Source: Synergistota bacterium (lineage in GTDB: Bacteria > Synergistota > GBS-1). From it: a stretch of DNA of 64,000 nucleotides. Shown here piece after piece: positions 1-64,000 of this stretch. The notes beneath the pieces were generated by a model. That model made no database searches, had not been told where the DNA came from, and saw nothing but the letters and a program-made list of their open reading frames with translations. Location: assembly GCA_025060595.1 (NCBI GenBank), contig JANXBX010000006.1, forward strand, positions 66,825-130,824, in the 5' to 3' direction. The translations under genes and the position numbers were made by a program. Within the stretch, counting starts at the first letter, position 1; every line of letters starts with the position of its first letter.

Positions 1-892
1 ATGGTACTATCGTATTCTTGGCAGGGTCTCTTAAAGGACCACCGGGAATAAACGTTAGCAAAAGAACTATTAAAAGATATATGCCAGAAGACCATAAGGC
101 TTTCCTAAGCGCACTAATCTCCTTGTCACTAAGATGACTTAAATACTCAGGTGGGACTTGCGCACGATCATACTCTTCCTCCCATTTAGCGAATCTCGGC
201 ATAGCATACTTTATGGTGAATATAGTACCAACTATGGTAAGCACGAAGGTCGAAACTACCATAAAGTAATAATTAGCGGTAGGATATACGCTATACTTGG
301 GATTTACCGCCTTAACAGCGGTATCAGTAATCCCCGCAAGCAAGATATCAGTACCAGCTATAAATAAGTTAGCGGTGAAACCTGAAGCTGCTGCAACATA
401 GCCTAAAATAAGCCCAAAGATCGGATCCTGTCTTCTTGAATAAAATAAAGCCGCTGATAAAGGAGGAATGATGACTAAAGCCGCATCGGAAGCTAAATTA
501 CCGCAAATGCCGAAAATAAAAATAGCTGGTATAAGATACTTGTCCGAGACTCTCGTCATGGTCCTCATGAGAGCCGGGATGAAACCCACCTTTTCAGCAA
601 ATCCAGCAGCCATAACCATAACTAACACCAAACCTAATGGTGGGAACTTCGCAAAATTGGAAACCACGTTATTAAGGATCCAAGCGAGACCGCTCCTATT
701 TAAAAGGCTTATCACTTTTATCTCCTTACCCTTTGAAGGATCTATAGCGGAGGCTCCTTCAAACACACCAGAGAGTAATATTACTAAAATCCAAAGAAAA
801 AGGAAAATCCAGAACATATGCGGAAGCTTGTTACCTACCCTTTCTATCCAGTTGACAAAACGTGTTAGAGCACTTCCCCTAGCTTCGGACAT
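1..892 (-). CDS. AbgT/MtrF-family transporter (3' end cut by window edge)
   Basis: The reverse strand reads an uninterrupted frame of 297 codons from an ATG preceded by a G-rich ribosome site and running off the left edge. The protein starts MSEARGSALTRFVNWIERVG and has long hydrophobic stretches. A segment reading NVVSNFAKFPPLG and another reading FIFGICGNLASDAALVIIPP resemble the AbgT (p-aminobenzoyl-glutamate) / MtrF family. Family members are about 500 residues, so roughly the C-terminal 40% is missing. Known members export sulfonamides or import p-aminobenzoyl-glutamate; in amino-acid fermenters many are of unknown substrate. It lies 77 bp downstream of the chemoreceptor gene on the same strand. 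The family call is good; the substrate is unknown. Confidence 0.8.
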   Translation of the reverse strand, partial: MSEARGSALTRFVNWIERVGNKLPHMFWIFLFLWILVILLSGVFEGASAIDPSKGKEIKVISLLNRSGLAWILNNVVSNFAKFPPLGLVLVMVMAAGFAEKVGFIPALMRTMTRVSDKYLIPAIFIFGICGNLASDAALVIIPPLSAALFYSRRQDPIFGLILGYVAAASGFTANLFIAGTDILLAGITDTAVKAVNPKYSVYPTANYYFMVVSTFVLTIVGTIFTIKYAMPRFAKWEEEYDRAQVPPEYLSHLSDKEISALRKALWSSGIYLLIVLLLTFIPGGPLRDPAKNTIVP

Positions 893-969
893 ATCCCTAC
901 CCCCCTCGCTAAATAAGATTTTAACAACTTACACTACTATAATTATAACATGCTTAAATTAATCATAAT

Positions 970-2628
970 TTATCCTCTATCATCTACATTCGCAGCCAAG
1001 ACAGCCACTATCTCTCCTTTGTCATTTCTAACGGGACAAGATACCGCAAAAGCAGGTCTATTTGTTCCCAAACTCACGTAGGGCTCCCCAACAAAGGGCT
1101 CACCCTTCAAAGCGCCTTGGAACCAGGGCCTAAAAGACCAATCGATATTCCTATCAAGCTTAGAATCAGCGTGGATTATCTTACCGTTTAAACCAACAAG
1201 AAGGGGCGTTCTTATGTAAGGATGGCCCTGAAAGGCCTTATCAAAAAGAGGAATTAAACGATTAAGTTCAAGATTTTTAAACTCTGGAGTTTCAGCTAAC
1301 TTCAAGAGTACACTTAAGCTTTCTTTGGCCATGCGCTCCTTGGTTTCTTTGCTCCACGTTTCCTTAGTATATTGACCAGCTATATTCCTCAATCGACCAG
1401 CTACATCAACAAGTCTCTTAACATAGCCCTCTATATGCTCTATGGCGGTGCTCTGTTCATTTATGGAAGCGGTAACTTCCTGGATACTTGCTGCCATCTC
1501 TTGAGAAAGGGAGGCCAACCTTTCAGACTCATGGGCTATCTCGTTTAATCTCTCAACCTGCCCCTTAACCTTATCATCTATAAGATCTAAGGCCCTAGAA
1601 ACCTCAGAGAAGGTTTGGGAAAATCTATCTAAGGAAGATACAACCTCTTCACCCTTTTTCAAGTTACCTTTAACAAGCTCAGCTCCCTTAGTTACCTCGG
1701 CAGCTACAGATGTAGCATTTCCCCTCATCTCCTTAGCTAGCGTAGCTATATCCAAAGCCGAAGCTCTCGATCTTGTAGCGAGCTTTCTTACCTCTTCAGC
1801 CACAACAGCAAAGCCCCTTCCGCTTTCCCCAGCTCGAGCAGCCTCTATAGCAGCGTTCAAGGCTAAAAGATTGGTTTGCTCAGCTATCTCAGCCAAGGTA
1901 TCGACAAAACGATTAATCTGCTCCATTTGCTCAGCGAGCTCCAACACCCTTTTAGCGGTCTCCTCATTGGAAATTGTAACCTGTCTTATATCTCTCAACA
2001 GCGATCCCATCTTTTCCTTAACCTCTTGAGATAAAACCTCTGCTTCACCAGATAACTTCCTTACACCCGATGTAGTGCTCGATATATCCTGTGCCAAAGA
2101 AGCTAAAGCCTCTATGCTATTAGCTACCTTCTGAGCTACCCCAGCCTCTTCATCAGCGGCAGTAGATACCTCATTCATGGCATTAGATGCCTCCTTCAAC
2201 CCTTTCCTGTTAATTTCAACATCTTTATCAAGAAGAGATATAAAGTGGCTAAGCTCCTCCGAGCTTCTCTGAACATTGCCTATTAATTTGAAGAAGACAT
2301 CAAGAAGAGGTAAGATAGCATTTCTGACATTTTGAGGGAACCCCTCCTTCCTTCTGAGAAGAGCGTGATCAACACCTACGATATCGCCGCTCCCTAGGAG
2401 CTTAATCAGAGCCTCAATCCTAGACAAAAACCTTAAATCCTTTAAGGCCCAAAATAGACCAAAGATACCGCTACCTACACCCAGGATGGCCAAGCCCAAT
2501 GGTAGCGACAGTCGAGCCCAGGGAATCCCCCTTAAAAAATAAATAATAACTATAAACTCTAAAAAAAGACCTGTTAAAATAAATAGAGCGAATACTCTGA
2601 TTTTCAAGGCAAAAATCCCTCCTCCCAT
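970..2628 (-). CDS. Methyl-accepting chemotaxis protein with C-terminal Cache-like domain
   Basis: This 552-residue protein has two N-terminal membrane helices (about residues 9-31 and 40-62) with almost no loop between them, so there is no periplasmic sensor. A long coiled-coil signalling domain follows, with the conserved hairpin tip around residues 253-285 ([20 protein letters not shown], then [12 protein letters not shown]). After the signalling domain, residues about 440-552 form an extra domain ([17 protein letters not shown], then [18 protein letters not shown] and a final [12 protein letters not shown]) that looks like the distal part of a Cache/PDC sensor. With this topology it would be cytoplasmic. 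The role is signalling to CheA/CheW; the ligand is unknown. The start is preceded by GGGAGG. Confidence 0.9.
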
Positions 2629-2659
2629 TAAATTTTAAAAACATGAAAACCTAAAATAA

Positions 2660-2687
2660 ATGATAGCATGTCTAAAAAAACGGTCAA
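2660..2687 (-). promoter_or_regulatory. Promoter of the chemoreceptor gene
   Basis: Reverse strand: TTGACC (-35) and TATCAT (-10) separated by 16 bp, ending about 30 bp before the chemoreceptor start codon. The -10 box covers the ATG at 2660, which argues against that ATG being the real start of the divergent sfsA-like gene. Confidence 0.45.
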
Positions 2688-2707
2688 GGTTTTGCTATCA
2701 TATTCCT

Positions 2708-3865
2708 ATGATAAAGCTATTCCAAAAACTAGAAAGGGTAAGCTTAATAGACAGGTTGAATCGATTTACACTTTTAGTCTCAAACGATAAGGGAGATATT
2801 ATGAAAGCCTATCTTCCTAATTCAGGTAGCCTAGAGGAGTTATTAATCCCCGGTAGAGTTATATTAGTTACTCAAAATCCCGGTGGAGGACTGCCTCTTA
2901 GGGTAGCAGGAACCATAGATGAAGATGGAAACGCAATAATGATAGACTCCTTAAAGATTAATGAGATATTCCCGGCAATTATAAATAATATCCCCTCATT
3001 AAAAGGATATAGTATATCCCAAAGAGAGGTGAGATATAAAAACGCAAGATTCGATTTTCTACTAGAGAAAGAGGGAGAAAAGCTTATATTAGAAATTAAG
3101 GGATGTACCCTATTTACACAAGATGTGGCATCCTTTCCAGACGCTCCTACTAAAAGAGGAGTCAAACATTTAAAGCTGCTTTCAGACCTGCAATCAGACC
3201 TTAAAGGTGGTATCCTCTTTTTAATCCAAAAGCCGGTTAAATATTTCCTGCCTAACTTTCATACAGATTTAGAGTTCGCAAGGGAGATATTCAAGGCAAA
3301 GGATAAAATTCTTATAGAAGCTATAAGCTTAAAATGGGATGAAGAGTTAAACCTTATCGAAGATTCCATATCTAAGGTGGAAATCCCCTGGGAAGCAACT
3401 AAGCCCTTCTTAGAGGACAAAGGTGTATATCTGATACTCATGTTTAACGAGAAAGATAAACAGATAAGCTTCTCAAGAGGATTAAGGGAAAAATCTGCCC
3501 TTTTCCCCAGAGGCTTTTACATATATACCGGTTCAGCGTTAAAGGGACTCTCCTCAAGGATAAAGAGACATATTAAAAAAGAAGGAAAAAACTTCTGGCA
3601 TATAGATTATATAAAAAGACACATGAAAACTCTAAAAGCTATAACCATAAAAAGCCCTAACAAGATAGAGTGCGAAATAGCTAATGAGCTTATGACAATA
3701 GCAGATAGCTACATCCTAAACTTCGGATCAAGCGACTGCAACTGCAAAAGCCACTTACTTTATTTCCAAAAAGATCCAAGAAAAATGGATAAATTTATTA
3801 AAACTATATTAAAATTTAGATTCGACATTATAAAAGACATTGTTGAAAGGACTTCGCAATGGTAA
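2708..3865 (+). CDS. sfsA: SfsA-family nuclease fused to a DUF123 (GIY-YIG-like) domain
   Basis: The N-terminal part (about residues 1-230) matches SfsA, a DNA-binding protein with a PD-(D/E)XK nuclease fold: MIKLFQKLERVSLIDRLNRF aligns with the usual SfsA N-terminus, AYLPNSGSLEELL is the family signature, and RFDFLLEKEGEKLILEIKG carries the D...E-x-K catalytic set. The C-terminal part (about 250-370) is DUF123, a GIY-YIG-related domain: GVYLILMF, RGFYIYTGSALKG, RIKRHIKK and FWHIDYIKRH. The frame is open from an ATG at 2660, but the alignment with SfsA makes the ATG at 2708 the better start, giving 385 residues. It is followed after 23 bp by the racemase gene and may be co-transcribed. The cellular role is not established; a DNA or RNA nuclease role is inferred from the folds. 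Confidence 0.85.
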   Translation: MIKLFQKLERVSLIDRLNRFTLLVSNDKGDIMKAYLPNSGSLEELLIPGRVILVTQNPGGGLPLRVAGTIDEDGNAIMIDSLKINEIFPAIINNIPSLKGYSISQREVRYKNARFDFLLEKEGEKLILEIKGCTLFTQDVASFPDAPTKRGVKHLKLLSDLQSDLKGGILFLIQKPVKYFLPNFHTDLEFAREIFKAKDKILIEAISLKWDEELNLIEDSISKVEIPWEATKPFLEDKGVYLILMFNEKDKQISFSRGLREKSALFPRGFYIYTGSALKGLSSRIKRHIKKEGKNFWHIDYIKRHMKTLKAITIKSPNKIECEIANELMTIADSYILNFGSSDCNCKSHLLYFQKDPRKMDKFIKTILKFRFDIIKDIVERTSQW

Positions 3866-3888
3866 AATAGCATCAAGGGGGTGCCTTT

Positions 3889-4554
3889 ATGAATAGACAC
3901 AGAGTGGGATTAATAAGGGTTCTAACTATAGAAAACGAGGAGCTTTTAAACGCTCATGGCAGAATGATAGAAAAGGCCTTCCCTGAACTTAAAGTTATAA
4001 GCAAATGCATAGAGGATCAACCAAATGGAATTTACGATGAAGAAACAGAAAGAATAGCAAAGCCAAAGATTTTACGGTTAATCAGAGAATTCGAGGAAAA
4101 GGAAAGCGTTGAAGCTATAATCATAAGCTGTGCTGCGGATCCGGCAGTTGAAGAGGCAAGGGAAACATCGAAGATACCAGTAATAGGCGCAGGGTCTTCC
4201 TCTGCTGCAATGGCATTGGCCCTTGGTAAAAAGGTGGGGGTGCTAAACTTAACGGAAAAAACACCGAAGGTTTTCAAAAGCATTTTAAAGGAAAACTTGG
4301 TTGCCGAAGATAGCCCCGAAGGAGTTAAAAACACCTTAGATCTCCTAACCGATTGGGGCAAGGAAAAGGCATTGGAAGCCGCCATAAGGTTAAAGGAAAG
4401 AGGATCTCAGGTTATAGCTTTCGCCTGCACTGGATATTCAACGATCGAGCTCGCCCCCTTACTGGAGAAAGAGATTAAAATCCCCATAGTAGATGCAGTC
4501 TTAGCCTCAGGAGCAGTTACACTTTATGCTTTAAAGATATTTAAAGGTAGGTGA
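3889..4554 (+). CDS. Aspartate/glutamate/hydantoin racemase-family protein
   Basis: At 221 residues this is typical for the Asp/Glu/hydantoin racemase superfamily. Two catalytic cysteines sit in the expected places: AIIISCAADPAVEEAR around residue 84 and VIAFACTGYST around residue 180. These cofactor-independent enzymes use a cysteine pair for deprotonation and reprotonation at the alpha carbon. The gene opens the tightly packed operon that follows (DUF917, DUF1177, AroM, peptidases, OPT transporter), so its substrate is probably an amino acid, hydantoin or related amide released in that pathway. A ribosome site (AAGGGGGTG) precedes the ATG. Specificity cannot be read from the sequence. Confidence 0.85.
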   Translation: MNRHRVGLIRVLTIENEELLNAHGRMIEKAFPELKVISKCIEDQPNGIYDEETERIAKPKILRLIREFEEKESVEAIIISCAADPAVEEARETSKIPVIGAGSSSAAMALALGKKVGVLNLTEKTPKVFKSILKENLVAEDSPEGVKNTLDLLTDWGKEKALEAAIRLKERGSQVIAFACTGYSTIELAPLLEKEIKIPIVDAVLASGAVTLYALKIFKGR

Positions 4555-4561
4555 GAAGAGC

Positions 4562-5644
4562 ATGATACTGAAGGTGAATGAAAAAATCGCTGAGGCTGCA
4601 GTTTTAGGAGGGGCCTTTCTAGGCGGCGGTGGAGGCGGAGATTTAAAGTTAGGGCTTTCTCACGCCATCTTAGCACTAGGCTTAGGTGAAATAGTAATAG
4701 CAGATATAGATAGTTTACCTCAAGATAGCTATATAGTAACTGCATCCTTAGTAGGTGCCCCAGCTGCAAAGGAAAGATACGTACTTCCATCACACATGGT
4801 CAAATCCTTCGAGTTGCTAAGGGAAACAATTAAACTTGAAATTAATGGAATAATATCCTCTGAAAACGGTGGATACTCAACTATAAATGGATGGATAGTT
4901 TCAGCACTTACCGGTATACCAATAGTAGATGCGCCTGCAGATGGAAGAGCTCATCCAACAGGAGTAATGGGGGCTATGGGATTACACAAACTTAGAGATT
5001 ATATATCAATCCAAACTGCCGTAGGAGGAAATAAGGATGAGGGAAGATATACAGAAATCCTCGTTAAGGGAAGCCTTGAAAGAGCCTCAAGGATGGTAAG
5101 AGAGGCTGCGGTTCAAGCTGGAGGCTTAGTAGCGGTAACAAGAAACCCTGTAAAAAGGGAGTACGTTAAGGAAAACGGAGCTATCGGAGGAATAACACAA
5201 GCAATAGAGATCGGAGGGCTTATGAAAAAATACAAAGATGATCCATACACGCTATCAGAGAAGATCATAGCTTACTTCGGCGAAGGAAAAATAATAGACA
5301 AGGTAAGAATAGAAGAAGTATCTTTAAAGACCGAGGGAGGCTTCGATGTTGGGAAAATAATGGTTAAAGGGGAAAAAGACAGCTATGAAATAACCTTCTG
5401 GAATGAATTTATGACCTTGGAGAGCTTAAGCGGTGAAAGGCTCGGAACCTTCCCAGACCTTATATCCATGATAGAAATTGGGAGCTCTATCCCTCTAACT
5501 TCCTCTCAGGCGAAGGAAGGCATGGAAGCGCTTTTACTAGTGATACCAAAAGAGAAAATCCTTCTAGGCTCAGGCGTAAAGGACCCAGAGATTTTAAAAG
5601 GGATAGAAAAAGTTATAGGTAAAAAGATAGTAGGAGGCGATTAA
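4562..5644 (+). CDS. DUF917-family protein (hydantoinase/desulfurase-like)
   Basis: A 360-residue member of the DUF917 family. The N-terminus has a striking glycine run (AFLGGGGGGDLKLGLSHA), followed by ENGGYSTINGW and IPIVDAPADGRAHPTGVMG, which are family hallmarks. Members lie near hydantoinases and some are annotated as S-methyl thiohydantoin desulfurase domain proteins. It starts 7 bp after the racemase gene and ends 2 bp before the DUF1177 gene, so translation is likely coupled. No signal peptide is present, so it should be cytosolic. The chemistry is uncertain; action on a cyclic amide or hydantoin-like compound is an inference from family neighbours. Confidence 0.8.
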   Translation: MILKVNEKIAEAAVLGGAFLGGGGGGDLKLGLSHAILALGLGEIVIADIDSLPQDSYIVTASLVGAPAAKERYVLPSHMVKSFELLRETIKLEINGIISSENGGYSTINGWIVSALTGIPIVDAPADGRAHPTGVMGAMGLHKLRDYISIQTAVGGNKDEGRYTEILVKGSLERASRMVREAAVQAGGLVAVTRNPVKREYVKENGAIGGITQAIEIGGLMKKYKDDPYTLSEKIIAYFGEGKIIDKVRIEEVSLKTEGGFDVGKIMVKGEKDSYEITFWNEFMTLESLSGERLGTFPDLISMIEIGSSIPLTSSQAKEGMEALLLVIPKEKILLGSGVKDPEILKGIEKVIGKKIVGGD

Positions 5645-5646
5645 AA

Positions 5647-6585
5647 ATGCTAAAACAGGTCATTGAGGCATTTGAGCTTCTTGACAGCGCTTATATTAAC
5701 GGGGAGAGGGTAAAAGAGGCCTTAAACCAGAGGGGTCTTAATAACGTGGAAGTTAAAAGGATCAGCGGAGAAAAGGGCTCTACAGATTTTATAAAGATCC
5801 TGATACCTGGTAAAAGAGGAAAATCCTCTGGTGGAAGCGCACATACTTTAGGAATAATAGGAAGGCTTGGAGGCATAGGAGCAAGACCAGAAAGAATTGG
5901 ACTCGTATCTGACGCTGACGGAGCTATAACTGCCATAGCTGTAGCGCTAAAACTCGGAGACATGATTAAAAACGGTGACGTCCTTGAGGGAGATGTCATA
6001 ATCGCAACTCACATATGTCCAAATGCTCCAACCCAGCCTCATGAGCCTGTTCCCTTCATGGGTTCACCTGTTGATATGGCTACAATGAACAAGTTTGAGG
6101 TAGATCCCCAAATGGATGCTATATTATCTATAGATACCACTAGGGGAAACAGGATAATAAACGTTAGAGGCTTCGCCATAACTCCAACAGTAAAAGAGGG
6201 ATGGATTTTAAGAGTAAGCGATGACCTTCTTGACATAATGGGCTATGTAACAGGGAGAATGCCAGCGGTTGTTCCTATAACTATGCAAGATATAACTCCT
6301 TACGGCAACGGCATCTACCACCTAAATAGCATCATGCAGCCTGCAACAGCAACAAATGCACCAGTTGTAGGAGTTGCCATCACCGCTGAGATCCCGGTTC
6401 CAGGTTGTGCTACCGGAGCAAGTCAAGCAATAGATATAGAGCTCGCTGGGAGATTTTGTATAGAGGTAGCAAAGGGATTTGGAAGAGGAAAGGTGAAGTT
6501 CTATAACGAAGAGGAGTTCAAAAGGTTAATAGAACTTTACGGTCCCATGAACCATCTGCAAGGGCTGGGGAGGCAATGCAAATGA
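5647..6585 (+). CDS. DUF1177-family protein
   Basis: A 312-residue protein recognised as DUF1177. Conserved features include SGGSAHTLGIIGRLGGIGAR near residue 65, GLVSDADGAITAIAVALKLG, an ATHICPNAPTQPHEPVPFMG segment with possible metal-ligand histidine, cysteine and glutamate, and IPVPGCATGASQAIDIELAG near the C-terminus. No function has been demonstrated for the family as far as I know. The SDADGA and HICP segments suggest a metal-dependent hydrolase-like pocket, which is inference only. It sits inside the operon, with its stop codon overlapping the AroM start (ATGA). Confidence 0.8.
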   Translation: MLKQVIEAFELLDSAYINGERVKEALNQRGLNNVEVKRISGEKGSTDFIKILIPGKRGKSSGGSAHTLGIIGRLGGIGARPERIGLVSDADGAITAIAVALKLGDMIKNGDVLEGDVIIATHICPNAPTQPHEPVPFMGSPVDMATMNKFEVDPQMDAILSIDTTRGNRIINVRGFAITPTVKEGWILRVSDDLLDIMGYVTGRMPAVVPITMQDITPYGNGIYHLNSIMQPATATNAPVVGVAITAEIPVPGCATGASQAIDIELAGRFCIEVAKGFGRGKVKFYNEEEFKRLIELYGPMNHLQGLGRQCK

Positions 6586-7238
6586 GGCTCGGCCTTATAA
6601 CCATAGGTCAATCACCAAGGTCAGATGTAGTCCCAGAGATGCGACCATATATCAAAGATGTAGAGATATTCGAACTTGGCGCATTAGATGGTCTCTCCTT
6701 AGAGGAGATTAAAAAGCTTCATCCTAAAGAGGGAGAGCCAGTTTTGGTAAGTAGACTTAGGGATGGCACACAAGTTAAGCTAAACGGAAACATAATAGCC
6801 CAAAGATTAAAAGAGTGCGTGAAAAGGCTCGAAAATGAGGTAGATATAATAGGGCTATTGTGCACAGGAGAGTTTAAAGAGTTACGCTCAAATAAAATTC
6901 TAATTGAGCCATCTCTTATATTAACTAAGGTAGTTGAAGCTTTAAATGTTGAAAGACTCGGAGTGCTGATTCCCGAACCTGAACAAGAGGAGATGACCTT
7001 AAGAAAGTGGGATGGCAAGGCAAAAGAAATATTGATAAGTAGCGTATCTCCTTATACCGGAAGGGAAGAGGATTTTTTAAGCGCTGGAGAGAAACTAAAG
7101 AACTGTGACATGGTGGTTTTAGACTGCATAGGCTACAACCTAAAGGTAAAAAGCCTTATAGGGAAAATAACAGAAAGACCGGTTCTCCTACCAAGAACCC
7201 TTATGGCAAGAGTTATAGGAGAGCTCTTAGAGAGGTGA
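6582..7238 (+). CDS. AroM-family protein
   Basis: The N-terminus MRLGLITIGQSPRSDVVPEM is diagnostic of the AroM family, distantly related to Asp/Glu racemases; IIGLLCTGEF and MVVLDCIGYN carry cysteines at positions comparable to the racemase catalytic pair. The second of two nearby ATGs is chosen because it overlaps the preceding stop as ATGA and lies at better spacing from GGGGAGG. AroM function is unknown; in E. coli it sits beside aroL, but here there is no shikimate gene nearby. In this operon it is more likely an accessory isomerase or hydrolase. Confidence 0.8.
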   Translation: MRLGLITIGQSPRSDVVPEMRPYIKDVEIFELGALDGLSLEEIKKLHPKEGEPVLVSRLRDGTQVKLNGNIIAQRLKECVKRLENEVDIIGLLCTGEFKELRSNKILIEPSLILTKVVEALNVERLGVLIPEPEQEEMTLRKWDGKAKEILISSVSPYTGREEDFLSAGEKLKNCDMVVLDCIGYNLKVKSLIGKITERPVLLPRTLMARVIGELLER

Positions 7239-7245
7239 TGAAATA

Positions 7246-8214
7246 TTGAAAATAGAAATTAATAGGGATCTATATAGCGCCTGTGAGACAGCTTTAAGGG
7301 AATGCATGGGAGTAAAAGAAGATGAAATAGTGCTTATAATAGCTGACGAGGAAAAAAGAAATATAGGCTTACACCTATGGATAAAGGCAAAAGAGCTTAA
7401 AACGGAAGCAATATACGTAGAAATGTTACCGAGAAAGATGCACGGAGAAGAGCCACCCCTACCCATAGCTGAAGCTATGAAATCAGCAGATGTAGTTTTA
7501 GCACCTACCTCTAAATCCATAACGCATACCCTTGCTAAAAAGGAGGCTTGCGAACGTGGAACGAGAGTAGCAACCCTTCCTGGAATAACGGAAGACATAT
7601 TTATAAGAACATTAAACGCGAACTATGAGGAAATGCTTAAGATAACTAATAAAGTGGCAGACATCCTTGACGAAGGAGAAAACATTGAAATAATAACTTC
7701 CCTTGGAACACATTTAAGCTTTTCCATAAAGGGTAGAAAGGCTAAAAGAAGCACAGGGATATATAGAAAGGTTGGAGAGTGTGGCAACCTCCCTGGAGCG
7801 GAAGCTTTCATAGCTCCGGTAGAGGGGACGGCTCAAGGAGTAGCAATTATAGATGGATCGATGGCAGGAATAGGCTTGTTAAAGAAGCCTATTCGTCTAA
7901 TAATTAATGAAGGAATGGTCAAAACTATAGAAGGAGGTGAAGAGGCGGAAAAGCTCAAAGATATTCTATCGAGGTATAGCGAAGAGGCGAAAAATATAGG
8001 AGAGTTTGGTATAGGAACTAATCCAAAAGCCATGATAAGCGGAAACACTCTTGAAGATGAAAAGGTTTTGGGAACCATTCATATAGCGATAGGAAACAAT
8101 ATAGACTTTGGGGGAACGATCAAGGCACCAATTCATCTTGATGGTGTAATAAAGGTTCCAACAGTTATCGTAGACGGAAGACCTCTCATAAGAGAGGGTA
8201 AGCTCCTAATTTAG
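7246..8214 (+). CDS. M29-type aminopeptidase (AmpS/AmpT-like)
   Basis: A 322-residue protein with a TTG start eight bases after GAGGTG. The C-terminal half carries the M29 metal-ligand pattern: IGEFGIGTNP (Glu), NTLEDEKVLGTIHIAIG (Glu and His) and APIHLDGV (His-x-Asp). M29 enzymes are dinuclear metal aminopeptidases. It is shorter than the usual 400 residues, mainly at the N-terminus. The gene lies between aroM-like and OPT transporter genes, consistent with hydrolysis of imported peptides or amides. All predicted ligands are present, unlike its paralogue downstream of the transporter. Confidence 0.8.
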   Translation: MKIEINRDLYSACETALRECMGVKEDEIVLIIADEEKRNIGLHLWIKAKELKTEAIYVEMLPRKMHGEEPPLPIAEAMKSADVVLAPTSKSITHTLAKKEACERGTRVATLPGITEDIFIRTLNANYEEMLKITNKVADILDEGENIEIITSLGTHLSFSIKGRKAKRSTGIYRKVGECGNLPGAEAFIAPVEGTAQGVAIIDGSMAGIGLLKKPIRLIINEGMVKTIEGGEEAEKLKDILSRYSEEAKNIGEFGIGTNPKAMISGNTLEDEKVLGTIHIAIGNNIDFGGTIKAPIHLDGVIKVPTVIVDGRPLIREGKLLI

Positions 8215-8230
8215 AAAGGAGGGGAATCAA

Positions 8231-9814
8231 ATGGAAGCGAAAGGAAGACACCCATCAGCGCTTGAGCCTGCGGTCCTTATACTTAACATAGCGATGGCCG
8301 TATTCGGAGCCATAATAGGGCTTGAACTTATAACTCGTTTAGGTATATCAACCAATACCTCAATTATCGGTGCCTTAATAGCTATTATCCTTGCAAGGGT
8401 TCCGGTTATGGCTTTACAGAAGTTCTTAGATATTAATAGGCAAAACTTGGTTCAAACCACGATATCAGGAGCAACCTTCGGAGCAGCAAATGCCATATTC
8501 CTGCCAGCAGCGATACCTTGGCTTCTTAAAAGACCTGACCTTGTTATGCCTATGTTAATAGGGGCCTTCTTAGGAGCAGTAGTAGACATGACCATACTTT
8601 ATTGGCTTTTCGATACAAGAGCTTTCCCAGCAAAACATGCTTGGCCACCAGGAATCGCTACAGCTGAGACCCTTCTTGCAGCCGCCCAAAAGGGTAAAAG
8701 AGCTATGTATCTCATATATGGAATGCTTGGTGGGGGAACCCTAGCTTATTTTGGCATACCTGCTGACGTAGCTGGAGTAGCTTGGATAGGGAATATATGG
8801 GCTTTAGCGATGTTCGGCATAGGCTTAATAATTAGAGGATACTCAGTTAAGCTATTTGGCATCGATATTAATAAGTACTACATACCTCATGGGATAATGA
8901 TAGGTGCCGGTGTAGCAGCCTTAGTCCAGATGTTCATGGTCTTGCGCGAGAAAAAAGCTTATACTAGAGAAGAGCATAAAGAGTACAAGCCCTCGAGACC
9001 TGATAAAGACATAGCTCTGGGCTTAAGCAAAGGTTTCATACTATACATAGCTATAGGCCTGCTTATAGCTGTTACCAGCGGATTATATACGAATATGTCA
9101 GCAGGAATGTTTATATGGTGGATAATATTTGCGGCTATAGCAGCGCTTGTTTCTGAGCTTATGGTGGGGCTTTCAGCAATGCATGCGGGGTGGTTCCCAG
9201 CTTTCGCAACGGCATTAATATTCCTAACCATAGGAATGCTTATGGGATTTCCACCCATAGCTTTAGGCTTACTTGTAGGATACACGGCTTCAACTGGACC
9301 GGCTTTTGCAGACATGGGATACGACCTTAAAACTGGTTGGATAATAAGAGGATATGGAAAAGACCCAGCCCTAGAAATGGAAGGAAGGAAACAACAATAT
9401 ATAGCTGAGTTAACAGGACTTGTAGTAGCAGTCATCATGGTAATGATTTTAGCCAAAACATACTTAGTTCAGGATCTTGTACCCCCTGTTGACAGAGTAT
9501 ACGTTAAGACCATAGAAGCTGGAGCTAACCCTCAAATAGCTAAATATCTAATCATATGGGCTATACCTGGAGCTATAATACAGGCAATTGGCGGACCGGA
9601 TAGACAGATAGGAATACTACTCGCTACAGGTCTTCTAATATTAAACCCCTTAGCTGGTTTCACAGTACTTGCGGCCTTAGGAATCAGGCTTTTGGTCTTA
9701 AGCAAATATAAGCAGGAAGGACAAAACGTCCTTTATGTTCTTGGAGCAGGCTTTATAGCGGGAGCCACACTTGTTAGCTTCTTCAGATCAACACTAAGGC
9801 TTGGAAGGAAGTGA
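8231..9814 (+). CDS. OPT-family transporter
   Basis: A 527-residue polytopic membrane protein with about 14 hydrophobic segments. The motif FPAKHAWPPGIATAETLLAA near residue 130 is typical of the oligopeptide transporter (OPT) family, whose bacterial members move peptides or metal chelates by cation symport. The sequence GATFGAANAIFLPAAIPWLL fits the helix-hairpin region. It is preceded by AAAGGAGGGG and followed, with a 4-bp overlap, by the second M29 peptidase gene. Placement in this operon suggests it brings in the peptide-like substrate. Confidence 0.87.
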   Translation: MEAKGRHPSALEPAVLILNIAMAVFGAIIGLELITRLGISTNTSIIGALIAIILARVPVMALQKFLDINRQNLVQTTISGATFGAANAIFLPAAIPWLLKRPDLVMPMLIGAFLGAVVDMTILYWLFDTRAFPAKHAWPPGIATAETLLAAAQKGKRAMYLIYGMLGGGTLAYFGIPADVAGVAWIGNIWALAMFGIGLIIRGYSVKLFGIDINKYYIPHGIMIGAGVAALVQMFMVLREKKAYTREEHKEYKPSRPDKDIALGLSKGFILYIAIGLLIAVTSGLYTNMSAGMFIWWIIFAAIAALVSELMVGLSAMHAGWFPAFATALIFLTIGMLMGFPPIALGLLVGYTASTGPAFADMGYDLKTGWIIRGYGKDPALEMEGRKQQYIAELTGLVVAVIMVMILAKTYLVQDLVPPVDRVYVKTIEAGANPQIAKYLIIWAIPGAIIQAIGGPDRQIGILLATGLLILNPLAGFTVLAALGIRLLVLSKYKQEGQNVLYVLGAGFIAGATLVSFFRSTLRLGRK

Positions 9815-10872
9815 AAAGATATATGACCCTTTACGAGTTTGAGCTTGGGCTTGCAGCAAAAAAGCTCGTTAGAGATATACTTGATGTTCAACCTGATGAA
9901 ATAGTAGCGATAACAGCAGATACGCTATCCAGCGAAGCTGTGGCTAACGCCACCGCAAGAGCAGTTTTCGAAGCTGGAGCAAAACCTATGACCATATGGG
10001 TTGCCACACCCTTGGGGGTTGGAAAAGCCGCTGATCCGATGCTTCCTCAAAAAGCCTTAATAGGAGCCTTAAACAATGCAGATGTATGGATAGAGTTTAA
10101 CTACCAGTGGCTCTTATACTCAACGGTATTTGATAGGGTGATTGCGGAAAACAAAAACCTAAGATATATATGCCTTGTGGGAATGAACCCAGATATGATG
10201 GTAAGAGTCATAGGAAGGGTGGATATAAAGGTTTTAGCACAATTCCTAAAAACGATTGCAGAGATAACTATGAAAGGGAAACACGTGAGAGTAACAACAC
10301 CCGCTGGAACAGATGTGGAATTTGATAATCACCCGCAAAGGCCACCTATAGTTCACTCAGGATACATACCTAAAGGGACCTATGGAATGCTACCTGGACA
10401 GATAAGCTGGACACCCAAGCTCGAGACTATAAAAGGGTACATAGTTTTCGATGGCTCCATATATCCACCTATAGGGTTGCTAAAAGAACCTATTAAACTA
10501 ACCATCGAGAAGGGCAGAATAGTAAAAATAGAAGGGGGAAGAGAGGCAAGGGAGCTTGAAAGCTGGATCAAAAGCTTTAACGATCCAAACATGTATCAGT
10601 TAGCCCACATTTCTTATGGGTTTAATCCGGGAGCAAAACTTACCGGTGATATAGTTGAAGATGAAAGAGTATGGGGAGCAACCGAATGGGGAATAGGAAA
10701 CATAGGTCCCAGATTAGTTCCAGATATACCAGGAGGGGTACCTGCAGCCTCCCATACCGATGGAATATGCTTAAATTCATCAGTATGGATCGATGGAGTT
10801 CAAATAACAGATAAAGGGGTCGTAGTAAACCCACCTGAGCTTGTTGAACTTGCAAAAAGGATAAAGAAATAG
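9811..10872 (+). CDS. M29-like aminopeptidase paralogue with exchanged metal-ligand residues
   Basis: A 353-residue protein resembling the upstream M29 peptidase in its C-terminal half. The GTG start overlaps the OPT stop (GTGA) after GGAAGG; an ATG 12 bases later is an alternative. Aligned by eye, the first ligand glutamate (GEFGIGTNP in the paralogue) becomes histidine (AHISYGFNPG), while the ligand histidine (GTIHIAIG) becomes glutamate (GATEWGIG). The middle glutamate (IVEDERVWG) and the final His-x-Asp (ASHTDGI) are kept. It is the last gene of the operon, before a strong hairpin. The exchange suggests an altered but still metal-binding site. Confidence 0.75.
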   Translation: MKRYMTLYEFELGLAAKKLVRDILDVQPDEIVAITADTLSSEAVANATARAVFEAGAKPMTIWVATPLGVGKAADPMLPQKALIGALNNADVWIEFNYQWLLYSTVFDRVIAENKNLRYICLVGMNPDMMVRVIGRVDIKVLAQFLKTIAEITMKGKHVRVTTPAGTDVEFDNHPQRPPIVHSGYIPKGTYGMLPGQISWTPKLETIKGYIVFDGSIYPPIGLLKEPIKLTIEKGRIVKIEGGREARELESWIKSFNDPNMYQLAHISYGFNPGAKLTGDIVEDERVWGATEWGIGNIGPRLVPDIPGGVPAASHTDGICLNSSVWIDGVQITDKGVVVNPPELVELAKRIKK

Positions 10873-10917
10873 AAAATTACCTTCAAATCAGATTAAAATT
10901 AGATACCAAGTATGTTA

Positions 10918-10946
10918 TAGGGCTCCAGTATTATACTGGAGCCCTA
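10918..10946 (+). terminator. Terminator hairpin after the peptidase/OPT operon
   Basis: A 13-bp perfect stem (TAGGGCTCCAGTA with TACTGGAGCCCTA) around a TTA loop, 46 bp after the last stop codon. There is no clear T tract, so it may partly act in RNA stability. Confidence 0.7.
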
Positions 10947-10982
10947 ATAGTCATAAGTTTTAAAATTAATGGAGTGTAAAAA

Positions 10983-13058
10983 GTGAGAACATATAAAAAG
11001 CTATCCCTCATTGGACTTGATTGCCCTAACTGTGCAGTAAAAATCGAAAAGGATGTAAAGGGCATAAAGGGAGTTAAAGATGCGATAGTATCCTTAAGCT
11101 CTCAAAAACTAACCTTAACGATAGAGGAGGAAAGTAGCTGGCCAGACATCTTAAATCAGGTAAAGCTTGTGGTTAATAAGTACGATACAAACATAAAAGT
11201 CTTAGAAAAGGACCTTGAAGATAAACATAAGATAACTAAAGAGATTATAAAACTAGCTTTAGGAACCTCTCCCTTTGTGATAGCTTTTCTCGCTAATGGC
11301 AGCTTAAAGCAGGCGCTATTTATCCTTTCCTATATTGCAATTGGACACAGCGTGCTTTTAAAGGCATTTAAAAATATACTAAGCGGCCAAGTATTCGACG
11401 AAAACCTGTTAATGTCAATTGCCACCTCTGGAGCGCTTTTGATAGGTGAGGTGCCTGAAGCAATTTCCGTAATGCTCTTTTATAAGATAGGCGAGCTTTT
11501 GCAAAACATAGCAGTAGAAAACTCAAGAAGATCTATAACCGCATTATTGGACCTGCGTCCGGAGTTTGCAAACTTACTAATTGGAAACGAAACGAAAAAA
11601 ACTAAAGCAGAAGCGATAAAGATAGGAGACACAATAATTGTGAGACCGGGGGAGAGAATCCCGCTTGATGGCATAGTCATAGAGGGAAGCTCAAGCGTTG
11701 ACACATCTACTATTACAGGGGAATCTATGCCGAGAAGCGTAACAGTTGGAAACGAGGTTTTAGCGGGATTTATAAATCTAGATGGCCTGTTAAAGATAAA
11801 GGTAACCAAGGAGTTCAAGGAATCGACGATTAGTAAGATCTTAGAGCTAGTTGAAAATGCAAGTGCCAGAAAGGCAAGAACCGAAAACTTTATCACTAAG
11901 TTTGCAAGGTTTTACACACCTATTGTCATTCTCCTGGCTCTACTTATAGCTTTAATCCCGCCTATGGCGTTCGGACGACCCTTCTCCCTATGGATATATA
12001 GAGCTTTGGTTTTCTTAGTAGTCTCATGCCCATGTGCACTGCTAATATCGATACCCCTTGGCTTCTTTGCAGGAATCGGATCAGCTTCAAGGAATGGCAT
12101 TCTGATGAAAGGAAGTAACTACTTAGAAGCCTTAAACGACGTTAATACGATAATCTTCGATAAGACCGGAACCTTAACCATGGGAAGATTTAAAATAAAA
12201 AACATATGGTCAGCTAAAGGATACGAAAGAGAAGATATCCTTAATTATGCAGCCCATGCAGAGTTCTACTCTAATCATCCCATAGCCCAATCAATTTTAA
12301 ACGAATACAGCAATATAGACGAAACTAAGATAAAGGAGTACAGAGAAATACCCGGCTTTGGGGTAGAAGCGAAAATAAACGATAAAAGAGTTCTAGTAGG
12401 AAATGCTAAACTGTTATCGGATAGAGGAATAGATATTGATAAAGAAATCGAAACAGAAACGGGAGTTTACGTAGCCATCAACGATAAGCTTGCAGGATAC
12501 ATCACCTTTGAAGATGAGATAAAGAAAGACGCAAAGGAAACGATCGACCGCCTAAAGGAAATCGGAATTAAAACCGTACTTTTCACAGGGGATCATAAGA
12601 ATGCAGCGAAATACGTTGCAGAAAGCCTAGGGATAGACGAATTTTACCATGACCTTTTACCCCACCAAAAGGTGGAGAAACTGGAAGAATTAAAAACCAA
12701 GAAAAGCAGAGGAAATATAATTTTCGCAGGAGATGGCATAAATGATGCAGCAGTCATCGCTAGAGCAGATATAGGCATCGCAATGGGAGCATTAGGACAA
12801 GATGCAGCCATCGAAGCTGCAGACGTGGTCATCATGAACGATCAAATTAAAAGTATACTTACAGCTATACATATAGCAAGAAAAACCAAAAAGATAGTGT
12901 GGCAAAACATCTTCCTTGCCTTATCCATAAAGTTTCTCGTTTTAATCACGGCCTCGCTAGGAATGGTAAATATGTGGGAAGCGGTCTTTGCGGATGTAGG
13001 AGTAGCTCTTATGACAATCTTAAACTCACTGAGAATAACCAATGAGAATTTCGATTAA
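10983..13058 (+). CDS. Heavy-metal-transporting P1B-type ATPase (Zn/Cd/Pb type)
   Basis: A 691-residue P1B ATPase. An N-terminal HMA domain carries the metal site GLDCPNCA near residue 12. Membrane helices surround the transport motif VVSCPCALL near residue 345. The phosphorylation motif DKTGTLT, the HP motif in EFYSNHPIAQS, the TGES actuator motif and GDGINDAAV are all intact, so the pump should be active. The CPC motif is shared by Cu and Zn/Cd pumps; overall resemblance favours Zn/Cd/Pb export, but specificity is not certain. It starts at a GTG and stands alone between two hairpins, with no adjacent metalloregulator gene. Confidence 0.92.
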   Translation: MRTYKKLSLIGLDCPNCAVKIEKDVKGIKGVKDAIVSLSSQKLTLTIEEESSWPDILNQVKLVVNKYDTNIKVLEKDLEDKHKITKEIIKLALGTSPFVIAFLANGSLKQALFILSYIAIGHSVLLKAFKNILSGQVFDENLLMSIATSGALLIGEVPEAISVMLFYKIGELLQNIAVENSRRSITALLDLRPEFANLLIGNETKKTKAEAIKIGDTIIVRPGERIPLDGIVIEGSSSVDTSTITGESMPRSVTVGNEVLAGFINLDGLLKIKVTKEFKESTISKILELVENASARKARTENFITKFARFYTPIVILLALLIALIPPMAFGRPFSLWIYRALVFLVVSCPCALLISIPLGFFAGIGSASRNGILMKGSNYLEALNDVNTIIFDKTGTLTMGRFKIKNIWSAKGYEREDILNYAAHAEFYSNHPIAQSILNEYSNIDETKIKEYREIPGFGVEAKINDKRVLVGNAKLLSDRGIDIDKEIETETGVYVAINDKLAGYITFEDEIKKDAKETIDRLKEIGIKTVLFTGDHKNAAKYVAESLGIDEFYHDLLPHQKVEKLEELKTKKSRGNIIFAGDGINDAAVIARADIGIAMGALGQDAAIEAADVVIMNDQIKSILTAIHIARKTKKIVWQNIFLALSIKFLVLITASLGMVNMWEAVFADVGVALMTILNSLRITNENFD

Positions 13059-13104
13059 GAAAGCTTTATAGGCGTATCGCTCGCTTTTCAAGGTAAGCTT
13101 TCTT
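13057..13104. terminator. Bidirectional hairpin between convergent genes
   Basis: The arms AAGAAAGCTT and AAGCTTTCTT form a 10-bp stem with a 28-base loop and overlap the ends of both the ATPase and M20 genes. The wide loop makes it a weaker candidate than the other terminators. Confidence 0.4.
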
Positions 13105-14290
13105 CCTTCCTCTTAGCCTCTATGAAAGCCCTCCTTAATGCCTCTTTAATATCCTTGTCCTTAAGAACCAGAATAGCCATTCTTCCTAAGGCTTTAGCGC
13201 CTAAAACTATGGCCTCATGAGCTCTCTCAGATTTAGTAAGCTCTGAGAATTCCCTTGTGTGCAGAGGTACCTTCTTTCCAGTTATATCTAAGACAGGTTG
13301 AATGGCTGGACATCTATGACTGACATTACCTATGTCTGATGAGCCCATAGGACCTGGTGGCTCGGACAGCTCAACCTTAAGATCACGTAATATATCCTCG
13401 AAAAGCCTCTCAGCCACCTCATTTGGAAGCATGTTATCAAAGCTAAACTCATAGTTTCGCCAAGTCACCTCTGTAGCTGTAGCCAAAGCAGCACCCTTAG
13501 CGCAATTAAAGACCTGCTCAACGAGTCTTTTAAGATAACCCCTCCATGGTGCCCTAAAGTAGAACCTCGCTACAGCCCTTTCCGGGACTATATTAGGAAC
13601 ACTACCACCATCAACTATAACACCATGCATTCTAACTTCCGGCTTCACATGTTGCCTTAACATATCTATAGCATGAAAGAAAAGCTGAAGACCATTTAAA
13701 GCGTTCCTACCCTCCCAAGGAGCTGAAGCAGCATGGGAGGATTTCCCCTTAAACTCAAACTCTATGGCATCAAGAGCCAACGAACGATATTTGGCAAAAC
13801 TTATACCTCCACCCGCATGGATCATCATAGCTAAGTCCACATCATCAAAAACTCCTCTTTCAGCCATCAAAACTTTGGCCCCGCTCGTTTCCTCAGAAGG
13901 AGTACCTATGACTAAAAGCTCCCCTCTTAGCTCACCCCTTTTAAAGAGTTTTATCAAAGCTATCCCAGCTAATGTGGACATAGCACCATGAACGTTATGA
14001 CCACAAGCATGACCAATCTCTGGTAAAGCATCATACTCCACTAAAAGAACCACCTTAGCACCATCACCATTTTTCACCTTACCGATAAAGGAATAGGGTA
14101 TACCTATAAATGGCGATTCCATATCAAATCCATGTCTTCTAAGAAGATCCATGTGGATCTTACTTGATCTTTCCTCTTCTCCGGAAAGCTCAGGGTTATC
14201 CGCAAGGTAATCACTTAAGGCTATGGCCTCCTGAGCGCTTTCCTCTACTAATCTATCAATCTCGTTAAAAAGCCCTCTGTATTTTTCCAT
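13088..14290 (-). CDS. M20-family amidohydrolase/dipeptidase
   Basis: A 400-residue M20 metallopeptidase of the AbgB / amidohydrolase branch. Metal-site motifs are EIGHACGHNVHGAM near residue 95, a GTPSEETSGAK segment with the catalytic glutamates, and MIHAGGG. The C-terminal MGSSDIGNVSHRCPAIQP resembles the usual last metal-ligand region. These enzymes cleave N-acyl, p-aminobenzoyl-glutamate or dipeptide bonds in the cytosol. It lies 3 bp after a D-aminoacylase-like gene and close to a YfcC permease, so the three may import and deacylate an N-acyl or N-terminally blocked amino acid. Confidence 0.85.
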   Translation of the reverse strand: MEKYRGLFNEIDRLVEESAQEAIALSDYLADNPELSGEEERSSKIHMDLLRRHGFDMESPFIGIPYSFIGKVKNGDGAKVVLLVEYDALPEIGHACGHNVHGAMSTLAGIALIKLFKRGELRGELLVIGTPSEETSGAKVLMAERGVFDDVDLAMMIHAGGGISFAKYRSLALDAIEFEFKGKSSHAASAPWEGRNALNGLQLFFHAIDMLRQHVKPEVRMHGVIVDGGSVPNIVPERAVARFYFRAPWRGYLKRLVEQVFNCAKGAALATATEVTWRNYEFSFDNMLPNEVAERLFEDILRDLKVELSEPPGPMGSSDIGNVSHRCPAIQPVLDITGKKVPLHTREFSELTKSERAHEAIVLGAKALGRMAILVLKDKDIKEALRRAFIEAKRKEESLP

Positions 14291-14293
14291 GAT

Positions 14294-15637
14294 TTACCTC
14301 CTTATGATCTTCCCTTCTGGCGGTTCTATAATTTTCCCATCTTCCACAGAAACCTTTCCATTAACCACAACATACCTTATACCCTTTGGGGAAGCTAATG
14401 GCTCCTTAAAGGTAGCCATATCTTTAAACTCCTTAGGATCAAATATGGTTATATCCGCATAAAAGCCCTCCTTTATCTTTCCTCTATATTCCATGAAGGC
14501 ATTATCTGCGGGAATCGTTGTAGCATGCCTTAAAGCCTCTTCCCAACTAAATCCCGCTTCCCTAAGCCACAACAACGCCCTAGGAAAGGCACCAGATGCC
14601 CGGGGATGTCCCCAACCACCTCTTATAACAGCATCAGAAGCTATAGCACACATGGGGTGAAGGATACAAAGCCTCATCTCATCTTCATTCATAACGTGAG
14701 CAACAACCAACGTTTCTGGCGCATTTTGCCTTAAAAAGCTAAAAAGCTCGGGATCAAGCCTACGCCCCCTGAAACTTCCACTTGCCACCTCTATATATTC
14801 TAGCCCCTTACCCCACCTCTCCTCAAACCCAGGATCGAAAACAGCCGAACCTATGTAGGTACAAAAGGCAGAGTAGGGATAGCTATCGAATCTCAAATCC
14901 ACACCCTCCGATATCGCTTCCTCAATCAATCTTAAGGCCTCTTTAGAATAGCCAAAAGCCGTCATACTCCCTAAATGAGATATAATAACTCTCACCTTAA
15001 CATCTTTAGCTAAAGAAATGGCTTCCTTCACTGCCTCAATACACCTTGGACCATCATACCTTATATGTATAGAAATGAATCTCCTCTCGAATTCCCTTAA
15101 AACCCAAGCTAGACCATATATCTCATCTTTATCAACATATGGAGTATATTCAAGACCGAGAGAAAAACCGAAAGAACCATGTCTTAACTCTTCTCTCAAT
15201 ATCTCTCTCATGGCCTCGATCTCAGAGGGACTGGCACACCTATAAGGATCATTTATACCTATAGACTCCCTTAAGGCTCTATGACCCGTTAAAAAGCCAA
15301 GGTTGATATACTTATCTTTCACGACCTTTTCTATTTCTCTAACCAAAGCACCAGAGCCGCAGTTTCCAGAAATCCCAGTAGTTACACCTTGAAGAAGGAG
15401 CAACTTCTGTACCGTATAAGGATCAGAAGGATCCTCATCTACATGCATATGAGTATCTATAAAGCCAGGTGAAACAACAAGACCAGTAGCATCAATAACC
15501 CTCTTAGCATTCACCTCGGCTTCTAGATCTGCAACCTTCTCTATATATACATCTTTTATTAATATAAGAGCAGATTTAAAGGTCTGGGACTCACCATCCC
15601 AGACCTTATCTCCCATTATGGCTAAATCATAAATCAT
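14294..15637 (-). CDS. N-acyl-D-amino-acid deacylase / D-aminoacylase-like amidohydrolase
   Basis: A 447-residue amidohydrolase-superfamily enzyme. The metal motif is SPGFIDTHMHVDEDPSDPYT near residue 60, followed by VTTGISGNCG with the cysteine typical of D-aminoacylases, then RVIISHLGSM (histidine), VVAHVMNEDEM and ASDAVIRGGWGHPRASGAFP (aspartate). The C-terminal EGFYADITIFDPKEF and YVVVNGKVSVEDGKI are the closing beta-sandwich. It lies between the permease and M20 genes with 1- and 3-bp gaps, so the three form an operon. Reaction: hydrolysis of N-acyl-D-amino acids, or a related cyclic or acyl amide. Confidence 0.83.
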   Translation of the reverse strand: MIYDLAIMGDKVWDGESQTFKSALILIKDVYIEKVADLEAEVNAKRVIDATGLVVSPGFIDTHMHVDEDPSDPYTVQKLLLLQGVTTGISGNCGSGALVREIEKVVKDKYINLGFLTGHRALRESIGINDPYRCASPSEIEAMREILREELRHGSFGFSLGLEYTPYVDKDEIYGLAWVLREFERRFISIHIRYDGPRCIEAVKEAISLAKDVKVRVIISHLGSMTAFGYSKEALRLIEEAISEGVDLRFDSYPYSAFCTYIGSAVFDPGFEERWGKGLEYIEVASGSFRGRRLDPELFSFLRQNAPETLVVAHVMNEDEMRLCILHPMCAIASDAVIRGGWGHPRASGAFPRALLWLREAGFSWEEALRHATTIPADNAFMEYRGKIKEGFYADITIFDPKEFKDMATFKEPLASPKGIRYVVVNGKVSVEDGKIIEPPEGKIIRR

Positions 15638-15638
15638 G

Positions 15639-17018
15639 TCACTGATATCCTATGAAAGTAGCTATTGCTATAAAAAGCATTTGAACAGGGAATATTAACA
15701 GGAAGAAAGGAGTAAAGAACTTCCACCACCTTTCTATAGGGACCTTAGCTATACTACATATGACCGGGAGAAGAGTCGTAGGCCAAAGGAGATTAGAGAA
15801 ACCATCTCCATACTGGAAGGCTAAAACAGCAGTTTGCCTCGTTATGCCAAGCAAGTCAGATAGGGGAGCCATAATAGGCATGGTAACAGAGGCCTGTCCT
15901 GAACCAGAAGGTATGAAGAAGTTTATTATTGTTTGAACAACAAGCATACCCTCAGCTCCAACCCATGGAGGAAGTCCCTCAAGAGGTTTTGACAAACCGT
16001 ATATAACGGTATCTATTATTCGTCCTTCTCTCATAACTATGAGTATCGCTCTTGAGAGTCCTATAACAAGCGCCCCAAAAACTATATCTCTTGCACCTTC
16101 AAGGAAGGACTCAGCAATCTTATTAGGAGTAAAACCAGCTATTAGGGCACAAACAACGCCCATAATTAAAAATAAACCCGCTAACTCATTGAAATACCAA
16201 CCAAGCTCTATAACTCCCCAAATAAGCAAGCCCACTGTAAAGATAACAATACCAAAAATTAATTTTTCCCTTAGTGTAAACTCCCTAACTATAAGCTCAT
16301 CATGCCTTAAGGCTAACACACCCATATCTAAGCCATACATTAAGCTCTTCTTAGGATCCTTTTTAATTCTTCTGGCATATCTTATGGTCCACCAAACGGC
16401 CAAAGTTACAAAGGTAAACCAGCTTACGATCCTAAAGCCCAAACCTGAAAAGAGCGGTAACTCCGAAAACTTTTGAGCCAAACCAACGGTAAACGGATTC
16501 ATAAAAGCTGCAGCAAATCCCATACCAACGCCAAAACAAACCATGCTTAAACCAACTATGGCATCATAACCCATAGCTATAGCGAGTCCAACAAAAAGGG
16601 GAACGAAGCCTAAGGCCTCTTCAAACATACCGAAAACAGATCCGCATAGGGCGAAGAAATACATGAAGACAGGAATCATAAATATCTCTTTGCCCTCAAG
16701 CTTTCTCAGCAAGAAACCTATAAAGGAGTGCAATGCTCCCGTCTTCAAAACCATATAGAAGGAAGCATAAACGATGAAGACGAAAAATATGACCTCAGCT
16801 GCATCTATCATCCCTTTCTGAACGGCAATAAAGGTTTCAAAGAAACCGACAGGATTAGGATCAACCAGCTTATAGGTTCCAGGAACAACCACAGTCTTAT
16901 TAGTCTTCGGATCCTTTACCCTATCAAACTCCCCAGCTGGAAGAGCATAAGTAAGAATAGCAGCTATCACCACTAAGGAAAAGAGCAAAACAAAGGTGTG
17001 AGGAACACGGACTCTCAT
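15639..17018 (-). CDS. YfcC-family basic amino-acid/carboxylate permease
   Basis: A 459-residue permease with about 12 hydrophobic segments. The N-terminus RVPHTFVLLFSLVVIAAILT followed by YALPAGEFDR is typical of the YfcC family (ArsB/ion transporter superfamily), as is FIPSGSGQASVTMPIMAPL near residue 375. YfcC proteins are predicted antiporters or symporters for amino acids or dicarboxylates. It is the first gene of an operon with the deacylase and M20 genes, suggesting the substrate is an acylated amino acid or peptide. Confidence 0.83.
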   Translation of the reverse strand: MRVRVPHTFVLLFSLVVIAAILTYALPAGEFDRVKDPKTNKTVVVPGTYKLVDPNPVGFFETFIAVQKGMIDAAEVIFFVFIVYASFYMVLKTGALHSFIGFLLRKLEGKEIFMIPVFMYFFALCGSVFGMFEEALGFVPLFVGLAIAMGYDAIVGLSMVCFGVGMGFAAAFMNPFTVGLAQKFSELPLFSGLGFRIVSWFTFVTLAVWWTIRYARRIKKDPKKSLMYGLDMGVLALRHDELIVREFTLREKLIFGIVIFTVGLLIWGVIELGWYFNELAGLFLIMGVVCALIAGFTPNKIAESFLEGARDIVFGALVIGLSRAILIVMREGRIIDTVIYGLSKPLEGLPPWVGAEGMLVVQTIINFFIPSGSGQASVTMPIMAPLSDLLGITRQTAVLAFQYGDGFSNLLWPTTLLPVICSIAKVPIERWWKFFTPFFLLIFPVQMLFIAIATFIGYQ

Positions 17019-17085
17019 CTAAACTTCCCCTCCTCTCTAAAATAAAATATTTCTGCAAAAATGATAAATTAAAAACTTAGCTATG

Positions 17086-19107
17086 TCAATATATACTATT
17101 CTTTGTACCATTTCCCTCCTCTCTCAAAACTTCAAGAAAAGCTTTAACTACCTTAGGATCAAAAAGCTTTCCGCTTTCTCTTTTTATATAATCGATGGCT
17201 TCTTCCCTGCTCCATGCTTTTCTGTAGGGACGATCATGTATCAAAGCATCATAAACATCAACTACAGCAAATATCCTCGCTGAAATAGGGATTTCCTCTC
17301 CCTTCAAGCCCTTAGGATAACCGCTTCCATCCCATCTCTCGTGATGATAATAGGGGATTTCTAACGCTGGCCGAAGATACTCTATTTTTGAGAGAAGCTC
17401 ATAAGCATAAACCGGATGCTTTTTCATTATCTCCCAATCTTCCTCGCTCAGCTTACCAGGTTTAAATAATATACTATCTGGAATAGCGAGCTTACCTATG
17501 TCATGAAGCAACGCCCCTCTTCTTATGTGAAGGAGAGCTTCCCCGCATATCCCGAGCTTTTTCGCCACTTTAACCGTTAATTCCGTTACCCTCTCGCTAT
17601 GCCCTTCGGTTTCCCTATCTCGAAGCTCAAGCACCTTAGCCAAGCTCTCGATAGTAGCCTCATAAGCTTGAATCAGTTTAAAATTGGTGGTCTCAAGGGA
17701 TCTTAAAAGCTCAATGTTATCTATAGCTATTGCCAACTGCCCAGCTAAGGTTTCAAGGAAACTAAGCCACTCCTCATCGACATCAATAAAACTTCTCTTA
17801 AAAATTTCTAAAACTCCCAGGACCTTCCCCTTACTTATAAGTGGAGCAACAACATAGCTTTTAAAGCCCTCTTCTCTCATAAGCCTTCCCCTAACCGGAT
17901 CCTCATCCGCGTTTTCTAGCCACAGAACTCGCTTTTCAAGGATAGCTCTTCCAGCTAATCCTTCCCCCACCCTGATTCGGATCCTCTCCCAATTCCTGGT
18001 AGTGAAACCGAAACCACAGCAATTGATCCCCAACTCCATAACCCAAGGATCAAGATGAAGCACAGAAGCAGCGTTAACGCCAAGCTGATTTACCACCTCC
18101 TCGAGAACAACCTTTATCGTTAACTTTGGATCTAAGCTACCACTTATCGCCCTATCTATGTTCCTTAAAGCTTGAAGCCTATTAAGCCTCTTTTGAGACT
18201 CCTCAAAGAGTCTAGCGCTTTCCAAAGAAGAGGCAGCAAAGTTAGCAATGGCCTGAAAGACCTCTACTTTTTCTTTCGTAAAGAAGCCTAGCTCCTTAGA
18301 GTACAAGGTTAAAACCCCATAGACCTTTTCCTTACTTATCATAGGGAAAGAGGCAACCGTTTTAATACCGAAGGGCTCAGCCCTATCCCCCCATACCTTG
18401 AAGAAAACATCTTTATATATATCCTCTATAACCTGAGGAAGACCGCTTCTAATTGCCCTACCAGCGCTACCCATACCATAAGGGCTATCATCCCAGCGTA
18501 CTATCAGACCATCGAAATAGGGGTGACCTTCAGGATAATTAGCTAATATCCTTACCCGTCCATCGGGCTCAGCCCAACCTATCAGAGACATATAAGAGCC
18601 AAAGTGTTCAACACAGCTTTTAACGACTATTCTCGCCCTCTTAAGAAAATCTAGATCTTCCAATATAAGCTCTTTAGCCAGGTTATACATATTAGTCATT
18701 GAGTTAACATATGTTTTAAGCTCAGTTATATCCTCTCCAGCGCTTATAATTTCCACTATATTACCAGACTCATCACGTAAAAAGCTATTGTGCCAGGCTA
18801 TAAGCCTTCTTCTGCCATCCTTAGTAAGTATCGGATTCTCATTATACTTAACTGGCTCAAGCTCCCCATTAATTAGCTTTTGAAAGACCCTTTCAACATC
18901 CTTTCTAATCTCCTGAGGGAGAAAATTATCAAACCAGCTCTTACCCAAAATCTCCTCTTCACTACAACCTAAAATCTCACAACCCTTGCGATTGATGAAG
19001 GTCACCCTTCCATCCCTATCAAGGGTGAGAATGATCACTTGAGCTAAATTTAAAAGAGCCTTTAACTTGTTTAAGTCGCTCCCGTAATCGACCTCACCTC
19101 TCATCAA
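17086..19107 (-). CDS. PAS-GAF-GAF-HD-GYP cyclic-di-GMP phosphodiesterase
   Basis: A 673-residue signalling protein. PAS covers about residues 10-130 (GRVTFINRKGCEILGCSEEE), the first GAF about 150-305, the second GAF about 325-465, and HD-GYP about 490-665. The catalytic set is complete: ALLHDIGKLAIPD, KHPVYAYELLSKI and YYHHERWDGSGYPKGLKG, the defining HHExxDGxGYP motif. HD-GYP enzymes degrade cyclic di-GMP. No membrane segment is evident, so it should be a soluble sensor of a small ligand or redox state. The divergent neighbour is a chemoreceptor, which suggests a motility or surface-behaviour locus. Confidence 0.92.
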   Translation of the reverse strand: MMRGEVDYGSDLNKLKALLNLAQVIILTLDRDGRVTFINRKGCEILGCSEEEILGKSWFDNFLPQEIRKDVERVFQKLINGELEPVKYNENPILTKDGRRRLIAWHNSFLRDESGNIVEIISAGEDITELKTYVNSMTNMYNLAKELILEDLDFLKRARIVVKSCVEHFGSYMSLIGWAEPDGRVRILANYPEGHPYFDGLIVRWDDSPYGMGSAGRAIRSGLPQVIEDIYKDVFFKVWGDRAEPFGIKTVASFPMISKEKVYGVLTLYSKELGFFTKEKVEVFQAIANFAASSLESARLFEESQKRLNRLQALRNIDRAISGSLDPKLTIKVVLEEVVNQLGVNAASVLHLDPWVMELGINCCGFGFTTRNWERIRIRVGEGLAGRAILEKRVLWLENADEDPVRGRLMREEGFKSYVVAPLISKGKVLGVLEIFKRSFIDVDEEWLSFLETLAGQLAIAIDNIELLRSLETTNFKLIQAYEATIESLAKVLELRDRETEGHSERVTELTVKVAKKLGICGEALLHIRRGALLHDIGKLAIPDSILFKPGKLSEEDWEIMKKHPVYAYELLSKIEYLRPALEIPYYHHERWDGSGYPKGLKGEEIPISARIFAVVDVYDALIHDRPYRKAWSREEAIDYIKRESGKLFDPKVVKAFLEVLREEGNGTKNSIY

Positions 19108-19142
19108 GATACCCCCTCATGACATAAAATTTTAAGAGCTTA

Positions 19143-19171
19143 TTGACAGAAGAAAAAACAAAGATTAAAAT
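19143..19171 (+). promoter_or_regulatory. Promoter and leader hairpin of the dCache chemoreceptor
   Basis: TTGACA and TAAAAT with a 17-bp spacer, close to a perfect sigma-70 promoter. The leader of about 90 bases contains a 10-bp hairpin (TTTTGGAGAT / ATCTCCAAAA, 19216-19247) immediately before the AAAGGAGG ribosome site, which might modulate translation. Confidence 0.65.
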
Positions 19172-19269
19172 CTTCCTGGTCATTTCAACAGAGTTTCAAA
19201 ATCAAAACAATATAATTTTGGAGATTTCGCAACAAATATCTCCAAAACCTTAAAGGAGGTTATTCAGTT

Positions 19270-21288
19270 ATGAGCGGTATTAAAAGCCTCAGGTTAAAGA
19301 TGTTAATCCTTCTACTTCTTCCCACCATAGCTCTATCAACTATTATAACATTTATTACTGAAAAAAGACTGAGTTTCTCAATTGCCTCCATAGTTGAAAA
19401 CATGTCGCTTGAGTTATCTGTTAAAGGAGCTAACATAATTGATGAGTGGCTTAAGAGCGTAGTAAATGACATGGACTGGCTTGCAGGAACGAATGCGGTA
19501 AAGGATGCATTAAAGAGCGGTGACTGGAATAATCTGCTAAAAAACTACCTTCCGCCAAGAATAAAGAATAAACCATTCCAAGATTTGTTTATAGCTGATG
19601 CTACGGGAAAGGCCGCAAGCCCGACCACCCCTGACTCAACTGTAGATGTAAAAGATAGAGAATACTTTAAGCAAATATTTCAGCAAGGTAAAGATCTCCA
19701 TATCGGAAACGCTATTATCTCAAGAGTAACAAATGAACCTGTCTTTGTAATTGCTAAAGCAGTGAAAGATGAAAAGGGTAATACTATGGGAATAATTTTT
19801 GCAGCCATACCTCTTACCACCTTTTCTAAGATAGCCTCGGAAATAAAGTTAGGAAAATCGGGATATGGATGGATAGTAGACGCAAGCGGAACTGTTGTAG
19901 CGCATCCTCGCCAGGAATATCTCATGAAGCTTAAGATAAGCGAGGCCTCCAAAGCTAACTTTAAGGGACTTGAGGAAGCATCAGGAGACATTCTAAACGG
20001 CAAAACAGGATACACCAAAGTTACTCTACCTAATGGATCTACTAATTTAACTTTCTATGCTCCCATCAAGGTCGCTAAGGGCTGGGCTTTCCTAGTAGAC
20101 ATGCCTGAGAAGGAGCTATATTCTTATAGTGCAGGCATAGTAAGAAACATAATAGTGCTTTTGGGAATATTAATAGGCGCAACAGCTTTAATAATCCTCC
20201 TTGTGAGCTTTTCCATATCCAAGCCTTTAAAGGAGCTTGCCCAGAAGGTGGCAAACTTCGGTAAGGGAGATTTAACGGTTAGCTTCCAGGCAAAGGGTAA
20301 AGATGAGGTAGCCCAAATAGCTCAGGCATTAAACCTAATGGCGAATTCCTTAAGAGAATCTTTAAAGACCATAAGTGAAGGATCCAATCAGGTAACATCC
20401 TCGGCAGAAAACCTCGCAACTATAGCAGAAAATGTAAGCACAGCAAGTGAGGAGCTTGTAGCGCAAATGGAGGAAATAAACAAGGCAGCGCAAGATGCTT
20501 CTGCATCCATAGAAGAGGTCAATGCTGGTATCGAAGAGATAGCATCAAGCGCTCAAAACCTCTCAAAAGCCGCACAGGACTTAACGGAAAGGGCAAAAGA
20601 GGTTGATAATGCCGTTAAAGAGGGAGAGGAAGCCATAAAGCTTATAGTTGATGTAATAAATCAAACTAAGGAAAAGTCTAAAGATACAGAAAGGGCGGTA
20701 TCTGAGCTTTCCGAAATGGCCAAAAACATCGGAGATATACTCCAAACTATAAGCTCTATAGCTGAACAGACTAACTTATTAGCATTAAATGCCGCTATCG
20801 AGGCAGCTCGCGCAGGAGAGGCTGGTCGCGGATTTGCCGTTGTAGCTGATGAAATAAGAAAGCTTGCTGAAGGGAGCAAAGTGGCGACAAATAAGATATC
20901 CCAGATACTAAACCAAATAAAGCAAGGGGCTCAAACTGCAGGCCTAGCCACATCTGAAACTGCAAAAGCGGTAGAAAAGGCTATGGAAAGCTCCATAAGA
21001 GTGAAAGATAAGCTCTTAAGTATATTAAGAGAGATAGAAGGAATGAGCTCTCAAATAGAGAGCCTAGCGGCAACAGCTCAAGAACAAAGCGCAGCTACTC
21101 AAGAGATGAGTAGCGCTCTAGACATAGCTACAAGATCCATAACCTCTATAGCTCAACAGGTTGAAGCTGCTACTGAGGTATCAAAGAAGCAAGCGGACTC
21201 AAGCCAGAACGTCAGTGCCTCTGCAGAAGAGCTATCCTCCATAACTGAGAGCCTGCAGGAGATGATAAGGAAGTTTAAGGTAGCATAA
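19270..21288 (+). CDS. Methyl-accepting chemotaxis protein with dCache sensor
   Basis: A 672-residue transmembrane chemoreceptor. The first membrane helix is at about residues 10-30. A double Cache periplasmic domain spans about 40-285 ([53 protein letters not shown]). The second helix is at about 290-315, HAMP follows, and the signalling domain carries [20 protein letters not shown] at about residue 505. dCache domains commonly bind amino acids or organic acids directly. The ATG is preceded by TAAAGGAGGT. It is monocistronic between its own promoter and a strong hairpin. Confidence 0.95.
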
Positions 21289-21295
21289 AATAAAT

Positions 21296-21325
21296 AAGGC
21301 CTCCCCTTTTAAAAGGGGAGGCCTT
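21296..21325. terminator. Bidirectional terminator between convergent genes
   Basis: A perfect 30-base palindrome (arms AAGGCCTCCCCTTTT and AAAAGGGGAGGCCTT) flanked by short A/T runs, placed to end both the chemoreceptor and the malic enzyme transcripts. Confidence 0.85.
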
Positions 21326-21340
21326 TAATTCAACCTTTAC

Positions 21341-22690
21341 TTAAACTTCTGGAGCAGGTGGGATTATCTTCGACTCCATTAAAAGCTTGACCATTTCCCT
21401 TGACGACTTTATCGCCTCTTCCGCCTTCTTAAGCAGTTCCTCACGAGTAAGCTTAACCCTCGCTATACCTTGCTCTATAGCCTTAAGTCCGACAGCCGCG
21501 GCTTCCTCCACATATACCTCCCACATTTCCATGGTAGGAAGTATAAAATCCTCTGAAAGAAGATTCTTTTTCTCAACATAGTCAGCCAAGGCGGTAGCAG
21601 CAGCTATACACATCTCATCAGTTATAGTTTTAGCTCTAACATCCAACGCTCCACGGAATATGGCTGGAAAACCAAGAGAGTTATTAACCTGATTTGGGAA
21701 ATCAGATCTTCCTGTTGCAACTACCTTAGCCCCCGCCTCCTTAGCATCCCATGGCCATATCTCAGGAATAGGGTTAGCACAAGCAAATACCACTGCATTC
21801 TTAGCCATACCCTTTACCCAATCCTTCTTCACAGTATCAGGCCCAGGGGTGGAAAGAGCTACTAATGCATCGGCACCCTTCATAGCGGCTTGGGCATCCC
21901 CAGCCACCTTTTCAGCGTTGGTCTTTTCACACATCTCCCACTTCTCCTTAAACTTATCTTTGTTCTTTTCTATGTCGGTCCTACCCTTATGAAGGGTACC
22001 CTTAGAATCACAAAGTATTAAGTTTCCACCAGGAACGCCAGCAGCCATAAGAAGCCTCGCAGTGCATATACCGGAAGCACCTGCACCTAAAATGACTATT
22101 TTCATATCCTGAAGTTTCTTCCCTACTATCTTAGCAGCGTTAATCAAGCCAGCTAATACCACAGCGGCGGTACCTTGCTGATCATCATGCCATACAGGTA
22201 TTTCCATTTCATTTCTTAACCTCTCAAGTATATAGAAACACTTAGGCTGTTCTATATCCTCGAGATTTATTCCACCAAAGGAAGGTTGAAGGTATTTAAC
22301 GGTCTTAATAAACTCATCGGGATCCTTAGTATCAAGGCACACAGGAACAGCATCAACTCCACCAAGGTACTTAAAGAGCAGAGACTTACCCTCCATAACA
22401 GGCATGGCAGCTTCAGGACCTATGTCACCTAATCCTAATACCCTTGTCCCATCAGTTACTACAGCAACTACATTCCACTTCCAGGTATACTCATACACAA
22501 GCTCCTTATTAGCCTGAATAGCTTTGCATGGAGCAGCAACACCAGGAGTATACCAAATAGCAAAATCGTCGATGCTTCTTACAGCACACCTTAAGCCAGT
22601 TTGAATTTTACCGCGGTAAAACTTGTGCAATCTCATCGCATCCTCAGCTGGCTTGCTCGCCTTCTTTAAGAGCTCCTCCTTAGTTAACAT
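21341..22690 (-). CDS. Malic enzyme (malate dehydrogenase, oxaloacetate-decarboxylating)
   Basis: A 449-residue malic enzyme: malate plus NAD(P)+ gives pyruvate, CO2 and NAD(P)H. The sequence shows AIWYTPGVAAPCKAIQ, TDGTRVLGLGDIGPEAAMPV, FGGINLEDIEQPKCF, PVWHDDQQGTAAV, the NAD(P)-binding KIVILGAGASGICTARLL, and VFACANPIPEIWPWDAKEAG. There is no phosphotransacetylase tail. It follows the fumarase subunit genes by 13 bp, so fumarate to malate to pyruvate would be encoded by one transcript. Confidence 0.95.
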   Translation of the reverse strand: MLTKEELLKKASKPAEDAMRLHKFYRGKIQTGLRCAVRSIDDFAIWYTPGVAAPCKAIQANKELVYEYTWKWNVVAVVTDGTRVLGLGDIGPEAAMPVMEGKSLLFKYLGGVDAVPVCLDTKDPDEFIKTVKYLQPSFGGINLEDIEQPKCFYILERLRNEMEIPVWHDDQQGTAAVVLAGLINAAKIVGKKLQDMKIVILGAGASGICTARLLMAAGVPGGNLILCDSKGTLHKGRTDIEKNKDKFKEKWEMCEKTNAEKVAGDAQAAMKGADALVALSTPGPDTVKKDWVKGMAKNAVVFACANPIPEIWPWDAKEAGAKVVATGRSDFPNQVNNSLGFPAIFRGALDVRAKTITDEMCIAAATALADYVEKKNLLSEDFILPTMEMWEVYVEEAAAVGLKAIEQGIARVKLTREELLKKAEEAIKSSREMVKLLMESKIIPPAPEV

Positions 22691-22703
22691 CTGTATCCCT
22701 CCC

Positions 22704-23255
22704 TTAAAGCACTCTATATTTCTTTACTCCCTCTACATAAAGATCGTTACCATTAGCATCTATACCCACTATCAGAGGAAAATCCTCCACCTCAAGCCTG
22801 TATATGGCCTCGGGCCCGAGATCTGGAAAGGCTATAACCTCTGCTTTCTTTATGCGCTTTGCAAGCAAAGCTCCAAGTCCACCTATGGCTAAAAAGTAAA
22901 CTGCCTTATGCTTTTTCATAGCCTCAATAACCTGAGGCTTTCTTAACCCCTTACCTATCATACCCTTTAACCCATGCTCTATTAACGTAGGAGTATAAGG
23001 GTCCATTCTACCGCTCGTGGTAGGACCAGCAGAGCCTATCACCTGACCAGGCTTAGGGGGACAAGGTCCAACATAATAAATTACTTGCCCCTGAAGATCA
23101 ACGGGAAGCTTTTCTCCACGAGATATCATCTCAAATAAGCGCTTGTGAGCTGCATCACGACCAGTATATATAACACCAGAGAGCAACACTTCATCTCCCG
23201 ATTTAAGGCTTAAAACCACTTCATCCGTTAAAGGAGTAGTTATCCTTTTAACCAT
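22704..23255 (-). CDS. Fe-S fumarate hydratase (class I), beta subunit
   Basis: A 183-residue subunit equivalent to the C-terminal domain of class I fumarase or L(+)-tartrate dehydratase beta. Motifs: LLSGVIYTGRDAAHKRLFEM, YVGPCPPKPGQVIGSAGPTT, SGRMDPYTPTLIEHGLKGMI, KGLRKPQVIEAMKK and FLAIGGLGALLAKRI. It pairs with the alpha subunit encoded 14 bp upstream. Fumarase and tartrate dehydratase are hard to separate by sequence; the adjacent malic enzyme favours fumarase. Confidence 0.92.
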   Translation of the reverse strand: MVKRITTPLTDEVVLSLKSGDEVLLSGVIYTGRDAAHKRLFEMISRGEKLPVDLQGQVIYYVGPCPPKPGQVIGSAGPTTSGRMDPYTPTLIEHGLKGMIGKGLRKPQVIEAMKKHKAVYFLAIGGLGALLAKRIKKAEVIAFPDLGPEAIYRLEVEDFPLIVGIDANGNDLYVEGVKKYRVL

Positions 23256-23269
23256 GCGTTAGCACCCCC

Positions 23270-24124
23270 TTAAAGGACTACCTCAACGTGCCTTGCAACA
23301 TGACACTGAATACTGACTGCCACAGGCAAAGCAACCAAGTGCGTCGGATACATCTCGATGTTAACTGCCAGAGCAGTTACTCTACCACCCAATCCCTGAG
23401 GACCTATACCTAATTTATTTACTTCCTCTAAAATCTCCCTCTCAAGAGCAGCTACTTTAGGATTCGGATGAAACTCTCCTACCTTTCTAAGTAAAGCTTT
23501 CTTCGAGAGAACCGCCGCCTTATCCATAGTCCCGCCGACACCCACACCAACTAATATAGGAGGACAAGGATTAGGGCCAGCCTTTTCAACAGCCTCTAAA
23601 ACAACTTTCTTTATTCCCTGAGGGCCATCCGCTGGAATTAGCATTCTAACCTGAGACATGTTCTCACTACCGCCACCTTTAGGCATAACAGCTATCTTAA
23701 GTTTATCTCCAGGAACGATATCAGTGTAAATCACGGCAGGGGTATTATCCTTCGTATTCTTTCTCTCAAAGATCGGGTCGTCAACAATAGATTTCCTCAA
23801 ATAGCCGTTTATATAGCCGCGCCTTACACCCTCGTTTATAGCATCATAGAGATTACCGCCAACTATATGAAGATCCTGACCTAACTCAACGAAAACAAGC
23901 ACAATACCTGTATCTTGACAAATAGGAACCTCCTCTTTGGCAGCAACGAGAGCGTTTTCCACAAGGAGATTGAGAATATTCTTACCAATAGGGGATTCTT
24001 CAATGTCGTAAGCCTTTTTAATAGCATCCATAACATCAGAGGGCAATATATTACAAGCTTCTATACACATCTTCTCAATGACAGGAATAATCTCGTTTAC
24101 ATGAAGCTCCCTCACACAGATCAC
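23270..24124 (-). CDS. Fe-S fumarate hydratase (class I), alpha subunit
   Basis: A 284-residue alpha subunit holding the oxygen-sensitive [4Fe-4S] cluster, with cysteines in VPICQDTGIVLVFVELGQDL, AGPNPCPPILVGVGVGGTMD and SIQCHVARHVEV. PKGGGSENMSQVRMLIPADG and GLGGRVTALAVNIE are family hallmarks. It catalyses fumarate/malate interconversion with the beta subunit and implies an anaerobic or oxygen-sensitive lifestyle. The FCD-type regulator gene is 17 bp upstream on the same strand. Confidence 0.93.
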   Translation of the reverse strand: MICVRELHVNEIIPVIEKMCIEACNILPSDVMDAIKKAYDIEESPIGKNILNLLVENALVAAKEEVPICQDTGIVLVFVELGQDLHIVGGNLYDAINEGVRRGYINGYLRKSIVDDPIFERKNTKDNTPAVIYTDIVPGDKLKIAVMPKGGGSENMSQVRMLIPADGPQGIKKVVLEAVEKAGPNPCPPILVGVGVGGTMDKAAVLSKKALLRKVGEFHPNPKVAALEREILEEVNKLGIGPQGLGGRVTALAVNIEMYPTHLVALPVAVSIQCHVARHVEVVL

Positions 24125-24141
24125 TCCTCCTTTACATAGAG

Positions 24142-24807
24142 CTAAAGGGAAGAAAGCACATTCTTGGATATATTTTGTATATGCTCTCTTATTGCTTCCT
24201 CAGCCTTTACAAGATCCCTTTCCTTTATAGCTTCCCAAATCTTTTCATGTTCCCTCAAAGAGTCCAAAGCTCTACCTGCAGTAAGAAGAGAGCGAAACTT
24301 ATATCTTATAAGATGAACATTAGCACGCTCATAAAGCTGTTTCAAAACGGAGTTATTAGCGAGATTTATTATTTTATCATGGAACTTACTATTTAGCTCA
24401 GAGTAACGAACAAAATCGTATTTCTCTAAGGCATCTTTCATCTCTTTTATTATGTCACCCAGCTCAGCGATATCCTTCTCGCTTGCCCTAGTACAAGCAA
24501 GCCTAATAGCCGTGATCTCTAGCCCTTCACGAACTTCAAAACACTCTGCCAAAGTTTTCTCAGACACAGGAGCAATTACAGCGCCTTTTCTTACCTCTAA
24601 AACTGCAAGTCCCTCATAAGCAAGTCTCTCAAGGATCTTCCTCGCAATCCTCCTTGATATCCCGAATTTCTCCATAAGTTCAGCCTCTCTCAGTCTCATT
24701 CCTTCTGGAAAATAACCTGTAACGAGCGACGTGTAAACCTTATTAAATACTTCTTCGAAGGTTAATGCCTCAGCCGAGGAAGACGATCCTCTTTTACCCC
24801 TTTTCAT
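24142..24807 (-). CDS. GntR-family regulator with FCD domain
   Basis: A 221-residue FadR-subfamily regulator. An N-terminal winged helix-turn-helix (GYFPEGMRLREAELMEKFG then ISRRIARKILERLAYEG) is followed by an FCD domain (ECFEVREGLEITAIRLACTR, NSKFHDKIINLANN, RSLLTAGRALDSLREHEKIW) with the three histidines that usually bind a metal near the effector. FCD regulators usually sense organic acids. Because it lies just upstream of fumarase and malic enzyme on the same strand, malate or fumarate is a plausible effector (inference). Confidence 0.88.
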   Translation of the reverse strand: MKRGKRGSSSSAEALTFEEVFNKVYTSLVTGYFPEGMRLREAELMEKFGISRRIARKILERLAYEGLAVLEVRKGAVIAPVSEKTLAECFEVREGLEITAIRLACTRASEKDIAELGDIIKEMKDALEKYDFVRYSELNSKFHDKIINLANNSVLKQLYERANVHLIRYKFRSLLTAGRALDSLREHEKIWEAIKERDLVKAEEAIREHIQNISKNVLSSL

Positions 24808-24878
24808 TGCAACCCCCCCTATTTCTCAAATCCCCCTCCTAATCTACCATCGAATCAACCCTTTTATTTTAATGAACT

Positions 24879-25967
24879 CTATAATTCCTTTTTCCTTGCT
24901 TCACTTAAAAACCTATTAAAGAGCTCTGAGGCACCTATTCTTTCGCACACATCTTTAAATTCCTTCAACACTTCAGAAGTCAAAAGCACGTCTTTACCTT
25001 CGCTTTCAGCCGCCTTTAGAAACTCTATCTCTCCTGGCATATAAATCCTTTCCCCTTCTTTGGTCGGAGAAGATTTTACCTTTCTGATGTAATCATCAAC
25101 GAGAGTCTCGAAATCTCCAGGAACAAAAACTGACGGATCCAAAACCATAAATAAATGGCCTATTCTCATCACCTTAGAAAAGTCATCATTTGCTCCTACA
25201 TCCTCAAGAAAAGCCGAACCTGTCAACAAGCCGCTTAACAGATCTATTATCAAGGCAAGACCATAACCTTTAGGCCCGCCTATTGGAAGCAAAGTCCCTT
25301 TCAAAGCCTTAACCGGATCATCAGTAGGCAATCCATTCTCATCTATAGCCCAACCTAAAGGAATCTTTTCACCTTTTAAAGCCGCCAATCTTATCCTTCC
25401 ACGAGCAACTACAGAGGTAGCCATATCAAGAACAATGGGAAGCTTGTTCTTAGCTGGTATACCTATAGCTATAGGATTGGTCCCAAAAAGAGGAGTCTTC
25501 CCACCCCACGGAGCCATTGCTGGAGCAGTGTTAGATATGGCCAAACCGATCATGCCAGCTTTAGTAGCTCTTATAACATAGTAAGCCAAGCTTCCTAGAT
25601 GATTAGAATTTCTAACTCCTACAACTCCAACACCATATTTACCGGCAAGCTCAATGCATCTATCGATCGCCCAACATCCAACAACAGGTGCTATACCATT
25701 ACCCGCATCAGCAAGTATAACCGCCCCCCGCGAGGAAACCTCCCTTATATCCGTTTTAGGGTTCATGAGGCCCAAGTTTATCCTCTTAATATAAACTGGA
25801 AGGCGAGCTATACCATGAGACTTTACTCCTCTAAGCTCAGAAAAAATTAAAGAATCAACGAAAAGCTCAGCATCCTTCTGAGGAACTCCTACTAAAGACA
25901 ACAGGGAAGAGCAAAAACTCCGCAAACTATCCATCTTCACCTCAACATTACTCATAAGGCACTCCAT
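24879..25967 (-). CDS. Ldh_2-family malate/L-lactate/ureidoglycolate-type dehydrogenase
   Basis: A 362-residue NAD(P)-dependent dehydrogenase of the Ldh_2 family. Hallmarks: ELRGVKSHGIARLPVYIKRI, VVGVRNSNHLGSLAYYVIRA, FGTNPIAIGIP and GPKGYGLALIIDLLSGLLTG. The catalytic histidine is in KSHGI. Members oxidise malate, lactate, sulfolactate or ureidoglycolate. The position immediately upstream of the regulator and fumarase genes suggests a malate-related substrate. The start follows AAGGAGGTAAAT. Confidence 0.85.
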   Translation of the reverse strand: MECLMSNVEVKMDSLRSFCSSLLSLVGVPQKDAELFVDSLIFSELRGVKSHGIARLPVYIKRINLGLMNPKTDIREVSSRGAVILADAGNGIAPVVGCWAIDRCIELAGKYGVGVVGVRNSNHLGSLAYYVIRATKAGMIGLAISNTAPAMAPWGGKTPLFGTNPIAIGIPAKNKLPIVLDMATSVVARGRIRLAALKGEKIPLGWAIDENGLPTDDPVKALKGTLLPIGGPKGYGLALIIDLLSGLLTGSAFLEDVGANDDFSKVMRIGHLFMVLDPSVFVPGDFETLVDDYIRKVKSSPTKEGERIYMPGEIEFLKAAESEGKDVLLTSEVLKEFKDVCERIGASELFNRFLSEARKKEL

Positions 25968-26023
25968 TTTATTTACCTCCTTCAGAACCTTTCAAGAGGC
26001 TATTATATCAATTAAAGTAAAAT

Positions 26024-26082
26024 AAAAAAAGGAGGGGGGAGGGGGGTGGGGATCGCTACGCTATCACTTCCCCCTCTCGATC
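26024..26082 (-). terminator. G-rich terminator downstream of the U32-like gene
   Basis: Read on the reverse strand, GAGGGGG can pair with CCCCCCTC across a loop, and GATCG with CGATC inside it, followed by TCCTTTTTTTATTTT. The forward strand has two six-G runs, a four-G run and a GG, so a G-quadruplex is an alternative structure. Confidence 0.5.
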
Positions 26083-26120
26083 TTATTATGTTTATCCTAA
26101 CCCGAAGGGTTGATATCTCT

Positions 26121-27032
26121 TTACTCAGGAATAGCCATATCAGGCTGACCGTTCGCACTCTGAACAGCCTCAGGATAGTAGCGTCTCACAAACTCGACAG
26201 TTAGAGCAGCCTGATAAGCCATATCTTTACCATTTTGAGCGGTCGTCTTTACACCATGAGCGCTAACAACGGAGTTACCCGTCTTAAGATGTATAGGAGC
26301 AGCTATTCTAACCATCTCAGGAGCCTCAAAAACCCTTATAAAACCACCAGAAGCTGGAGGATTATCTACATGAACATCCAAGGGAACTTTAACAGCCTGT
26401 CTTAAGGCAGCTATCATGGGAAGCTGCATATCTCTAACAGGGTTAATAGAATCAGCACCTAGATTCTCAAGCAACTTGAAGGACGCGGGATTAGCATGTC
26501 CACAGTGAGCGGATACCTTGAACCTCACATTCTTAGGAAGCTCTCCGGCCTTTCTCATCTCATTTAGTACCCAGAGCATACCTTCATCATAAACCAATAT
26601 TCCCCTAACACCCAACTCAACACCACGCAAAACATCCTCAATGGCCCTGACAAGCTGCTCAGCACCCCTTAGCCTATAACCGATTCTAACACCCTGAGAA
26701 GTTAACATGGTAGCGCTCGTATCATAAGTAGCTCTGGGACCAACAGACATATTAAGCTCTATACCATTATCCTTACAAATAGCAACAAACTCCTTTATCT
26801 CCTTAGCGGTGTAACGCATCATACCGAACGTATCATCAACACGGTTTATAGTTATTCCCAAACTTTTAGCAGTATCCAAAAGGGCCCTCAAAGCCTCAGC
26901 AGAGTTAACGGTGGGAACCTCTATACGGAAGTGAGCCCCATCCGGAAACCTCATATTAGAAGTAGGTAAATCCCACGAATCTGAACCAGGTAAACCAAGC
27001 TTCTTTAAAAACGCTCTTGTCCGATCGAACAT
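26121..27032 (-). CDS. U32-peptidase-like TIM-barrel protein
   Basis: A 303-residue cytosolic protein. Segments such as NMRFPDGAHFRIEVPTVN, GVRGILVYDEGMLWVLNEM, RFKVSAHCGHANPASFKLLE and DSINPVRDMQLPMIAALRQA resemble proteins annotated as U32 peptidases or U32-like barrels. U32 members include tRNA-hydroxylation and ubiquinone-hydroxylation factors as well as supposed collagenases, so peptidase is a family name, not a demonstrated role. It has its own promoter and terminator, downstream of the TctABC genes. A metabolic aldolase-like role would fit the sequence equally well. Confidence 0.55.
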   Translation of the reverse strand: MFDRTRAFLKKLGLPGSDSWDLPTSNMRFPDGAHFRIEVPTVNSAEALRALLDTAKSLGITINRVDDTFGMMRYTAKEIKEFVAICKDNGIELNMSVGPRATYDTSATMLTSQGVRIGYRLRGAEQLVRAIEDVLRGVELGVRGILVYDEGMLWVLNEMRKAGELPKNVRFKVSAHCGHANPASFKLLENLGADSINPVRDMQLPMIAALRQAVKVPLDVHVDNPPASGGFIRVFEAPEMVRIAAPIHLKTGNSVVSAHGVKTTAQNGKDMAYQAALTVEFVRRYYPEAVQSANGQPDMAIPE

Positions 27033-27079
27033 AACTCATTCCCTCCTTAAAAATCTAAGTTCTCTTCAATGCTAACATT

Positions 27080-27108
27080 AATATAGCACTTTCAAACCAA
27101 CTTGTCAA
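27080..27108 (-). promoter_or_regulatory. Promoter of the U32-like gene
   Basis: Reverse strand: TTGACA and TATATT with a 17-bp spacer, about 50 bp before the start codon. One of the best promoter matches in the window. Confidence 0.7.
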
Positions 27109-27184
27109 TATAATCTTCGAGCACAACTTATAAATATTTTTTGTAAACATTCTTGTTACAAAAACGAACATCAATAAAAGAAGA

Positions 27185-27213
27185 GCCCATACGGATAATA
27201 TACCCGCATGGGC
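27185..27213 (-). terminator. Terminator after tctA
   Basis: GCCCATACGG pairs with CCGCATGGGC (one mismatch) over a short loop; the reverse strand continues TCTTCTTTTATT. The stem closely resembles the hairpin at 34428-34460. Confidence 0.65.
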
Positions 27214-27234
27214 CACTATCCCTTCCAAACCTCT

Positions 27235-28692
27235 TTAAACTCCCTTCTTCACATATCTATACTGCAAAAGATAGCTTGCCACCACTAGCAGGATTATTAC
27301 AAGACTTATGGGACGAGTAAAGAAAGATATGAAAAGATTTCCAAGGCCACCAGAAATTATCAAAGCTTTTCTGAAGTTCGTCTCTATCATGGAACCAAGT
27401 ATTAAAGATAAAACTATGGGGCTGACGGGGAAACCACCTTTTTCCATAGCATATCCAAGAAGGCCAAATATGATCATAAAAAGGACATCATAAACGTTGT
27501 TTTGCAGAGCATAAGAACCAACGATGCAAAGTACGGAAATAAACGGAATCAAGAACCACTTAGGAAGGTTCAACATCCTAAGCATCAAGTTGCTTCCAAG
27601 AATACCAAGAACATAAGCGAAAATCGTTCCTATAACTAGAAAAACAAGTATCATATAAAAATAATGTCTTTCCGTTAGCATAAAGGTAGGACCTGGTAAT
27701 AACCCATGAAGGTAGAAAGAACCCAACATAACAGCTGTAACAGAATCACCGGGTATTCCAAGAGTTAAAAGGGTTGTTATAGCTCCACCAATAGCAGCAT
27801 CATTGGCTATTTCAGGTGCAGCAACTCCCTCATAAGCTCCCTCACCAAAAGGTCTGGTTGGTTCCTTTATCAGCTGTTTTGAAACACCATAAGATACCAA
27901 CGCTCCTATGTCTCCACCAGTTCCAGGAAGCAGCCCTATTATAGCCCCTATAGGGGCAGACCAGATAAAACATTTGGCTACCTTTTTAAAAACATCAAAT
28001 CTAGGGAATAACCCTCTAAGGTTGAAATAAAATCCCTCAACTTTAAAAGATCTCCTGCTACTTAGCTGGACAAACACCTCCTTCATACCAAAAAGACCAA
28101 TCATTGCAACGATGTAGTTTATCCCGCCCCCTAGAGCAGTTATACCAAAGGTAAATCTCATTAAGCCTGTTATGGGATCCATACCTACAAAGGCTATTAT
28201 TAAACCCAAACAGGCCGCTGCCAGCCCCTTAAGCATACTCCCCTTACTTAAAACGGAAACAAGAGTTAAACCCCAAAGACACATCAAGAAGTACTCATGA
28301 TCTCCAAACCTTAAAGCAAATTTTCCAATAATGGGGCCAAGAACAGCAAGAAAGAGTATCCCAAAAAAACCACCAAGTAAGCTTACAAACATGGAAAGGC
28401 CTAAGGCAGTATCTGCTTCCCCTTTCTGCTTTAAGGGATAACCATCGAATACTGTGGCTACTGCAGCAGCAGTTCCAGGAATGTTCAAAGTGATAGCTGA
28501 GATAGAACCTCCCATAACTCCTCCACAGAAGGCACCTATTATAAAAGCCAAAGCATCCATCATATGCCAGCCAAAGGTTAAGGAGACGACCAGAACCATA
28601 GTCATGGTCACCGTTAAACCAGGCAGTGCCCCCATTATTAACCCAATGATTGTTCCTATCAAGATGTACACAAGAAGAAGAATTATACTCAT
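27235..28692 (-). CDS. tctA: Tripartite tricarboxylate transporter permease TctA
   Basis: The 485-residue large permease of a TTT system, with about 11 membrane helices. Typical motifs are GLIMGALPGLTVTMTMVLVV, IGAFCGGVMGGSISAITLNI and GLLPGTGGDIGALVSYGVSK, plus TLGIPGDSVTAVMLGSFYLH. With TctB and TctC it imports a carboxylate driven by an ion gradient. The substrate is unknown; the operon suggests an organic acid activated to a CoA thioester. Confidence 0.95.
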   Translation of the reverse strand: MSIILLLVYILIGTIIGLIMGALPGLTVTMTMVLVVSLTFGWHMMDALAFIIGAFCGGVMGGSISAITLNIPGTAAAVATVFDGYPLKQKGEADTALGLSMFVSLLGGFFGILFLAVLGPIIGKFALRFGDHEYFLMCLWGLTLVSVLSKGSMLKGLAAACLGLIIAFVGMDPITGLMRFTFGITALGGGINYIVAMIGLFGMKEVFVQLSSRRSFKVEGFYFNLRGLFPRFDVFKKVAKCFIWSAPIGAIIGLLPGTGGDIGALVSYGVSKQLIKEPTRPFGEGAYEGVAAPEIANDAAIGGAITTLLTLGIPGDSVTAVMLGSFYLHGLLPGPTFMLTERHYFYMILVFLVIGTIFAYVLGILGSNLMLRMLNLPKWFLIPFISVLCIVGSYALQNNVYDVLFMIIFGLLGYAMEKGGFPVSPIVLSLILGSMIETNFRKALIISGGLGNLFISFFTRPISLVIILLVVASYLLQYRYVKKGV

Positions 28693-28709
28693 CCTAATCC
28701 CTCCTTACG

Positions 28710-29210
28710 CTACGGTAAAGCAACTAAAAAGATCTTATTAAAAACAATATCTATTGAGTACACGATACAGAGAGACATGGCAAGAAGAATTACAGTCTTC
28801 TTTAAGATATTCCCATTAAGCTCGTTCCCAGAAAAAGCGAACATCGTTCCCATACAGAAAATCAGCGTAGTAAGTTTAAAGTGAAGCTTCTCCACAACCA
28901 TAACATACACCACGAGCGCAAGGAAATATAATATAACAGTCCGCAAGTCCCTCATGTTAGCGAGATGAGTTTCTCTATCGATTTTATGCTCTTTCCAAAA
29001 CTTAAACTGAGTTATCAATATAGATAACAATAGAATCAAAAGCGTAACAGCAACCAAAAAAGGAAAGATCAAGGGAGAATCAATAGTCAATAAAGGAATG
29101 TTATCAACTTTATTGAAAGTGTAAAGGCTATAAAAAACAAGGGAATTCGCAACAAACATAACAACTAAGGTTACTATGTCTAATAGCCTAGAGTAATCCA
29201 TCACCCTCAC
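28710..29210 (-). CDS. tctB: Tripartite tricarboxylate transporter small subunit TctB
   Basis: A 166-residue protein with four membrane helices, the size and layout of TctB (DUF1468): helices at about residues 10-30, 45-65, 90-110 and 135-155. It starts at a GTG just after AGAAGG (an ATG three codons later is possible) and ends 17 bp before tctA. It is weakly conserved in sequence, as usual for this family, so context carries much of the call. Confidence 0.85.
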   Translation of the reverse strand: MRVMDYSRLLDIVTLVVMFVANSLVFYSLYTFNKVDNIPLLTIDSPLIFPFLVAVTLLILLLSILITQFKFWKEHKIDRETHLANMRDLRTVILYFLALVVYVMVVEKLHFKLTTLIFCMGTMFAFSGNELNGNILKKTVILLAMSLCIVYSIDIVFNKIFLVALP

Positions 29211-29215
29211 CTTCT

Positions 29216-29389
29216 CTAAGCTTTTTCTTCAATAGCCTCGCTTGGACAAACGCTCTTACAGGCATAACACTCCACACACAAATTCACATTTATATAAGCC
29301 TTACCATCAACCATTTGAGTTGCACCAGTTCCGCAGACCGCAATACAAGCTTCACAAGCTTCGCACTTACTAACATTGACTACCAGCAT
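29216..29389 (-). CDS. Small 2[4Fe-4S] ferredoxin embedded in the TTT operon
   Basis: A 57-residue ORF starting MLVVNVSKCEACEACIAVCG with a second motif VNLCVECYACKSVCPSEAIE. Both CxxCxxCxxxC clusters are complete; the first is followed by Gly instead of the usual Pro. An ATG with a GGGGGAAT ribosome site precedes it, and its stop lies 5 bp before the tctB start. A ferredoxin between TctC and TctB is not part of a standard TTT system. It is a candidate electron carrier for the aldehyde:ferredoxin oxidoreductase or nitroreductase encoded upstream (inference). Confidence 0.88.
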   Translation of the reverse strand: MLVVNVSKCEACEACIAVCGTGATQMVDGKAYINVNLCVECYACKSVCPSEAIEEKA

Positions 29390-29429
29390 TGATTATTCCC
29401 CCTTTTAAGTATCCTCCGCGTTTTAAAAT

Positions 29430-29464
29430 AGGCTCACCCCTCTTTAAAAGGGAGGGGTGAGCCT
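29430..29464 (-). terminator. Intercistronic terminator between tctC and the ferredoxin/tctBA genes
   Basis: A 13-bp stem (AGGCTCACCCCTC / GAGGGGTGAGCCT) over a 9-base loop; on the reverse strand it is followed by ATTTTAAAA. It probably lets the binding protein be made in excess over the permease. Confidence 0.7.
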
Positions 29465-29478
29465 TTAAATCTCAAAAT

Positions 29479-30489
29479 TTATTTAGGCCTCTTTATGCCG
29501 AAATCCTCTGGTGACTTCTTAGCAACGCCAGCATCGTAAAGAAGCCAGGCGGCCTTAGCCGTCCAGTTTTTAACATACTCATAAGCATAAGGACCAGAGT
29601 AATCCAAAGGCACCAGGAAGAATTTCTTGCAATACTCAAGCCATCTTGGGTCTTTCGCAGCTTCATCCATAGCCTTCGTTAAGACCTCTACAACCTCTTG
29701 TGGAACACCTCTTGGGGCAAAGAGCCCAAAGTAAGGACCATAAGGCAAATGCTTAGCAAGAGATGGGAAAGCCTTACCCATAGGAGTAACGTCCAAGCCT
29801 GGGACAGGTTCGTTAGTGAAGGAAGCCAATATCTTTATCATCTTACTCTGGTGAGCTTCGATCATCTGCTGAACCATCTCTATAGTAGAATCAACATGGC
29901 CACCCATACAAGCAGTTACAGCTGGCTTTCCACCCTGATAAGGAACAAAGGTGAATTTGCAACCAAGTTCCTTCTCCAAAAGAAGTCCACAAACATGAGG
30001 AACAGTAGCCGGACCAGCGGTACTCAACTTAAGCTTTCCAGGATTCTCTTTAGCATACTTTATAAACTCCTCTACGGTATTAAAGGGAGAATTAGGAGGA
30101 ACAGCTACCACAGGAATAGCTTCAGCTACAAGTCTAATTGGGATAAAATCTATGTAAGGACTTAACTCGGCTGTTCCCATAACCTGCCAAGTAGACATCG
30201 CTTCAGAACCAAACATTAAGGTATAACCATCCTTTGGACGAGACATAACCTGTGAAGCAGCTATAGCGCTTGCAGCTCCAGGGACATTCGTAATCCCGAT
30301 TCCAACACCAAGCTTCTCCTGAAGTATGGGGAGTATACCACGAGCAATAACATCAGTAGCACCACCCGCAGGGAAACCAACAAAGACAGTAATAGGTTTT
30401 TCAGGATACTTCGCATAAGAGCTCGTAACAAAGCCCAAAGCCAAAACCACCATCAAGGCCACCAAACCTAATACCACTACCTTACGCAT
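29479..30489 (-). CDS. tctC: TTT-system solute-binding protein TctC
   Basis: A 336-residue periplasmic binding protein with an N-terminal signal peptide (RKVVVLGLVALMVVLALGFV). Typical TctC/BUG segments follow: YPEKPITVFVGFPAGGATDV, GIGITNVPGAASAIAASQVM, SRPKDGYTLMFGSEAM and KLKLSTAGPATVPHVCGLLL. It delivers a carboxylate to TctAB. A strong hairpin after the gene separates it from the permease genes. Confidence 0.94.
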   Translation of the reverse strand: MRKVVVLGLVALMVVLALGFVTSSYAKYPEKPITVFVGFPAGGATDVIARGILPILQEKLGVGIGITNVPGAASAIAASQVMSRPKDGYTLMFGSEAMSTWQVMGTAELSPYIDFIPIRLVAEAIPVVAVPPNSPFNTVEEFIKYAKENPGKLKLSTAGPATVPHVCGLLLEKELGCKFTFVPYQGGKPAVTACMGGHVDSTIEMVQQMIEAHQSKMIKILASFTNEPVPGLDVTPMGKAFPSLAKHLPYGPYFGLFAPRGVPQEVVEVLTKAMDEAAKDPRWLEYCKKFFLVPLDYSGPYAYEYVKNWTAKAAWLLYDAGVAKKSPEDFGIKRPK

Positions 30490-30566
30490 GAAATGCCACC
30501 CCCTTCTTTATTTTTAAGATTTAGACAATGAAAAGCTTTCCCTCCCTCTCCCTCTATCACCCCCTT

Positions 30567-31328
30567 TTATATGTACATGCGTTGAGGATCGATCTTTTTC
30601 CTAAGAAGATCAATTTCCTCGGCAGTAGGCTCATCAGTAGTTTTAACTCCGCTCGATAAATCTAAAGCGACTCCTGTATTTTGAATAACATCTTCAGGCT
30701 TTACACCAGGATGAATAGAGAGAACCTTAATAGCCTTGGTCTTCTCATCAAAACCAAAGACACATAGGTTTGTTATTATTTTTACATCCTCAGGTACAGG
30801 AAGCCCCTCCTCCTTCCTGCTATCATAGCCCCTTAGATATCCTACGCTCGTTAGATAATCTAAGCTATCCACTATCTTTCTCTTCTCGTGCCTCATCATT
30901 ATAAGAAGCCTCCTAGCCATTGTAGCCATATCTGCAGCTCCACCGCTACCATTTATATGCCTTGTACCTTTCTCCGTTTTAACAAGCGTGCTGTTTATAT
31001 TCCCATATTTATCAACCTGAAGCCCTCCCAAAAACCCAACATCTATCAGGCCCTTCTGAAGAATAGCTCCCAGCGTACCGACGAAGCTTGTAAAGTGCTC
31101 AGCTTTATACCAAAGCCTTGGATCAGCAACTCCCACTCCCATCTCTTCAGCCTCAGGATTAATAACCCCTATTTCATAAATTATCGTTAAATTAGGAGCG
31201 TGAGTGTTTTGAGCAAGTAAAGCAGCTATCTGAGGCAAACCCAATCCTACAACTACATTCTCCCCATCCCTTAAAAGCCTTGCGGCCGTAACCGCCATTA
31301 ACTCATTAGTTGTGTAAGGTAAAGACAC
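30567..31328 (-). CDS. CoA-transferase subunit B (glutaconate/3-oxoacid type)
   Basis: A 253-residue beta subunit of a family I CoA-transferase: NELMAVTAARLLRDGENVVV, GLGLPQIAALLAQNTHAPNL, TIIYEIGVINPEAEEMGVG and VGFLGGLQVDKYGNINST. It ends with PGVKPEDVIQNTGVALDL, typical of GctB-like proteins. With subunit A it would move CoA between an acyl-CoA and a free acid, activating the carboxylate imported by TctABC. Confidence 0.88.
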   Translation of the reverse strand: MSLPYTTNELMAVTAARLLRDGENVVVGLGLPQIAALLAQNTHAPNLTIIYEIGVINPEAEEMGVGVADPRLWYKAEHFTSFVGTLGAILQKGLIDVGFLGGLQVDKYGNINSTLVKTEKGTRHINGSGGAADMATMARRLLIMMRHEKRKIVDSLDYLTSVGYLRGYDSRKEEGLPVPEDVKIITNLCVFGFDEKTKAIKVLSIHPGVKPEDVIQNTGVALDLSSGVKTTDEPTAEEIDLLRKKIDPQRMYI

Positions 31329-31341
31329 CTCAAATCACCCC

Positions 31342-32241
31342 TTAATAACCATATACTGGATCCGCCTTTATCTTATTCAATCGTCTAACGCCACCCACTT
31401 TTTCCAAAAATTCCTCAAAATCCTTAGTACCTAAAATGTACTCATCAACAAATTTCTTAAATTTTTCCCCGTCCTTACTAACCTCAGCATATTCTTCAAG
31501 CATCTCCTTGTCATAGTCATAGCACTTGTACACAGCGTTAGGAAAAGCCCCAAAAGGTACCTCAGCAACAGCATGAACATAAACGCTGGGTATAATGACC
31601 TTTTCAGGATGTCTCTTAACAAACTCAGTTGAAACTACCTTTTCAACAGTAACGAATAACTTTTTCGCAGACTTTGCAGTCTCCACATCCCAATAAGGGC
31701 CTTCAATGATAACGTTACCCTTTTCATCGGCATATTGAGCGTGAATAATCGCAAAATCCGGTTGAAGAGCCTTAAGATATACATACTTTTCACCATCAAA
31801 AGGAGATCTCTCAACCCTAACGGCGTCATCCTTTTTCTCAAGCAAGACTTTAAGCATTTCGGTTCCCAACAAGTATTTTGTAGGAATAAATGGTATACCC
31901 ATAGATCCTGCTAAAAACCTCAAAGCCATACTTGTTCCACTATACTCCCTAACATCTATCAATTTTTTATCTATAGCCTCGTTAATTCTCTCAAGCCTCC
32001 CAAATCTATCAAGAGAACCAGCACTGTACTCGAGTCTCTTAACTAATCCCGCCCCAACAAGAAGATCTGTCTCCATACCGCCCACTATTTGGTATACAGT
32101 TAGATTCTTCTTACCCTGCCTTATAAGCTCAAAAACGAAGGCCACAGGATTCCTCGTTATAGCGAAACCACCTAGAGCTATATGAGCACCATCGGGAATC
32201 TCAGCTACGATATCCTTTAAAGCTCTCACCTTGCTGTTCAA
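31342..32241 (-). CDS. CoA-transferase subunit A (glutaconate/3-oxoacid type)
   Basis: A 299-residue alpha subunit: GAHIALGGFAITRNPVAFVF near residue 20 is the glycine-rich CoA site, followed by QIVGGMETDLLVGAGLVKRL, RFLAGSMGIPFIPTKYLLGT and IIHAQYADEKGNVIIEGPYW. It lies 13 bp before subunit B and just after the small Cys-rich protein gene. The acid cannot be named from sequence. Confidence 0.88.
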   Translation of the reverse strand: MNSKVRALKDIVAEIPDGAHIALGGFAITRNPVAFVFELIRQGKKNLTVYQIVGGMETDLLVGAGLVKRLEYSAGSLDRFGRLERINEAIDKKLIDVREYSGTSMALRFLAGSMGIPFIPTKYLLGTEMLKVLLEKKDDAVRVERSPFDGEKYVYLKALQPDFAIIHAQYADEKGNVIIEGPYWDVETAKSAKKLFVTVEKVVSTEFVKRHPEKVIIPSVYVHAVAEVPFGAFPNAVYKCYDYDKEMLEEYAEVSKDGEKFKKFVDEYILGTKDFEEFLEKVGGVRRLNKIKADPVYGY

Positions 32242-32256
32242 AACAGGTTCACCTCC

Positions 32257-32697
32257 TTAACTCTTAACGACCTCGGAGGTGCCCATCTTCGCAAGGGTTA
32301 TCTTACAATCGCCATCTTCAACTTCAACAGGCAAAAGCTCAGGAGCAAGCCCACTATTAAGCTCCATAGAGTACATGAAAATATTAGCTATAGGACAGGA
32401 AAGAGGATTAATCTTAGAGCTTAAGAAAGCGTCTCTTACATTTTTCAAGCAACATCCCTTTATCTTCATCTTAAGAGTATAGTTATCCTCTTCAAATTCC
32501 ACTTCACCACAGAACCCGCTTTCCTTCAACCATTTCTTTATCGTCTCTCTATCCTTGATACCTTCACCAAGCTTATCCTTAGCGAAGGCAACACCAACTC
32601 TCGTAAGCCTATAACGAGCTCCCTTCCCACGTTCATTCCAAAACTCTTTCTGAACCTCAAAAACCAAATTCTCCATAAACTTTTCAAATAAACTCAT
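32257..32697 (-). CDS. Uncharacterised Cys-containing protein between CoA-transferase and nitroreductase genes
   Basis: A 146-residue protein I cannot assign. The start is the ATG giving MSLFEKFMENLVFEVQKEFW because a strong AAAGGAGG lies 8 bases before it; an upstream in-frame start would overlap the nitroreductase gene. It has a basic N-terminal half, a cysteine pair in MKIKGCCLKNVRDAFLSS and a further cysteine in NPLSCPIANIFMYSMELNSG. The arrangement recalls small-molecule-binding V4R-like folds, but this is a weak impression. Its place in the operon suggests a pathway-specific enzyme or ligand-binding protein. Confidence 0.6.
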   Translation of the reverse strand: MSLFEKFMENLVFEVQKEFWNERGKGARYRLTRVGVAFAKDKLGEGIKDRETIKKWLKESGFCGEVEFEEDNYTLKMKIKGCCLKNVRDAFLSSKINPLSCPIANIFMYSMELNSGLAPELLPVEVEDGDCKITLAKMGTSEVVKS

Positions 32698-32717
32698 TCG
32701 ATTTACCTCCTTTCGAA

Positions 32718-33377
32718 TCACTCGGAGTAGTAAGGCTTACCAAACTTCTCGCTAAAAACTATGTCCTTAAGAGCTAACCTTGGTCGAGGATTGGGCATTC
32801 TTGCAGGCTTACCTATAGATATTATGCTTATTACCTTATAGTCCTCCGGTATCTCAAAATAGGTCCTTACCTTCTCTTCATCCCTCACATCTATGCAAGG
32901 AGCAATAACCCAACAGGCTCCCAAGCCCAGACTTGCAACCGCAAGAAGGATATTCTCTATAGCCGCAGAGGTATCGTAAGGAAGATCCCAAACATCCTTT
33001 CTACCTATGACCATAAGTATCAAATCTCCTTGACTTACGAACCCAGATACATCACCAGATGTAAGCTTCTTAAAAGCAGCTAATTTCTTCTGTTCATCCT
33101 GAAGCCCTTTGAATCTCTCTTGCATGTGCTTACTTAAAAATTCACCCGTAAACCTTCTTCCACTTGCCTTCTTTGACACATCTGCCAAGAACTTTTTCCC
33201 TTCCTCATCCCTAACGATTATGAACCTCCAAGGCTGAGCATTTTCACCAGAAGGTGCCCAACGGGCGCATTCCAATATAAACCTTAAATCTTCTTCAGAT
33301 ACTTTTTCCGGAGTATAATCCCTTACACTTCTTCTCTCGTAAACCACTTGAAAAAACGTATCTTTTCTTGAATCCAC
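32718..33377 (-). CDS. Nitroreductase-family flavoprotein
   Basis: A 219-residue FMN-dependent nitroreductase-fold protein. RRSVRDYTPEKVSEEDL and ARWAPSGENAQPWRFIIVRD form the FMN site, and ENILLAVASLGLGACWVIAP is the second signature. Members reduce nitro groups, enones, flavins or dehalogenate aromatics using NAD(P)H. Here it could reduce an unsaturated or ring intermediate of the imported acid (inference). It sits 20 bp upstream of the small unknown gene. Confidence 0.88.
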   Translation of the reverse strand: MDSRKDTFFQVVYERRSVRDYTPEKVSEEDLRFILECARWAPSGENAQPWRFIIVRDEEGKKFLADVSKKASGRRFTGEFLSKHMQERFKGLQDEQKKLAAFKKLTSGDVSGFVSQGDLILMVIGRKDVWDLPYDTSAAIENILLAVASLGLGACWVIAPCIDVRDEEKVRTYFEIPEDYKVISIISIGKPARMPNPRPRLALKDIVFSEKFGKPYYSE

Positions 33378-33418
33378 AATCGCTCCCTCCTTGCCTAAAT
33401 TTTATGGCAGGGTTACCC

Positions 33419-34378
33419 CTAAAAGCGAGGTAACCCCAAGGAATAAAGGCTTTTTCCACCTCTACGAGGCCCTTTCAACAATGCCTCAACTTCCTTCTCA
33501 TCTCTTTCTGTTAAGTACTTAGCGTCAGGAAGCTTGCCAGGCGGGAATCTCTCCAATATATCGTTGTGAAGCTTAATAAGATAATCTATAATCTTGTCCA
33601 CAGCGTTATAAGCCTTTTCAGCTCTGGCTAAAGATGGCTTTCCGATAACCCCCTGAGGATAAACCATAAGCTCCAAACCACCCATACCCACTTGAGCATG
33701 ACCAGGTATGGGATATTGATATATATCCCCACCTTTATCTACATGCCCCTCGGGCATAAATCCCCACGGCTCAGAGTCCTCCATATGCTCAGGCTCGTTC
33801 ATCTCGGGAAAGAGAGCTAAAGATATAGAGGCTTCAACCTCATCTGCATGCCTAAAGGGGGTGTCCCATGGCCCACCGTGAGCTTTATCTTTAAGCTCAT
33901 TTGCTACAACCGTTGGCCAGTTAACCATACATATTATCGCAGGAACTTGATATTGCTTCCAGAAAGCTTGTATAGCAAGAGGAATAACATACTCTTGACC
34001 ATGACCATTAAGAAGGATTTGCTTTCTAAAACCCGCGTTCCAGTAACCAGCTATAACTGACATAAGATAGGGAATAAACACCTCATCGGGAACAATGACA
34101 GTACCAGGCTGACCTACCTGATTCCATGGGTGAGAGCCAAACCAAATAGGCTGTGATACAGTACAACCCGTTTCCTTCGCAACAGTTTCAGCGATCCTTG
34201 TAACTATAAAAGTATCCTCTCCAAAACACTGTCCCTTACCGTGATTTTCCGTACAGCCTACAGGAATTATTATGATATCGTTCTTCTTAAGTCTTTCCTC
34301 TACCTGACGCCAGGTCATATTTTGAAAGTATATACCATCAGCTTTATCCATGGAGCCTGTAGAGTATTTATATCTCAT
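33419..34378 (-). CDS. Creatininase-family amidohydrolase
   Basis: About 320 residues, using the ATG 8 bases after GGAGGAGG rather than the GTG inside that site. The metal motifs of the creatininase family are present: PVGCTENHGKGQCFGEDTF (Glu, His, Asp), ILLNGHGQEYVIPLAI and TPFRHADEVEASISLALFPE. The family hydrolyses cyclic amides (creatinine, formamidopyrimidines) or related rings. The surrounding genes point to ring opening in a catabolic route. A hairpin (GGGTTACC / GGTAACCC) overlaps its stop codon. Confidence 0.85.
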   Translation of the reverse strand: MRYKYSTGSMDKADGIYFQNMTWRQVEERLKKNDIIIIPVGCTENHGKGQCFGEDTFIVTRIAETVAKETGCTVSQPIWFGSHPWNQVGQPGTVIVPDEVFIPYLMSVIAGYWNAGFRKQILLNGHGQEYVIPLAIQAFWKQYQVPAIICMVNWPTVVANELKDKAHGGPWDTPFRHADEVEASISLALFPEMNEPEHMEDSEPWGFMPEGHVDKGGDIYQYPIPGHAQVGMGGLELMVYPQGVIGKPSLARAEKAYNAVDKIIDYLIKLHNDILERFPPGKLPDAKYLTERDEKEVEALLKGPRRGGKSLYSLGLPRF

Positions 34379-34427
34379 AAACTGCACCTCCTCCCCTTAT
34401 AGAAACACCATACCAAGCGTGACAAAA

Positions 34428-34460
34428 CCCATACGGATTTACTTATTCTACCCGTATGGG
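34428..34460 (-). terminator. Terminator after the AOR-MoaD-cupin genes
   Basis: CCCATACGG pairs perfectly with CCGTATGGG over a 15-base loop; the reverse strand continues TTTTG. It splits the AOR-MoaD-cupin part from the creatininase-to-tctA part. Confidence 0.65.
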
Positions 34461-34469
34461 CCTTTGAAA

Positions 34470-34838
34470 TTACTTCGCTAAGTGTTCAGGAAGCGGTGGA
34501 GAATAAGCCCAGACAAGCTTTATAGGCTCATCTCCCGTATTAATTATCTCGTGCTTTACCCCACACGGAGCAAATATAGCTGTTCCTGGTGTAAGCTCGT
34601 ACTCACCGTAACCCTCGACTATAAGCTTTCCTCTACCAGAGATAATAAACATCGCTTCCTCATGACCCTCATGACAATGGGCAGGAATCCTACTTCCCAC
34701 CTCTGTAACATTTACCCCCATAGAAATCTTAGTAGCTCCTACAGTCTTATTACATATAAGAACCTTAGAGACCCTAGGAGGAACCCTCTTTACTCCTTCA
34801 ACTTCACTTTCATGAACAGTGAATTTAGCCATCTTCAT
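34470..34838 (-). CDS. Small cupin-domain protein
   Basis: A 122-residue single cupin. Metal-ligand motif 1 is IPAHCHEGHEEAMFIISGRG and motif 2 is APCGVKHEIINTG. Such proteins can be metal-dependent isomerases, dioxygenases or binding proteins. It lies 22 bp after the MoaD-like gene in the aldehyde oxidoreductase cluster. The natural substrate is not apparent. Confidence 0.85.
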   Translation of the reverse strand: MKMAKFTVHESEVEGVKRVPPRVSKVLICNKTVGATKISMGVNVTEVGSRIPAHCHEGHEEAMFIISGRGKLIVEGYGEYELTPGTAIFAPCGVKHEIINTGDEPIKLVWAYSPPLPEHLAK

Positions 34839-34860
34839 CTACCCCTTTCCTCTAGAAGTT

Positions 34861-35085
34861 TTAACCTCCAAGATATACGGGAAAAATCTCTACCTTATCC
34901 CCATCTTTTAAAAGGTAATCTATATCTTGCCATTTACCGTTCACGGTAACTATTCCCACTTGATCCACAGGAACTCCCATATTCACAAGCAAATCTCCTA
35001 TCTTAAGGCCATTTTTAACCTCTATTTCCCTTTCCTCAGCCCTGGCATACTTTTTAAGATAAAGGTGAAACCTTACTTTTACCAT
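34861..35085 (-). CDS. MoaD/ThiS-family small sulfur carrier
   Basis: A 74-residue ubiquitin-fold protein ending in the required Gly-Gly (KVEIFPVYLGG). The N-terminus reads VKVRFHLYLKKYAR and the core GDKVEIFP is typical. MoaD-like carriers supply sulfur for molybdopterin or tungstopterin. It lies 3 bp downstream of the aldehyde:ferredoxin oxidoreductase gene, a pairing well known for tungsten AOR enzymes. Confidence 0.9.
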   Translation of the reverse strand: MVKVRFHLYLKKYARAEEREIEVKNGLKIGDLLVNMGVPVDQVGIVTVNGKWQDIDYLLKDGDKVEIFPVYLGG

Positions 35086-35088
35086 ATC

Positions 35089-36792
35089 TTAAACTATAGC
35101 CTTTTTCATCTCCTCTTCAGGAACATCAAAAACAGCGTTTGTTGGAGGAAGCGGCTCCTTATAGAAGAACTCAGCAAGTCTATCATGAGCCGGGCTTATT
35201 CCGGCTCTCACATTAAACTCCCTCTCTACCTTGAGAGTCTCGATTCCCATCTCCCATACCTGATCGACAGTAAACTTAACCCCATAACGATAATAAAGCA
35301 TATCAGCAAGCAATTGAGGCTCCTTAAGAAGAGGCGGTCTAGCAAATATACAGAAACCAAGACACTCTAAGGTTGTGATTTTTATCTGAAGGTTTCTTGA
35401 AAGCTCCCCCTGCTTTTCTCTACTTAACGGATTAACTTCATTCCTCGAACCAAAAGCGTTACCCGCAGTATGGTCAGCACCCATAGGTGATGTAGCGTAA
35501 AGCACGCCATTTCCTTTTAAAGCCCTTGGATCATATCCAGGAATACCTTGCCCTTTTGCAACAGGCACTCTGTAGACACCTAAAACCTTCCCTGTTATTT
35601 CAACGCCATTACCCAAAACCCTACCTAGAACGGATCCTTTCCTTATCTCATCAAGGAGAACCATACAGCTTTTCTCATCACCAAACTTAGCTAAACCAGC
35701 ATCTATTGCAACACCTAAAACGCCACCTATCTCTATCGTATCCATTCCGATATCGTTTATCTCCCTATTTAACCTTGCAACGGAGTCCAAATTATCAAAA
35801 CCAAGATTTGAACCTACAAGAGCTATAGTCTCATACTGTAATGTGGAAACTATCTTCTTACCACGCTCATCCGGATAGATGTTACCGCACATTATCATGC
35901 AACCAGGCATACAAGTAACACCAGTTCTACCCTCTCCGCCTCTCTTCACAACCGTTTCATAAAGAACCTCCCCACTTAAGTTCTTAGCATATTCAAAAGC
36001 ACCATATCTAAAGTTCATCGTTGGAAGAGCACCAATAGCATTTACAGCATTGACTATCTGAGCGGTTCCATATTTTTTATAAGCATCACCCGTCTTAGGA
36101 TCCTCTAAAAGCGCTCTATTTATCTTCTTCGCAACCTCTAAAAAGGCATCCTTATCGTAATAAGAAACGCTTTCCTTAGAGGGCTTAACTACTATTGCTT
36201 TAATACCCTTACTCCCCATAACAGCGCCAACTCCACCCCTAGCGGCAAACTTAAGCTCCCCATTAGGATCACTCAAGGCAATAGATGCAGATCTTAACCT
36301 CATCTCCCCAGCAGGTCCAATACAGATTATCGCTACATCTTTGCCATACCTAGAATAAAGCCTTTCAACCGTAGCATAAGTTCCTAAACCCCTAAGATCG
36401 TTGGCAGACAACAGCTTGACATTATTCCCATCTATTTCCAGAAGATATAACTCCTCATCCTTAGGCAATCCTTCAATAATCAAAGCCTTTATGCCAGCCC
36501 TCGACAAGTATGTGCCGGCTAAACCTCCACTATTAGCCTCCTTTATGCCATTCGTAAGGGGGCTTTTACAACCAACAGATATCCTACTTACGCTTGAAAC
36601 TGCCGTACCACCCAATAAACCAGGAGCGATCACAAGCTTATTAAACTCACCTAGAGGATCACAGGTAGCATCAACTTCGTCTAAAACAATTCTTGAAGTA
36701 AGCCCTCTTCCACCTAAAAATTTATAATCTTCCTTAACAGCTCCCACTCTTATCTCCTTAGTTCCAACATCCACCCTAATTATTTTGTCCAT
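35089..36792 (-). CDS. Aldehyde:ferredoxin oxidoreductase-family tungstoenzyme
   Basis: A 567-residue AOR-family enzyme: bis-tungstopterin plus one [4Fe-4S] cluster. The N-terminus KIIRVDVGTKEIRVG leads to FLGGRGLTSRIVLDEVD; RISVGCKSPLTNGIKEANSG, GPAGEMRLRSASIALSDPNG and AARGGVGAVMGSKGIKAIVV are pterin-site motifs. The cluster cysteines are in TCMPGCMIMCGN and, further on, LECLGFCIFARP. The enzyme oxidises an aldehyde to an acid (or the reverse) with ferredoxin. It heads the AOR-MoaD-cupin transcript; with the CoA-transferase it would link an aldehyde, its acid and the CoA ester. Confidence 0.94.
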   Translation of the reverse strand: MDKIIRVDVGTKEIRVGAVKEDYKFLGGRGLTSRIVLDEVDATCDPLGEFNKLVIAPGLLGGTAVSSVSRISVGCKSPLTNGIKEANSGGLAGTYLSRAGIKALIIEGLPKDEELYLLEIDGNNVKLLSANDLRGLGTYATVERLYSRYGKDVAIICIGPAGEMRLRSASIALSDPNGELKFAARGGVGAVMGSKGIKAIVVKPSKESVSYYDKDAFLEVAKKINRALLEDPKTGDAYKKYGTAQIVNAVNAIGALPTMNFRYGAFEYAKNLSGEVLYETVVKRGGEGRTGVTCMPGCMIMCGNIYPDERGKKIVSTLQYETIALVGSNLGFDNLDSVARLNREINDIGMDTIEIGGVLGVAIDAGLAKFGDEKSCMVLLDEIRKGSVLGRVLGNGVEITGKVLGVYRVPVAKGQGIPGYDPRALKGNGVLYATSPMGADHTAGNAFGSRNEVNPLSREKQGELSRNLQIKITTLECLGFCIFARPPLLKEPQLLADMLYYRYGVKFTVDQVWEMGIETLKVEREFNVRAGISPAHDRLAEFFYKEPLPPTNAVFDVPEEEMKKAIV

Positions 36793-36868
36793 TCTTTTAA
36801 TCCCCCCTTACTCAACCTAAGTGTGCCTGTTGAGAGCTTCATATCATCCGCGATTACTTGTCAATTTA

Positions 36869-36897
36869 AAGTTAACATATTTTGGTTTCAATGTCAA
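36869..36897 (-). promoter_or_regulatory. Candidate promoter of the AOR transcript
   Basis: Reverse strand: TTGACA and TAACTT with a 17-bp spacer, about 75 bp before the AOR start. A second TTGACA lies closer to the gene but lacks a good -10. The 247-bp intergenic region is AT-rich and otherwise unremarkable. Confidence 0.45.
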
Positions 36898-37026
36898 GCT
36901 ATCATTTAGATCAAAGTATTGATATTCATTATGAACATTTTTGTTCTCATGATTTATTATATTTAATGTTCTCTATAAAGCAACTCAGTTTCATAAAAAG
37001 TAAAACAATCTCTCAAAGCTTTCTGA

Positions 37027-37032
37027 TATAAT
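37027..37032 (+). promoter_or_regulatory. Extended -10 promoter adjoining the prepilin start codon
   Basis: TGATATAAT is a full extended -10 element lying only 7 bases before the ATG of the prepilin-like gene; no matching -35 box or ribosome site is seen. Transcription would begin at or next to the ATG, giving a leaderless message. Confidence 0.5.
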
Positions 37033-37039
37033 CATTCTT

Positions 37040-37513
37040 ATGAGGAAAGGGCTAACGCTAATAGAGCTTCTTATAGCCTTAGCTATAGCAGCATTAATAG
37101 GTGGAACTCTCCTAGGGCTACTTATGGGGGCTACAAGAAGCAGAGAGTTTTCAGAAAATGTCGCTTTAGAAAACCAGATAGTAAGGGGAATTTTAGAACT
37201 ACTTTACTCCGATCTAAGAGCGTCTTTTCAAATTAAGACGGGTTTAAACTTTGTAGGAGAAAAGACGAGGCTATCTTTCCTAAAAGCTGGAAGAAACGGA
37301 TTAGAAAAGGTCGACTACGAACTAAAGGATGGAAAGCTTTTAAGAAATAATGAGGTTTTGTTGGAAGATGGTAGTTTTGGCATATCTTTTAAATTCATCA
37401 AGGATAAGAAATATATGGAGGTTTGGGAAGTTCAGGGAGATAAACCTGATGCAGTCGAAGTCGAGATAAAATATAGGGGAGCAAGTTATAAGAGGCTTAT
37501 CTTAACCTATTAA
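37040..37513 (+). CDS. Prepilin-like protein with type IV N-terminal methylation motif
   Basis: A 157-residue pseudopilin-like protein. MRKGLTLIELLIALAIAALI is a classic prepilin leader: cleavage after Gly4 would leave a residue followed by Glu5 of the mature helix. A globular domain of about 120 residues follows, similar in layout to PulJ/GspJ minor pseudopilins. No other pilus or type II secretion gene is nearby; the next gene, 13 bp on, encodes an exported protease. It is probably a minor pilin or a piece of a secretion system encoded elsewhere. Confidence 0.8.
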   Translation: MRKGLTLIELLIALAIAALIGGTLLGLLMGATRSREFSENVALENQIVRGILELLYSDLRASFQIKTGLNFVGEKTRLSFLKAGRNGLEKVDYELKDGKLLRNNEVLLEDGSFGISFKFIKDKKYMEVWEVQGDKPDAVEVEIKYRGASYKRLILTY

Positions 37514-37526
37514 GGAGGGGATATAT

Positions 37527-39704
37527 TTGAAAACGACATTAAAGATGATACTTATTGCATCCTTGATTTTATTTCCCGGATACGCTTGGGGGATAGCAAA
37601 TTGGACAGTAATGATTTACATGGCAGCGGATAACGATCTAGAATATTATGCTTTAAATGATTTTTTAGAGCTTTCATCAGTAGGCTCAAGCACAAACGTT
37701 AAAATAGTGGTCCAGCTTGACAGAGGTGGATACGATTCAAGATATGGGGCTTGGACTAAAGCCCATAGGTTTTACGTAACTAGAGGAATGACCCCAACTG
37801 AAGGTAATGCAATCTCAAATTGGGGAGATGGAAAGGGTGGAAGAGAGATAAATACGGGAGATCCAGGAGAGCTTAAGAAGTTTGTAGAATGGGCAATAAC
37901 TAACTATCCAGCAAATAATTACCTTCTTGTGCTATGGAATCACGGACAAGGTTGGAAAAACAAAAGCGAAAAGGAAGGAAAAGAGCCCACCAAGTGGATT
38001 TTCTACGATGATACCAGCGACGATGTATTATGGATGTTTGAGTTGAAAGAGGCATTAAAAGGAAAGAGATTAAGCATAGTCGCAATGGATGCCTGTTTAA
38101 TGGGAACTATAGAAGCTATGACCGAGCTTCTCGGAATAGCAGATTATTTCGTAGGTTCGGAAGCAGAGGTACCCGCAAATGGACTACCCTACAACACGAT
38201 AATGAGCTCCCTTTTATCTAATCCGTCGATGACACCAAGGAGCTTATGCGAGATTATAGTGGAAAAATATGGAGACTTTTATAAAAGTAGCGTCCTTCCA
38301 GTGACCATCTCAGCAATAGATATGAGTAAGTTAAACCAAGTTATAGAGGCATTAGATAATTTCGTAGAGGGAACGATTTCAAGAAAGGACTGGAACTCCA
38401 TTAAAAACGCAAGAAGCAGCGTTTTAAGTTTTCCGTATGAAGAAGATTATAGATATCAAATCGACTTGGGAAACTTCACCAGTGACCCGAGCCTTAAGAG
38501 CGCAATAGGAAACGCGGTTTTCAAGAAATATAACTCTTCAGAGTTAAGCAATGCTTCAGGAATATCTATATACTTTCCCCAAGGAAGAGAGTACAATCCT
38601 TTCTATAGCGATACAAGAAGAACGTTCTTAAGCCTGTCCAAATGGAATAACCTGCTTAAGGAATACCTGAAAGGAACAGCGCCTCGAGCCGATATCCCAA
38701 AAAGCGATGTTAAACCTAATATAGATGGAATAATAAAAGGAAATGAGTGGGAAGACGCATATATTATAGAAAAGGAAGGAGTTAAGATTTACCTAAAGTG
38801 CGATGAAAAATATATTTATATAGCCGTAGATGATATAAAAGACTCTACGCTCAACATAAACGATAGGGTAGGAATATACTTTGATACAAATGGAGATTGG
38901 AGCTGGCCTCAGAGCAGGGGTAACGAAGGTAACTATTGGATCAGATACGATGGAACAAAGTGGGAGGGAGTTTTTAGAGCCATCTGGGGCAATTCTGGGA
39001 TGCCAAACTCCGATGAAAACTATGAAAGTCTCTCAAGCAACGAACTTACCTTTGCGACGTCTCTCTCTACAGGACATTTGGTTTACGAAATAAGGATAGA
39101 TTATACCCTAAGATGGAAGGCAAATCCTGGTGATGAGGTCCATCTTTACATATTTGCTTATGATGGAGGAAAAAATCAGGACGATATTTGCTGGCCACAA
39201 GATTTAACAGGCATTGACTATGGACATCTTTCTCCCCTTAATTATGGAACGGTCAAGCTCGGTGAAAGGATAGAAATCCCATCGATAGAAGTAAAACCAG
39301 AGGAAATAGACTTCGGAGAAGTTAAAGTGGATAAAACCGAAACCAGAAATATAACGGTTAAAAACGTGGGAACAGGAACATTATTTGTAGAAGCGAGCTT
39401 AGAGGGGAAGGGTTCTTCAAGCTTCTCCATATCTCCCGCAAGCTTAGCTCTTTCTCCAGGGGAATCAGGTAATATAAGCGTATCCTTCAAACCAAAGAGG
39501 GATGAAAGCTATACCGCCTACGTAGTCATCCGAAGCAACGATCCCTTAAAAGACACCTGTTATGTCTACCTAAGAGGAGAAGGTAAAGAAGAGATCTGGC
39601 TTTTAGGGGGATGTACAGCGTCTGGGTGTGAAAACGGGCTTTCCTACCTTCTTTTCTTAATACCTCTATTCTTAATAGGCTCCCTTTCCAAGAAGGACAA
39701 CTAA
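37527..39704 (+). CDS. Exported clostripain-family (C11) protease with CBM9-like and Ig-like domains and a Synerg-CTERM-like tail
   Basis: A 725-residue secreted protein with a TTG start after AAGGAGGGG. Order: signal peptide (about 1-22), C11 peptidase domain (about 25-360) with histidine in LLVLWNHGQGW and cysteine in SIVAMDACLMGTIEAMTELL, a CBM9/DOMON-like beta domain (about 385-580) with YIYIAVDD and GIYFDTNGDWSWP, then an Ig-like repeat (about 590-685; EIDFGEVKVDKTETRNITVK). The C-terminus has a glycine-cysteine segment (LLGGCTASGCENG), a hydrophobic helix and a basic end, resembling the Synerg-CTERM sorting signal of Synergistota. Its 3' end overlaps the convergent glycosyltransferase gene by 33 bp. 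Confidence 0.87.
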   Translation: MKTTLKMILIASLILFPGYAWGIANWTVMIYMAADNDLEYYALNDFLELSSVGSSTNVKIVVQLDRGGYDSRYGAWTKAHRFYVTRGMTPTEGNAISNWGDGKGGREINTGDPGELKKFVEWAITNYPANNYLLVLWNHGQGWKNKSEKEGKEPTKWIFYDDTSDDVLWMFELKEALKGKRLSIVAMDACLMGTIEAMTELLGIADYFVGSEAEVPANGLPYNTIMSSLLSNPSMTPRSLCEIIVEKYGDFYKSSVLPVTISAIDMSKLNQVIEALDNFVEGTISRKDWNSIKNARSSVLSFPYEEDYRYQIDLGNFTSDPSLKSAIGNAVFKKYNSSELSNASGISIYFPQGREYNPFYSDTRRTFLSLSKWNNLLKEYLKGTAPRADIPKSDVKPNIDGIIKGNEWEDAYIIEKEGVKIYLKCDEKYIYIAVDDIKDSTLNINDRVGIYFDTNGDWSWPQSRGNEGNYWIRYDGTKWEGVFRAIWGNSGMPNSDENYESLSSNELTFATSLSTGHLVYEIRIDYTLRWKANPGDEVHLYIFAYDGGKNQDDICWPQDLTGIDYGHLSPLNYGTVKLGERIEIPSIEVKPEEIDFGEVKVDKTETRNITVKNVGTGTLFVEASLEGKGSSSFSISPASLALSPGESGNISVSFKPKRDESYTAYVVIRSNDPLKDTCYVYLRGEGKEEIWLLGGCTASGCENGLSYLLFLIPLFLIGSLSKKDN

Positions 39705-41078
39705 GAGTGTCCTGATTATTATCTTCAAGTCAAGCCATAAGGACCAATTTTGTATGTAGTACGCATCAAGGCGCAGCCTCTCCTCGAAAGTGGTGAGGTT
39801 GCGCCCGCTTATCTGCCAAAGCCCCGTTATCCCAGGTTTAACCTCCAATATTACGTCAAAGTAGTCCCCTATTTTCTCCCTTTCCCTTGGAAGATAAGGT
39901 CTCGGCCCAACTATACTCATCTCTCCCCTAAGAACGTTCCAGAGCTGAGGAAGCTCATCGAAGCTCCATCTCCTCAAAAACCTCCCAACCCTTGTAAGTC
40001 TTGGATCATGTCCCCTTAGTTTAGCAAACTTTTCCCACTCCTCTCGGGCCATTGGATTCTCTTTAAGATATTTCTCAAGGATATCGTCAGCGTTAAGGTA
40101 CATGGTCCTAAATTTATAACAAGGAAATGTAGTACCTCCCTTACCAAGTCTTGGTGCTACATACAAAGCAGGACCAGGAGAGTCAATTTTAATTAATATA
40201 GATATAAGTAGAAGTATAGGGGATAAGATTACCAAAGCAGGGATAGATATAAGAAGATCGAAAGCCCTCTTTACTAAGGCATTCCAACCCTTTATGAGGT
40301 TTCTTTTTATTTCTATAAGAAATAGACCCTCTACCTCCTCAAGGCGAACAGAGGCAGAGGAAAGCCCATAAATGTCCGGAACAACTTTAACTGGAACGTT
40401 AAGTCGCCCGCATCTTAGGGCTATAGAGTTAAGGCCGTTACGACTCAGGGATGGAACAGCAATGATGACCATGTCAACCCTTCTCTCATTAATGATCCTT
40501 TCTATGTCCTCTAAACCCCCTAAAACAGGAAGACCTTCAACAACATCTTCAAAAGCTTCATTATCAATAAAACCGATAGCTTCGTATCCCCAAAGCGGGT
40601 ATTTCCTCAGCTTAGACAATATTAACTTGCCTGTCTCTCCTGCTCCAACTATTAGAGTTTGTTTTCTAAAAAGCCCGATCTTCAAAGAAAGATATCTTAT
40701 TAAGTATCTCACATAGAAGATCACCGGCAAAGATATCAAGAAAGAAAGCAATACGACAACTCGAGAAAACTCAAGAAGCCTATAAAGAAAGCTGAAAGAG
40801 AGGAATAAAAGAGCGGTTATAAATGTAGCCTTACCTATATAAAAAAGCTCATCTAATGGATCTAAGAAGGACTCCACGTATAGACCTTCCCATGCTAGGG
40901 CTAATATCCAGATTAAAAGAATAAAAGGTATTATATCAAGATATGCCCCCCATGGAACAGCTCCCCCTACGAAGAAACCTTTTAAAACCTCATGCCTTAA
41001 AAGATAAGATAAAACGAAGGATAAAAGTATAGCAAAAGCATCACCGATCAAAAGAAGCATAGGGAAAATTTTTCTCAA
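39672..41078 (-). CDS. Undecaprenyl-phosphate sugar phosphotransferase (WbaP/WcaJ type)
   Basis: A 468-residue polyprenyl glycosylphosphotransferase. Four to five N-terminal membrane helices (to about residue 135) are followed by a nucleotide-binding-like domain (TLIVGAGETGKLILSKLRKY), one more helix and the catalytic domain: LIKIDSPGPALYVAPRLGKG, YKFRTMYLNADDILEKYL, RWSFDELPQLWNVLRGEMSI, VGPRPYLPREREKI and KPGITGLWQISGRN. It transfers a sugar phosphate to undecaprenyl phosphate and so starts assembly of an exopolysaccharide or O-antigen repeat. The glycosyltransferase gene upstream overlaps it by 4 bp. Confidence 0.93.
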   Translation of the reverse strand: MRKIFPMLLLIGDAFAILLSFVLSYLLRHEVLKGFFVGGAVPWGAYLDIIPFILLIWILALAWEGLYVESFLDPLDELFYIGKATFITALLFLSFSFLYRLLEFSRVVVLLSFLISLPVIFYVRYLIRYLSLKIGLFRKQTLIVGAGETGKLILSKLRKYPLWGYEAIGFIDNEAFEDVVEGLPVLGGLEDIERIINERRVDMVIIAVPSLSRNGLNSIALRCGRLNVPVKVVPDIYGLSSASVRLEEVEGLFLIEIKRNLIKGWNALVKRAFDLLISIPALVILSPILLLISILIKIDSPGPALYVAPRLGKGGTTFPCYKFRTMYLNADDILEKYLKENPMAREEWEKFAKLRGHDPRLTRVGRFLRRWSFDELPQLWNVLRGEMSIVGPRPYLPREREKIGDYFDVILEVKPGITGLWQISGRNLTTFEERLRLDAYYIQNWSLWLDLKIIIRTLLVVLLGKGAY

Positions 41079-42154
41079 CTTTTCACCACCTCTAAATAAA
41101 GCGAGGAAAGCTTTTCTATCAAAACTTCAAGGGAAAATTCCCTTTCAACCCTTCTTCTACCCTGTATTCCCATCTTTAACCTTAAATCCCTATTCTCTAT
41201 AAGCCTTCTAAGGTAAAGAACTAGCTCATTTTCGTCTTTGCCCACAAAGCCCGTTTCCCCATGGATAACTACATCCCTATTTCCAACCACATCAGTCGCA
41301 ACAACAGGTTTAGAGCAGGCCATAGCCTCAAGCACAGCTATAGGCATACCTTCCCATAAAGATGTCTGAAGATATATATCTATGCCTTTAAGATAAGATA
41401 TAGCCTCTTTTCTACTAAGCCAGCCTAAAACCTTTACGGGAGAGCTTTTAATCTCGTCTTCAAGTTCTCCTCCGCCTATCCACAAAAACTCAACTAAAGG
41501 AGAGGAAAGTTTACAAGCTATGTTCTTAAAAAGCCATGGAGCTCTCGCATAAGTCACTCTACCAACGATAGCTACTCTAATTTTATCCTCATTAAAGATA
41601 TGAGGTGGAATTTCGTCTATCTCCTCAAGGTCGATAGCGTTATTCAAAAGCTTCGCTTTAAGCGAAAGCTTCTTAGCTTCAGCGAGCTCACTAAGCGAAC
41701 ACGCGAGTATTACCCCCCCAAATGAAGCGGCTATCTTCTCAAGATAGAAAAATAGAGCTCTTTTCCATACAGAGACATCTTTCATTAAGAAAGAAAAACC
41801 CCTTGGAGAGTAAAAAACCCTCTTCCTCCGGAGAAGAAAAGCAGCAAGCCTTCCTAAAAATCCAGCTTTAGAAGAGTGAAGGTGAATTATATGAGGATCA
41901 TATCTTTTTATCAACTTAATCAAACCAAAGAGAGCCTTTAAATCCGCAATAGGAGAGATTTCCCTTGTCATTGGAAGATATATCTTTTTTACATCTTCTC
42001 TGATAAGAGACTCCCAATTAGAAGGGGTTTCCTTTCTTAAGGAATAAATGAGATAAACTTCGAAAAGATCACGAGGAAGATTATTACATATCTGCCTTAC
42101 CGATTGAAAGACCCCTCCGCCGAAGGACTCAACTACCTGAAATACTCTATACAT
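41075..42154 (-). CDS. Family 4 (GT-B) glycosyltransferase
   Basis: A 359-residue GT4-type glycosyltransferase. DPHIIHLHSSKAGFLGRLAA is the N-terminal domain signature, AIVGRVTYARAPWLFKNIA opens the C-terminal Rossmann domain, and DIYLQTSLWEGMPIAVLEAM with ACSKPVVATDVVGNRDVV is the nucleotide-sugar binding E-x7-E region. It is translationally coupled with the polyprenyl phosphotransferase gene and should add the second or a later sugar of the same surface polysaccharide. Confidence 0.9.
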   Translation of the reverse strand: MYRVFQVVESFGGGVFQSVRQICNNLPRDLFEVYLIYSLRKETPSNWESLIREDVKKIYLPMTREISPIADLKALFGLIKLIKRYDPHIIHLHSSKAGFLGRLAAFLLRRKRVFYSPRGFSFLMKDVSVWKRALFFYLEKIAASFGGVILACSLSELAEAKKLSLKAKLLNNAIDLEEIDEIPPHIFNEDKIRVAIVGRVTYARAPWLFKNIACKLSSPLVEFLWIGGGELEDEIKSSPVKVLGWLSRKEAISYLKGIDIYLQTSLWEGMPIAVLEAMACSKPVVATDVVGNRDVVIHGETGFVGKDENELVLYLRRLIENRDLRLKMGIQGRRRVEREFSLEVLIEKLSSLYLEVVKS

Positions 42155-42182
42155 TACAACAATAATTTTATCAGATTAAAAA

Positions 42183-42217
42183 TTTTTGGGGTAGAGGGCG
42201 GGAGCACCCCCTACCCC
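42183..42217 (-). terminator. Terminator after lysK
   Basis: GGGGTAG and CTACCCC arms with inner GGG/CCC pairing; on the reverse strand a short A run then TTTTT follows. It closes the LysW operon and separates it from the glycosyltransferase genes. Confidence 0.75.
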
Positions 42218-42223
42218 ATCTAT

Positions 42224-43261
42224 CTATAGGGTGGGAGGAATGGAGCTCAAAACATCCTTCAATATCTCAATGGAAATAAGATATTCCTTCAAATTTATGT
42301 GCTCTCTCGGAGTGTGATCAAGGGAGCTATCACCAGGGCCATAAGCCACTGAAGGACAACCCCAAGCCGGAGCAAGCAAGTTCATATCGGCTGTACCGCT
42401 CTTCATCTTATGCTTCGGAGTTAAGCCTCTTCTTCTTATAGCCCTGTTAAAGGCTGAAACTAAAGGATTGCTTCTGTCACACTTATAAGCTTTAGCCTTA
42501 AAGTGTGGTACCCAACCATCGCCTAATATATTAAGAAGATCATCGGGATCAAGCCACAAGGGAAGCCTAAAGGAGATCCCCAGGTCAAGCCTTTCAAACA
42601 AACCATCGCTAAAAGATCTTATTTCCCTAACCTTTATATCAACCCTATCTATAGAGCCATCTCTACCTTCGTTTAACCCTTCTAAAAGCTTAGATATATC
42701 ATTTAGGCTCCTTAAACCTTCCTCTATAGCTCCATCGTTTCCAGAAGCAGGGTGAGAAACCTCAGAGATAAAGCTCTTCTTTATAAACAATGAGCCCTTG
42801 TATCCTAATGTAACTCCATCAATACCGCTCGGCTCACCTATTATTAGATAAGAGGGTGGCTTTGAAACCTTCTTTAAAAGATGAAGAGCTCCTGTCGATG
42901 GTCCCTCCTCTTCAACTGCACCAACTACTACAAGCTTAAGATGCTCAGGAATAGAAACCTCAGAAGCAGCCACTATAAAGGCTGCTAACGGACCTTTTGC
43001 ATCAACACTTCCCCTACCATAAAGAAGATCACCATCGATTCTCGGCTCTATCCATCCAGGAGCTGTATCCATATGTCCCACAAGATAAACCTCGGTTTGC
43101 CCTTTACCACGAACAGCGATAAAGTTTCCTACCTCATCCAAATAAGCTTCATCAAAATTAAGATTCTTTGAAGCATCAAGTAAAAACTCACCTATTTCCT
43201 TTTCCTCTCCAGCGAAGCTTTTTATCTCAACCATCCTGCGAAGAAGCTCTATCGGACACAT
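42224..43261 (-). CDS. lysK: LysW-lysine/ornithine hydrolase LysK (M20 family)
   Basis: A 345-residue M20-type deacylase that releases lysine or ornithine from the LysW carrier. Metal motifs: VYLVGHMDTAPGWIEPRIDG, LLYGRGSVDAKGPLAAFIVA, VVGAVEEEGPSTGALHL and IIGEPSGIDGVTLGYKG. The ending KMKSGTADMNLLAPAWGCPS and YGPGDSSLDHTPREHI are typical of LysK. It overlaps the lysJ end by 35 bp (an internal ATG nine codons in is an alternative start) and is the last gene of the operon. Confidence 0.92.
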   Translation of the reverse strand: MCPIELLRRMVEIKSFAGEEKEIGEFLLDASKNLNFDEAYLDEVGNFIAVRGKGQTEVYLVGHMDTAPGWIEPRIDGDLLYGRGSVDAKGPLAAFIVAASEVSIPEHLKLVVVGAVEEEGPSTGALHLLKKVSKPPSYLIIGEPSGIDGVTLGYKGSLFIKKSFISEVSHPASGNDGAIEEGLRSLNDISKLLEGLNEGRDGSIDRVDIKVREIRSFSDGLFERLDLGISFRLPLWLDPDDLLNILGDGWVPHFKAKAYKCDRSNPLVSAFNRAIRRRGLTPKHKMKSGTADMNLLAPAWGCPSVAYGPGDSSLDHTPREHINLKEYLISIEILKDVLSSIPPTL

Positions 43262-44429
43262 CTCTTGAAAGCACCCTCCTAACTTTATCTACGACAAAAA
43301 GGATTTCCTCCTCACTTATAACAAGAGGAGGAAGAAACCTCATTACAGTAGGCCCAGCTTGAAGGGCTAAAACCCCTTCTTCAGCCAGAGCCTTAAGGTA
43401 AGGGGCGCTCCTTTTCTTTAACTCGATACCTATCATTAAACCTAAACCCCTTACATCTTTAACAAAGGGGGAATCTATGCTTTTCAATCCATCGATAAAT
43501 AAACCACCTAATTTTTCAGCCCTTTTGTCGAGGACCTTCTCTCTCATAAACCTTATTGCCGCCCTCGCAGCAGCACATGAAAGAGGATTTCCGCCAAAGG
43601 TCGAACCATGGGTTCTAGATGGTACTTTGCCTAAAGACTCTCTCATTACGACTGCACCTATAGGAAGACCTCCTGCCATACCTTTAGCTAAACAAACCAT
43701 ATCAGGGGAAAGATCATGCCACTGGAAACCGAAGAACTTACCGGTTCTACAGAAACCAGTTTGAATTTCATCAGATATAAATAAAGCCCCTTTACTTTTA
43801 CAAAGATCCTGAGCAAATCTTAAAAACCCCCCACTTATAGGGTAAACCCCTCCTTCACCCTGAACGGGCTCGAATATAAACGCTGCAGTATCTTCATCTA
43901 TCGCCTTCTCAAGCTCTTCCCCATTCTCTGGTTCCACGTGAACAAAACCCGGAACCAACGGTTCAAAAGGCTCTCTATATTTAGGATTCCAAGTAGCGCT
44001 TAAGGCCCCAAAGGTTCTTCCATGAAAACCCCTTTTCAAAGCAACTATCTTCTTTCTCCCTGTTAGAAGTCTCGCAAACTTTATAGCCGCTTCAATAGCC
44101 TCTGTACCACTGTTACATAAAAAAACGCTACCCATATACTCCGGCATAACATCAAGAAGCTCTTTATAAAGAAGGGCTCTCTCCTCATGATAAAAAGTTT
44201 CGGAGCAAACTATAAGTTTTTTAGCCTGCGTTTCTATAGCTTCAAGAACATAAGGATTAGCATGCCCTACTATGCCTACCCCGTGCCCTCCAACACAATC
44301 TATATATTCCCTCCCCTGATCATCCCAAACTCTAGCTCCCTCTCCCCTAACTAACCTCAAGGGCACCTTGGGATATACTCCACTTCCATACTTCTCTTCC
44401 AGCTCTATCAGATTCAAGGTTAAGCTCAC
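43227..44429 (-). CDS. lysJ: LysW-aminoadipate/glutamate semialdehyde aminotransferase LysJ
   Basis: A 400-residue class III PLP aminotransferase of the ArgD/LysJ branch. LNLIELEEKYGSGVYPKVPL leads into LVRGEGARVWDDQGREYID; the cofactor region shows LCNSGTEAIEAAIKFARLL, FEPVQGEGGVYPI, DEIQTGFCRTGKFFGF and the PLP lysine in VCLAKGMAGGLPIGAVV. It starts at a GTG 4 bases after AAGGAG, inside the 3' end of lysZ (83-bp overlap). Here it would serve both lysine and ornithine synthesis. Confidence 0.92.
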   Translation of the reverse strand: MSLTLNLIELEEKYGSGVYPKVPLRLVRGEGARVWDDQGREYIDCVGGHGVGIVGHANPYVLEAIETQAKKLIVCSETFYHEERALLYKELLDVMPEYMGSVFLCNSGTEAIEAAIKFARLLTGRKKIVALKRGFHGRTFGALSATWNPKYREPFEPLVPGFVHVEPENGEELEKAIDEDTAAFIFEPVQGEGGVYPISGGFLRFAQDLCKSKGALFISDEIQTGFCRTGKFFGFQWHDLSPDMVCLAKGMAGGLPIGAVVMRESLGKVPSRTHGSTFGGNPLSCAAARAAIRFMREKVLDKRAEKLGGLFIDGLKSIDSPFVKDVRGLGLMIGIELKKRSAPYLKALAEEGVLALQAGPTVMRFLPPLVISEEEILFVVDKVRRVLSRDVSDRASSQDG

Positions 44430-45246
44430 TCCTTCCTCTAAATATGGTTCCTTTACCCTGGAGAGCTGATATAATCGGGCTCTCGATACAACCAGAGGCT
44501 ATTACACCTTCCCTGACTCCTCCTCTAACAGCTTCAAACAATGCCATCACCTTTTTCTTCATTCTACCTTTGGCTATCTGAAGTATCTCCTCTTCCATGT
44601 CAAGAGAAACCTCTTGAATTAAGCTTTCAGGATCACTTAAATCCCTTAAGAGGCCTGGCACATCCGAGAGAATAACCAAGCTTTCACTTCCTAAGGACAA
44701 AGCTATCTTTGATGCAAGGGTATCTCCATCAACGTTAAGGAGCTCTCCATTAAAGCCAAAGGCCAAGGGAGCTACTACAGGAACAAAACCCATATTTAAA
44801 AGCTCCCTTAAGAAAGAATCGTTAATCCTCTCTATCTTGCCGGAGTAGTCATCTTTTATAACCTTAACCTTCCCATCAGGTGTAAGAGCCTTTATAATCT
44901 TCCTCTCGGCTTCAATCAGCCTACCATCGGCTCCGCTTAAACCTATAGCTTGAACCCCTATGCTTTGAAGCTGAGCAACAAGAAATCTGTTTATCTTTCC
45001 AGCACACGCCATAACAAAGACTTCAAGAACCTCTTTCGTCGTTCTTCTGCTTTCAAACCCAGAAGGAGAAACCACCTTTTCTACCTCGACACCTAGCTTC
45101 CTTGATAGCTCATTTGTAGCCTCACCACCGCCATGGACTATAACAAGCTTTTCACCCATATCATAAAGCCTTTTAATATCACTGCATACATTTTTGAAAT
45201 TCCCATTCAGGCTTCCACCTATCTTTAAAACTATCAAAAACTTCAC
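44347..45246 (-). CDS. lysZ: LysW-aminoadipate/glutamate kinase LysZ
   Basis: An amino-acid kinase of the ArgB/LysZ family. The nucleotide site starts VLKIGGSLNG and VIVHGGGEATNELSRKLG; FVPVVAPLAFGFNGELLNVD and VDGDTLASKIALSLGSESL are substrate and ATP motifs. Start: a GTG at the lysY stop gives MKFLIVLKIGG; a TTG three codons later would match the usual MIVLKIGG start even better. The family normally ends near GKGTIF; here about 25 extra residues are read from DNA that also encodes the LysJ N-terminus. Confidence 0.9.
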   Translation of the reverse strand: MKFLIVLKIGGSLNGNFKNVCSDIKRLYDMGEKLVIVHGGGEATNELSRKLGVEVEKVVSPSGFESRRTTKEVLEVFVMACAGKINRFLVAQLQSIGVQAIGLSGADGRLIEAERKIIKALTPDGKVKVIKDDYSGKIERINDSFLRELLNMGFVPVVAPLAFGFNGELLNVDGDTLASKIALSLGSESLVILSDVPGLLRDLSDPESLIQEVSLDMEEEILQIAKGRMKKKVMALFEAVRGGVREGVIASGCIESPIISALQGKGTIFRGRSELNLESDRAGREVWKWSISQGALEVS

Positions 45247-45250
45247 CCCC

Positions 45251-46279
45251 CTAAACGGGATAAACAGGTACAAGCTTTAACCCCATATCTTCAGGCAATC
45301 CCAAAGCGATATTAGCCGCTTGAACTGCACTGCCTGATGCTCCTTTAACCAGATTATCTATAACGCTTACCACGGTTAATGCTCTTCCACCAGGATGAAG
45401 TTTAAGCCCGATCATACAAAGATTAGTCCCTGTAACCCATCTTGGATCAGGAAAACGAAGATGCTCCGGCTTAAAAGGACAGAGCTCAATAAAAGATTCA
45501 GAAGAATATCTATCCCTATAGATCTTAAGTATCTCCCTTTCACTAAGATCCTCTTTAAGCTCACATCTAACAACAGCTTGAATACCTCTGACAAGCTCAA
45601 CAGCTGTTATCCTTATCTCTCCATTAACTCCCGTCTCTTGAGTGACCTCAGCAAGGTGCCTATGCTCATAAGTAGCATAGATCCTTAAGGCCCTGCTTCT
45701 TTCTGGATGATGTCCGCCCTCTGAAGGCTTAGCTCCTCCCGCAGAAGAACCAACCCTTACATCCGCATGAAAACTTTCCAATAGCTTCTTCTCAGCCAAT
45801 GGCAAAAGAGCCAAATTTATAGCTGTTGCATTACATCCCACACCCGAGATCAACTTAGCGCTTCGTAACTCCTCTCTATGAGCCTCGGGAAGACCATAGA
45901 CTGAACTTTTCAGAAGCTCCGGATAAGGATGGCTCCAAGAGTACCACTTTTCATACTCCCTGGGCTCCTTAAGCCTGAAGTTAGCGCTTAAGTCAACAAC
46001 CTTTTTCCCCTTATCGTATATTTCTTTAACGAGATCAGCTCCCTCACCATGAGATAGAGCAACAAAGGCTATATCAAAATCCTCATCAAGGGCTTCTCCG
46101 TAACTTATAAAGTTATCCTTAAAAAAAGGCCTTAGGTGAGGATGATACCTCCAGATGGGCTCCCCTACCGCCCCCTGAGAGGCAACGCCTATAACCTTTA
46201 TCCCTTCATGAAAAGAAAGTATCCTCAACAGCTCTCCTCCAGTGTATCCCCTTCCTCCGAACACAATAGCCTTTATCAC
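45251..46279 (-). CDS. lysY: LysW-aminoadipyl/glutamyl-phosphate reductase LysY
   Basis: A 342-residue ArgC/LysY-type semialdehyde dehydrogenase. IVFGGRGYTGGELLRIL is the NADP site and LISGVGCNATAINLALLPLA holds the catalytic cysteine. VGSSAGGAKPSEGGHHPERS is typical of the LysY branch that handles LysW-linked substrates. It reduces the acyl phosphate made by LysZ to the semialdehyde. It overlaps the upstream lysX copy by 4 bp. Confidence 0.93.
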   Translation of the reverse strand: MIKAIVFGGRGYTGGELLRILSFHEGIKVIGVASQGAVGEPIWRYHPHLRPFFKDNFISYGEALDEDFDIAFVALSHGEGADLVKEIYDKGKKVVDLSANFRLKEPREYEKWYSWSHPYPELLKSSVYGLPEAHREELRSAKLISGVGCNATAINLALLPLAEKKLLESFHADVRVGSSAGGAKPSEGGHHPERSRALRIYATYEHRHLAEVTQETGVNGEIRITAVELVRGIQAVVRCELKEDLSEREILKIYRDRYSSESFIELCPFKPEHLRFPDPRWVTGTNLCMIGLKLHPGGRALTVVSVIDNLVKGASGSAVQAANIALGLPEDMGLKLVPVYPV

Positions 46280-47106
46280 GAAAGCACCTCCTCAACATAG
46301 TCAGCTATCATCTCTCCCACATCGATTCCAACATCTCTGGATGATCTTGCAAACTCTGGCGTAGAATTAACTTCATTAACTAGAAGCCCTCTTTCGCTCT
46401 CAAAGAGATCCAAAGCTATAAAGTCTCCACCAACGATAGAAGCCACCTTTTCCGATATTCTAATTAACTCATCACTTACGGAACATAACGCAGCTTTAGC
46501 TCCTCTAGCCGTATTTGTTACCCAATGGGAAGAGCTTCTATAAACCGCATACTTAACTTTCCCACCTATAACAAGAACCCTGATATCCCTTCCAGGCTTC
46601 CTTACATACTCTTGAATATAAAAGGCCTTCTGATGAACTCCTCCTAAGTTCCAGCGACAAAATATTATAGCTTCGGCAGCATCCCTATCATTAACCTTTG
46701 CTAAGAGCCTTCCCCAGGAACCGTTAACGGGCTTTATAACAGCAGGATAACCAATCTCCTCTAAGGCCTCTAAAGCCTTCTCAGGGGTAAAAGCAAGATA
46801 GGTACGGGGAACAGGAATTCCCTCCTTGGCCAAAAGCTCGGTAGTCAAAGCTTTATCGTTACAGACGACCATTGTTCTAAAGGGATTTATAACCTTAACT
46901 CCCCTATCCTCAAGCAAAAAGGATATATAAGTAGCCTGAGAGGCACTTAAGGTTCTATTTATAGCTAATCTAGCTCCAGGAACTCCATTACCTAACTCCC
47001 AAAGGGTCCTATTCCCCAGAACCTTTTCCACCTTTATCCCCCTTCTACTTAAAGCTTTATCTATTATCCTTTCCTCATCCCTCAAAATCGTATAGATTAA
47101 GAGAAT
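46276..47106 (-). CDS. lysX: LysW-amino acid ligase, copy 1 (LysX/ArgX-type, ATP-grasp)
   Basis: A RimK-like ATP-grasp ligase that joins the alpha-amino group of aminoadipate or glutamate to the C-terminal Glu of LysW. Features: [90 protein letters not shown] and LLVNEVNSTPEFARSSRDVG. The frame is open to 47169, but upstream starts overlap lysW and lack well-placed ribosome sites. An ATT at 47106, eight bases after GGAGG, gives MLLIYTILRDEERIIDKALS, which fits the family N-terminus. Substrate (aminoadipate or glutamate) is not certain. Confidence 0.87.
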   Translation of the reverse strand: MLLIYTILRDEERIIDKALSRRGIKVEKVLGNRTLWELGNGVPGARLAINRTLSASQATYISFLLEDRGVKVINPFRTMVVCNDKALTTELLAKEGIPVPRTYLAFTPEKALEALEEIGYPAVIKPVNGSWGRLLAKVNDRDAAEAIIFCRWNLGGVHQKAFYIQEYVRKPGRDIRVLVIGGKVKYAVYRSSSHWVTNTARGAKAALCSVSDELIRISEKVASIVGGDFIALDLFESERGLLVNEVNSTPEFARSSRDVGIDVGEMIADYVEEVLS

Positions 47107-47128
47107 CTTCTTGTCCTCCGTCCCAAGG

Positions 47129-47299
47129 CTACTCCCCCCAATCCTCTTCAACCTCGGGAGCAACCTCAAGCTCCAAAGGATTAAGACTCACAATCTCAAG
47201 TTCAACACCACAATCAGGACATATAACAATTTCTCCCACCTCTGGATCTTCAAGCTCTAATACCACATCACACTCAGGACAACGAGATTTAATCACCAT
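47129..47299 (-). CDS. lysW: Amino-group carrier protein LysW
   Basis: A 56-residue acidic carrier starting MVIKSRCPECDVVLELEDPE. Two CxxC pairs (CPEC and CPDC) form the zinc finger, and the C-terminus EVEEDWGE carries the conserved terminal Glu to which the substrate is attached. The ATG follows GGGGGTGAATTTA; an upstream in-frame ATG overlaps the first ligase gene and is less likely. The genes on both sides encode LysW ligases. Confidence 0.95.
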   Translation of the reverse strand: MVIKSRCPECDVVLELEDPEVGEIVICPDCGVELEIVSLNPLELEVAPEVEEDWGE

Positions 47300-47313
47300 T
47301 AAATTCACCCCCA

Positions 47314-48150
47314 TCAAAGGAAACTTTTTATATACCTTACTATCTCCCCTGGTATGTCCACACCCGTAGGGGCAATGCTATTTCTAAACTCAGGGGAGTG
47401 ATTTATCTCGTTAACCAAGAGCTCACCCGAGGGTGTCTCAAAAATATCAAGGGCTACCACCTCTCCATCTACAGCACGAGCTGCTCTTTCAGAAAGCTCA
47501 ACTAGCTCAGAAGTTAATGGGCAGTTTCTAGCTTCACCACCACGAGCGGTATTTGTTATCCAGTGAGGCGAAACCCTATATATGGCAGCAACACACTTGC
47601 GTCCTATAACGAAGCTTCTTATATCCCTGCCAGGCTTATTCACATACTCTTGAATATAGAAGATCTTCTGAAGCCCATTTCCTAAAGTGTACTTATGTTC
47701 CAATACCGCCTCAGCCGCATCTTTATCATTAACCTTCGCTAAAAGCCTTCCCCAAGAACCATTAACAGGCTTAACAACCGCTGGATATCCAACCCTCTCT
47801 ATTGCCTTTAAAGCATTCTCTGGAGAAAAAGCAAGATAAGTACGCGGAACAGGAATACCATTTTCCACCAAGAGAAGAGTTGTTATAGCTTTATCTAGAC
47901 AGCTAGATATTGCCCTAGAGGAACTTATTACCCTTATTCCGTTACTTTCAAGGACCCGCGATACATAGAAAGCATGAGAGGCTGAAATAACGCGGTTTAA
48001 AACCACCGCAGGGGGTTTAATAGAAAGCTCCCCATTAGCAAAGAGAGGAAGTAAAAGACTATCCTCGTGAAGAAGATTTAGAGCAACACCCTCCCTTTCA
48101 AAGGCATCGATAAGCAACTTTTCCTCAACTCTTAACCTTGAGTAGACCAT
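47314..48150 (-). CDS. lysX: LysW-amino acid ligase, copy 2 (LysX/ArgX-type, ATP-grasp)
   Basis: A 278-residue paralogue of the other ligase. It has [80 protein letters not shown] and [20 protein letters not shown]. The NEIN-x3-EF-x-NS ending is close to the classic LysX/ArgX motif, while copy 1 is more divergent there (NEVNSTPEFARSS). Presence of two ligases with one carrier suggests one acts on aminoadipate (lysine) and the other on glutamate (arginine). It is the first structural gene after the leader attenuator. Confidence 0.9.
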
Positions 48151-48202
48151 CCAAGCCTGCGCTTCCCCAAGTCAACCACCCTCCTTAAAAGATAGATATA
48201 AA

Positions 48203-48241
48203 AAAAGCCCCGCTCACCCTGGGAAGGTGAGCGGGGCTTTT
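48203..48241 (-). terminator. Intrinsic terminator of the LysW-operon leader
   Basis: A 16-bp perfect stem (AAAAGCCCCGCTCACC / GGTGAGCGGGGCTTTT) over a 7-base loop, running directly into seven Us on the reverse strand. It lies between the leader peptide stop codon and the first lysX start, i.e. downstream of the operon promoter, so it must be bypassed for expression. Confidence 0.9.
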
Positions 48242-48300
48242 AAAAATCCCTAGAGTTTAGCTTCAGCCTAAAGCTGAAGCAATAAACCCACCTTCCCAAG
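48218..48300 (-). promoter_or_regulatory. Antiterminator pairing of the LysW-operon attenuator
   Basis: The leader segment TGGGAAGGTG (48298-48289) is an exact reverse complement of CACCTTCCCA (48229-48220), which forms the top of the terminator 5' arm and its loop. With flanking and wobble pairs the helix extends to about 15 bp (48286-48300 with 48218-48232). The two structures cannot coexist. A small hairpin (GCTTCAGC / GCTGAAGC) lies between the two arms and overlaps the leader stop codon. Confidence 0.8.
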
Positions 48301-48376
48301 CCCTAAGCTTAGGCTTCTTGTAACCCTTGTTCCGCTTCAAAAGAGACTTGGAAAGATGAGCCTTTAAATTAATCAC
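48263..48376 (-). CDS. Lysine-rich leader peptide of the LysW operon
   Basis: A 37-residue ORF with a GTG start 9 bases after GGGAGG, beginning MINLKAHLSKSLLKRNKGYK and ending FIASALG. Seven of 37 residues are lysine (5, 10, 14, 17, 20, 21, 23), all encoded by AAG, and two are arginine (15, 25). The cluster at residues 14-25 lies just upstream of the antiterminator arm, which begins near codon 26. Stalling at these codons would leave that arm free; translation to the stop would cover it. This is the layout of trp/his-type leader peptides. Confidence 0.8.
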   Translation of the reverse strand: MINLKAHLSKSLLKRNKGYKKPKLRAWEGGFIASALG

Positions 48377-48409
48377 CCCAATTAACCTCCCTCACCAATT
48401 ATCGCGCAT

Positions 48410-48439
48410 AATATAGCATACTACTCTCTTCCCTGTCAA
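48410..48439 (-). promoter_or_regulatory. Promoter of the LysW operon
   Basis: Reverse strand: consensus TTGACA and TATATT separated by 18 bp. Transcription would start about 15 bases before the ribosome site of the leader peptide. Confidence 0.75.
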
Positions 48440-48524
48440 GGGTTTTTGAAATCAATATTTAAAGAAATTTACACCAGGGAAGTCTCAGAAATAACACCTT
48501 AAAAATAATCTCCTTTCAAACTTA

Positions 48525-48553
48525 TAGACACATAAATAGTCACTATCTATAAT
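48525..48553 (+). promoter_or_regulatory. Promoter of the SLC13/ArsB-like permease gene
   Basis: TAGACA and a consensus TATAAT with a 17-bp spacer, followed after about 40 bases by AAGGAGG and the start codon. It is divergent from the LysW-operon promoter about 90 bp away. Confidence 0.65.
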
Positions 48554-48607
48554 ATTATTAACTTAAGCTGTAGATATTAAGCAAAATCTTAAGGAGGGAT
48601 ACCTCTT

Positions 48608-49819
48608 ATGGATCTTTCCTCTTTAATATTTATTATAACTTATATACTTTTAGCAATAGGACAGCCACCTATCTTTCGAATAGATAGAACGGGTGCGGTA
48701 CTTATAGGCGCTACAGCTATGTTAGCATTAAAGGTTATATCCATTCAAGAAGCTTACTCGGCAATAGATTATAAAACGATAGCTACACTTTTCGGCTTAA
48801 TGGTCTTGGTGGCCCACTTTCGACTATCAGGAGCTTTAAATCTATTAGTAAAATACCTGATTTCAAAAGTTAAAAACCCCTCTGAACTTTTATATTTTAT
48901 AATCTTTAGCGCTGGTATTCTCTCAGCATTTCTAATGAATGATACGATATGCTTACTTTTCACTCCTCTGGTTTTAAAGATAACCAAGATATCAGGATTA
49001 AATCCTAAACCCTTTCTCTTAGCCCTATGTATGTCTGCAAATATTGGAAGCGTTGCCACGATCACTGGAAATCCCCAAAACCTTATAATAGGTATCTCCT
49101 CTGGACTAACATATAGTGAATTCTTTTACTATCTTTTCCCGGTTGCCATATTAGGGCTCCTCACTCTAATAACAATACTCAAAATAGCTTACAAGAAAGA
49201 ATTATCAAAGCCTATAAATAACGAAGTAAAGCTTAAATTTAGATACAAAAAACCCATCGTAATTAAATTCTATATCATCGCTCTATTATGTTTAATTGGC
49301 TTCTTTATAGGGCTACCCATACAAGGAGTGGCCATGATTACCGCCTGCCTACTTTTGATTACAAGGAGAATAAAACCTGAAAAAGTTTACAATCTGATAG
49401 ACTTCAAGCTTTTAGTCCTTTTCATAGGCCTATTCATAATAATAAAATCCTTCGAAAACTCAGCCCTATTTAAGCATCTCTCAGAAATCTCTGGAACCTT
49501 TCTAAAAAACCCACTTACCTTTGTATCATCGGTTACCATTTTATCTAACGCTGTAAGTAACGTCCCTGCAGTCTTAATATTCAAGCCCTTCATAGAAACC
49601 CTATCTTTAGGCAAGGAAGCATGGCTATACCTCGCCATGAGCTCAACATTAGCAGGAAATCTTACCGTACTTGGCTCTATAGCAAACATAATAGTCATAG
49701 AGTCAGCCTATCCGAAGGTAAAAATATCCTTCCTTGAGTACCTAAAGCTTGGCTTACCGGTAACCACTCTTACGCTACTTATTGGAACCCTATGGTTAAA
49801 AATAGCTTTACTCTGGTGA
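48608..49819 (+). CDS. SLC13/ArsB-superfamily anion permease
   Basis: A 403-residue membrane protein with about 11 helices in two similar halves. Each half has a re-entrant motif: FLMNDTICLLFTPLVL with NIGSVATITGNPQNLIIG, and ILSNAVSNVPAVLIFKP with STLAGNLTVLGSIANIIV. This pattern is typical of the ion transporter superfamily (SLC13 carboxylate carriers, ArsB, NhaD). It is monocistronic with its own promoter. Substrate could be a dicarboxylate, an anion or Na+/H+; it cannot be chosen from sequence. Confidence 0.8.
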   Translation: MDLSSLIFIITYILLAIGQPPIFRIDRTGAVLIGATAMLALKVISIQEAYSAIDYKTIATLFGLMVLVAHFRLSGALNLLVKYLISKVKNPSELLYFIIFSAGILSAFLMNDTICLLFTPLVLKITKISGLNPKPFLLALCMSANIGSVATITGNPQNLIIGISSGLTYSEFFYYLFPVAILGLLTLITILKIAYKKELSKPINNEVKLKFRYKKPIVIKFYIIALLCLIGFFIGLPIQGVAMITACLLLITRRIKPEKVYNLIDFKLLVLFIGLFIIIKSFENSALFKHLSEISGTFLKNPLTFVSSVTILSNAVSNVPAVLIFKPFIETLSLGKEAWLYLAMSSTLAGNLTVLGSIANIIVIESAYPKVKISFLEYLKLGLPVTTLTLLIGTLWLKIALLW

Positions 49820-49869
49820 TGAATCCTGATATAATGGTCGCGCTTGTATATAGCTAAGCAGCTAAAGTA

Positions 49870-50886
49870 TCATCTATTAATCATAATGAAAAGATCATTA
49901 GCTAAATCTTTATCAAGATTTTTTAAAACTTTATACTGCTTTATAGCAAAATTTTCCTCACCAAGCGCTAAATAAACCAGACCAAGACCATAACGTGATT
50001 TAGCGTGATCAGGTTTTAGCTCCACAGCTTTCTCTAAAGCATTTGATGCCTCAACATAGCGTTCAAGTTTCGCATAGCACACACCAAGATTATAATAGGC
50101 CAAGGCATAATCTGACTTTAACTCATTCACTTGCCTATAAATCCTTATTGCTTCACCATAGCGGCCGATCTTGCCATAAGCTGACCCAAGGTCATTAAGC
50201 ATATTAATATCATCTGGCTTCAGCTCAACAGCACACTTGAAGGCCCTTACCGACTCAGAATATTGATTTAGCTCCCAATAGTGCACTCCTATGCTATAAT
50301 AGGATAAAGCGAGATTATCATTGGCTTCCTTATAGTCAGGTCTTATCCTTACGGCCTGTCTAAAAGTCTCTATAGCATTTTCATACCGACCCAGTTTAGC
50401 ATAGGATAAACCGAGATTATAATAGGCTTCAGCACAATTAGGCTCTAACCTTATAAATTCCTTGAAAGCTTTGATCGCATCCTCATAGCAACCGAGATAT
50501 CCATAGACTAAGCCAAGACCTATATACGCTTCAGCAAAATTAGGATCCAGCTTTAAAGCTTTCTTAAACGATTCTATTGCTTCAGCATAACGTTCCAGCT
50601 TTATGTACGATAATCCATGGCTAGAATAACCCTTAGGCTCAACATACTGACCGAATTTAATACTAGATAAACTAAGCCCATGATAAGCTAAGACAAAATC
50701 AAGCCTTAATCTTATAGCTTCCTTAAGCTCTTCAATTCTTTCATCATCCTCTTCCTCAAAAACTCTTATACCAATACCAGAATAAAATTTAAGCATACTC
50801 TGCGCAAAAGCCATAGAAACAGGCAAGAAACAGAAAGTGAAAATAAAACAAGCTAATAAAAACCTTCTTCTTTGTAACATATCCAC
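49870..50886 (-). CDS. Exported tetratricopeptide-repeat protein
   Basis: A 338-residue protein with an N-terminal signal sequence (RRFLLACFIFTFCFLPVSMA) and about seven TPR units between residues 90 and 330; examples are AEAIESFKKALKLDPNFAEA, EDAIKAFKEFIRLEPNCAEA and ENAIETFRQAVRIRPDYKEA. TPR arrays bind proteins or peptides; the role here is unknown. Repeats 1-6 are close to consensus and the last is degenerate. It is probably periplasmic or membrane-attached. It does not share a transcript with neighbours. Confidence 0.85.
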   Translation of the reverse strand: MDMLQRRRFLLACFIFTFCFLPVSMAFAQSMLKFYSGIGIRVFEEEDDERIEELKEAIRLRLDFVLAYHGLSLSSIKFGQYVEPKGYSSHGLSYIKLERYAEAIESFKKALKLDPNFAEAYIGLGLVYGYLGCYEDAIKAFKEFIRLEPNCAEAYYNLGLSYAKLGRYENAIETFRQAVRIRPDYKEANDNLALSYYSIGVHYWELNQYSESVRAFKCAVELKPDDINMLNDLGSAYGKIGRYGEAIRIYRQVNELKSDYALAYYNLGVCYAKLERYVEASNALEKAVELKPDHAKSRYGLGLVYLALGEENFAIKQYKVLKNLDKDLANDLFIMINR

Positions 50887-50927
50887 ACCACCCTAAGAAG
50901 CCTTAAAACAGGCTAATATCATTAGGT

Positions 50928-50955
50928 ATTATCTCAAAAATAAAATTAAAGTCAA
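50928..50955 (-). promoter_or_regulatory. Promoter of the TPR protein gene
   Basis: Reverse strand: TTGACT and GATAAT with a 16-bp spacer, about 40 bp before the start codon. Confidence 0.6.
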
Positions 50956-51024
50956 TAGATTTACAAAAGGCAGAAAAGAAATAAAAATTATTTTAAGCAA
51001 GATGCCAACCGCATCAGAAAATCA

Positions 51025-51053
51025 TTGACTTTTAAAACTCATTAATTTAAATT
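51025..51053 (+). promoter_or_regulatory. Promoter of the sodium:solute symporter gene
   Basis: TTGACT and TAAATT with a 17-bp spacer; the start codon follows after a short leader with AAAGGAGG. Confidence 0.6.
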
Positions 51054-51087
51054 ATCCTTGAAGTAATTTCAGAAAGGAGGGAAGGAT

Positions 51088-52467
51088 ATGATTTTACCTA
51101 TCATTATCATTTACATGATCGCTATGCTACTTATAGGATGGTGGGCAAGCAAATATTACATAAAAGGTATGACCGACTTCCTACTTGCTGGTAGAAGGCT
51201 TGGCGTATTACTTGGTGCTGCCACTTTAGCAGCGACGCACTTTGGCGGTGGAGCTGTAATGGGTGGAGGAGAATATGGCTTTAAATATGGTATCTCTGGC
51301 GCATGGTATGGAGTATCTTGCGGAATTGGCTTGCTGTTCTTAATTTTAACGGCAGAAAGATTTAGAACCCTTGCTCTTTATACTGTGCCTGATTATCTTG
51401 AACAAAGATACGGCGGAAAAACAATAAGAGTCTTAGGGGCATTACTTTCACTTATAGCCCTTATAGGTATTCTTGCAGCTCAAGTCTTAGCTGCAAGAAA
51501 CGCTTTAAGCATAGTAGGATTAAAGGGGAATACCGGCGCCATAATAGCAACCTTAGTATTTATAATTTACACTACCACTGGAGGACTATGGGCCGTTACG
51601 CTAACCGATCTATTTCAGCTCATCTTAGCAGCTATAGGGGTAATAATAGGAGCTTTTGTAGTTCTTGTTAAGGTTGGAGGCTTTACTGGATTAACATCCG
51701 CTTTAACTTCAAAAGGAGTTGCCGCAAGCTACTTCAGCTTCTGGGGAATGGGAACGGCTAGCATAATGTGGTTACTCCTTCCTACAGTAATGTATACCCT
51801 TATAGGTCAGGACTTTTACCAGAGACTATTTGCTACAAAAGACCCAAAAACAGCTAAGAACGCAGCTCTTCTTGGTGGAATAATATTAGTTATAATAAGC
51901 TTTTTCCCAACGATAATAGGAATGGGAGCTAAAGCGTTATCAAGTGAAGATCTGGGAAGAATGTCTGTACCATGGGTCTTACAAAACCTTATGCATCCTA
52001 TCCTAGGAGGAATAGTTCTATCGGCTATACTTGCGGCCATAATGTCCACAGCGGATTCCCTTCTTACCGCTGCCACATCCCATATAATTAAAGACCTCTG
52101 GATCGAAACTTTCAAGGCAGATGAGTTAAAAGAAGAGAGGAAGCTCTTAACCTTATCAAGGATCTTTACCTTCATAGTCGGCATTTTATCACTTATAATA
52201 GCTCTTATCGTCCCAGGAATAATAGACGCACTTATATACTCCTACACTATGTACACAGCAGGAGTATTCATACCTGTAATAGGAGGAATCTTATGGAGTG
52301 GAGCAACAAAGGCAGGAGCGATTACATCTCTTGTTGGTGGAGCAATAGTAGCGCTCTACGGCATATTAACAGGAACAGAAGTCTTTGGAGCACCTGCTGA
52401 AATATACTCAGCTTTAGTATCATTAGTATTATTTATACTAGTATCAGCGGTAACGAAAAAGGCTTAA
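51088..52467 (+). CDS. Sodium:solute symporter (SSF) family protein
   Basis: A 459-residue SSF transporter with about 13 helices. KGMTDFLLAGRRLGVLLGAA and THFGGGAVMGGGEYGFKYGI are the first-helix signature, YTTTGGLWAVTLTDLFQLIL is the classic SSF motif, and LSAILAAIMSTADSLLTAAT holds the Na+ site residues of helix 8. Members carry sugars, proline, pantothenate or carboxylates with Na+. It is monocistronic, flanked by its own promoter and hairpin. The substrate is not evident. Confidence 0.93.
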   Translation: MILPIIIIYMIAMLLIGWWASKYYIKGMTDFLLAGRRLGVLLGAATLAATHFGGGAVMGGGEYGFKYGISGAWYGVSCGIGLLFLILTAERFRTLALYTVPDYLEQRYGGKTIRVLGALLSLIALIGILAAQVLAARNALSIVGLKGNTGAIIATLVFIIYTTTGGLWAVTLTDLFQLILAAIGVIIGAFVVLVKVGGFTGLTSALTSKGVAASYFSFWGMGTASIMWLLLPTVMYTLIGQDFYQRLFATKDPKTAKNAALLGGIILVIISFFPTIIGMGAKALSSEDLGRMSVPWVLQNLMHPILGGIVLSAILAAIMSTADSLLTAATSHIIKDLWIETFKADELKEERKLLTLSRIFTFIVGILSLIIALIVPGIIDALIYSYTMYTAGVFIPVIGGILWSGATKAGAITSLVGGAIVALYGILTGTEVFGAPAEIYSALVSLVLFILVSAVTKKA

Positions 52468-52473
52468 AAACAA

Positions 52474-52503
52474 AAGGGGCTGGAGGTTTTCTTCCAGCCC
52501 CTT
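52474..52503 (+). terminator. Terminator of the symporter gene
   Basis: An 11-bp perfect stem (AAGGGGCTGGA / TCCAGCCCCTT) 6 bp after the stop codon, followed by AATTTAT. Confidence 0.75.
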
Positions 52504-52519
52504 AATTTATACCATTTAT

Positions 52520-52927
52520 TTAGAGTGGACACAACGATAGCCTATGCAAATAGGGACAGTGAGCGCAATTAGGTAAGTTCCCCCAGCAATCGCTTTGGTT
52601 ACTTAAAGTAAAATCACAACCTTCCTTAAAGGGGCACTCGAAACAAGAAGGAAGATAATTGAAAGTTAATCTTAAAAACATTTCAGAGTATTTATCTCTC
52701 CAAACATCCATTAGATTATCACAAGCTATATTACCTAAGGAAACCTCTTTTATATTCCTCTCCTTATTTAGGACCTTGACCTTCCATGACCTTGAAAAGT
52801 ATAAGCACGGAGCTATTTCTCCATCACATCTTATAAAAAGAGCTCTGTTTGAAGCAAAAGGACAACCCCTTGCAAACCTTGTTAGATGATAACAACACAA
52901 CTGAAGAACAAAGCACTGGAGGATAAG
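52520..52927 (-). pseudogene. 5'-truncated tungsten-cofactor radical-SAM maturase (SPASM domain only)
   Basis: The frame encodes about 126 residues that align by eye with the C-terminal SPASM part of the maturase found next to AOR-type tungstoenzymes: CPFASNRALFIRCDGEIAPC, LGNIACDNLMDVWRDKYSEM, SCFECPFKEGCDF and SDCWGNLPNCAHCPYLHRLS. All auxiliary-cluster cysteines seem kept, but the N-terminal radical-SAM domain with CxxxCxxC is absent. The reading frame closes at a stop nine codons upstream of a TTG. No N-terminal remnant was recognised in 52931-53211, which holds only AT-rich DNA and the next promoter and hairpin. Most likely a decayed gene. Confidence 0.7.
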
Positions 52928-53091
52928 TCACAGTGCTAAGGATAATCATACTTCATTTGTCATCCCAGTGATATTAGCTATCACAATTTTTAATAAGATA
53001 ATTCCTCAGAAAGGCCATTAGATTCTAACGAGGAGCCTCTATTACTTTAACAGCTTAAATTCCGCACCTTACTTAAAAAGCTTTAAATCTA

Positions 53092-53120
53092 TTGACTTGA
53101 TAGAAGAGACCGTTTAAACT
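53092..53120 (+). promoter_or_regulatory. Promoter of the soluble chemoreceptor gene
   Basis: TTGACT and TAAACT with a 17-bp spacer. It implies a leader of about 85 bases that includes the hairpin at 53152-53185. Confidence 0.55.
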
Positions 53121-53151
53121 TAAGATAAAAGCTAAAGAGCGGCAGAGAAAG

Positions 53152-53189
53152 GGAGAGCCATTCTTAGAGTGAAGAGTGGCTCTCCTTTT
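53152..53189 (+). promoter_or_regulatory. Leader hairpin with short U tract before the soluble chemoreceptor
   Basis: GGAGAGCCATTCTT pairs with AAGAGTGGCTCTCC (one wobble) around AGAGTG, then TTTTACTTT and, 7 bases later, the AGGAGGTGA ribosome site. It lies between promoter and gene, so it may act as an attenuator or a protective 5' hairpin. Confidence 0.5.
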
Positions 53190-53211
53190 ACTTTATAGGA
53201 GGTGACCAGGT

Positions 53212-54912
53212 TTGAAAAAAGAACAAAAAACAGGAAACGCATCAAAACTCTTAGAAAGTATCGAAAACATGTTCTTCGAGATTTTCCAATTAACTTGGCT
53301 TTTAAACGAAAATATAAAGGTTTTTGAAAACATAGCTGAAAGTTTCTCTAACGTAGAAAAGCTTAATATTAAGAGCTTTGACAATGCCTCAATAATAATG
53401 GAGATAGTGAATGAACTTGTAAAAATATCCAACAAACTAAGGGAAGAAACTCTACGAGCGAAAAACATTACAGAAACACTTGAAAACACCTGTAGAAACT
53501 TAAGCATCTCTATAGCTATGGCGCGGAACGCTTTAGAAGAACAAGAAAAAATCTTCAAAAAGGTTGTAGAAACTAATGAAAATCTTATAAATCAATCAGG
53601 AGCCGTAGCAGAAATAATAAAAACTTTAAACCTGCTTGCTAAACAGATAAACCTGCTTTCTCTCAACGCCTCTATAGAAGCCGTAAAGGCCGGTGAAAAA
53701 GGGAAAGGCTTTGCGGTTGTATCACAAGAGATAAGAAAACTCTCAGAAAAAACAAGAGAGGCTAACTCTGAAATAGAAAAAACGATCAAAAATATCGTGA
53801 ACACGATAAAGGAATCTTTTGAAATAACTAATAAATCCTTTGAAGAGTTTTCGAAACTTAAAGAATCGTTTAAGGCGTTTATGGGTTTTATATCCCAAAC
53901 GGCCTCAGGATTCGAAAACGTTTTTCAAGTAACAACAACGATAAATAGCATATCTGATGAAGTTCTTAAAGTAACAAACAAAATAGAGGAATCTTCAAGG
54001 GAAATTTTTGATACATCTAAGAATGTAAGAGAGCTATCAAGGGAGGTGGGAAATACCGTAAAGACCCAAGAAAGCAAAAACCAAGAGGTTTTAAAAATGA
54101 TATCCTCTCTCAACAAAACCCTTTTCGATATACAAAGGCAAGCATCCACCTTAAGATCCGAACAGGAGATAATTTTTGGAGTCAATCCTTTCACAAATCC
54201 TAAAACTATAAGAGAGATGTACTACCCCATAATAAAGTGGGCTTGCGAAAAAGCAGGTTATACATCAAGAATGGTTATCGTTCACAGTTACGATGCTTTG
54301 ACTCAAGCCTTAAAAGAAGAGATAGTTGATGGAGGTTGGTTTTCCCCATTCGCATATGTTGAAGCAAAGGAGACTTTGGATAATATAGTTCCTATAGCGA
54401 CTCCCATAGTTAACGGAAGAGCAAGCTACGATGGATATATTATTACCTCCAAAAAGTCCAATATAAAAAGCCTTAAAGACCTTAAAGGAAAGCGCTTCGG
54501 ATTTGTAGATCCCAAAAGCGCTTCAGGTTATCTATTTTCAAAATATGCTCTACTTCAAGAGGGAATAAACCCTGATAAGGACTTCAAAGAAACCCTCTTC
54601 CTGGGAAGTCACGATAATGTTATAAAGGCTGTTCTTCAAGGAGAAATAGATGCAGGTGCCACTTACAATGAAGCACTAGAAAGAGCTAAAGAACAGGGAG
54701 TAGACATAAGTGATGTAGTTATAATAAACACCGTTAAAGATATACCTAAAGACGCAATAGTCTTACTTAATCGCCTACCACATAACTTCATAGAAAAATT
54801 CAAGGAGGCGCTTCTTTCATTTAAACAAGCCAAGGGAATTCAAGGTTTTGTTGAAGCAAGAGATGAGCGCTATGACATCATAAGAAGGGTTAAAAAAACT
54901 ATATCTTTATAA
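53212..54912 (+). CDS. Soluble chemoreceptor: MCP signalling domain fused to PhnD-like binding domain
   Basis: A 566-residue protein starting at a TTG after AGGAGGTGACC. No signal peptide or membrane helix is visible. Residues about 1-320 are coiled coil with the chemoreceptor hairpin tip (INLLSLNASIEAVKAGEKGK then GFAVVSQEIRKLSE). Residues about 322-560 resemble phosphate/phosphonate (PhnD-like) periplasmic binding proteins: IIFGVNPFTNPKTIREMYYP, FSPFAYVEAKETLDNIVPIA, KSLKDLKGKRFGFVDPKSAS, GYLFSKYALLQEGINP and AVLQGEIDAGATYNEALERA. The order (signalling first, binding last) and cytosolic location mean it would sense an internal ligand. The ligand is unknown. Confidence 0.87.
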   Translation: MKKEQKTGNASKLLESIENMFFEIFQLTWLLNENIKVFENIAESFSNVEKLNIKSFDNASIIMEIVNELVKISNKLREETLRAKNITETLENTCRNLSISIAMARNALEEQEKIFKKVVETNENLINQSGAVAEIIKTLNLLAKQINLLSLNASIEAVKAGEKGKGFAVVSQEIRKLSEKTREANSEIEKTIKNIVNTIKESFEITNKSFEEFSKLKESFKAFMGFISQTASGFENVFQVTTTINSISDEVLKVTNKIEESSREIFDTSKNVRELSREVGNTVKTQESKNQEVLKMISSLNKTLFDIQRQASTLRSEQEIIFGVNPFTNPKTIREMYYPIIKWACEKAGYTSRMVIVHSYDALTQALKEEIVDGGWFSPFAYVEAKETLDNIVPIATPIVNGRASYDGYIITSKKSNIKSLKDLKGKRFGFVDPKSASGYLFSKYALLQEGINPDKDFKETLFLGSHDNVIKAVLQGEIDAGATYNEALERAKEQGVDISDVVIINTVKDIPKDAIVLLNRLPHNFIEKFKEALLSFKQAKGIQGFVEARDERYDIIRRVKKTISL

Positions 54913-56002
54913 GCTCGTATGCTTGGTTTCCTAAACCTATCTCCTCAGCATAGTCAAGCATGACCTTCCAGTTAGTTTTAGGATGAATCAAGGTAAACTT
55001 ATCCTCCCCTTTACGCATGTCTTTTTCGGAAAGAGGACCAAAGGGATTTGGCAAAGCCTGATTTACAAGATCAACTGAAGCCTTATCTATAGCAACAGGA
55101 TCAAAAGAGGCTAAAACACCTATATCAGGAACTATAGAAGCATCGTTATAATTCCAGCAGTCACAAAATGGAGAAACATTAGTAATGAAGTTTATGTGAA
55201 AGGCTGGCTTATTCTTCAAAACCGCATAGGCATACTCCACTATACGCTCACACGCTTCCAAGCTCATATCCCAATCTATATCTATCGCCTCTGAAGGACA
55301 AACAACTATACACTGACCACATCCAACGCATATTTCGTAATTTATGTAAGCCTTCCTATTCTCATCAAAGCTTATAGCGCTATAATTACAGTTTCTAATG
55401 CACGCTCCACAAGAAACACAATCATTCTTTGAGATCCTGGGCTTAGAGTTAGAGTGCATCTTAAGCTTGCCTTCCCTGGAAGCACAACCCATTCCAACAT
55501 TTTTAATTGCGCCTCCAAAACCGGTTAACTCATGTCCTTTAAAGTGATTTAAGGAAATAATCACATCAGATTCCGCTATAGCAGAAGCTATCAACGCATA
55601 AGAAAAGTGTTTTAAGTTTATCTCTACCTTTCTACAATCAAAGCCCCTTAATCCATCGGCTATTAAAACATGACACCCAACCGTTAACGGATTAAACCCA
55701 TTCTTGAAAGCAGCTTCAAGATGACTTACCGCGTTAGACCTGCTTCCCCTATAAAGTGTATTCGTATCTGTCAAAAAGGGTTTGGCACCTAAATCTCCCA
55801 AAATCTTAACGAGCCTACCAACAAAGTTATGCCTCACATAGGCCAAGTTTCCGAGCTCTCCGAAATGCATCTTTATGGCCACAAATCTTTCGGAGAGACT
55901 CAAATGACCTATGTGGGCCGTTCTAAGAAGACGTTCAAACTTATCCAGAAGATTCTCCCGAGAAGAAGCTCTAAGGTCCATAAAATATACCTTTGAAGCC
56001 AT
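54899..56002 (-). CDS. DUF362-family protein with two [4Fe-4S] ferredoxin clusters
   Basis: A 367-residue protein. The N-terminal DUF362 region has VAIKMHFGELGNLAYVRHNF, FLTDTNTLYRGSRSNAVSHL, DVIISLNHFKGHELTGFGGA and IKNVGMGCASREGKLKMHSN; two ferredoxin motifs follow near residues 195-235 (NDCVSCGACIRNCN and EICVGCGQCIVVCPSEAIDI). The family role is unknown, possibly redox or Fe-S related. Its 3' end overlaps the convergent chemoreceptor gene by 14 bp, and the DUF59 gene lies 6 bp upstream on the same strand. Confidence 0.88.
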   Translation of the reverse strand: MASKVYFMDLRASSRENLLDKFERLLRTAHIGHLSLSERFVAIKMHFGELGNLAYVRHNFVGRLVKILGDLGAKPFLTDTNTLYRGSRSNAVSHLEAAFKNGFNPLTVGCHVLIADGLRGFDCRKVEINLKHFSYALIASAIAESDVIISLNHFKGHELTGFGGAIKNVGMGCASREGKLKMHSNSKPRISKNDCVSCGACIRNCNYSAISFDENRKAYINYEICVGCGQCIVVCPSEAIDIDWDMSLEACERIVEYAYAVLKNKPAFHINFITNVSPFCDCWNYNDASIVPDIGVLASFDPVAIDKASVDLVNQALPNPFGPLSEKDMRKGEDKFTLIHPKTNWKVMLDYAEEIGLGNQAYELIKI

Positions 56003-56008
56003 TATTTA

Positions 56009-56326
56009 TTACTCCTCCTCTCCTCCATAATAGGCTATACTTGGATTAATGGCCTCAACCACCTTAATTCTCTTAAATCCCATACCCTCTAATTTACTAA
56101 CGATGTCCCTTGTGATCTTATCTACTATGGTCCAACCCAAGGCTTTACAGAAGGGACATACACTAAGCCTCCGAGCTAAACTGACCCATATTTCAGCATA
56201 GCTTTCCTTAATCGTCATACCATAAACTAAACCAAGGGAAACGATATCGCTTTCGGTCTCGGGATCCTTAACCTTCTTAAGCTCCTCCAAAACACTCTTT
56301 TCAATTTCATTAAGCTCTCTTTTCAC
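56009..56326 (-). CDS. DUF59/MIP18-family Fe-S assembly-type protein
   Basis: A 105-residue protein with the family core VLEELKKVKDPETESDIVSL then GLVYGMTIKESYAEIWVSLA, and a cysteine-containing segment VCPFCKALGWTIVDKI. DUF59 proteins (SufT, PaaD, MIP18) help mature Fe-S enzymes. It is probably co-transcribed with the DUF362 ferredoxin protein, perhaps helping to load its clusters (inference). Confidence 0.85.
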   Translation of the reverse strand: MKRELNEIEKSVLEELKKVKDPETESDIVSLGLVYGMTIKESYAEIWVSLARRLSVCPFCKALGWTIVDKITRDIVSKLEGMGFKRIKVVEAINPSIAYYGGEEE

Positions 56327-56501
56327 TTCAAGCTCACCTCTGAATCAAAAGATTTATATAATTATAGCACTAAATAATATAATACGGTAGCGGATTCTCG
56401 CAAAGAAAGACCATCAAATTAGCTTTTAGTTCTATAATCAAAGGGATCTTTAATCGCACTCCTGATATAGATGTGACCATTCCTAAGCTTTATAAATATA
56501 A

Positions 56502-56534
56502 AAGGGCTCTCAAGCTTAAAACTTGAGAGCCCTT
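56502..56534 (-). terminator. Terminator after the sugar-acid operon
   Basis: A 13-bp perfect stem (AAGGGCTCTCAAG / CTTGAGAGCCCTT) over CTTAAAA; the reverse strand continues TTATATTTAT. It closes the GntR-dehydratase-GntP-cupin operon. Confidence 0.8.
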
Positions 56535-56559
56535 CGAAATCAAAGATTAATAGCTGTAC

Positions 56560-56967
56560 TTAATCCTCCTCAAAGATCTCATAAGGGCACGATGTAGGCC
56601 ACTGAGGTAGCAAGCCAACAAACATTATTCCTGCTACAACCAAAAGCCTTAAATCCTCATCGCCTGTATTAAATACCCTGTGACATGTATTCTCTTTATT
56701 ATAAACGGCATCACCAGCCTCGAAAGGAAACCTCTGTCCCTCTACCTCAACTTCCCCTTTACCTTGAAGAACGTAATATATTTCCTCACAATTATGACGA
56801 TGAAGAGGGCTATGAGCACCTGGCGGAATCTCCACTATCCCAACTATTAGCGATTTTGTAGGAAATCCAGTCTCAGGATATATTACCTTCCAGTCCCTTA
56901 CTCCCTTTTTCTTTTCCATGGGAGCTCCTCCTATAAACTCGCTCTTTTTTATGACCACCTTATGCAA
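56560..56967 (-). CDS. Cupin-domain protein of the sugar-acid operon
   Basis: A 135-residue cupin starting at a TTG nine bases after AAGGAGG. Motif 1 is PGAHSPLHRHNCEEIYYVLQ and motif 2 is NKENTCHRVFNTGDEDL, with the usual two histidines, glutamate and third histidine for a metal. It is the last gene of the operon with GntP and the enolase-superfamily enzyme, so a role as an isomerase or binding protein for the sugar acid is likely. Confidence 0.85.
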   Translation of the reverse strand: MHKVVIKKSEFIGGAPMEKKKGVRDWKVIYPETGFPTKSLIVGIVEIPPGAHSPLHRHNCEEIYYVLQGKGEVEVEGQRFPFEAGDAVYNKENTCHRVFNTGDEDLRLLVVAGIMFVGLLPQWPTSCPYEIFEED

Positions 56968-56999
56968 TGTTTGTACACCTCCTTATGTTCTTATCTCTA

Positions 57000-58334
57000 T
57001 TAAAATATAGCCATAAATACCAATATCATAACAAGGGTTGTAACCGCATTAATAGCAGTGGCCAAAGTATAGGTCTTAAAACCACCTTTAGTAGTTAGCC
57101 CTGAGACCTTAGCAACAACCCAAAAACCGCTATCGTTTATATGACATCCCAAAAGAGCTCCAGAACCAATAGCCAATGCTAGCCACAAGCCAGGTACATT
57201 GAGCTGAGATATCAAAGGAGCCATAAGATTGGCAGTGGTTATTATAGCAACAGTTCCTGAACCTTGAGCTATCTTTATAACAGAAGCTATTATCCATGCT
57301 AAAAACAGAATAGGTATCTGATAAACTTTCATAGCTTCTGCTAAAACCTTTCCTATATTACTTCCACCTAAAACGGCCCCAAGAGATCCACCTGCGCCAG
57401 TTATAAGTAAAACTATTCCAGCGCTTGCAAGAGCCTTATCTACAGACTTAGATAAACTCTCTCTGTCCATGGTGGTATAACCCACATAGAGGGCACACAT
57501 CGCACCTAAAAGCATAGCTATGTTCCTATCACCTATGAAAAGAAGGAAGCTACCAAAAGGACCTGGTTCCTTTCCAGCTATAACCCTTACCAAAGAAGCT
57601 AAAAGAATCAAAACTATAGGTGTAACTATAGGAAGAAGAGAAAGAGCAAGAGAGGGAAGTTTACCCTTCGTTGTCTCTTCGTAAGAAACATCCTTAAAGA
57701 AAACATCTTCATCTTCAGAGGTATTCCAGAAACCCTTAACCTGAGTTATAAACTTATAGATGTAGAGAGCCAAGAAAGCTCCAGGTGCTCCAACTAAAAA
57801 GCCTCCCAAGATCATCTTTCCTAAAGGAACCTTCAAGGTATCAGCCACAACCAAAGGCCCAGGGGTAGGTGGAATAAGCATATGAGCCGTTCCTAAACCG
57901 ATGATAAGCGAAGATAAAAGAAGAGGCACGCTTCCACTAGTAACTTTAGCGATCCTTCTTGCTATAGGAGCTAAGATTATAAAGCCGACGTCAAAAAATA
58001 CAGGCGTAGATACTATCAGCGAAGCGGAACAAAGCGCTTCAGGTGTCCTCTTAGGAGAGAAAACCCTCAGTAAGGATCTAACTATACTCTCAACAGCACC
58101 AGAGTCAGCCAAAAGCTGTCCTATAATCACACCGAAACCTACAACTAAGCCTATTCCCGTCATTGTGGTACCAAATCCAGAAGCTATTGTAGAAGCGGTT
58201 TTTAAAGCACCTTGACCCGAAGCTATTCCAAAGTACAAAGCTCCCAAGATCAAACCAAAGACTGGAGACCATCTATAGCGTATTATAAGTATCAGAGCTA
58301 TCGCTATAGCAACAACTAAATGAAACACAAGCAT
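57000..58334 (-). CDS. GntP-family gluconate/sugar-acid permease
   Basis: A 444-residue permease with about 12 helices. Family hallmarks: GFGTTMTGIGLVVGFGVIIG, HMLIPPTPGPLVVADTLKVP, GAGGSLGAVLGGSNIGKVLA, KIAQGSGTVAIITTANLMAP and GCHINDSGFWVVAKVSGL. GntP proteins import gluconate, idonate, glycerate or related acids with protons. It follows the dehydratase gene by 19 bp. Confidence 0.94.
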   Translation of the reverse strand: MLVFHLVVAIAIALILIIRYRWSPVFGLILGALYFGIASGQGALKTASTIASGFGTTMTGIGLVVGFGVIIGQLLADSGAVESIVRSLLRVFSPKRTPEALCSASLIVSTPVFFDVGFIILAPIARRIAKVTSGSVPLLLSSLIIGLGTAHMLIPPTPGPLVVADTLKVPLGKMILGGFLVGAPGAFLALYIYKFITQVKGFWNTSEDEDVFFKDVSYEETTKGKLPSLALSLLPIVTPIVLILLASLVRVIAGKEPGPFGSFLLFIGDRNIAMLLGAMCALYVGYTTMDRESLSKSVDKALASAGIVLLITGAGGSLGAVLGGSNIGKVLAEAMKVYQIPILFLAWIIASVIKIAQGSGTVAIITTANLMAPLISQLNVPGLWLALAIGSGALLGCHINDSGFWVVAKVSGLTTKGGFKTYTLATAINAVTTLVMILVFMAIF

Positions 58335-58353
58335 AAATTAACACCTCCTCCTA

Positions 58354-59472
58354 TTAAAATGCATATTTATTCAAGGCTTCTTCATTTACATCTATCCCTA
58401 AGCCTGGTCCATCAGGCGGGATAGCATAACCATCAACTATCTCCAACGGGGTTCTCAGCACCTCCTCCCTTAAGGGTGTTAAAGAGACATCCCTTGGCAC
58501 CTCTAAGCGGTTAGGAACTGCACAAGCAAAGTGAAGGGTAGCTGCAAAACCCACATCGCTACCATAAAAGTGAGGTGAATAAGGAAGCCCTCTTTCTTTC
58601 AGCAGATCGCATACCTTTCTCATTTCACCTATACTTCCCACTCTCGTTATATCAGGCATACCAATATCTATAGCTTTAAGGTCAAGGGCTTTCCTAAAGT
58701 CGCTAATACCGAAATAGTTTTCTCCAGCAGCAAGGGGGATGGTTAATCTTTCAGCTATTTCCGACATGGTTTTCAGGTCTTCACAGAGCGTAGGCTCTTC
58801 TATCCAGTCAGCTCCAGCTTCTTCCACCCTAAGCACCATTTCATAAGCCTCCTCGCTTTCCCAACCTTGATTAGCATCCACGTAAACCTTAACATCCTTA
58901 CCAACGATAGATCTCGCCTTCTTTACAAGAATAACATCCTCTTCTTTGTCAAAACCTACCCTTATCTTCAAAGCCTTAAAACCAAGTTTTAAACACATAG
59001 TTAAAGAGCTCTCCAAATCAGACATATCCATACCTATCGCATAAAGTAGAACTTTATCCTTTTTCCCTCCGAGAAGCTTATAGAGAGGCTTATCCTCTAC
59101 TTTACCCTTTATATCCCATAGCGCTATGTTAATGGCACTTATAGCCTGGTATATACAACCGCGAGCCCCCCACTGAAGACCTAATCTATAAAGCCTTGAC
59201 ATAACTCTATGGGTTAATCCCTCCGGATCAAGAGGGTTTTCGCCAATCAAAAGAGGTTTAAGACCATACTCTATGGTAGCCTTTCTCTCATAAATCGCCC
59301 AAGAAGGAAAGTTAACGAAAGCCTCACCCCAACCCGATATTCCTGCATCAGTCTCAACTTTAACCAACGCAAAGTTTCTATGAGTCAAAACACCCAATGA
59401 AAATTTAATAGGTTTAGGCAATTTACATTTAAGAGGAATGAATTTAACCTCAGTTATCCTCACATCTATCAC
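58354..59472 (-). CDS. Enolase-superfamily (mandelate racemase/muconate lactonizing) enzyme
   Basis: A 372-residue protein. The barrel active site shows KALKIRVGFDKEED (the K-x-R pair), KVYVDANQGWESEEAYEM (first metal Asp), ADWIEEPTLCEDL (Glu), PLAAGENYFGI (Glu) and GLPYSPHFYGSDVG (catalytic His). This set suits sugar-acid dehydratases of the mandelate racemase group. The flanking GntP permease and GntR regulator support sugar-acid catabolism. The exact acid cannot be named. Confidence 0.88.
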   Translation of the reverse strand: MIDVRITEVKFIPLKCKLPKPIKFSLGVLTHRNFALVKVETDAGISGWGEAFVNFPSWAIYERKATIEYGLKPLLIGENPLDPEGLTHRVMSRLYRLGLQWGARGCIYQAISAINIALWDIKGKVEDKPLYKLLGGKKDKVLLYAIGMDMSDLESSLTMCLKLGFKALKIRVGFDKEEDVILVKKARSIVGKDVKVYVDANQGWESEEAYEMVLRVEEAGADWIEEPTLCEDLKTMSEIAERLTIPLAAGENYFGISDFRKALDLKAIDIGMPDITRVGSIGEMRKVCDLLKERGLPYSPHFYGSDVGFAATLHFACAVPNRLEVPRDVSLTPLREEVLRTPLEIVDGYAIPPDGPGLGIDVNEEALNKYAF

Positions 59473-59524
59473 CCCCTATAATAATATATAATATGTATGA
59501 TATTTAGCAAAACAAAAAAACAAA

Positions 59525-60229
59525 CTACCTATCCTCTATAAGTTTAAAAATCTCCTCAAAATGCTTTAGCATTGCTTCTTTTGCCTTCTCTTTATTTTTC
59601 GTCCTCAAGGCATTAACTATAACCCGATGAGTATCAACAGACTCAGTCCAGCTTCTATCTTTCTCCTTAATACACTTTTCCTTAATATATCTCCATAAAT
59701 GCTTTCTCATCAAGAACAAAAATCCCTCCAACGTACTCTCAAGTATAGAGTTCTTAGTAAATTTAGCCAAATAACTATGAAAGAAATAATCAGCTTCTAT
59801 AAAGGAATCAACATCACCTATCTTACCTGCCTCATTCATCTTATTCACGAAAGACTCAAGGGTCTTGATTTCGTCTTCAGAAATCCTCTCACATACAAGC
59901 TCTGCGATACCAGGCTCCAAAGCTTTCCTAGCCTCAATTATATCTATGGTATTTTCATCCTCTTGAAGTATCTCAAGAGCCCTACTAAAGGAGATGGGAA
60001 GATATCCTGTTACGTAAGTACCATCTCCCGCTTTCCTTTCTAAAACTCCAGCCATTTCTAAAGCAACTAAAGCCTCCCTTACCGCCGTTCTACTAACACC
60101 AATTCCTTCAGCTATGACCTGTTCTGGCGGTATCTTATCACCTACCTTAAACTTTCCAGCTTGAATGTTGTTTATTATCTGTTTAGCTACATATACGGAC
60201 TTCTTGTCCCTATCAAGCTTCTCAAACAG
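59525..60229 (-). CDS. GntR-family regulator with FCD domain (apparent CTG start)
   Basis: A 234-residue FadR-type regulator. The DNA-binding part VAKQIINNIQAGKFKVGDKI, PPEQVIAEGIGVSRTAVREA and LVALEMAGVLERKAGDGTYV is complete only if translation begins at a CTG (60229), eight bases after GGAGGT; the next in-frame start, the ATG at 60055, would remove the helix-turn-helix. The FCD domain follows (TIDIIEARKALEPGIAELVC, DYFFHSYLAKFTKN, DRSWTESVDTHRVIVNALRT) with its metal-ligand histidines. It is the first gene of the sugar-acid operon and probably its repressor. A five-codon GTG ORF (MKLSV) overlaps the start region. Confidence 0.85.
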   Translation of the reverse strand: MFEKLDRDKKSVYVAKQIINNIQAGKFKVGDKIPPEQVIAEGIGVSRTAVREALVALEMAGVLERKAGDGTYVTGYLPISFSRALEILQEDENTIDIIEARKALEPGIAELVCERISEDEIKTLESFVNKMNEAGKIGDVDSFIEADYFFHSYLAKFTKNSILESTLEGFLFLMRKHLWRYIKEKCIKEKDRSWTESVDTHRVIVNALRTKNKEKAKEAMLKHFEEIFKLIEDR

Positions 60230-60270
60230 AGAGCTTCACCTCCAACTATCCCTATTAATTCCCGTATACC

Positions 60271-60897
60271 CTAATACTTAACCCCCAAAGCCACAAATAT
60301 ACTCACGCTTGCATAATCACCCTTACAGCATGACCGAGCACAGCAGCTTTCCCCAATACCTTCCACAAAAACGCCCTTAAGCCCAGCATCTAAAAACCAC
60401 TTCTTTACTTCTTCCCTTTTAAACCCCATCCAGCGATCGTGATGCTCCTCTTTTAAAAAGGTAAAGTTATGTTCATCCAAGTCGGTTATTACAAGCTTTC
60501 CACCCGGTTTTAGCACACGGGCCATCTCTCTTATAGCTTTAGCCGGATCTTCAACATGATGAAGGCACATGTTAGCAAAAATATAGTCAAAAGAGCTATC
60601 CAGAAAAGGTATGCTTTCAGCCCCGCCGATAACATAAATCACTTTTTCAAAATTAGAAAACTTGCTCCTCATTTTCTCTAACATGGCTTTCGATTGATCC
60701 ATAGCTACAACCTTTAATCCCTTGGTAACTAATCCCTCTGTTATAAATCCTGTTCCAGCTCCAACATCGAGAGCTTCCTTACCCTCTTTAACATCTGCAA
60801 GAGCTATAGCCTTCTCTCTAACAGCCTCTGAAAAAAAGCTAGACCTCATTTGATCCCAATTAATAGCTACTCTGTCAAAATATTCCTTACTATCCAA
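60271..60897 (-). CDS. Class I SAM-dependent methyltransferase
   Basis: A 208-residue methyltransferase. ALDVGAGTGFITEGLV is the SAM-binding motif I, VVAMDQSKAMLEKMRSKF gives the acidic ribose ligand, and DYIFANMCLHHVEDPAKAIR with EMARVLKPGGKLVITDLD are later motifs as in UbiE-like enzymes. The C-terminus has a cysteine cluster, GESCCARSCCKGDYA, which could bind a metal or metalloid; similar tails occur in some arsenite or metal-related methyltransferases, but this is only a hint. It appears monocistronic. Confidence 0.85.
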   Translation of the reverse strand: MDSKEYFDRVAINWDQMRSSFFSEAVREKAIALADVKEGKEALDVGAGTGFITEGLVTKGLKVVAMDQSKAMLEKMRSKFSNFEKVIYVIGGAESIPFLDSSFDYIFANMCLHHVEDPAKAIREMARVLKPGGKLVITDLDEHNFTFLKEEHHDRWMGFKREEVKKWFLDAGLKGVFVEGIGESCCARSCCKGDYASVSIFVALGVKY

Positions 60898-60916
60898 AAA
60901 TATCCCCCCCTCACCC

Positions 60917-60968
60917 AGATTAAAATATGGGTTAGGCAGGTTAACCTGCCTAACCCATATTTTAATCT
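60917..60968 (-). terminator. 52-base perfect inverted repeat
   Basis: Each 26-base half is the exact reverse complement of the other, the halves beginning AGATTAAAATATGGG and ending CCCATATTTTAATCT. It overlaps the stop codon of the decayed TRAP-region reading frame and lies between it and the methyltransferase gene. It would form a very stable hairpin. Confidence 0.7.
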
Positions 60969-61730
60969 AAACTTCTTTCTTTCGCCAGGTATAGGTCCCA
61001 AATATTACAAATAAGGTTTCAAGGAACAAAGCTAAGATCGTCACCCATGTCCAAATAGGAAGTCCCAATGCAGAGCGAGCATTCCAAGATCGAGGAGCAT
61101 ATTGTAAGTGTAGGCTTAAAGGTCATGAAAAGCGCCAAAGCTATCAGGATAAAAAGGGAGTATCTGCTTGCTCTTATAACCTGCTTTATAAAGACTGACT
61201 TAAGGTCAAATCTCTCCTCTCCACCTACCTGCAATGGAAAAGGCTAAATCTATAAAAAACTGCCCCGCCCCAGTTACACTAAGCAACGACCCAAATATTA
61301 TAAAAACGATAATCACATTAGCAGAAACATCTAAAGCCGTCCCAAAAATCCCTTCAGTTCCATAATAAATTATGGTTGCGATCCTATTTAGGCTGTAACC
61401 CCTATGTCCGATAACAGCGGGTAGCCATTTGCCAATAAACACATATATTAAAAAGGCTATAGCTGTAACTGGCAACATCATACCAATGCTACGGCGTGCT
61501 CCTTCTATACTGACTAACACAGCGAAAATGGCTAAAACTATCTCCAAAGGCGTCCTCTGCCCAACCCCAATAAGGGTAATCTGCCTCCAAGCGACCATCA
61601 AGTAAATTCCTGAAAAAAGCGTCATGAAAACCAAAGCTAAATCAATAAAAACTGAGGTCTTATTCTTTTTACGACTTATTAAAAACATATATATAAAAAC
61701 CCCAATCCAGTGGACCACCCTTTGATCCAA
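60967..61730 (-). pseudogene. Decayed TRAP-type fused permease with internal deletion and frameshifts
   Basis: The first part (61730-61206) encodes membrane segments typical of the TAXI-associated fused TRAP permease: VHWIGVFIYMFLISRKK, RSIGMMLPVTAIAFLIYVFI and FFIDLAFSIAGRWRGE, then stops where the large DctM-like domain should continue. A second frame (ERFDLKSVFIKQVIRASRYS) and a third (YAPRSWNARSALGLPIWTWV to the stop at 60967) follow. A working permease needs over 600 residues; about 250 remain in three frames, so several hundred codons are deleted. No good ribosome site precedes the first frame, so the 5' end may also be damaged. Confidence 0.65.
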
Positions 61731-61766
61731 AGTGGATAAAGAACCAATAGCATTTGATAAAACGAA

Positions 61767-61798
61767 GGGTTCCTTCTTACATCCTCAAGAAGGAACCC
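61767..61798 (-). terminator. Terminator after the TAXI binding protein gene
   Basis: A 12-bp perfect stem (GGGTTCCTTCTT / AAGAAGGAACCC) over 8 bases, between the binding protein gene and the permease remnant, a position comparable to the hairpin after tctC. Confidence 0.7.
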
Positions 61799-61808
61799 CT
61801 ATAAATGC

Positions 61809-62759
61809 CTATTTTAAAACCCCTTTCTCCTTAAAGAATCTCTCAGCCCCAGGGTGAAGCGGAATAGGGACGTCTTTACCATTTTCCACATTCATAACCT
61901 TAGCTGATTCAATGGTCTTTATAAGGATATCCAAATTTTCATACACAGCCTTACATATCTTATAGGCTATTTCCTCTTCTAAATCATCTCTGCAAAAAAC
62001 AGCAGTTGTAGCAGCAACAGTAACCACATCTTCGTTTAATCCAGAATAAGTGTTTTTAGGGATGATAAACTTTATAAAATAAGGAGAAGCTTTAGTAACG
62101 CGCTCTATCACATCATCCTCAAACCTTATCATTACCCAATCTTTGCTTCTTGCCGCTAACTCTATAACAGCTTTCTGGGGTATAGCAGCCATAGCTAATA
62201 AAGCATCAGCATTACCATTTAGGAGAGCTTGAACGCCTTGGGTGTAAGAAACATAAATAGGCTTTAAATCCTCAAGGGCCATGTTATATTGCTTCAATAT
62301 CTCTTTAAATAGCACTATCTGGCCTCCACCCGCTGGTCCAAGAACTACCCTTTTACCCTTCAAATCCCTCACAGTTTTTATACCAGTGGTTTTAAGAGTT
62401 AAAACATGAACAACGCTTGGCTGAATCGTAAATAGGCCTCTTAAGTTTTTATATGCTTCCTTGTAAGGTTCAAGTCCATGATATCCAGCATAAAGTATAT
62501 TACCATTAGCCATACCAATTTGAACCTTGTTTTTGGCAACCAAGACAACATTTTCAACTGATCCACCCGTAACTTCAGCGGTTGCCTGGACTCCCTCAAC
62601 ATATTTATTAATTATGCTTGCAATAGCCCCTCCTAAGGGATAGAAGTAACCCCCTGTTCCTGCAGTTCCTATAGAAATGTGTTTAGTAGCAGCCAGAGCG
62701 ACTACATTAAAACTCAGCAATGCAAAAGCTATCAGAAACAAAATCACAAGCCTTTTCAT
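61809..62759 (-). CDS. TAXI-family TRAP transporter solute-binding protein
   Basis: A 316-residue periplasmic protein with a signal peptide (KRLVILFLIAFALLSFNVVA). ISIGTAGTGGYFYPLGGAIA near residue 28 is the TAXI hallmark, followed by EVTGGSVENVVLVAKNKVQI, GLFTIQPSVVHVLTLKTTGI and DLKGKRVVLGPAGGGQIV. TAXI proteins capture amino acids such as glutamate, or other carboxylates, for a fused TRAP permease. The cognate permease downstream is broken here, so this binding protein may be orphaned or serve another permease. Confidence 0.92.
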   Translation of the reverse strand: MKRLVILFLIAFALLSFNVVALAATKHISIGTAGTGGYFYPLGGAIASIINKYVEGVQATAEVTGGSVENVVLVAKNKVQIGMANGNILYAGYHGLEPYKEAYKNLRGLFTIQPSVVHVLTLKTTGIKTVRDLKGKRVVLGPAGGGQIVLFKEILKQYNMALEDLKPIYVSYTQGVQALLNGNADALLAMAAIPQKAVIELAARSKDWVMIRFEDDVIERVTKASPYFIKFIIPKNTYSGLNEDVVTVAATTAVFCRDDLEEEIAYKICKAVYENLDILIKTIESAKVMNVENGKDVPIPLHPGAERFFKEKGVLK

Positions 62760-62858
62760 CTAAATACCCCCTTTCTGCATTTTTTTAAATAATAAAATTT
62801 GTTAAAAAACATTAACAGTAAGCGATATGGTGTATTATAATAGTTTTTAAGAAGGATG

Positions 62859-63494
62859 CAATTGTCATATTCAAAAGCTTTGTAGATGGATATACCATAC
62901 TTGCTGATGCCGATGGTAGCAACGCTATACTTGCCGCATGGGGCACAGATGTGCCATTTGATATCGCAGAAAGAACCTATATCGCCAAGGTGGCAGAGTT
63001 TCCATGGTTATTCATAGTTAGAACAGATCTTGCATGGGGATCCTTAAATGATGTAGCCGAAGCAATTAAAGCTAACCCAGAAAATATAAAGTGGGGTTGG
63101 TTAGGTGGTACTGCAGGAGCAGATGCCCCTGTGATACAATTTATGGCTGCTTTGAAAAACAAAGGAATAGATACCTCAAAGATTAAAATGGTCACATATC
63201 CTGGCGGAAGCGACCTGGCGATAGCTGTAGCTGGCGGACATGTAGATATCGGTGTAGTGTCTTCCGTATCAGTAGGTCCTGTATACAGCGCTGGTAAAGT
63301 AAAAGTAATTGCCGTTACAGGTAAAGATAGATTCCAGAGCTTCTCAAACATTCCAACAACATATGAGCAAGGATCCTAAAGTTGTTGAGGAGTTGGCAAA
63401 AATAGGCGCGGTTCCGGCTTTTGCTAACTCAGAAAATTATCGTAAATATGTCATCGATTTAGCCAATGAATTGAAATCGTTAAAGAAGCAATAA
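62859..63494 (+). pseudogene. Decayed TctC-type solute-binding protein gene
   Basis: The frame begins without signal peptide or start at KSFVDGYTILADADGSNAIL, which matches the part of TctC about 60 residues in, and continues through PWLFIVRTDLAWGSLNDVAE, KWGWLGGTAGADAPVIQFMA and VAGGHVDIGVVSSVSVGPVY to a stop at 63379. A different frame then encodes the C-terminal tail (KDPKVVEELAKIGAVPAF, ENYRKYVIDLANELKSLK). About 40 residues between the pieces are missing and the frame shifts at the junction. Remnant of a second TTT system. Confidence 0.8.
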
Positions 63495-63500
63495 ATCGCA

Positions 63501-63832
63501 ATGTTAATCAATATAATCAAAAATGAAGGGTTAATCTTAGTTTTAATCGGAATTTTAGGTTTGAATGATAGCCTAAGACTTATCAAAGTAATCTTAGATG
63601 AACCTATAATAGGAATAAGCTATCTCCAGCTACACTAACAATACTTGCTTTATTTCTTTACAGCTTAGCGGTAACCCCTTTCGGATACCTGATAAGTACC
63701 ACAGGTTTCATCATTTCAACAACATATATCTTTGGAGAAAGATCGATTATTTCATCCATACTATTCGGAATCTTAGTAGGCACAGCTTTTTGGTTTTTCT
63801 TTATCTACCTTGGTGGTATCCCGTTGCCATAA
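63501..63832 (+). pseudogene. Decayed TctB-type small permease subunit gene
   Basis: An ATG frame (MLINIIKNEGLILVLIGILG) ends after 45 codons; another frame then gives TLTILALFLYSLAVTPFGYL, ISTTGFIISTTYIFGERSII and ILVGTAFWFFFIYLGGIPLP, a typical TctB C-terminal half. Sequence between helices is lost and the frame shifts near 63620. It follows the decayed tctC, so a whole TTT operon is degenerating; no tctA remnant is seen before the next gene. Confidence 0.75.
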
Positions 63833-63937
63833 ACCCTTTGACAAAAGCTCAGCCAAATATTATAAACAATATAAGTAAGAAGGAAACCTGAGCTTTCCTA
63901 TTAACTTTATTAAAACTATCTATAGGAGGTAAGCCAT

Positions 63938-64000
63938 ATGAAAAAACAGGCTGACTTTTACAAGCTTCCTATTGAAGAAGTGTTTTCCCTTTTAGAAAGC
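63938..64000 (+). CDS. Start of a probable cation-transporting P-type ATPase (cut by window edge)
   Basis: An ATG eight bases after TAGGAGGT opens a frame of 21 codons to the right edge, beginning MKKQADFYKLPIEEVFSLLE. FYKLPIEEVFSLLES resembles the N-terminal cation-ATPase domain of Ca2+-type P-type ATPases. With so few residues the call is tentative. Confidence 0.45.
   Translation, partial: MKKQADFYKLPIEEVFSLLES

Follow-up and report, generated by a model that had tools for sequence, protein, structure and literature searches.

A conserved leader with the anatomy of a peptide attenuator upstream of a LysW operon in a deep Synergistota lineage

The window analyzed here is a 64,000-nucleotide stretch of DNA from a Synergistota bacterium. 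On its minus strand, upstream of lysX-lysW-lysX2-lysYZJK, lies a leader element that is very probably a ribosome-mediated transcription attenuator. The leader holds a complete attenuator set: a protector formed by arms 1 and 2 (1:2), an antiterminator (2:3), and a terminator (3:4). Attenuation is strongly supported because this anatomy is conserved in three genera, because compensatory changes are found in 1:2 and 3:4, and because of where the control codons are placed.

As expected of an attenuator, the leader has its own promoter, Shine-Dalgarno sequence, and short open reading frame (ORF) ahead of the operon, all on the minus strand. The sigma-70-type promoter, TTGACA-N18-TATATT (48410 to 48439), matches the consensus at 11 of 12 positions, and TTGACA is kept in the three genera. 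The Shine-Dalgarno sequence is GGGAGG (48386 to 48391), of which GGAGG also occurs in the related genomes G003 and G002. It is followed by an ORF that starts with GTG and runs for 37 codons plus a stop codon, 38 in all (48376 to 48263), encoding the 37-residue peptide MINLKAHLSKSLLKRNKGYKKPKLRAWEGGFIASALG. A Pfam search with this peptide gave no match. The ORF also has a cluster of codons for amino acids related to the operon. Its seven Lys codons (5, 10, 14, 17, 20, 21, and 23) are AAG without exception, and its two Arg codons are CGG (codon 15) and AGG (codon 25). The control codons lie between positions 14 and 23, which read AAG CGG AAC AAG and, two codons later, AAG AAG CCT AAG. A first-pass annotation of this DNA had described the promoter, GGGAGG, and the ORF with its seven AAG and two Arg codons before the first lysX, and all were found again in the same places. 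However, it had overlooked arm 1, a hairpin at the stop codon, and another small ORF where lysX starts.

The four arms account for three helices. Arm 1 is the protector (48344 to 48363, minus strand) and corresponds to codons 5 to 11 (AGGCTCATCTTTCCAAGTCT). In the leader fold it pairs over 20 bp in the window with GGGCTTGGGAAGGTGGGTTT, the antiterminator arm, and a 12-bp core of this helix is paired in three genera. Its partner, arm 2 (48284 to 48303, minus strand), has a second role, with 48300 to 48286 doubling as the 5' arm of the antiterminator. Arm 3 (48218 to 48232, minus strand) is at once the 3' arm of the antiterminator and the 5' arm plus loop of the terminator, and 12 of its 12 pairs with arm 2 are present in three genera. 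The antiterminator pairing noted in the first-pass annotation, TGGGAAGGTG/CACCTTCCCA, was reproduced; a 10-bp exact match joins codons 27 to 30 to the 5' half of the terminator, and wobbles bring it to 15 bp. The intrinsic terminator (48200 to 48241, minus strand) was also present, with UUUUUUU after a hairpin (48241 to 48203) that we count as 18 pairs, 10 of them GC, rather than the 16 bp given earlier. Between arms 2 and 3, the stop codon is spanned by a further hairpin (GCUUCAGC/GCUGAAGC; 48260 to 48280, minus strand), in which 9 of 9 pairs are kept in three genera, one of them double-changed. A terminator and an antiterminator that exclude each other, as in a leader-peptide attenuator, are therefore both present, as is a protector hairpin that competes with the antiterminator and contains three double compensatory pairs.

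When unoccupied, the leader folds as 1:2 plus 3:4, with a free energy of -89.5 kcal/mol (z = -5.9), and 0 of 200 shuffled versions were as stable. As a further control, we recoded the ORF 5,000 times, holding the peptide fixed and drawing synonymous codons from the operon genes. The native score was reached for 2:3 in 137 of the 5,000 versions, for 1:2 in 10, and for both in only 5.

For the leader comparison we used three genera, namely the window, G003 (bacterium GBS-1; locus L004), and G002 (locus L086). G001 was left out because its contig ends inside lysX. In G003 and G002, the same element stands before the same operon, with a different gene upstream, and encodes the peptides MNRLGTHLPKICLKRNKQFKKPKPRGWEGGFFASALG and MFSSLAHLPGVCLKRNKRSKKPGLPVGGGELIASALS, respectively (start codons written as M). 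The ORF is free of indels in the three genera, while both flanks carry them. Residues H7, L8, L13, K14, R15, N16, K17, K20, K21, and P22 and an ASAL end are invariant, and the residue just before the stop codon varies. TTG AAG CGG AAC AAG forms an identical 15-nucleotide block (TTGAAGCGGAACAAG) in all three. Elsewhere, 51 of the 65 differing codon comparisons alter the amino acid, and conservation of the peptide is concentrated at its control codons and in the parts that coincide with RNA arms.

The pairings are also retained. For the terminating form (the 12-bp core of 1:2, the stop-codon hairpin, and 15 bp of 3:4), all 36 pairs, or 108 of 108 cells, are standard. Six pairs are double-changed, three of them in 1:2, and pairing falls to 35 to 61% if the partner is slid by one to three columns. 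All 36 cells of the antiterminator are paired as well, with three one-sided changes, so that the changes in arm 2 are all compatible with both of its partners. Because its changes are one-sided only, covariation does not bear on the 2:3 helix. With only three sequences, the modest result of the shuffle control for covariation (11 of 500) was to be expected. Covariation in related genomes had been proposed as a check, and it favored the element; the ORF and the 1:2, 2:3, and 3:4 pairings were retained, with compensatory changes in 1:2, 3:4, and the stop-codon hairpin. These data also bear on a simpler explanation, in which a plain terminator separates the promoter from the operon and the ORF encodes a small functional protein, with no switching. 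The ORF is conserved and in all likelihood translated, and with nothing but a terminator the operon would be expressed at a low basal level. However, this explanation does not account for antiterminator and protector pairings that persist across three genera alongside compensatory changes, or for a peptide that lacks a Pfam match and is conserved mainly at control codons and RNA-arm overlaps. We consider it very improbable.

A long structured leader with a terminator ahead of a biosynthesis operon could also be a riboswitch that binds lysine, arginine, or another metabolite, with the ORF being incidental. The lysine riboswitch (L box) does resemble this leader in preceding lysine-related genes and using a terminator. 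However, an Rfam scan of the leader found no family at gathering score, including the lysine riboswitch and T-box covariance models. Furthermore, what is conserved is the reading frame, the positions of codons, and simple alternative helices, not a multi-helix aptamer. A riboswitch therefore seems extremely improbable. Sub-threshold Rfam matches (CopA, sX13, GcvB, and others) were rejected, being mostly on the terminator.

Sequence and comparison show the parts of the attenuator, the pairings that exclude one another, and the conservation of both; from these we infer ribosome stalling, its trigger, and its effect on transcription. To simulate a stall, the RNA up to ~12 nucleotides past the A-site codon was deleted, which assumes a ribosome footprint, and the remainder was folded. 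In all three genera, 2:3 pairing resulted when the A site was at codons 5 to 23 and arm 3 was the newest RNA. There was none for stalls from codon 25 or 26 onward, and once the ribosome had reached the stop codon, the terminator was all that remained downstream. The last clustered control codon (23, or 21 in G002) is the exact limit for 2:3 in the simulation. The clustered Lys and Arg codons fill the interval from 14 to 23, where the ribosome is between arms 1 and 2 and arm 2 is free. With the assumed footprint, then, a stall at the control codons frees arm 2 and completion of the ORF does not. Folding with and without a stalled ribosome had been suggested as a check, and its outcome agreed with attenuation; the free leader gave 1:2 plus 3:4, and stalls at codons 14 to 23 favored 2:3. 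The equilibrium fold of the full-length leader usually favors 3:4, and therefore antitermination must be kinetic, as it is in other attenuators.

We propose the following mechanism. With ample charged Lys-tRNA (and perhaps ample Arg-tRNA of the rare kind that reads CGG), the lead ribosome would pass codons 14 to 25 and reach the stop codon. Arms 1 and 2 would then re-pair, leaving arm 3 free to fold with arm 4, and RNA polymerase would halt near 48200. When charged tRNA is scarce, the ribosome would stall at codons 14 to 23, within the loop that arms 1 and 2 enclose, keeping these arms separate and arm 2 exposed. Arm 2 could then capture nascent arm 3 and block the terminator, so that lysX-lysW-lysX2-lysYZJK would be transcribed. 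If the leader is not translated, 1:2 would form and termination would be the default. The first-pass annotation had a terminating ribosome covering the antiterminator arm. This is not the case, because the arm is at codons 26 to 31 and the stop codon is codon 38; it is arm 1 that masks arm 2. Judging from the usual footprint, a ribosome at the stop codon would sit just downstream of arm 2 and let 1:2 re-form.

The broader suggestion that stalling at Lys, and perhaps Arg, codons controls the operon stands as far as the conserved attenuator anatomy is concerned, but its geometry was wrong, and in the window's lineage lysine is only one possible product of the operon. The cognate amino acid may be lysine, arginine, or both. 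ArgJ is absent from all four family genomes, and argF is present in all four; the LysW route is therefore the likely source of ornithine. Two of the genomes, G000 and G003, have dapA and lysA for making lysine from DAP. An intact homocitrate-synthase candidate is missing in two of the three near-complete genomes, with none found in G002 and a broken homocitrate-synthase-like (HMGL) gene in G003, and the sole such gene of G000 falls below the cutoffs of curated models. In addition, leader codon 15 (48332 to 48334) is invariably CGG in the three genera, although no Arg codon is rarer in the genes of the window (14 of 840). All of this would fit an attenuator that senses mainly arginine, or both amino acids, before an operon that makes ornithine and arginine, with CGG15 and the neighboring Lys codons acting as the brake. 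The presence of both KK and RR in a Thermus composti leader (see below) points the same way. However, Lys codons are far denser (four to seven, against two or three for Arg), with K14, K17, K20, and K21 invariant, and Lys-rich leaders with few Arg residues are found in Anaerolineae. In LysX1, moreover, the signature is of the NS type found in Thermus LysX, not the GF-type of Sulfolobus ArgX (PMC10433800). We regard sensing of mainly arginine, or of both, as a substantial possibility that is on balance improbable. Joint sensing of Lys and Arg, as such, would be plausible. An Arg-rich mini-ORF (MRNCLRRRKRR) with a terminator elsewhere in the window (21444 to 21409, minus strand) was attributed to chance, since it lies inside the end of a malic-enzyme frame, before the terminator of convergent genes.

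The helices and control codons of the attenuator have clear counterparts in other systems. The trp, his, thr, leu, and phe leaders of E. coli likewise have control codons, 1:2, 2:3, and 3:4 alternatives, and a terminator before the first gene. They differ in amino acid (Lys/Arg here), operon, and phylum, and the window's leader is distinct in that the ORF contains both arm 1 and arm 2 and a conserved hairpin of its own holds the stop codon. A closer parallel is the lysine (hcs/LysW) cluster of Thermus thermophilus, for which leader-peptide attenuation was reportedly described by Tsubouchi et al. in J Biol Chem in 2005. In T. composti, we read a leader, MLAREKKLRRGGAG, and a terminator preceding hcs. 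On this basis, the attenuation of a LysW operon is not itself new, contrary to the first-pass annotation, which knew of no peptide attenuator described for one. Both the Thermus leader and that of the window are short ORFs with tandem Lys and Arg codons and a terminator, upstream of LysW-pathway genes, and a possible antiterminator pairing was seen by eye in T. composti. However, the Thermus ORF has 14 codons for amino acids and is apparently leaderless, whereas the window's has 37 and a Shine-Dalgarno sequence. The former precedes hcs and the latter lysX, and the window's operon does not include AAA-forming genes, unlike the Thermus cluster. By eye, the clustering of Lys and Arg is all that the T. 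composti and window leaders have in common, with no sequence likeness in leader or arms.

We know of no leader-peptide attenuator described for the window's lineage, and the element would extend this type of control to a deep uncultured branch of Synergistota. Within the phylum we saw it in the window's family alone; the region ahead of LysX at 26 further Synergistota loci yielded no Lys-rich leader. At the time of a 2010 survey (PMC2965389), leader-peptide systems were still known almost only from Proteobacteria and Actinobacteria.

Lys-rich leaders also occur in other phyla. We scanned with a fixed rule (a Shine-Dalgarno sequence, a short ORF with at least 4 codons for one amino acid in 8, and a terminator). 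For Lys, this gave 15 of 107 loci upstream of lysX, compared with 0 of 1,312 control stretches taken from those loci; the remaining amino acids each gave 0 to 2 of the 107. A Lys-rich leader and terminator precede lysW-lysX in 17 loci that belong to Chloroflexota or group with them (Anaerolineae-type). By eye, 13 of the 17 have two successive leader/terminator units, a KKAKK-type leader and then a KKKQSKKPDPRSG-type leader, each followed by its own terminator. Locus L036, for example, has MYILTCDKKAKKT and then MLSAAALQTFDSKKKQSKKPDPRSG before lysW-lysX. The tandem loci are L036 (5500 to 5770), L038, L041, L047, L030, L037, L043, L048, L052, L062, and L080 and also L020 and L032. The LysX of L043, whose record is titled Bacteroidetes, is nearly identical to that of the Chloroflexi locus L048, and L043 is probably a mis-binned contig. 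In many Anaerolineae units, the 5' arm of the terminator has a pairing partner in the stretch that follows the Lys codons (e.g., GTCCGGGC/GCCCGGAC in L041), and the statistics for such single-unit pairings range from strong to none. "KKKKIG.." ORFs before LysX in Ignavibacteria and Calditrichota were rejected by reasoning, as they look like the EEDWGE end of LysW read out of frame.

On a LysX tree, the leader-bearing set required seven label changes, compared with 18.5 after shuffling; the T. composti row is outside this set. The trait is therefore clustered, yet it was gained or lost several times. Together with the Chloroflexota leaders, the window's element suggests that attenuation is a recurrent control of LysW-carrier operons. 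The more novel part is the Anaerolineae tandem attenuators, which are outside the window; full-text literature searches found no paper on LysW/Chloroflexota leaders. We tentatively suggest, at a little less than an even chance, that LysW operons acquired Lys-codon attenuators on repeated occasions and in three phyla or more (the window's class of Synergistota, Chloroflexota, and Deinococcota), with a two-step attenuator before lysW in Anaerolineae and a Lys/Arg reading that uses the rarest Arg codon in the window's lineage. Leader codons report what the cell measures, and they might provide a genetic hint as to whether LysW operons serve lysine, arginine, or both.

The operon itself begins with lysX (LysX1; TIGR02144; 47314 to 48150, minus strand). 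This is followed on the same strand by lysW, encoding a carrier protein with a C-terminal EDWGE (TIGR01206; 47129 to 47317), the second lysX (LysX2; 46276 to 47169), and lysY/argC, lysZ/argB, lysJ/argD, and lysK (42224 to 46279), the last four in the same order in relatives. LysX2 is probably a lineage-specific paralogue, and lysW has a lysX gene on either side. LysX1 and LysX2 group together in the tree, each being nearest to the other, a pattern suggestive of duplication in this lineage, although the long branches call for caution. In our alignment, their substrate-loop motifs are NSIAP in LysX1 (NS-type, as in Thermus LysX) and RSSRD in LysX2; the meaning of this LysX/ArgX signature is described elsewhere (PMC10433800). 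The start of lysX has hardly any Shine-Dalgarno sequence, and LysX1 has about three N-terminal residues fewer than Thermus LysX. The second small ORF (12 codons; 48132 to 48170, minus strand), conserved in three genera, reads TTG GGG AAG CGC AGG CTT GGA TGG and onward, overlapping the lysX ATG in another frame. It has a strong Shine-Dalgarno sequence, AAGGAGG (48186 to 48180), and translational coupling or a frameshift start of lysX is possible.
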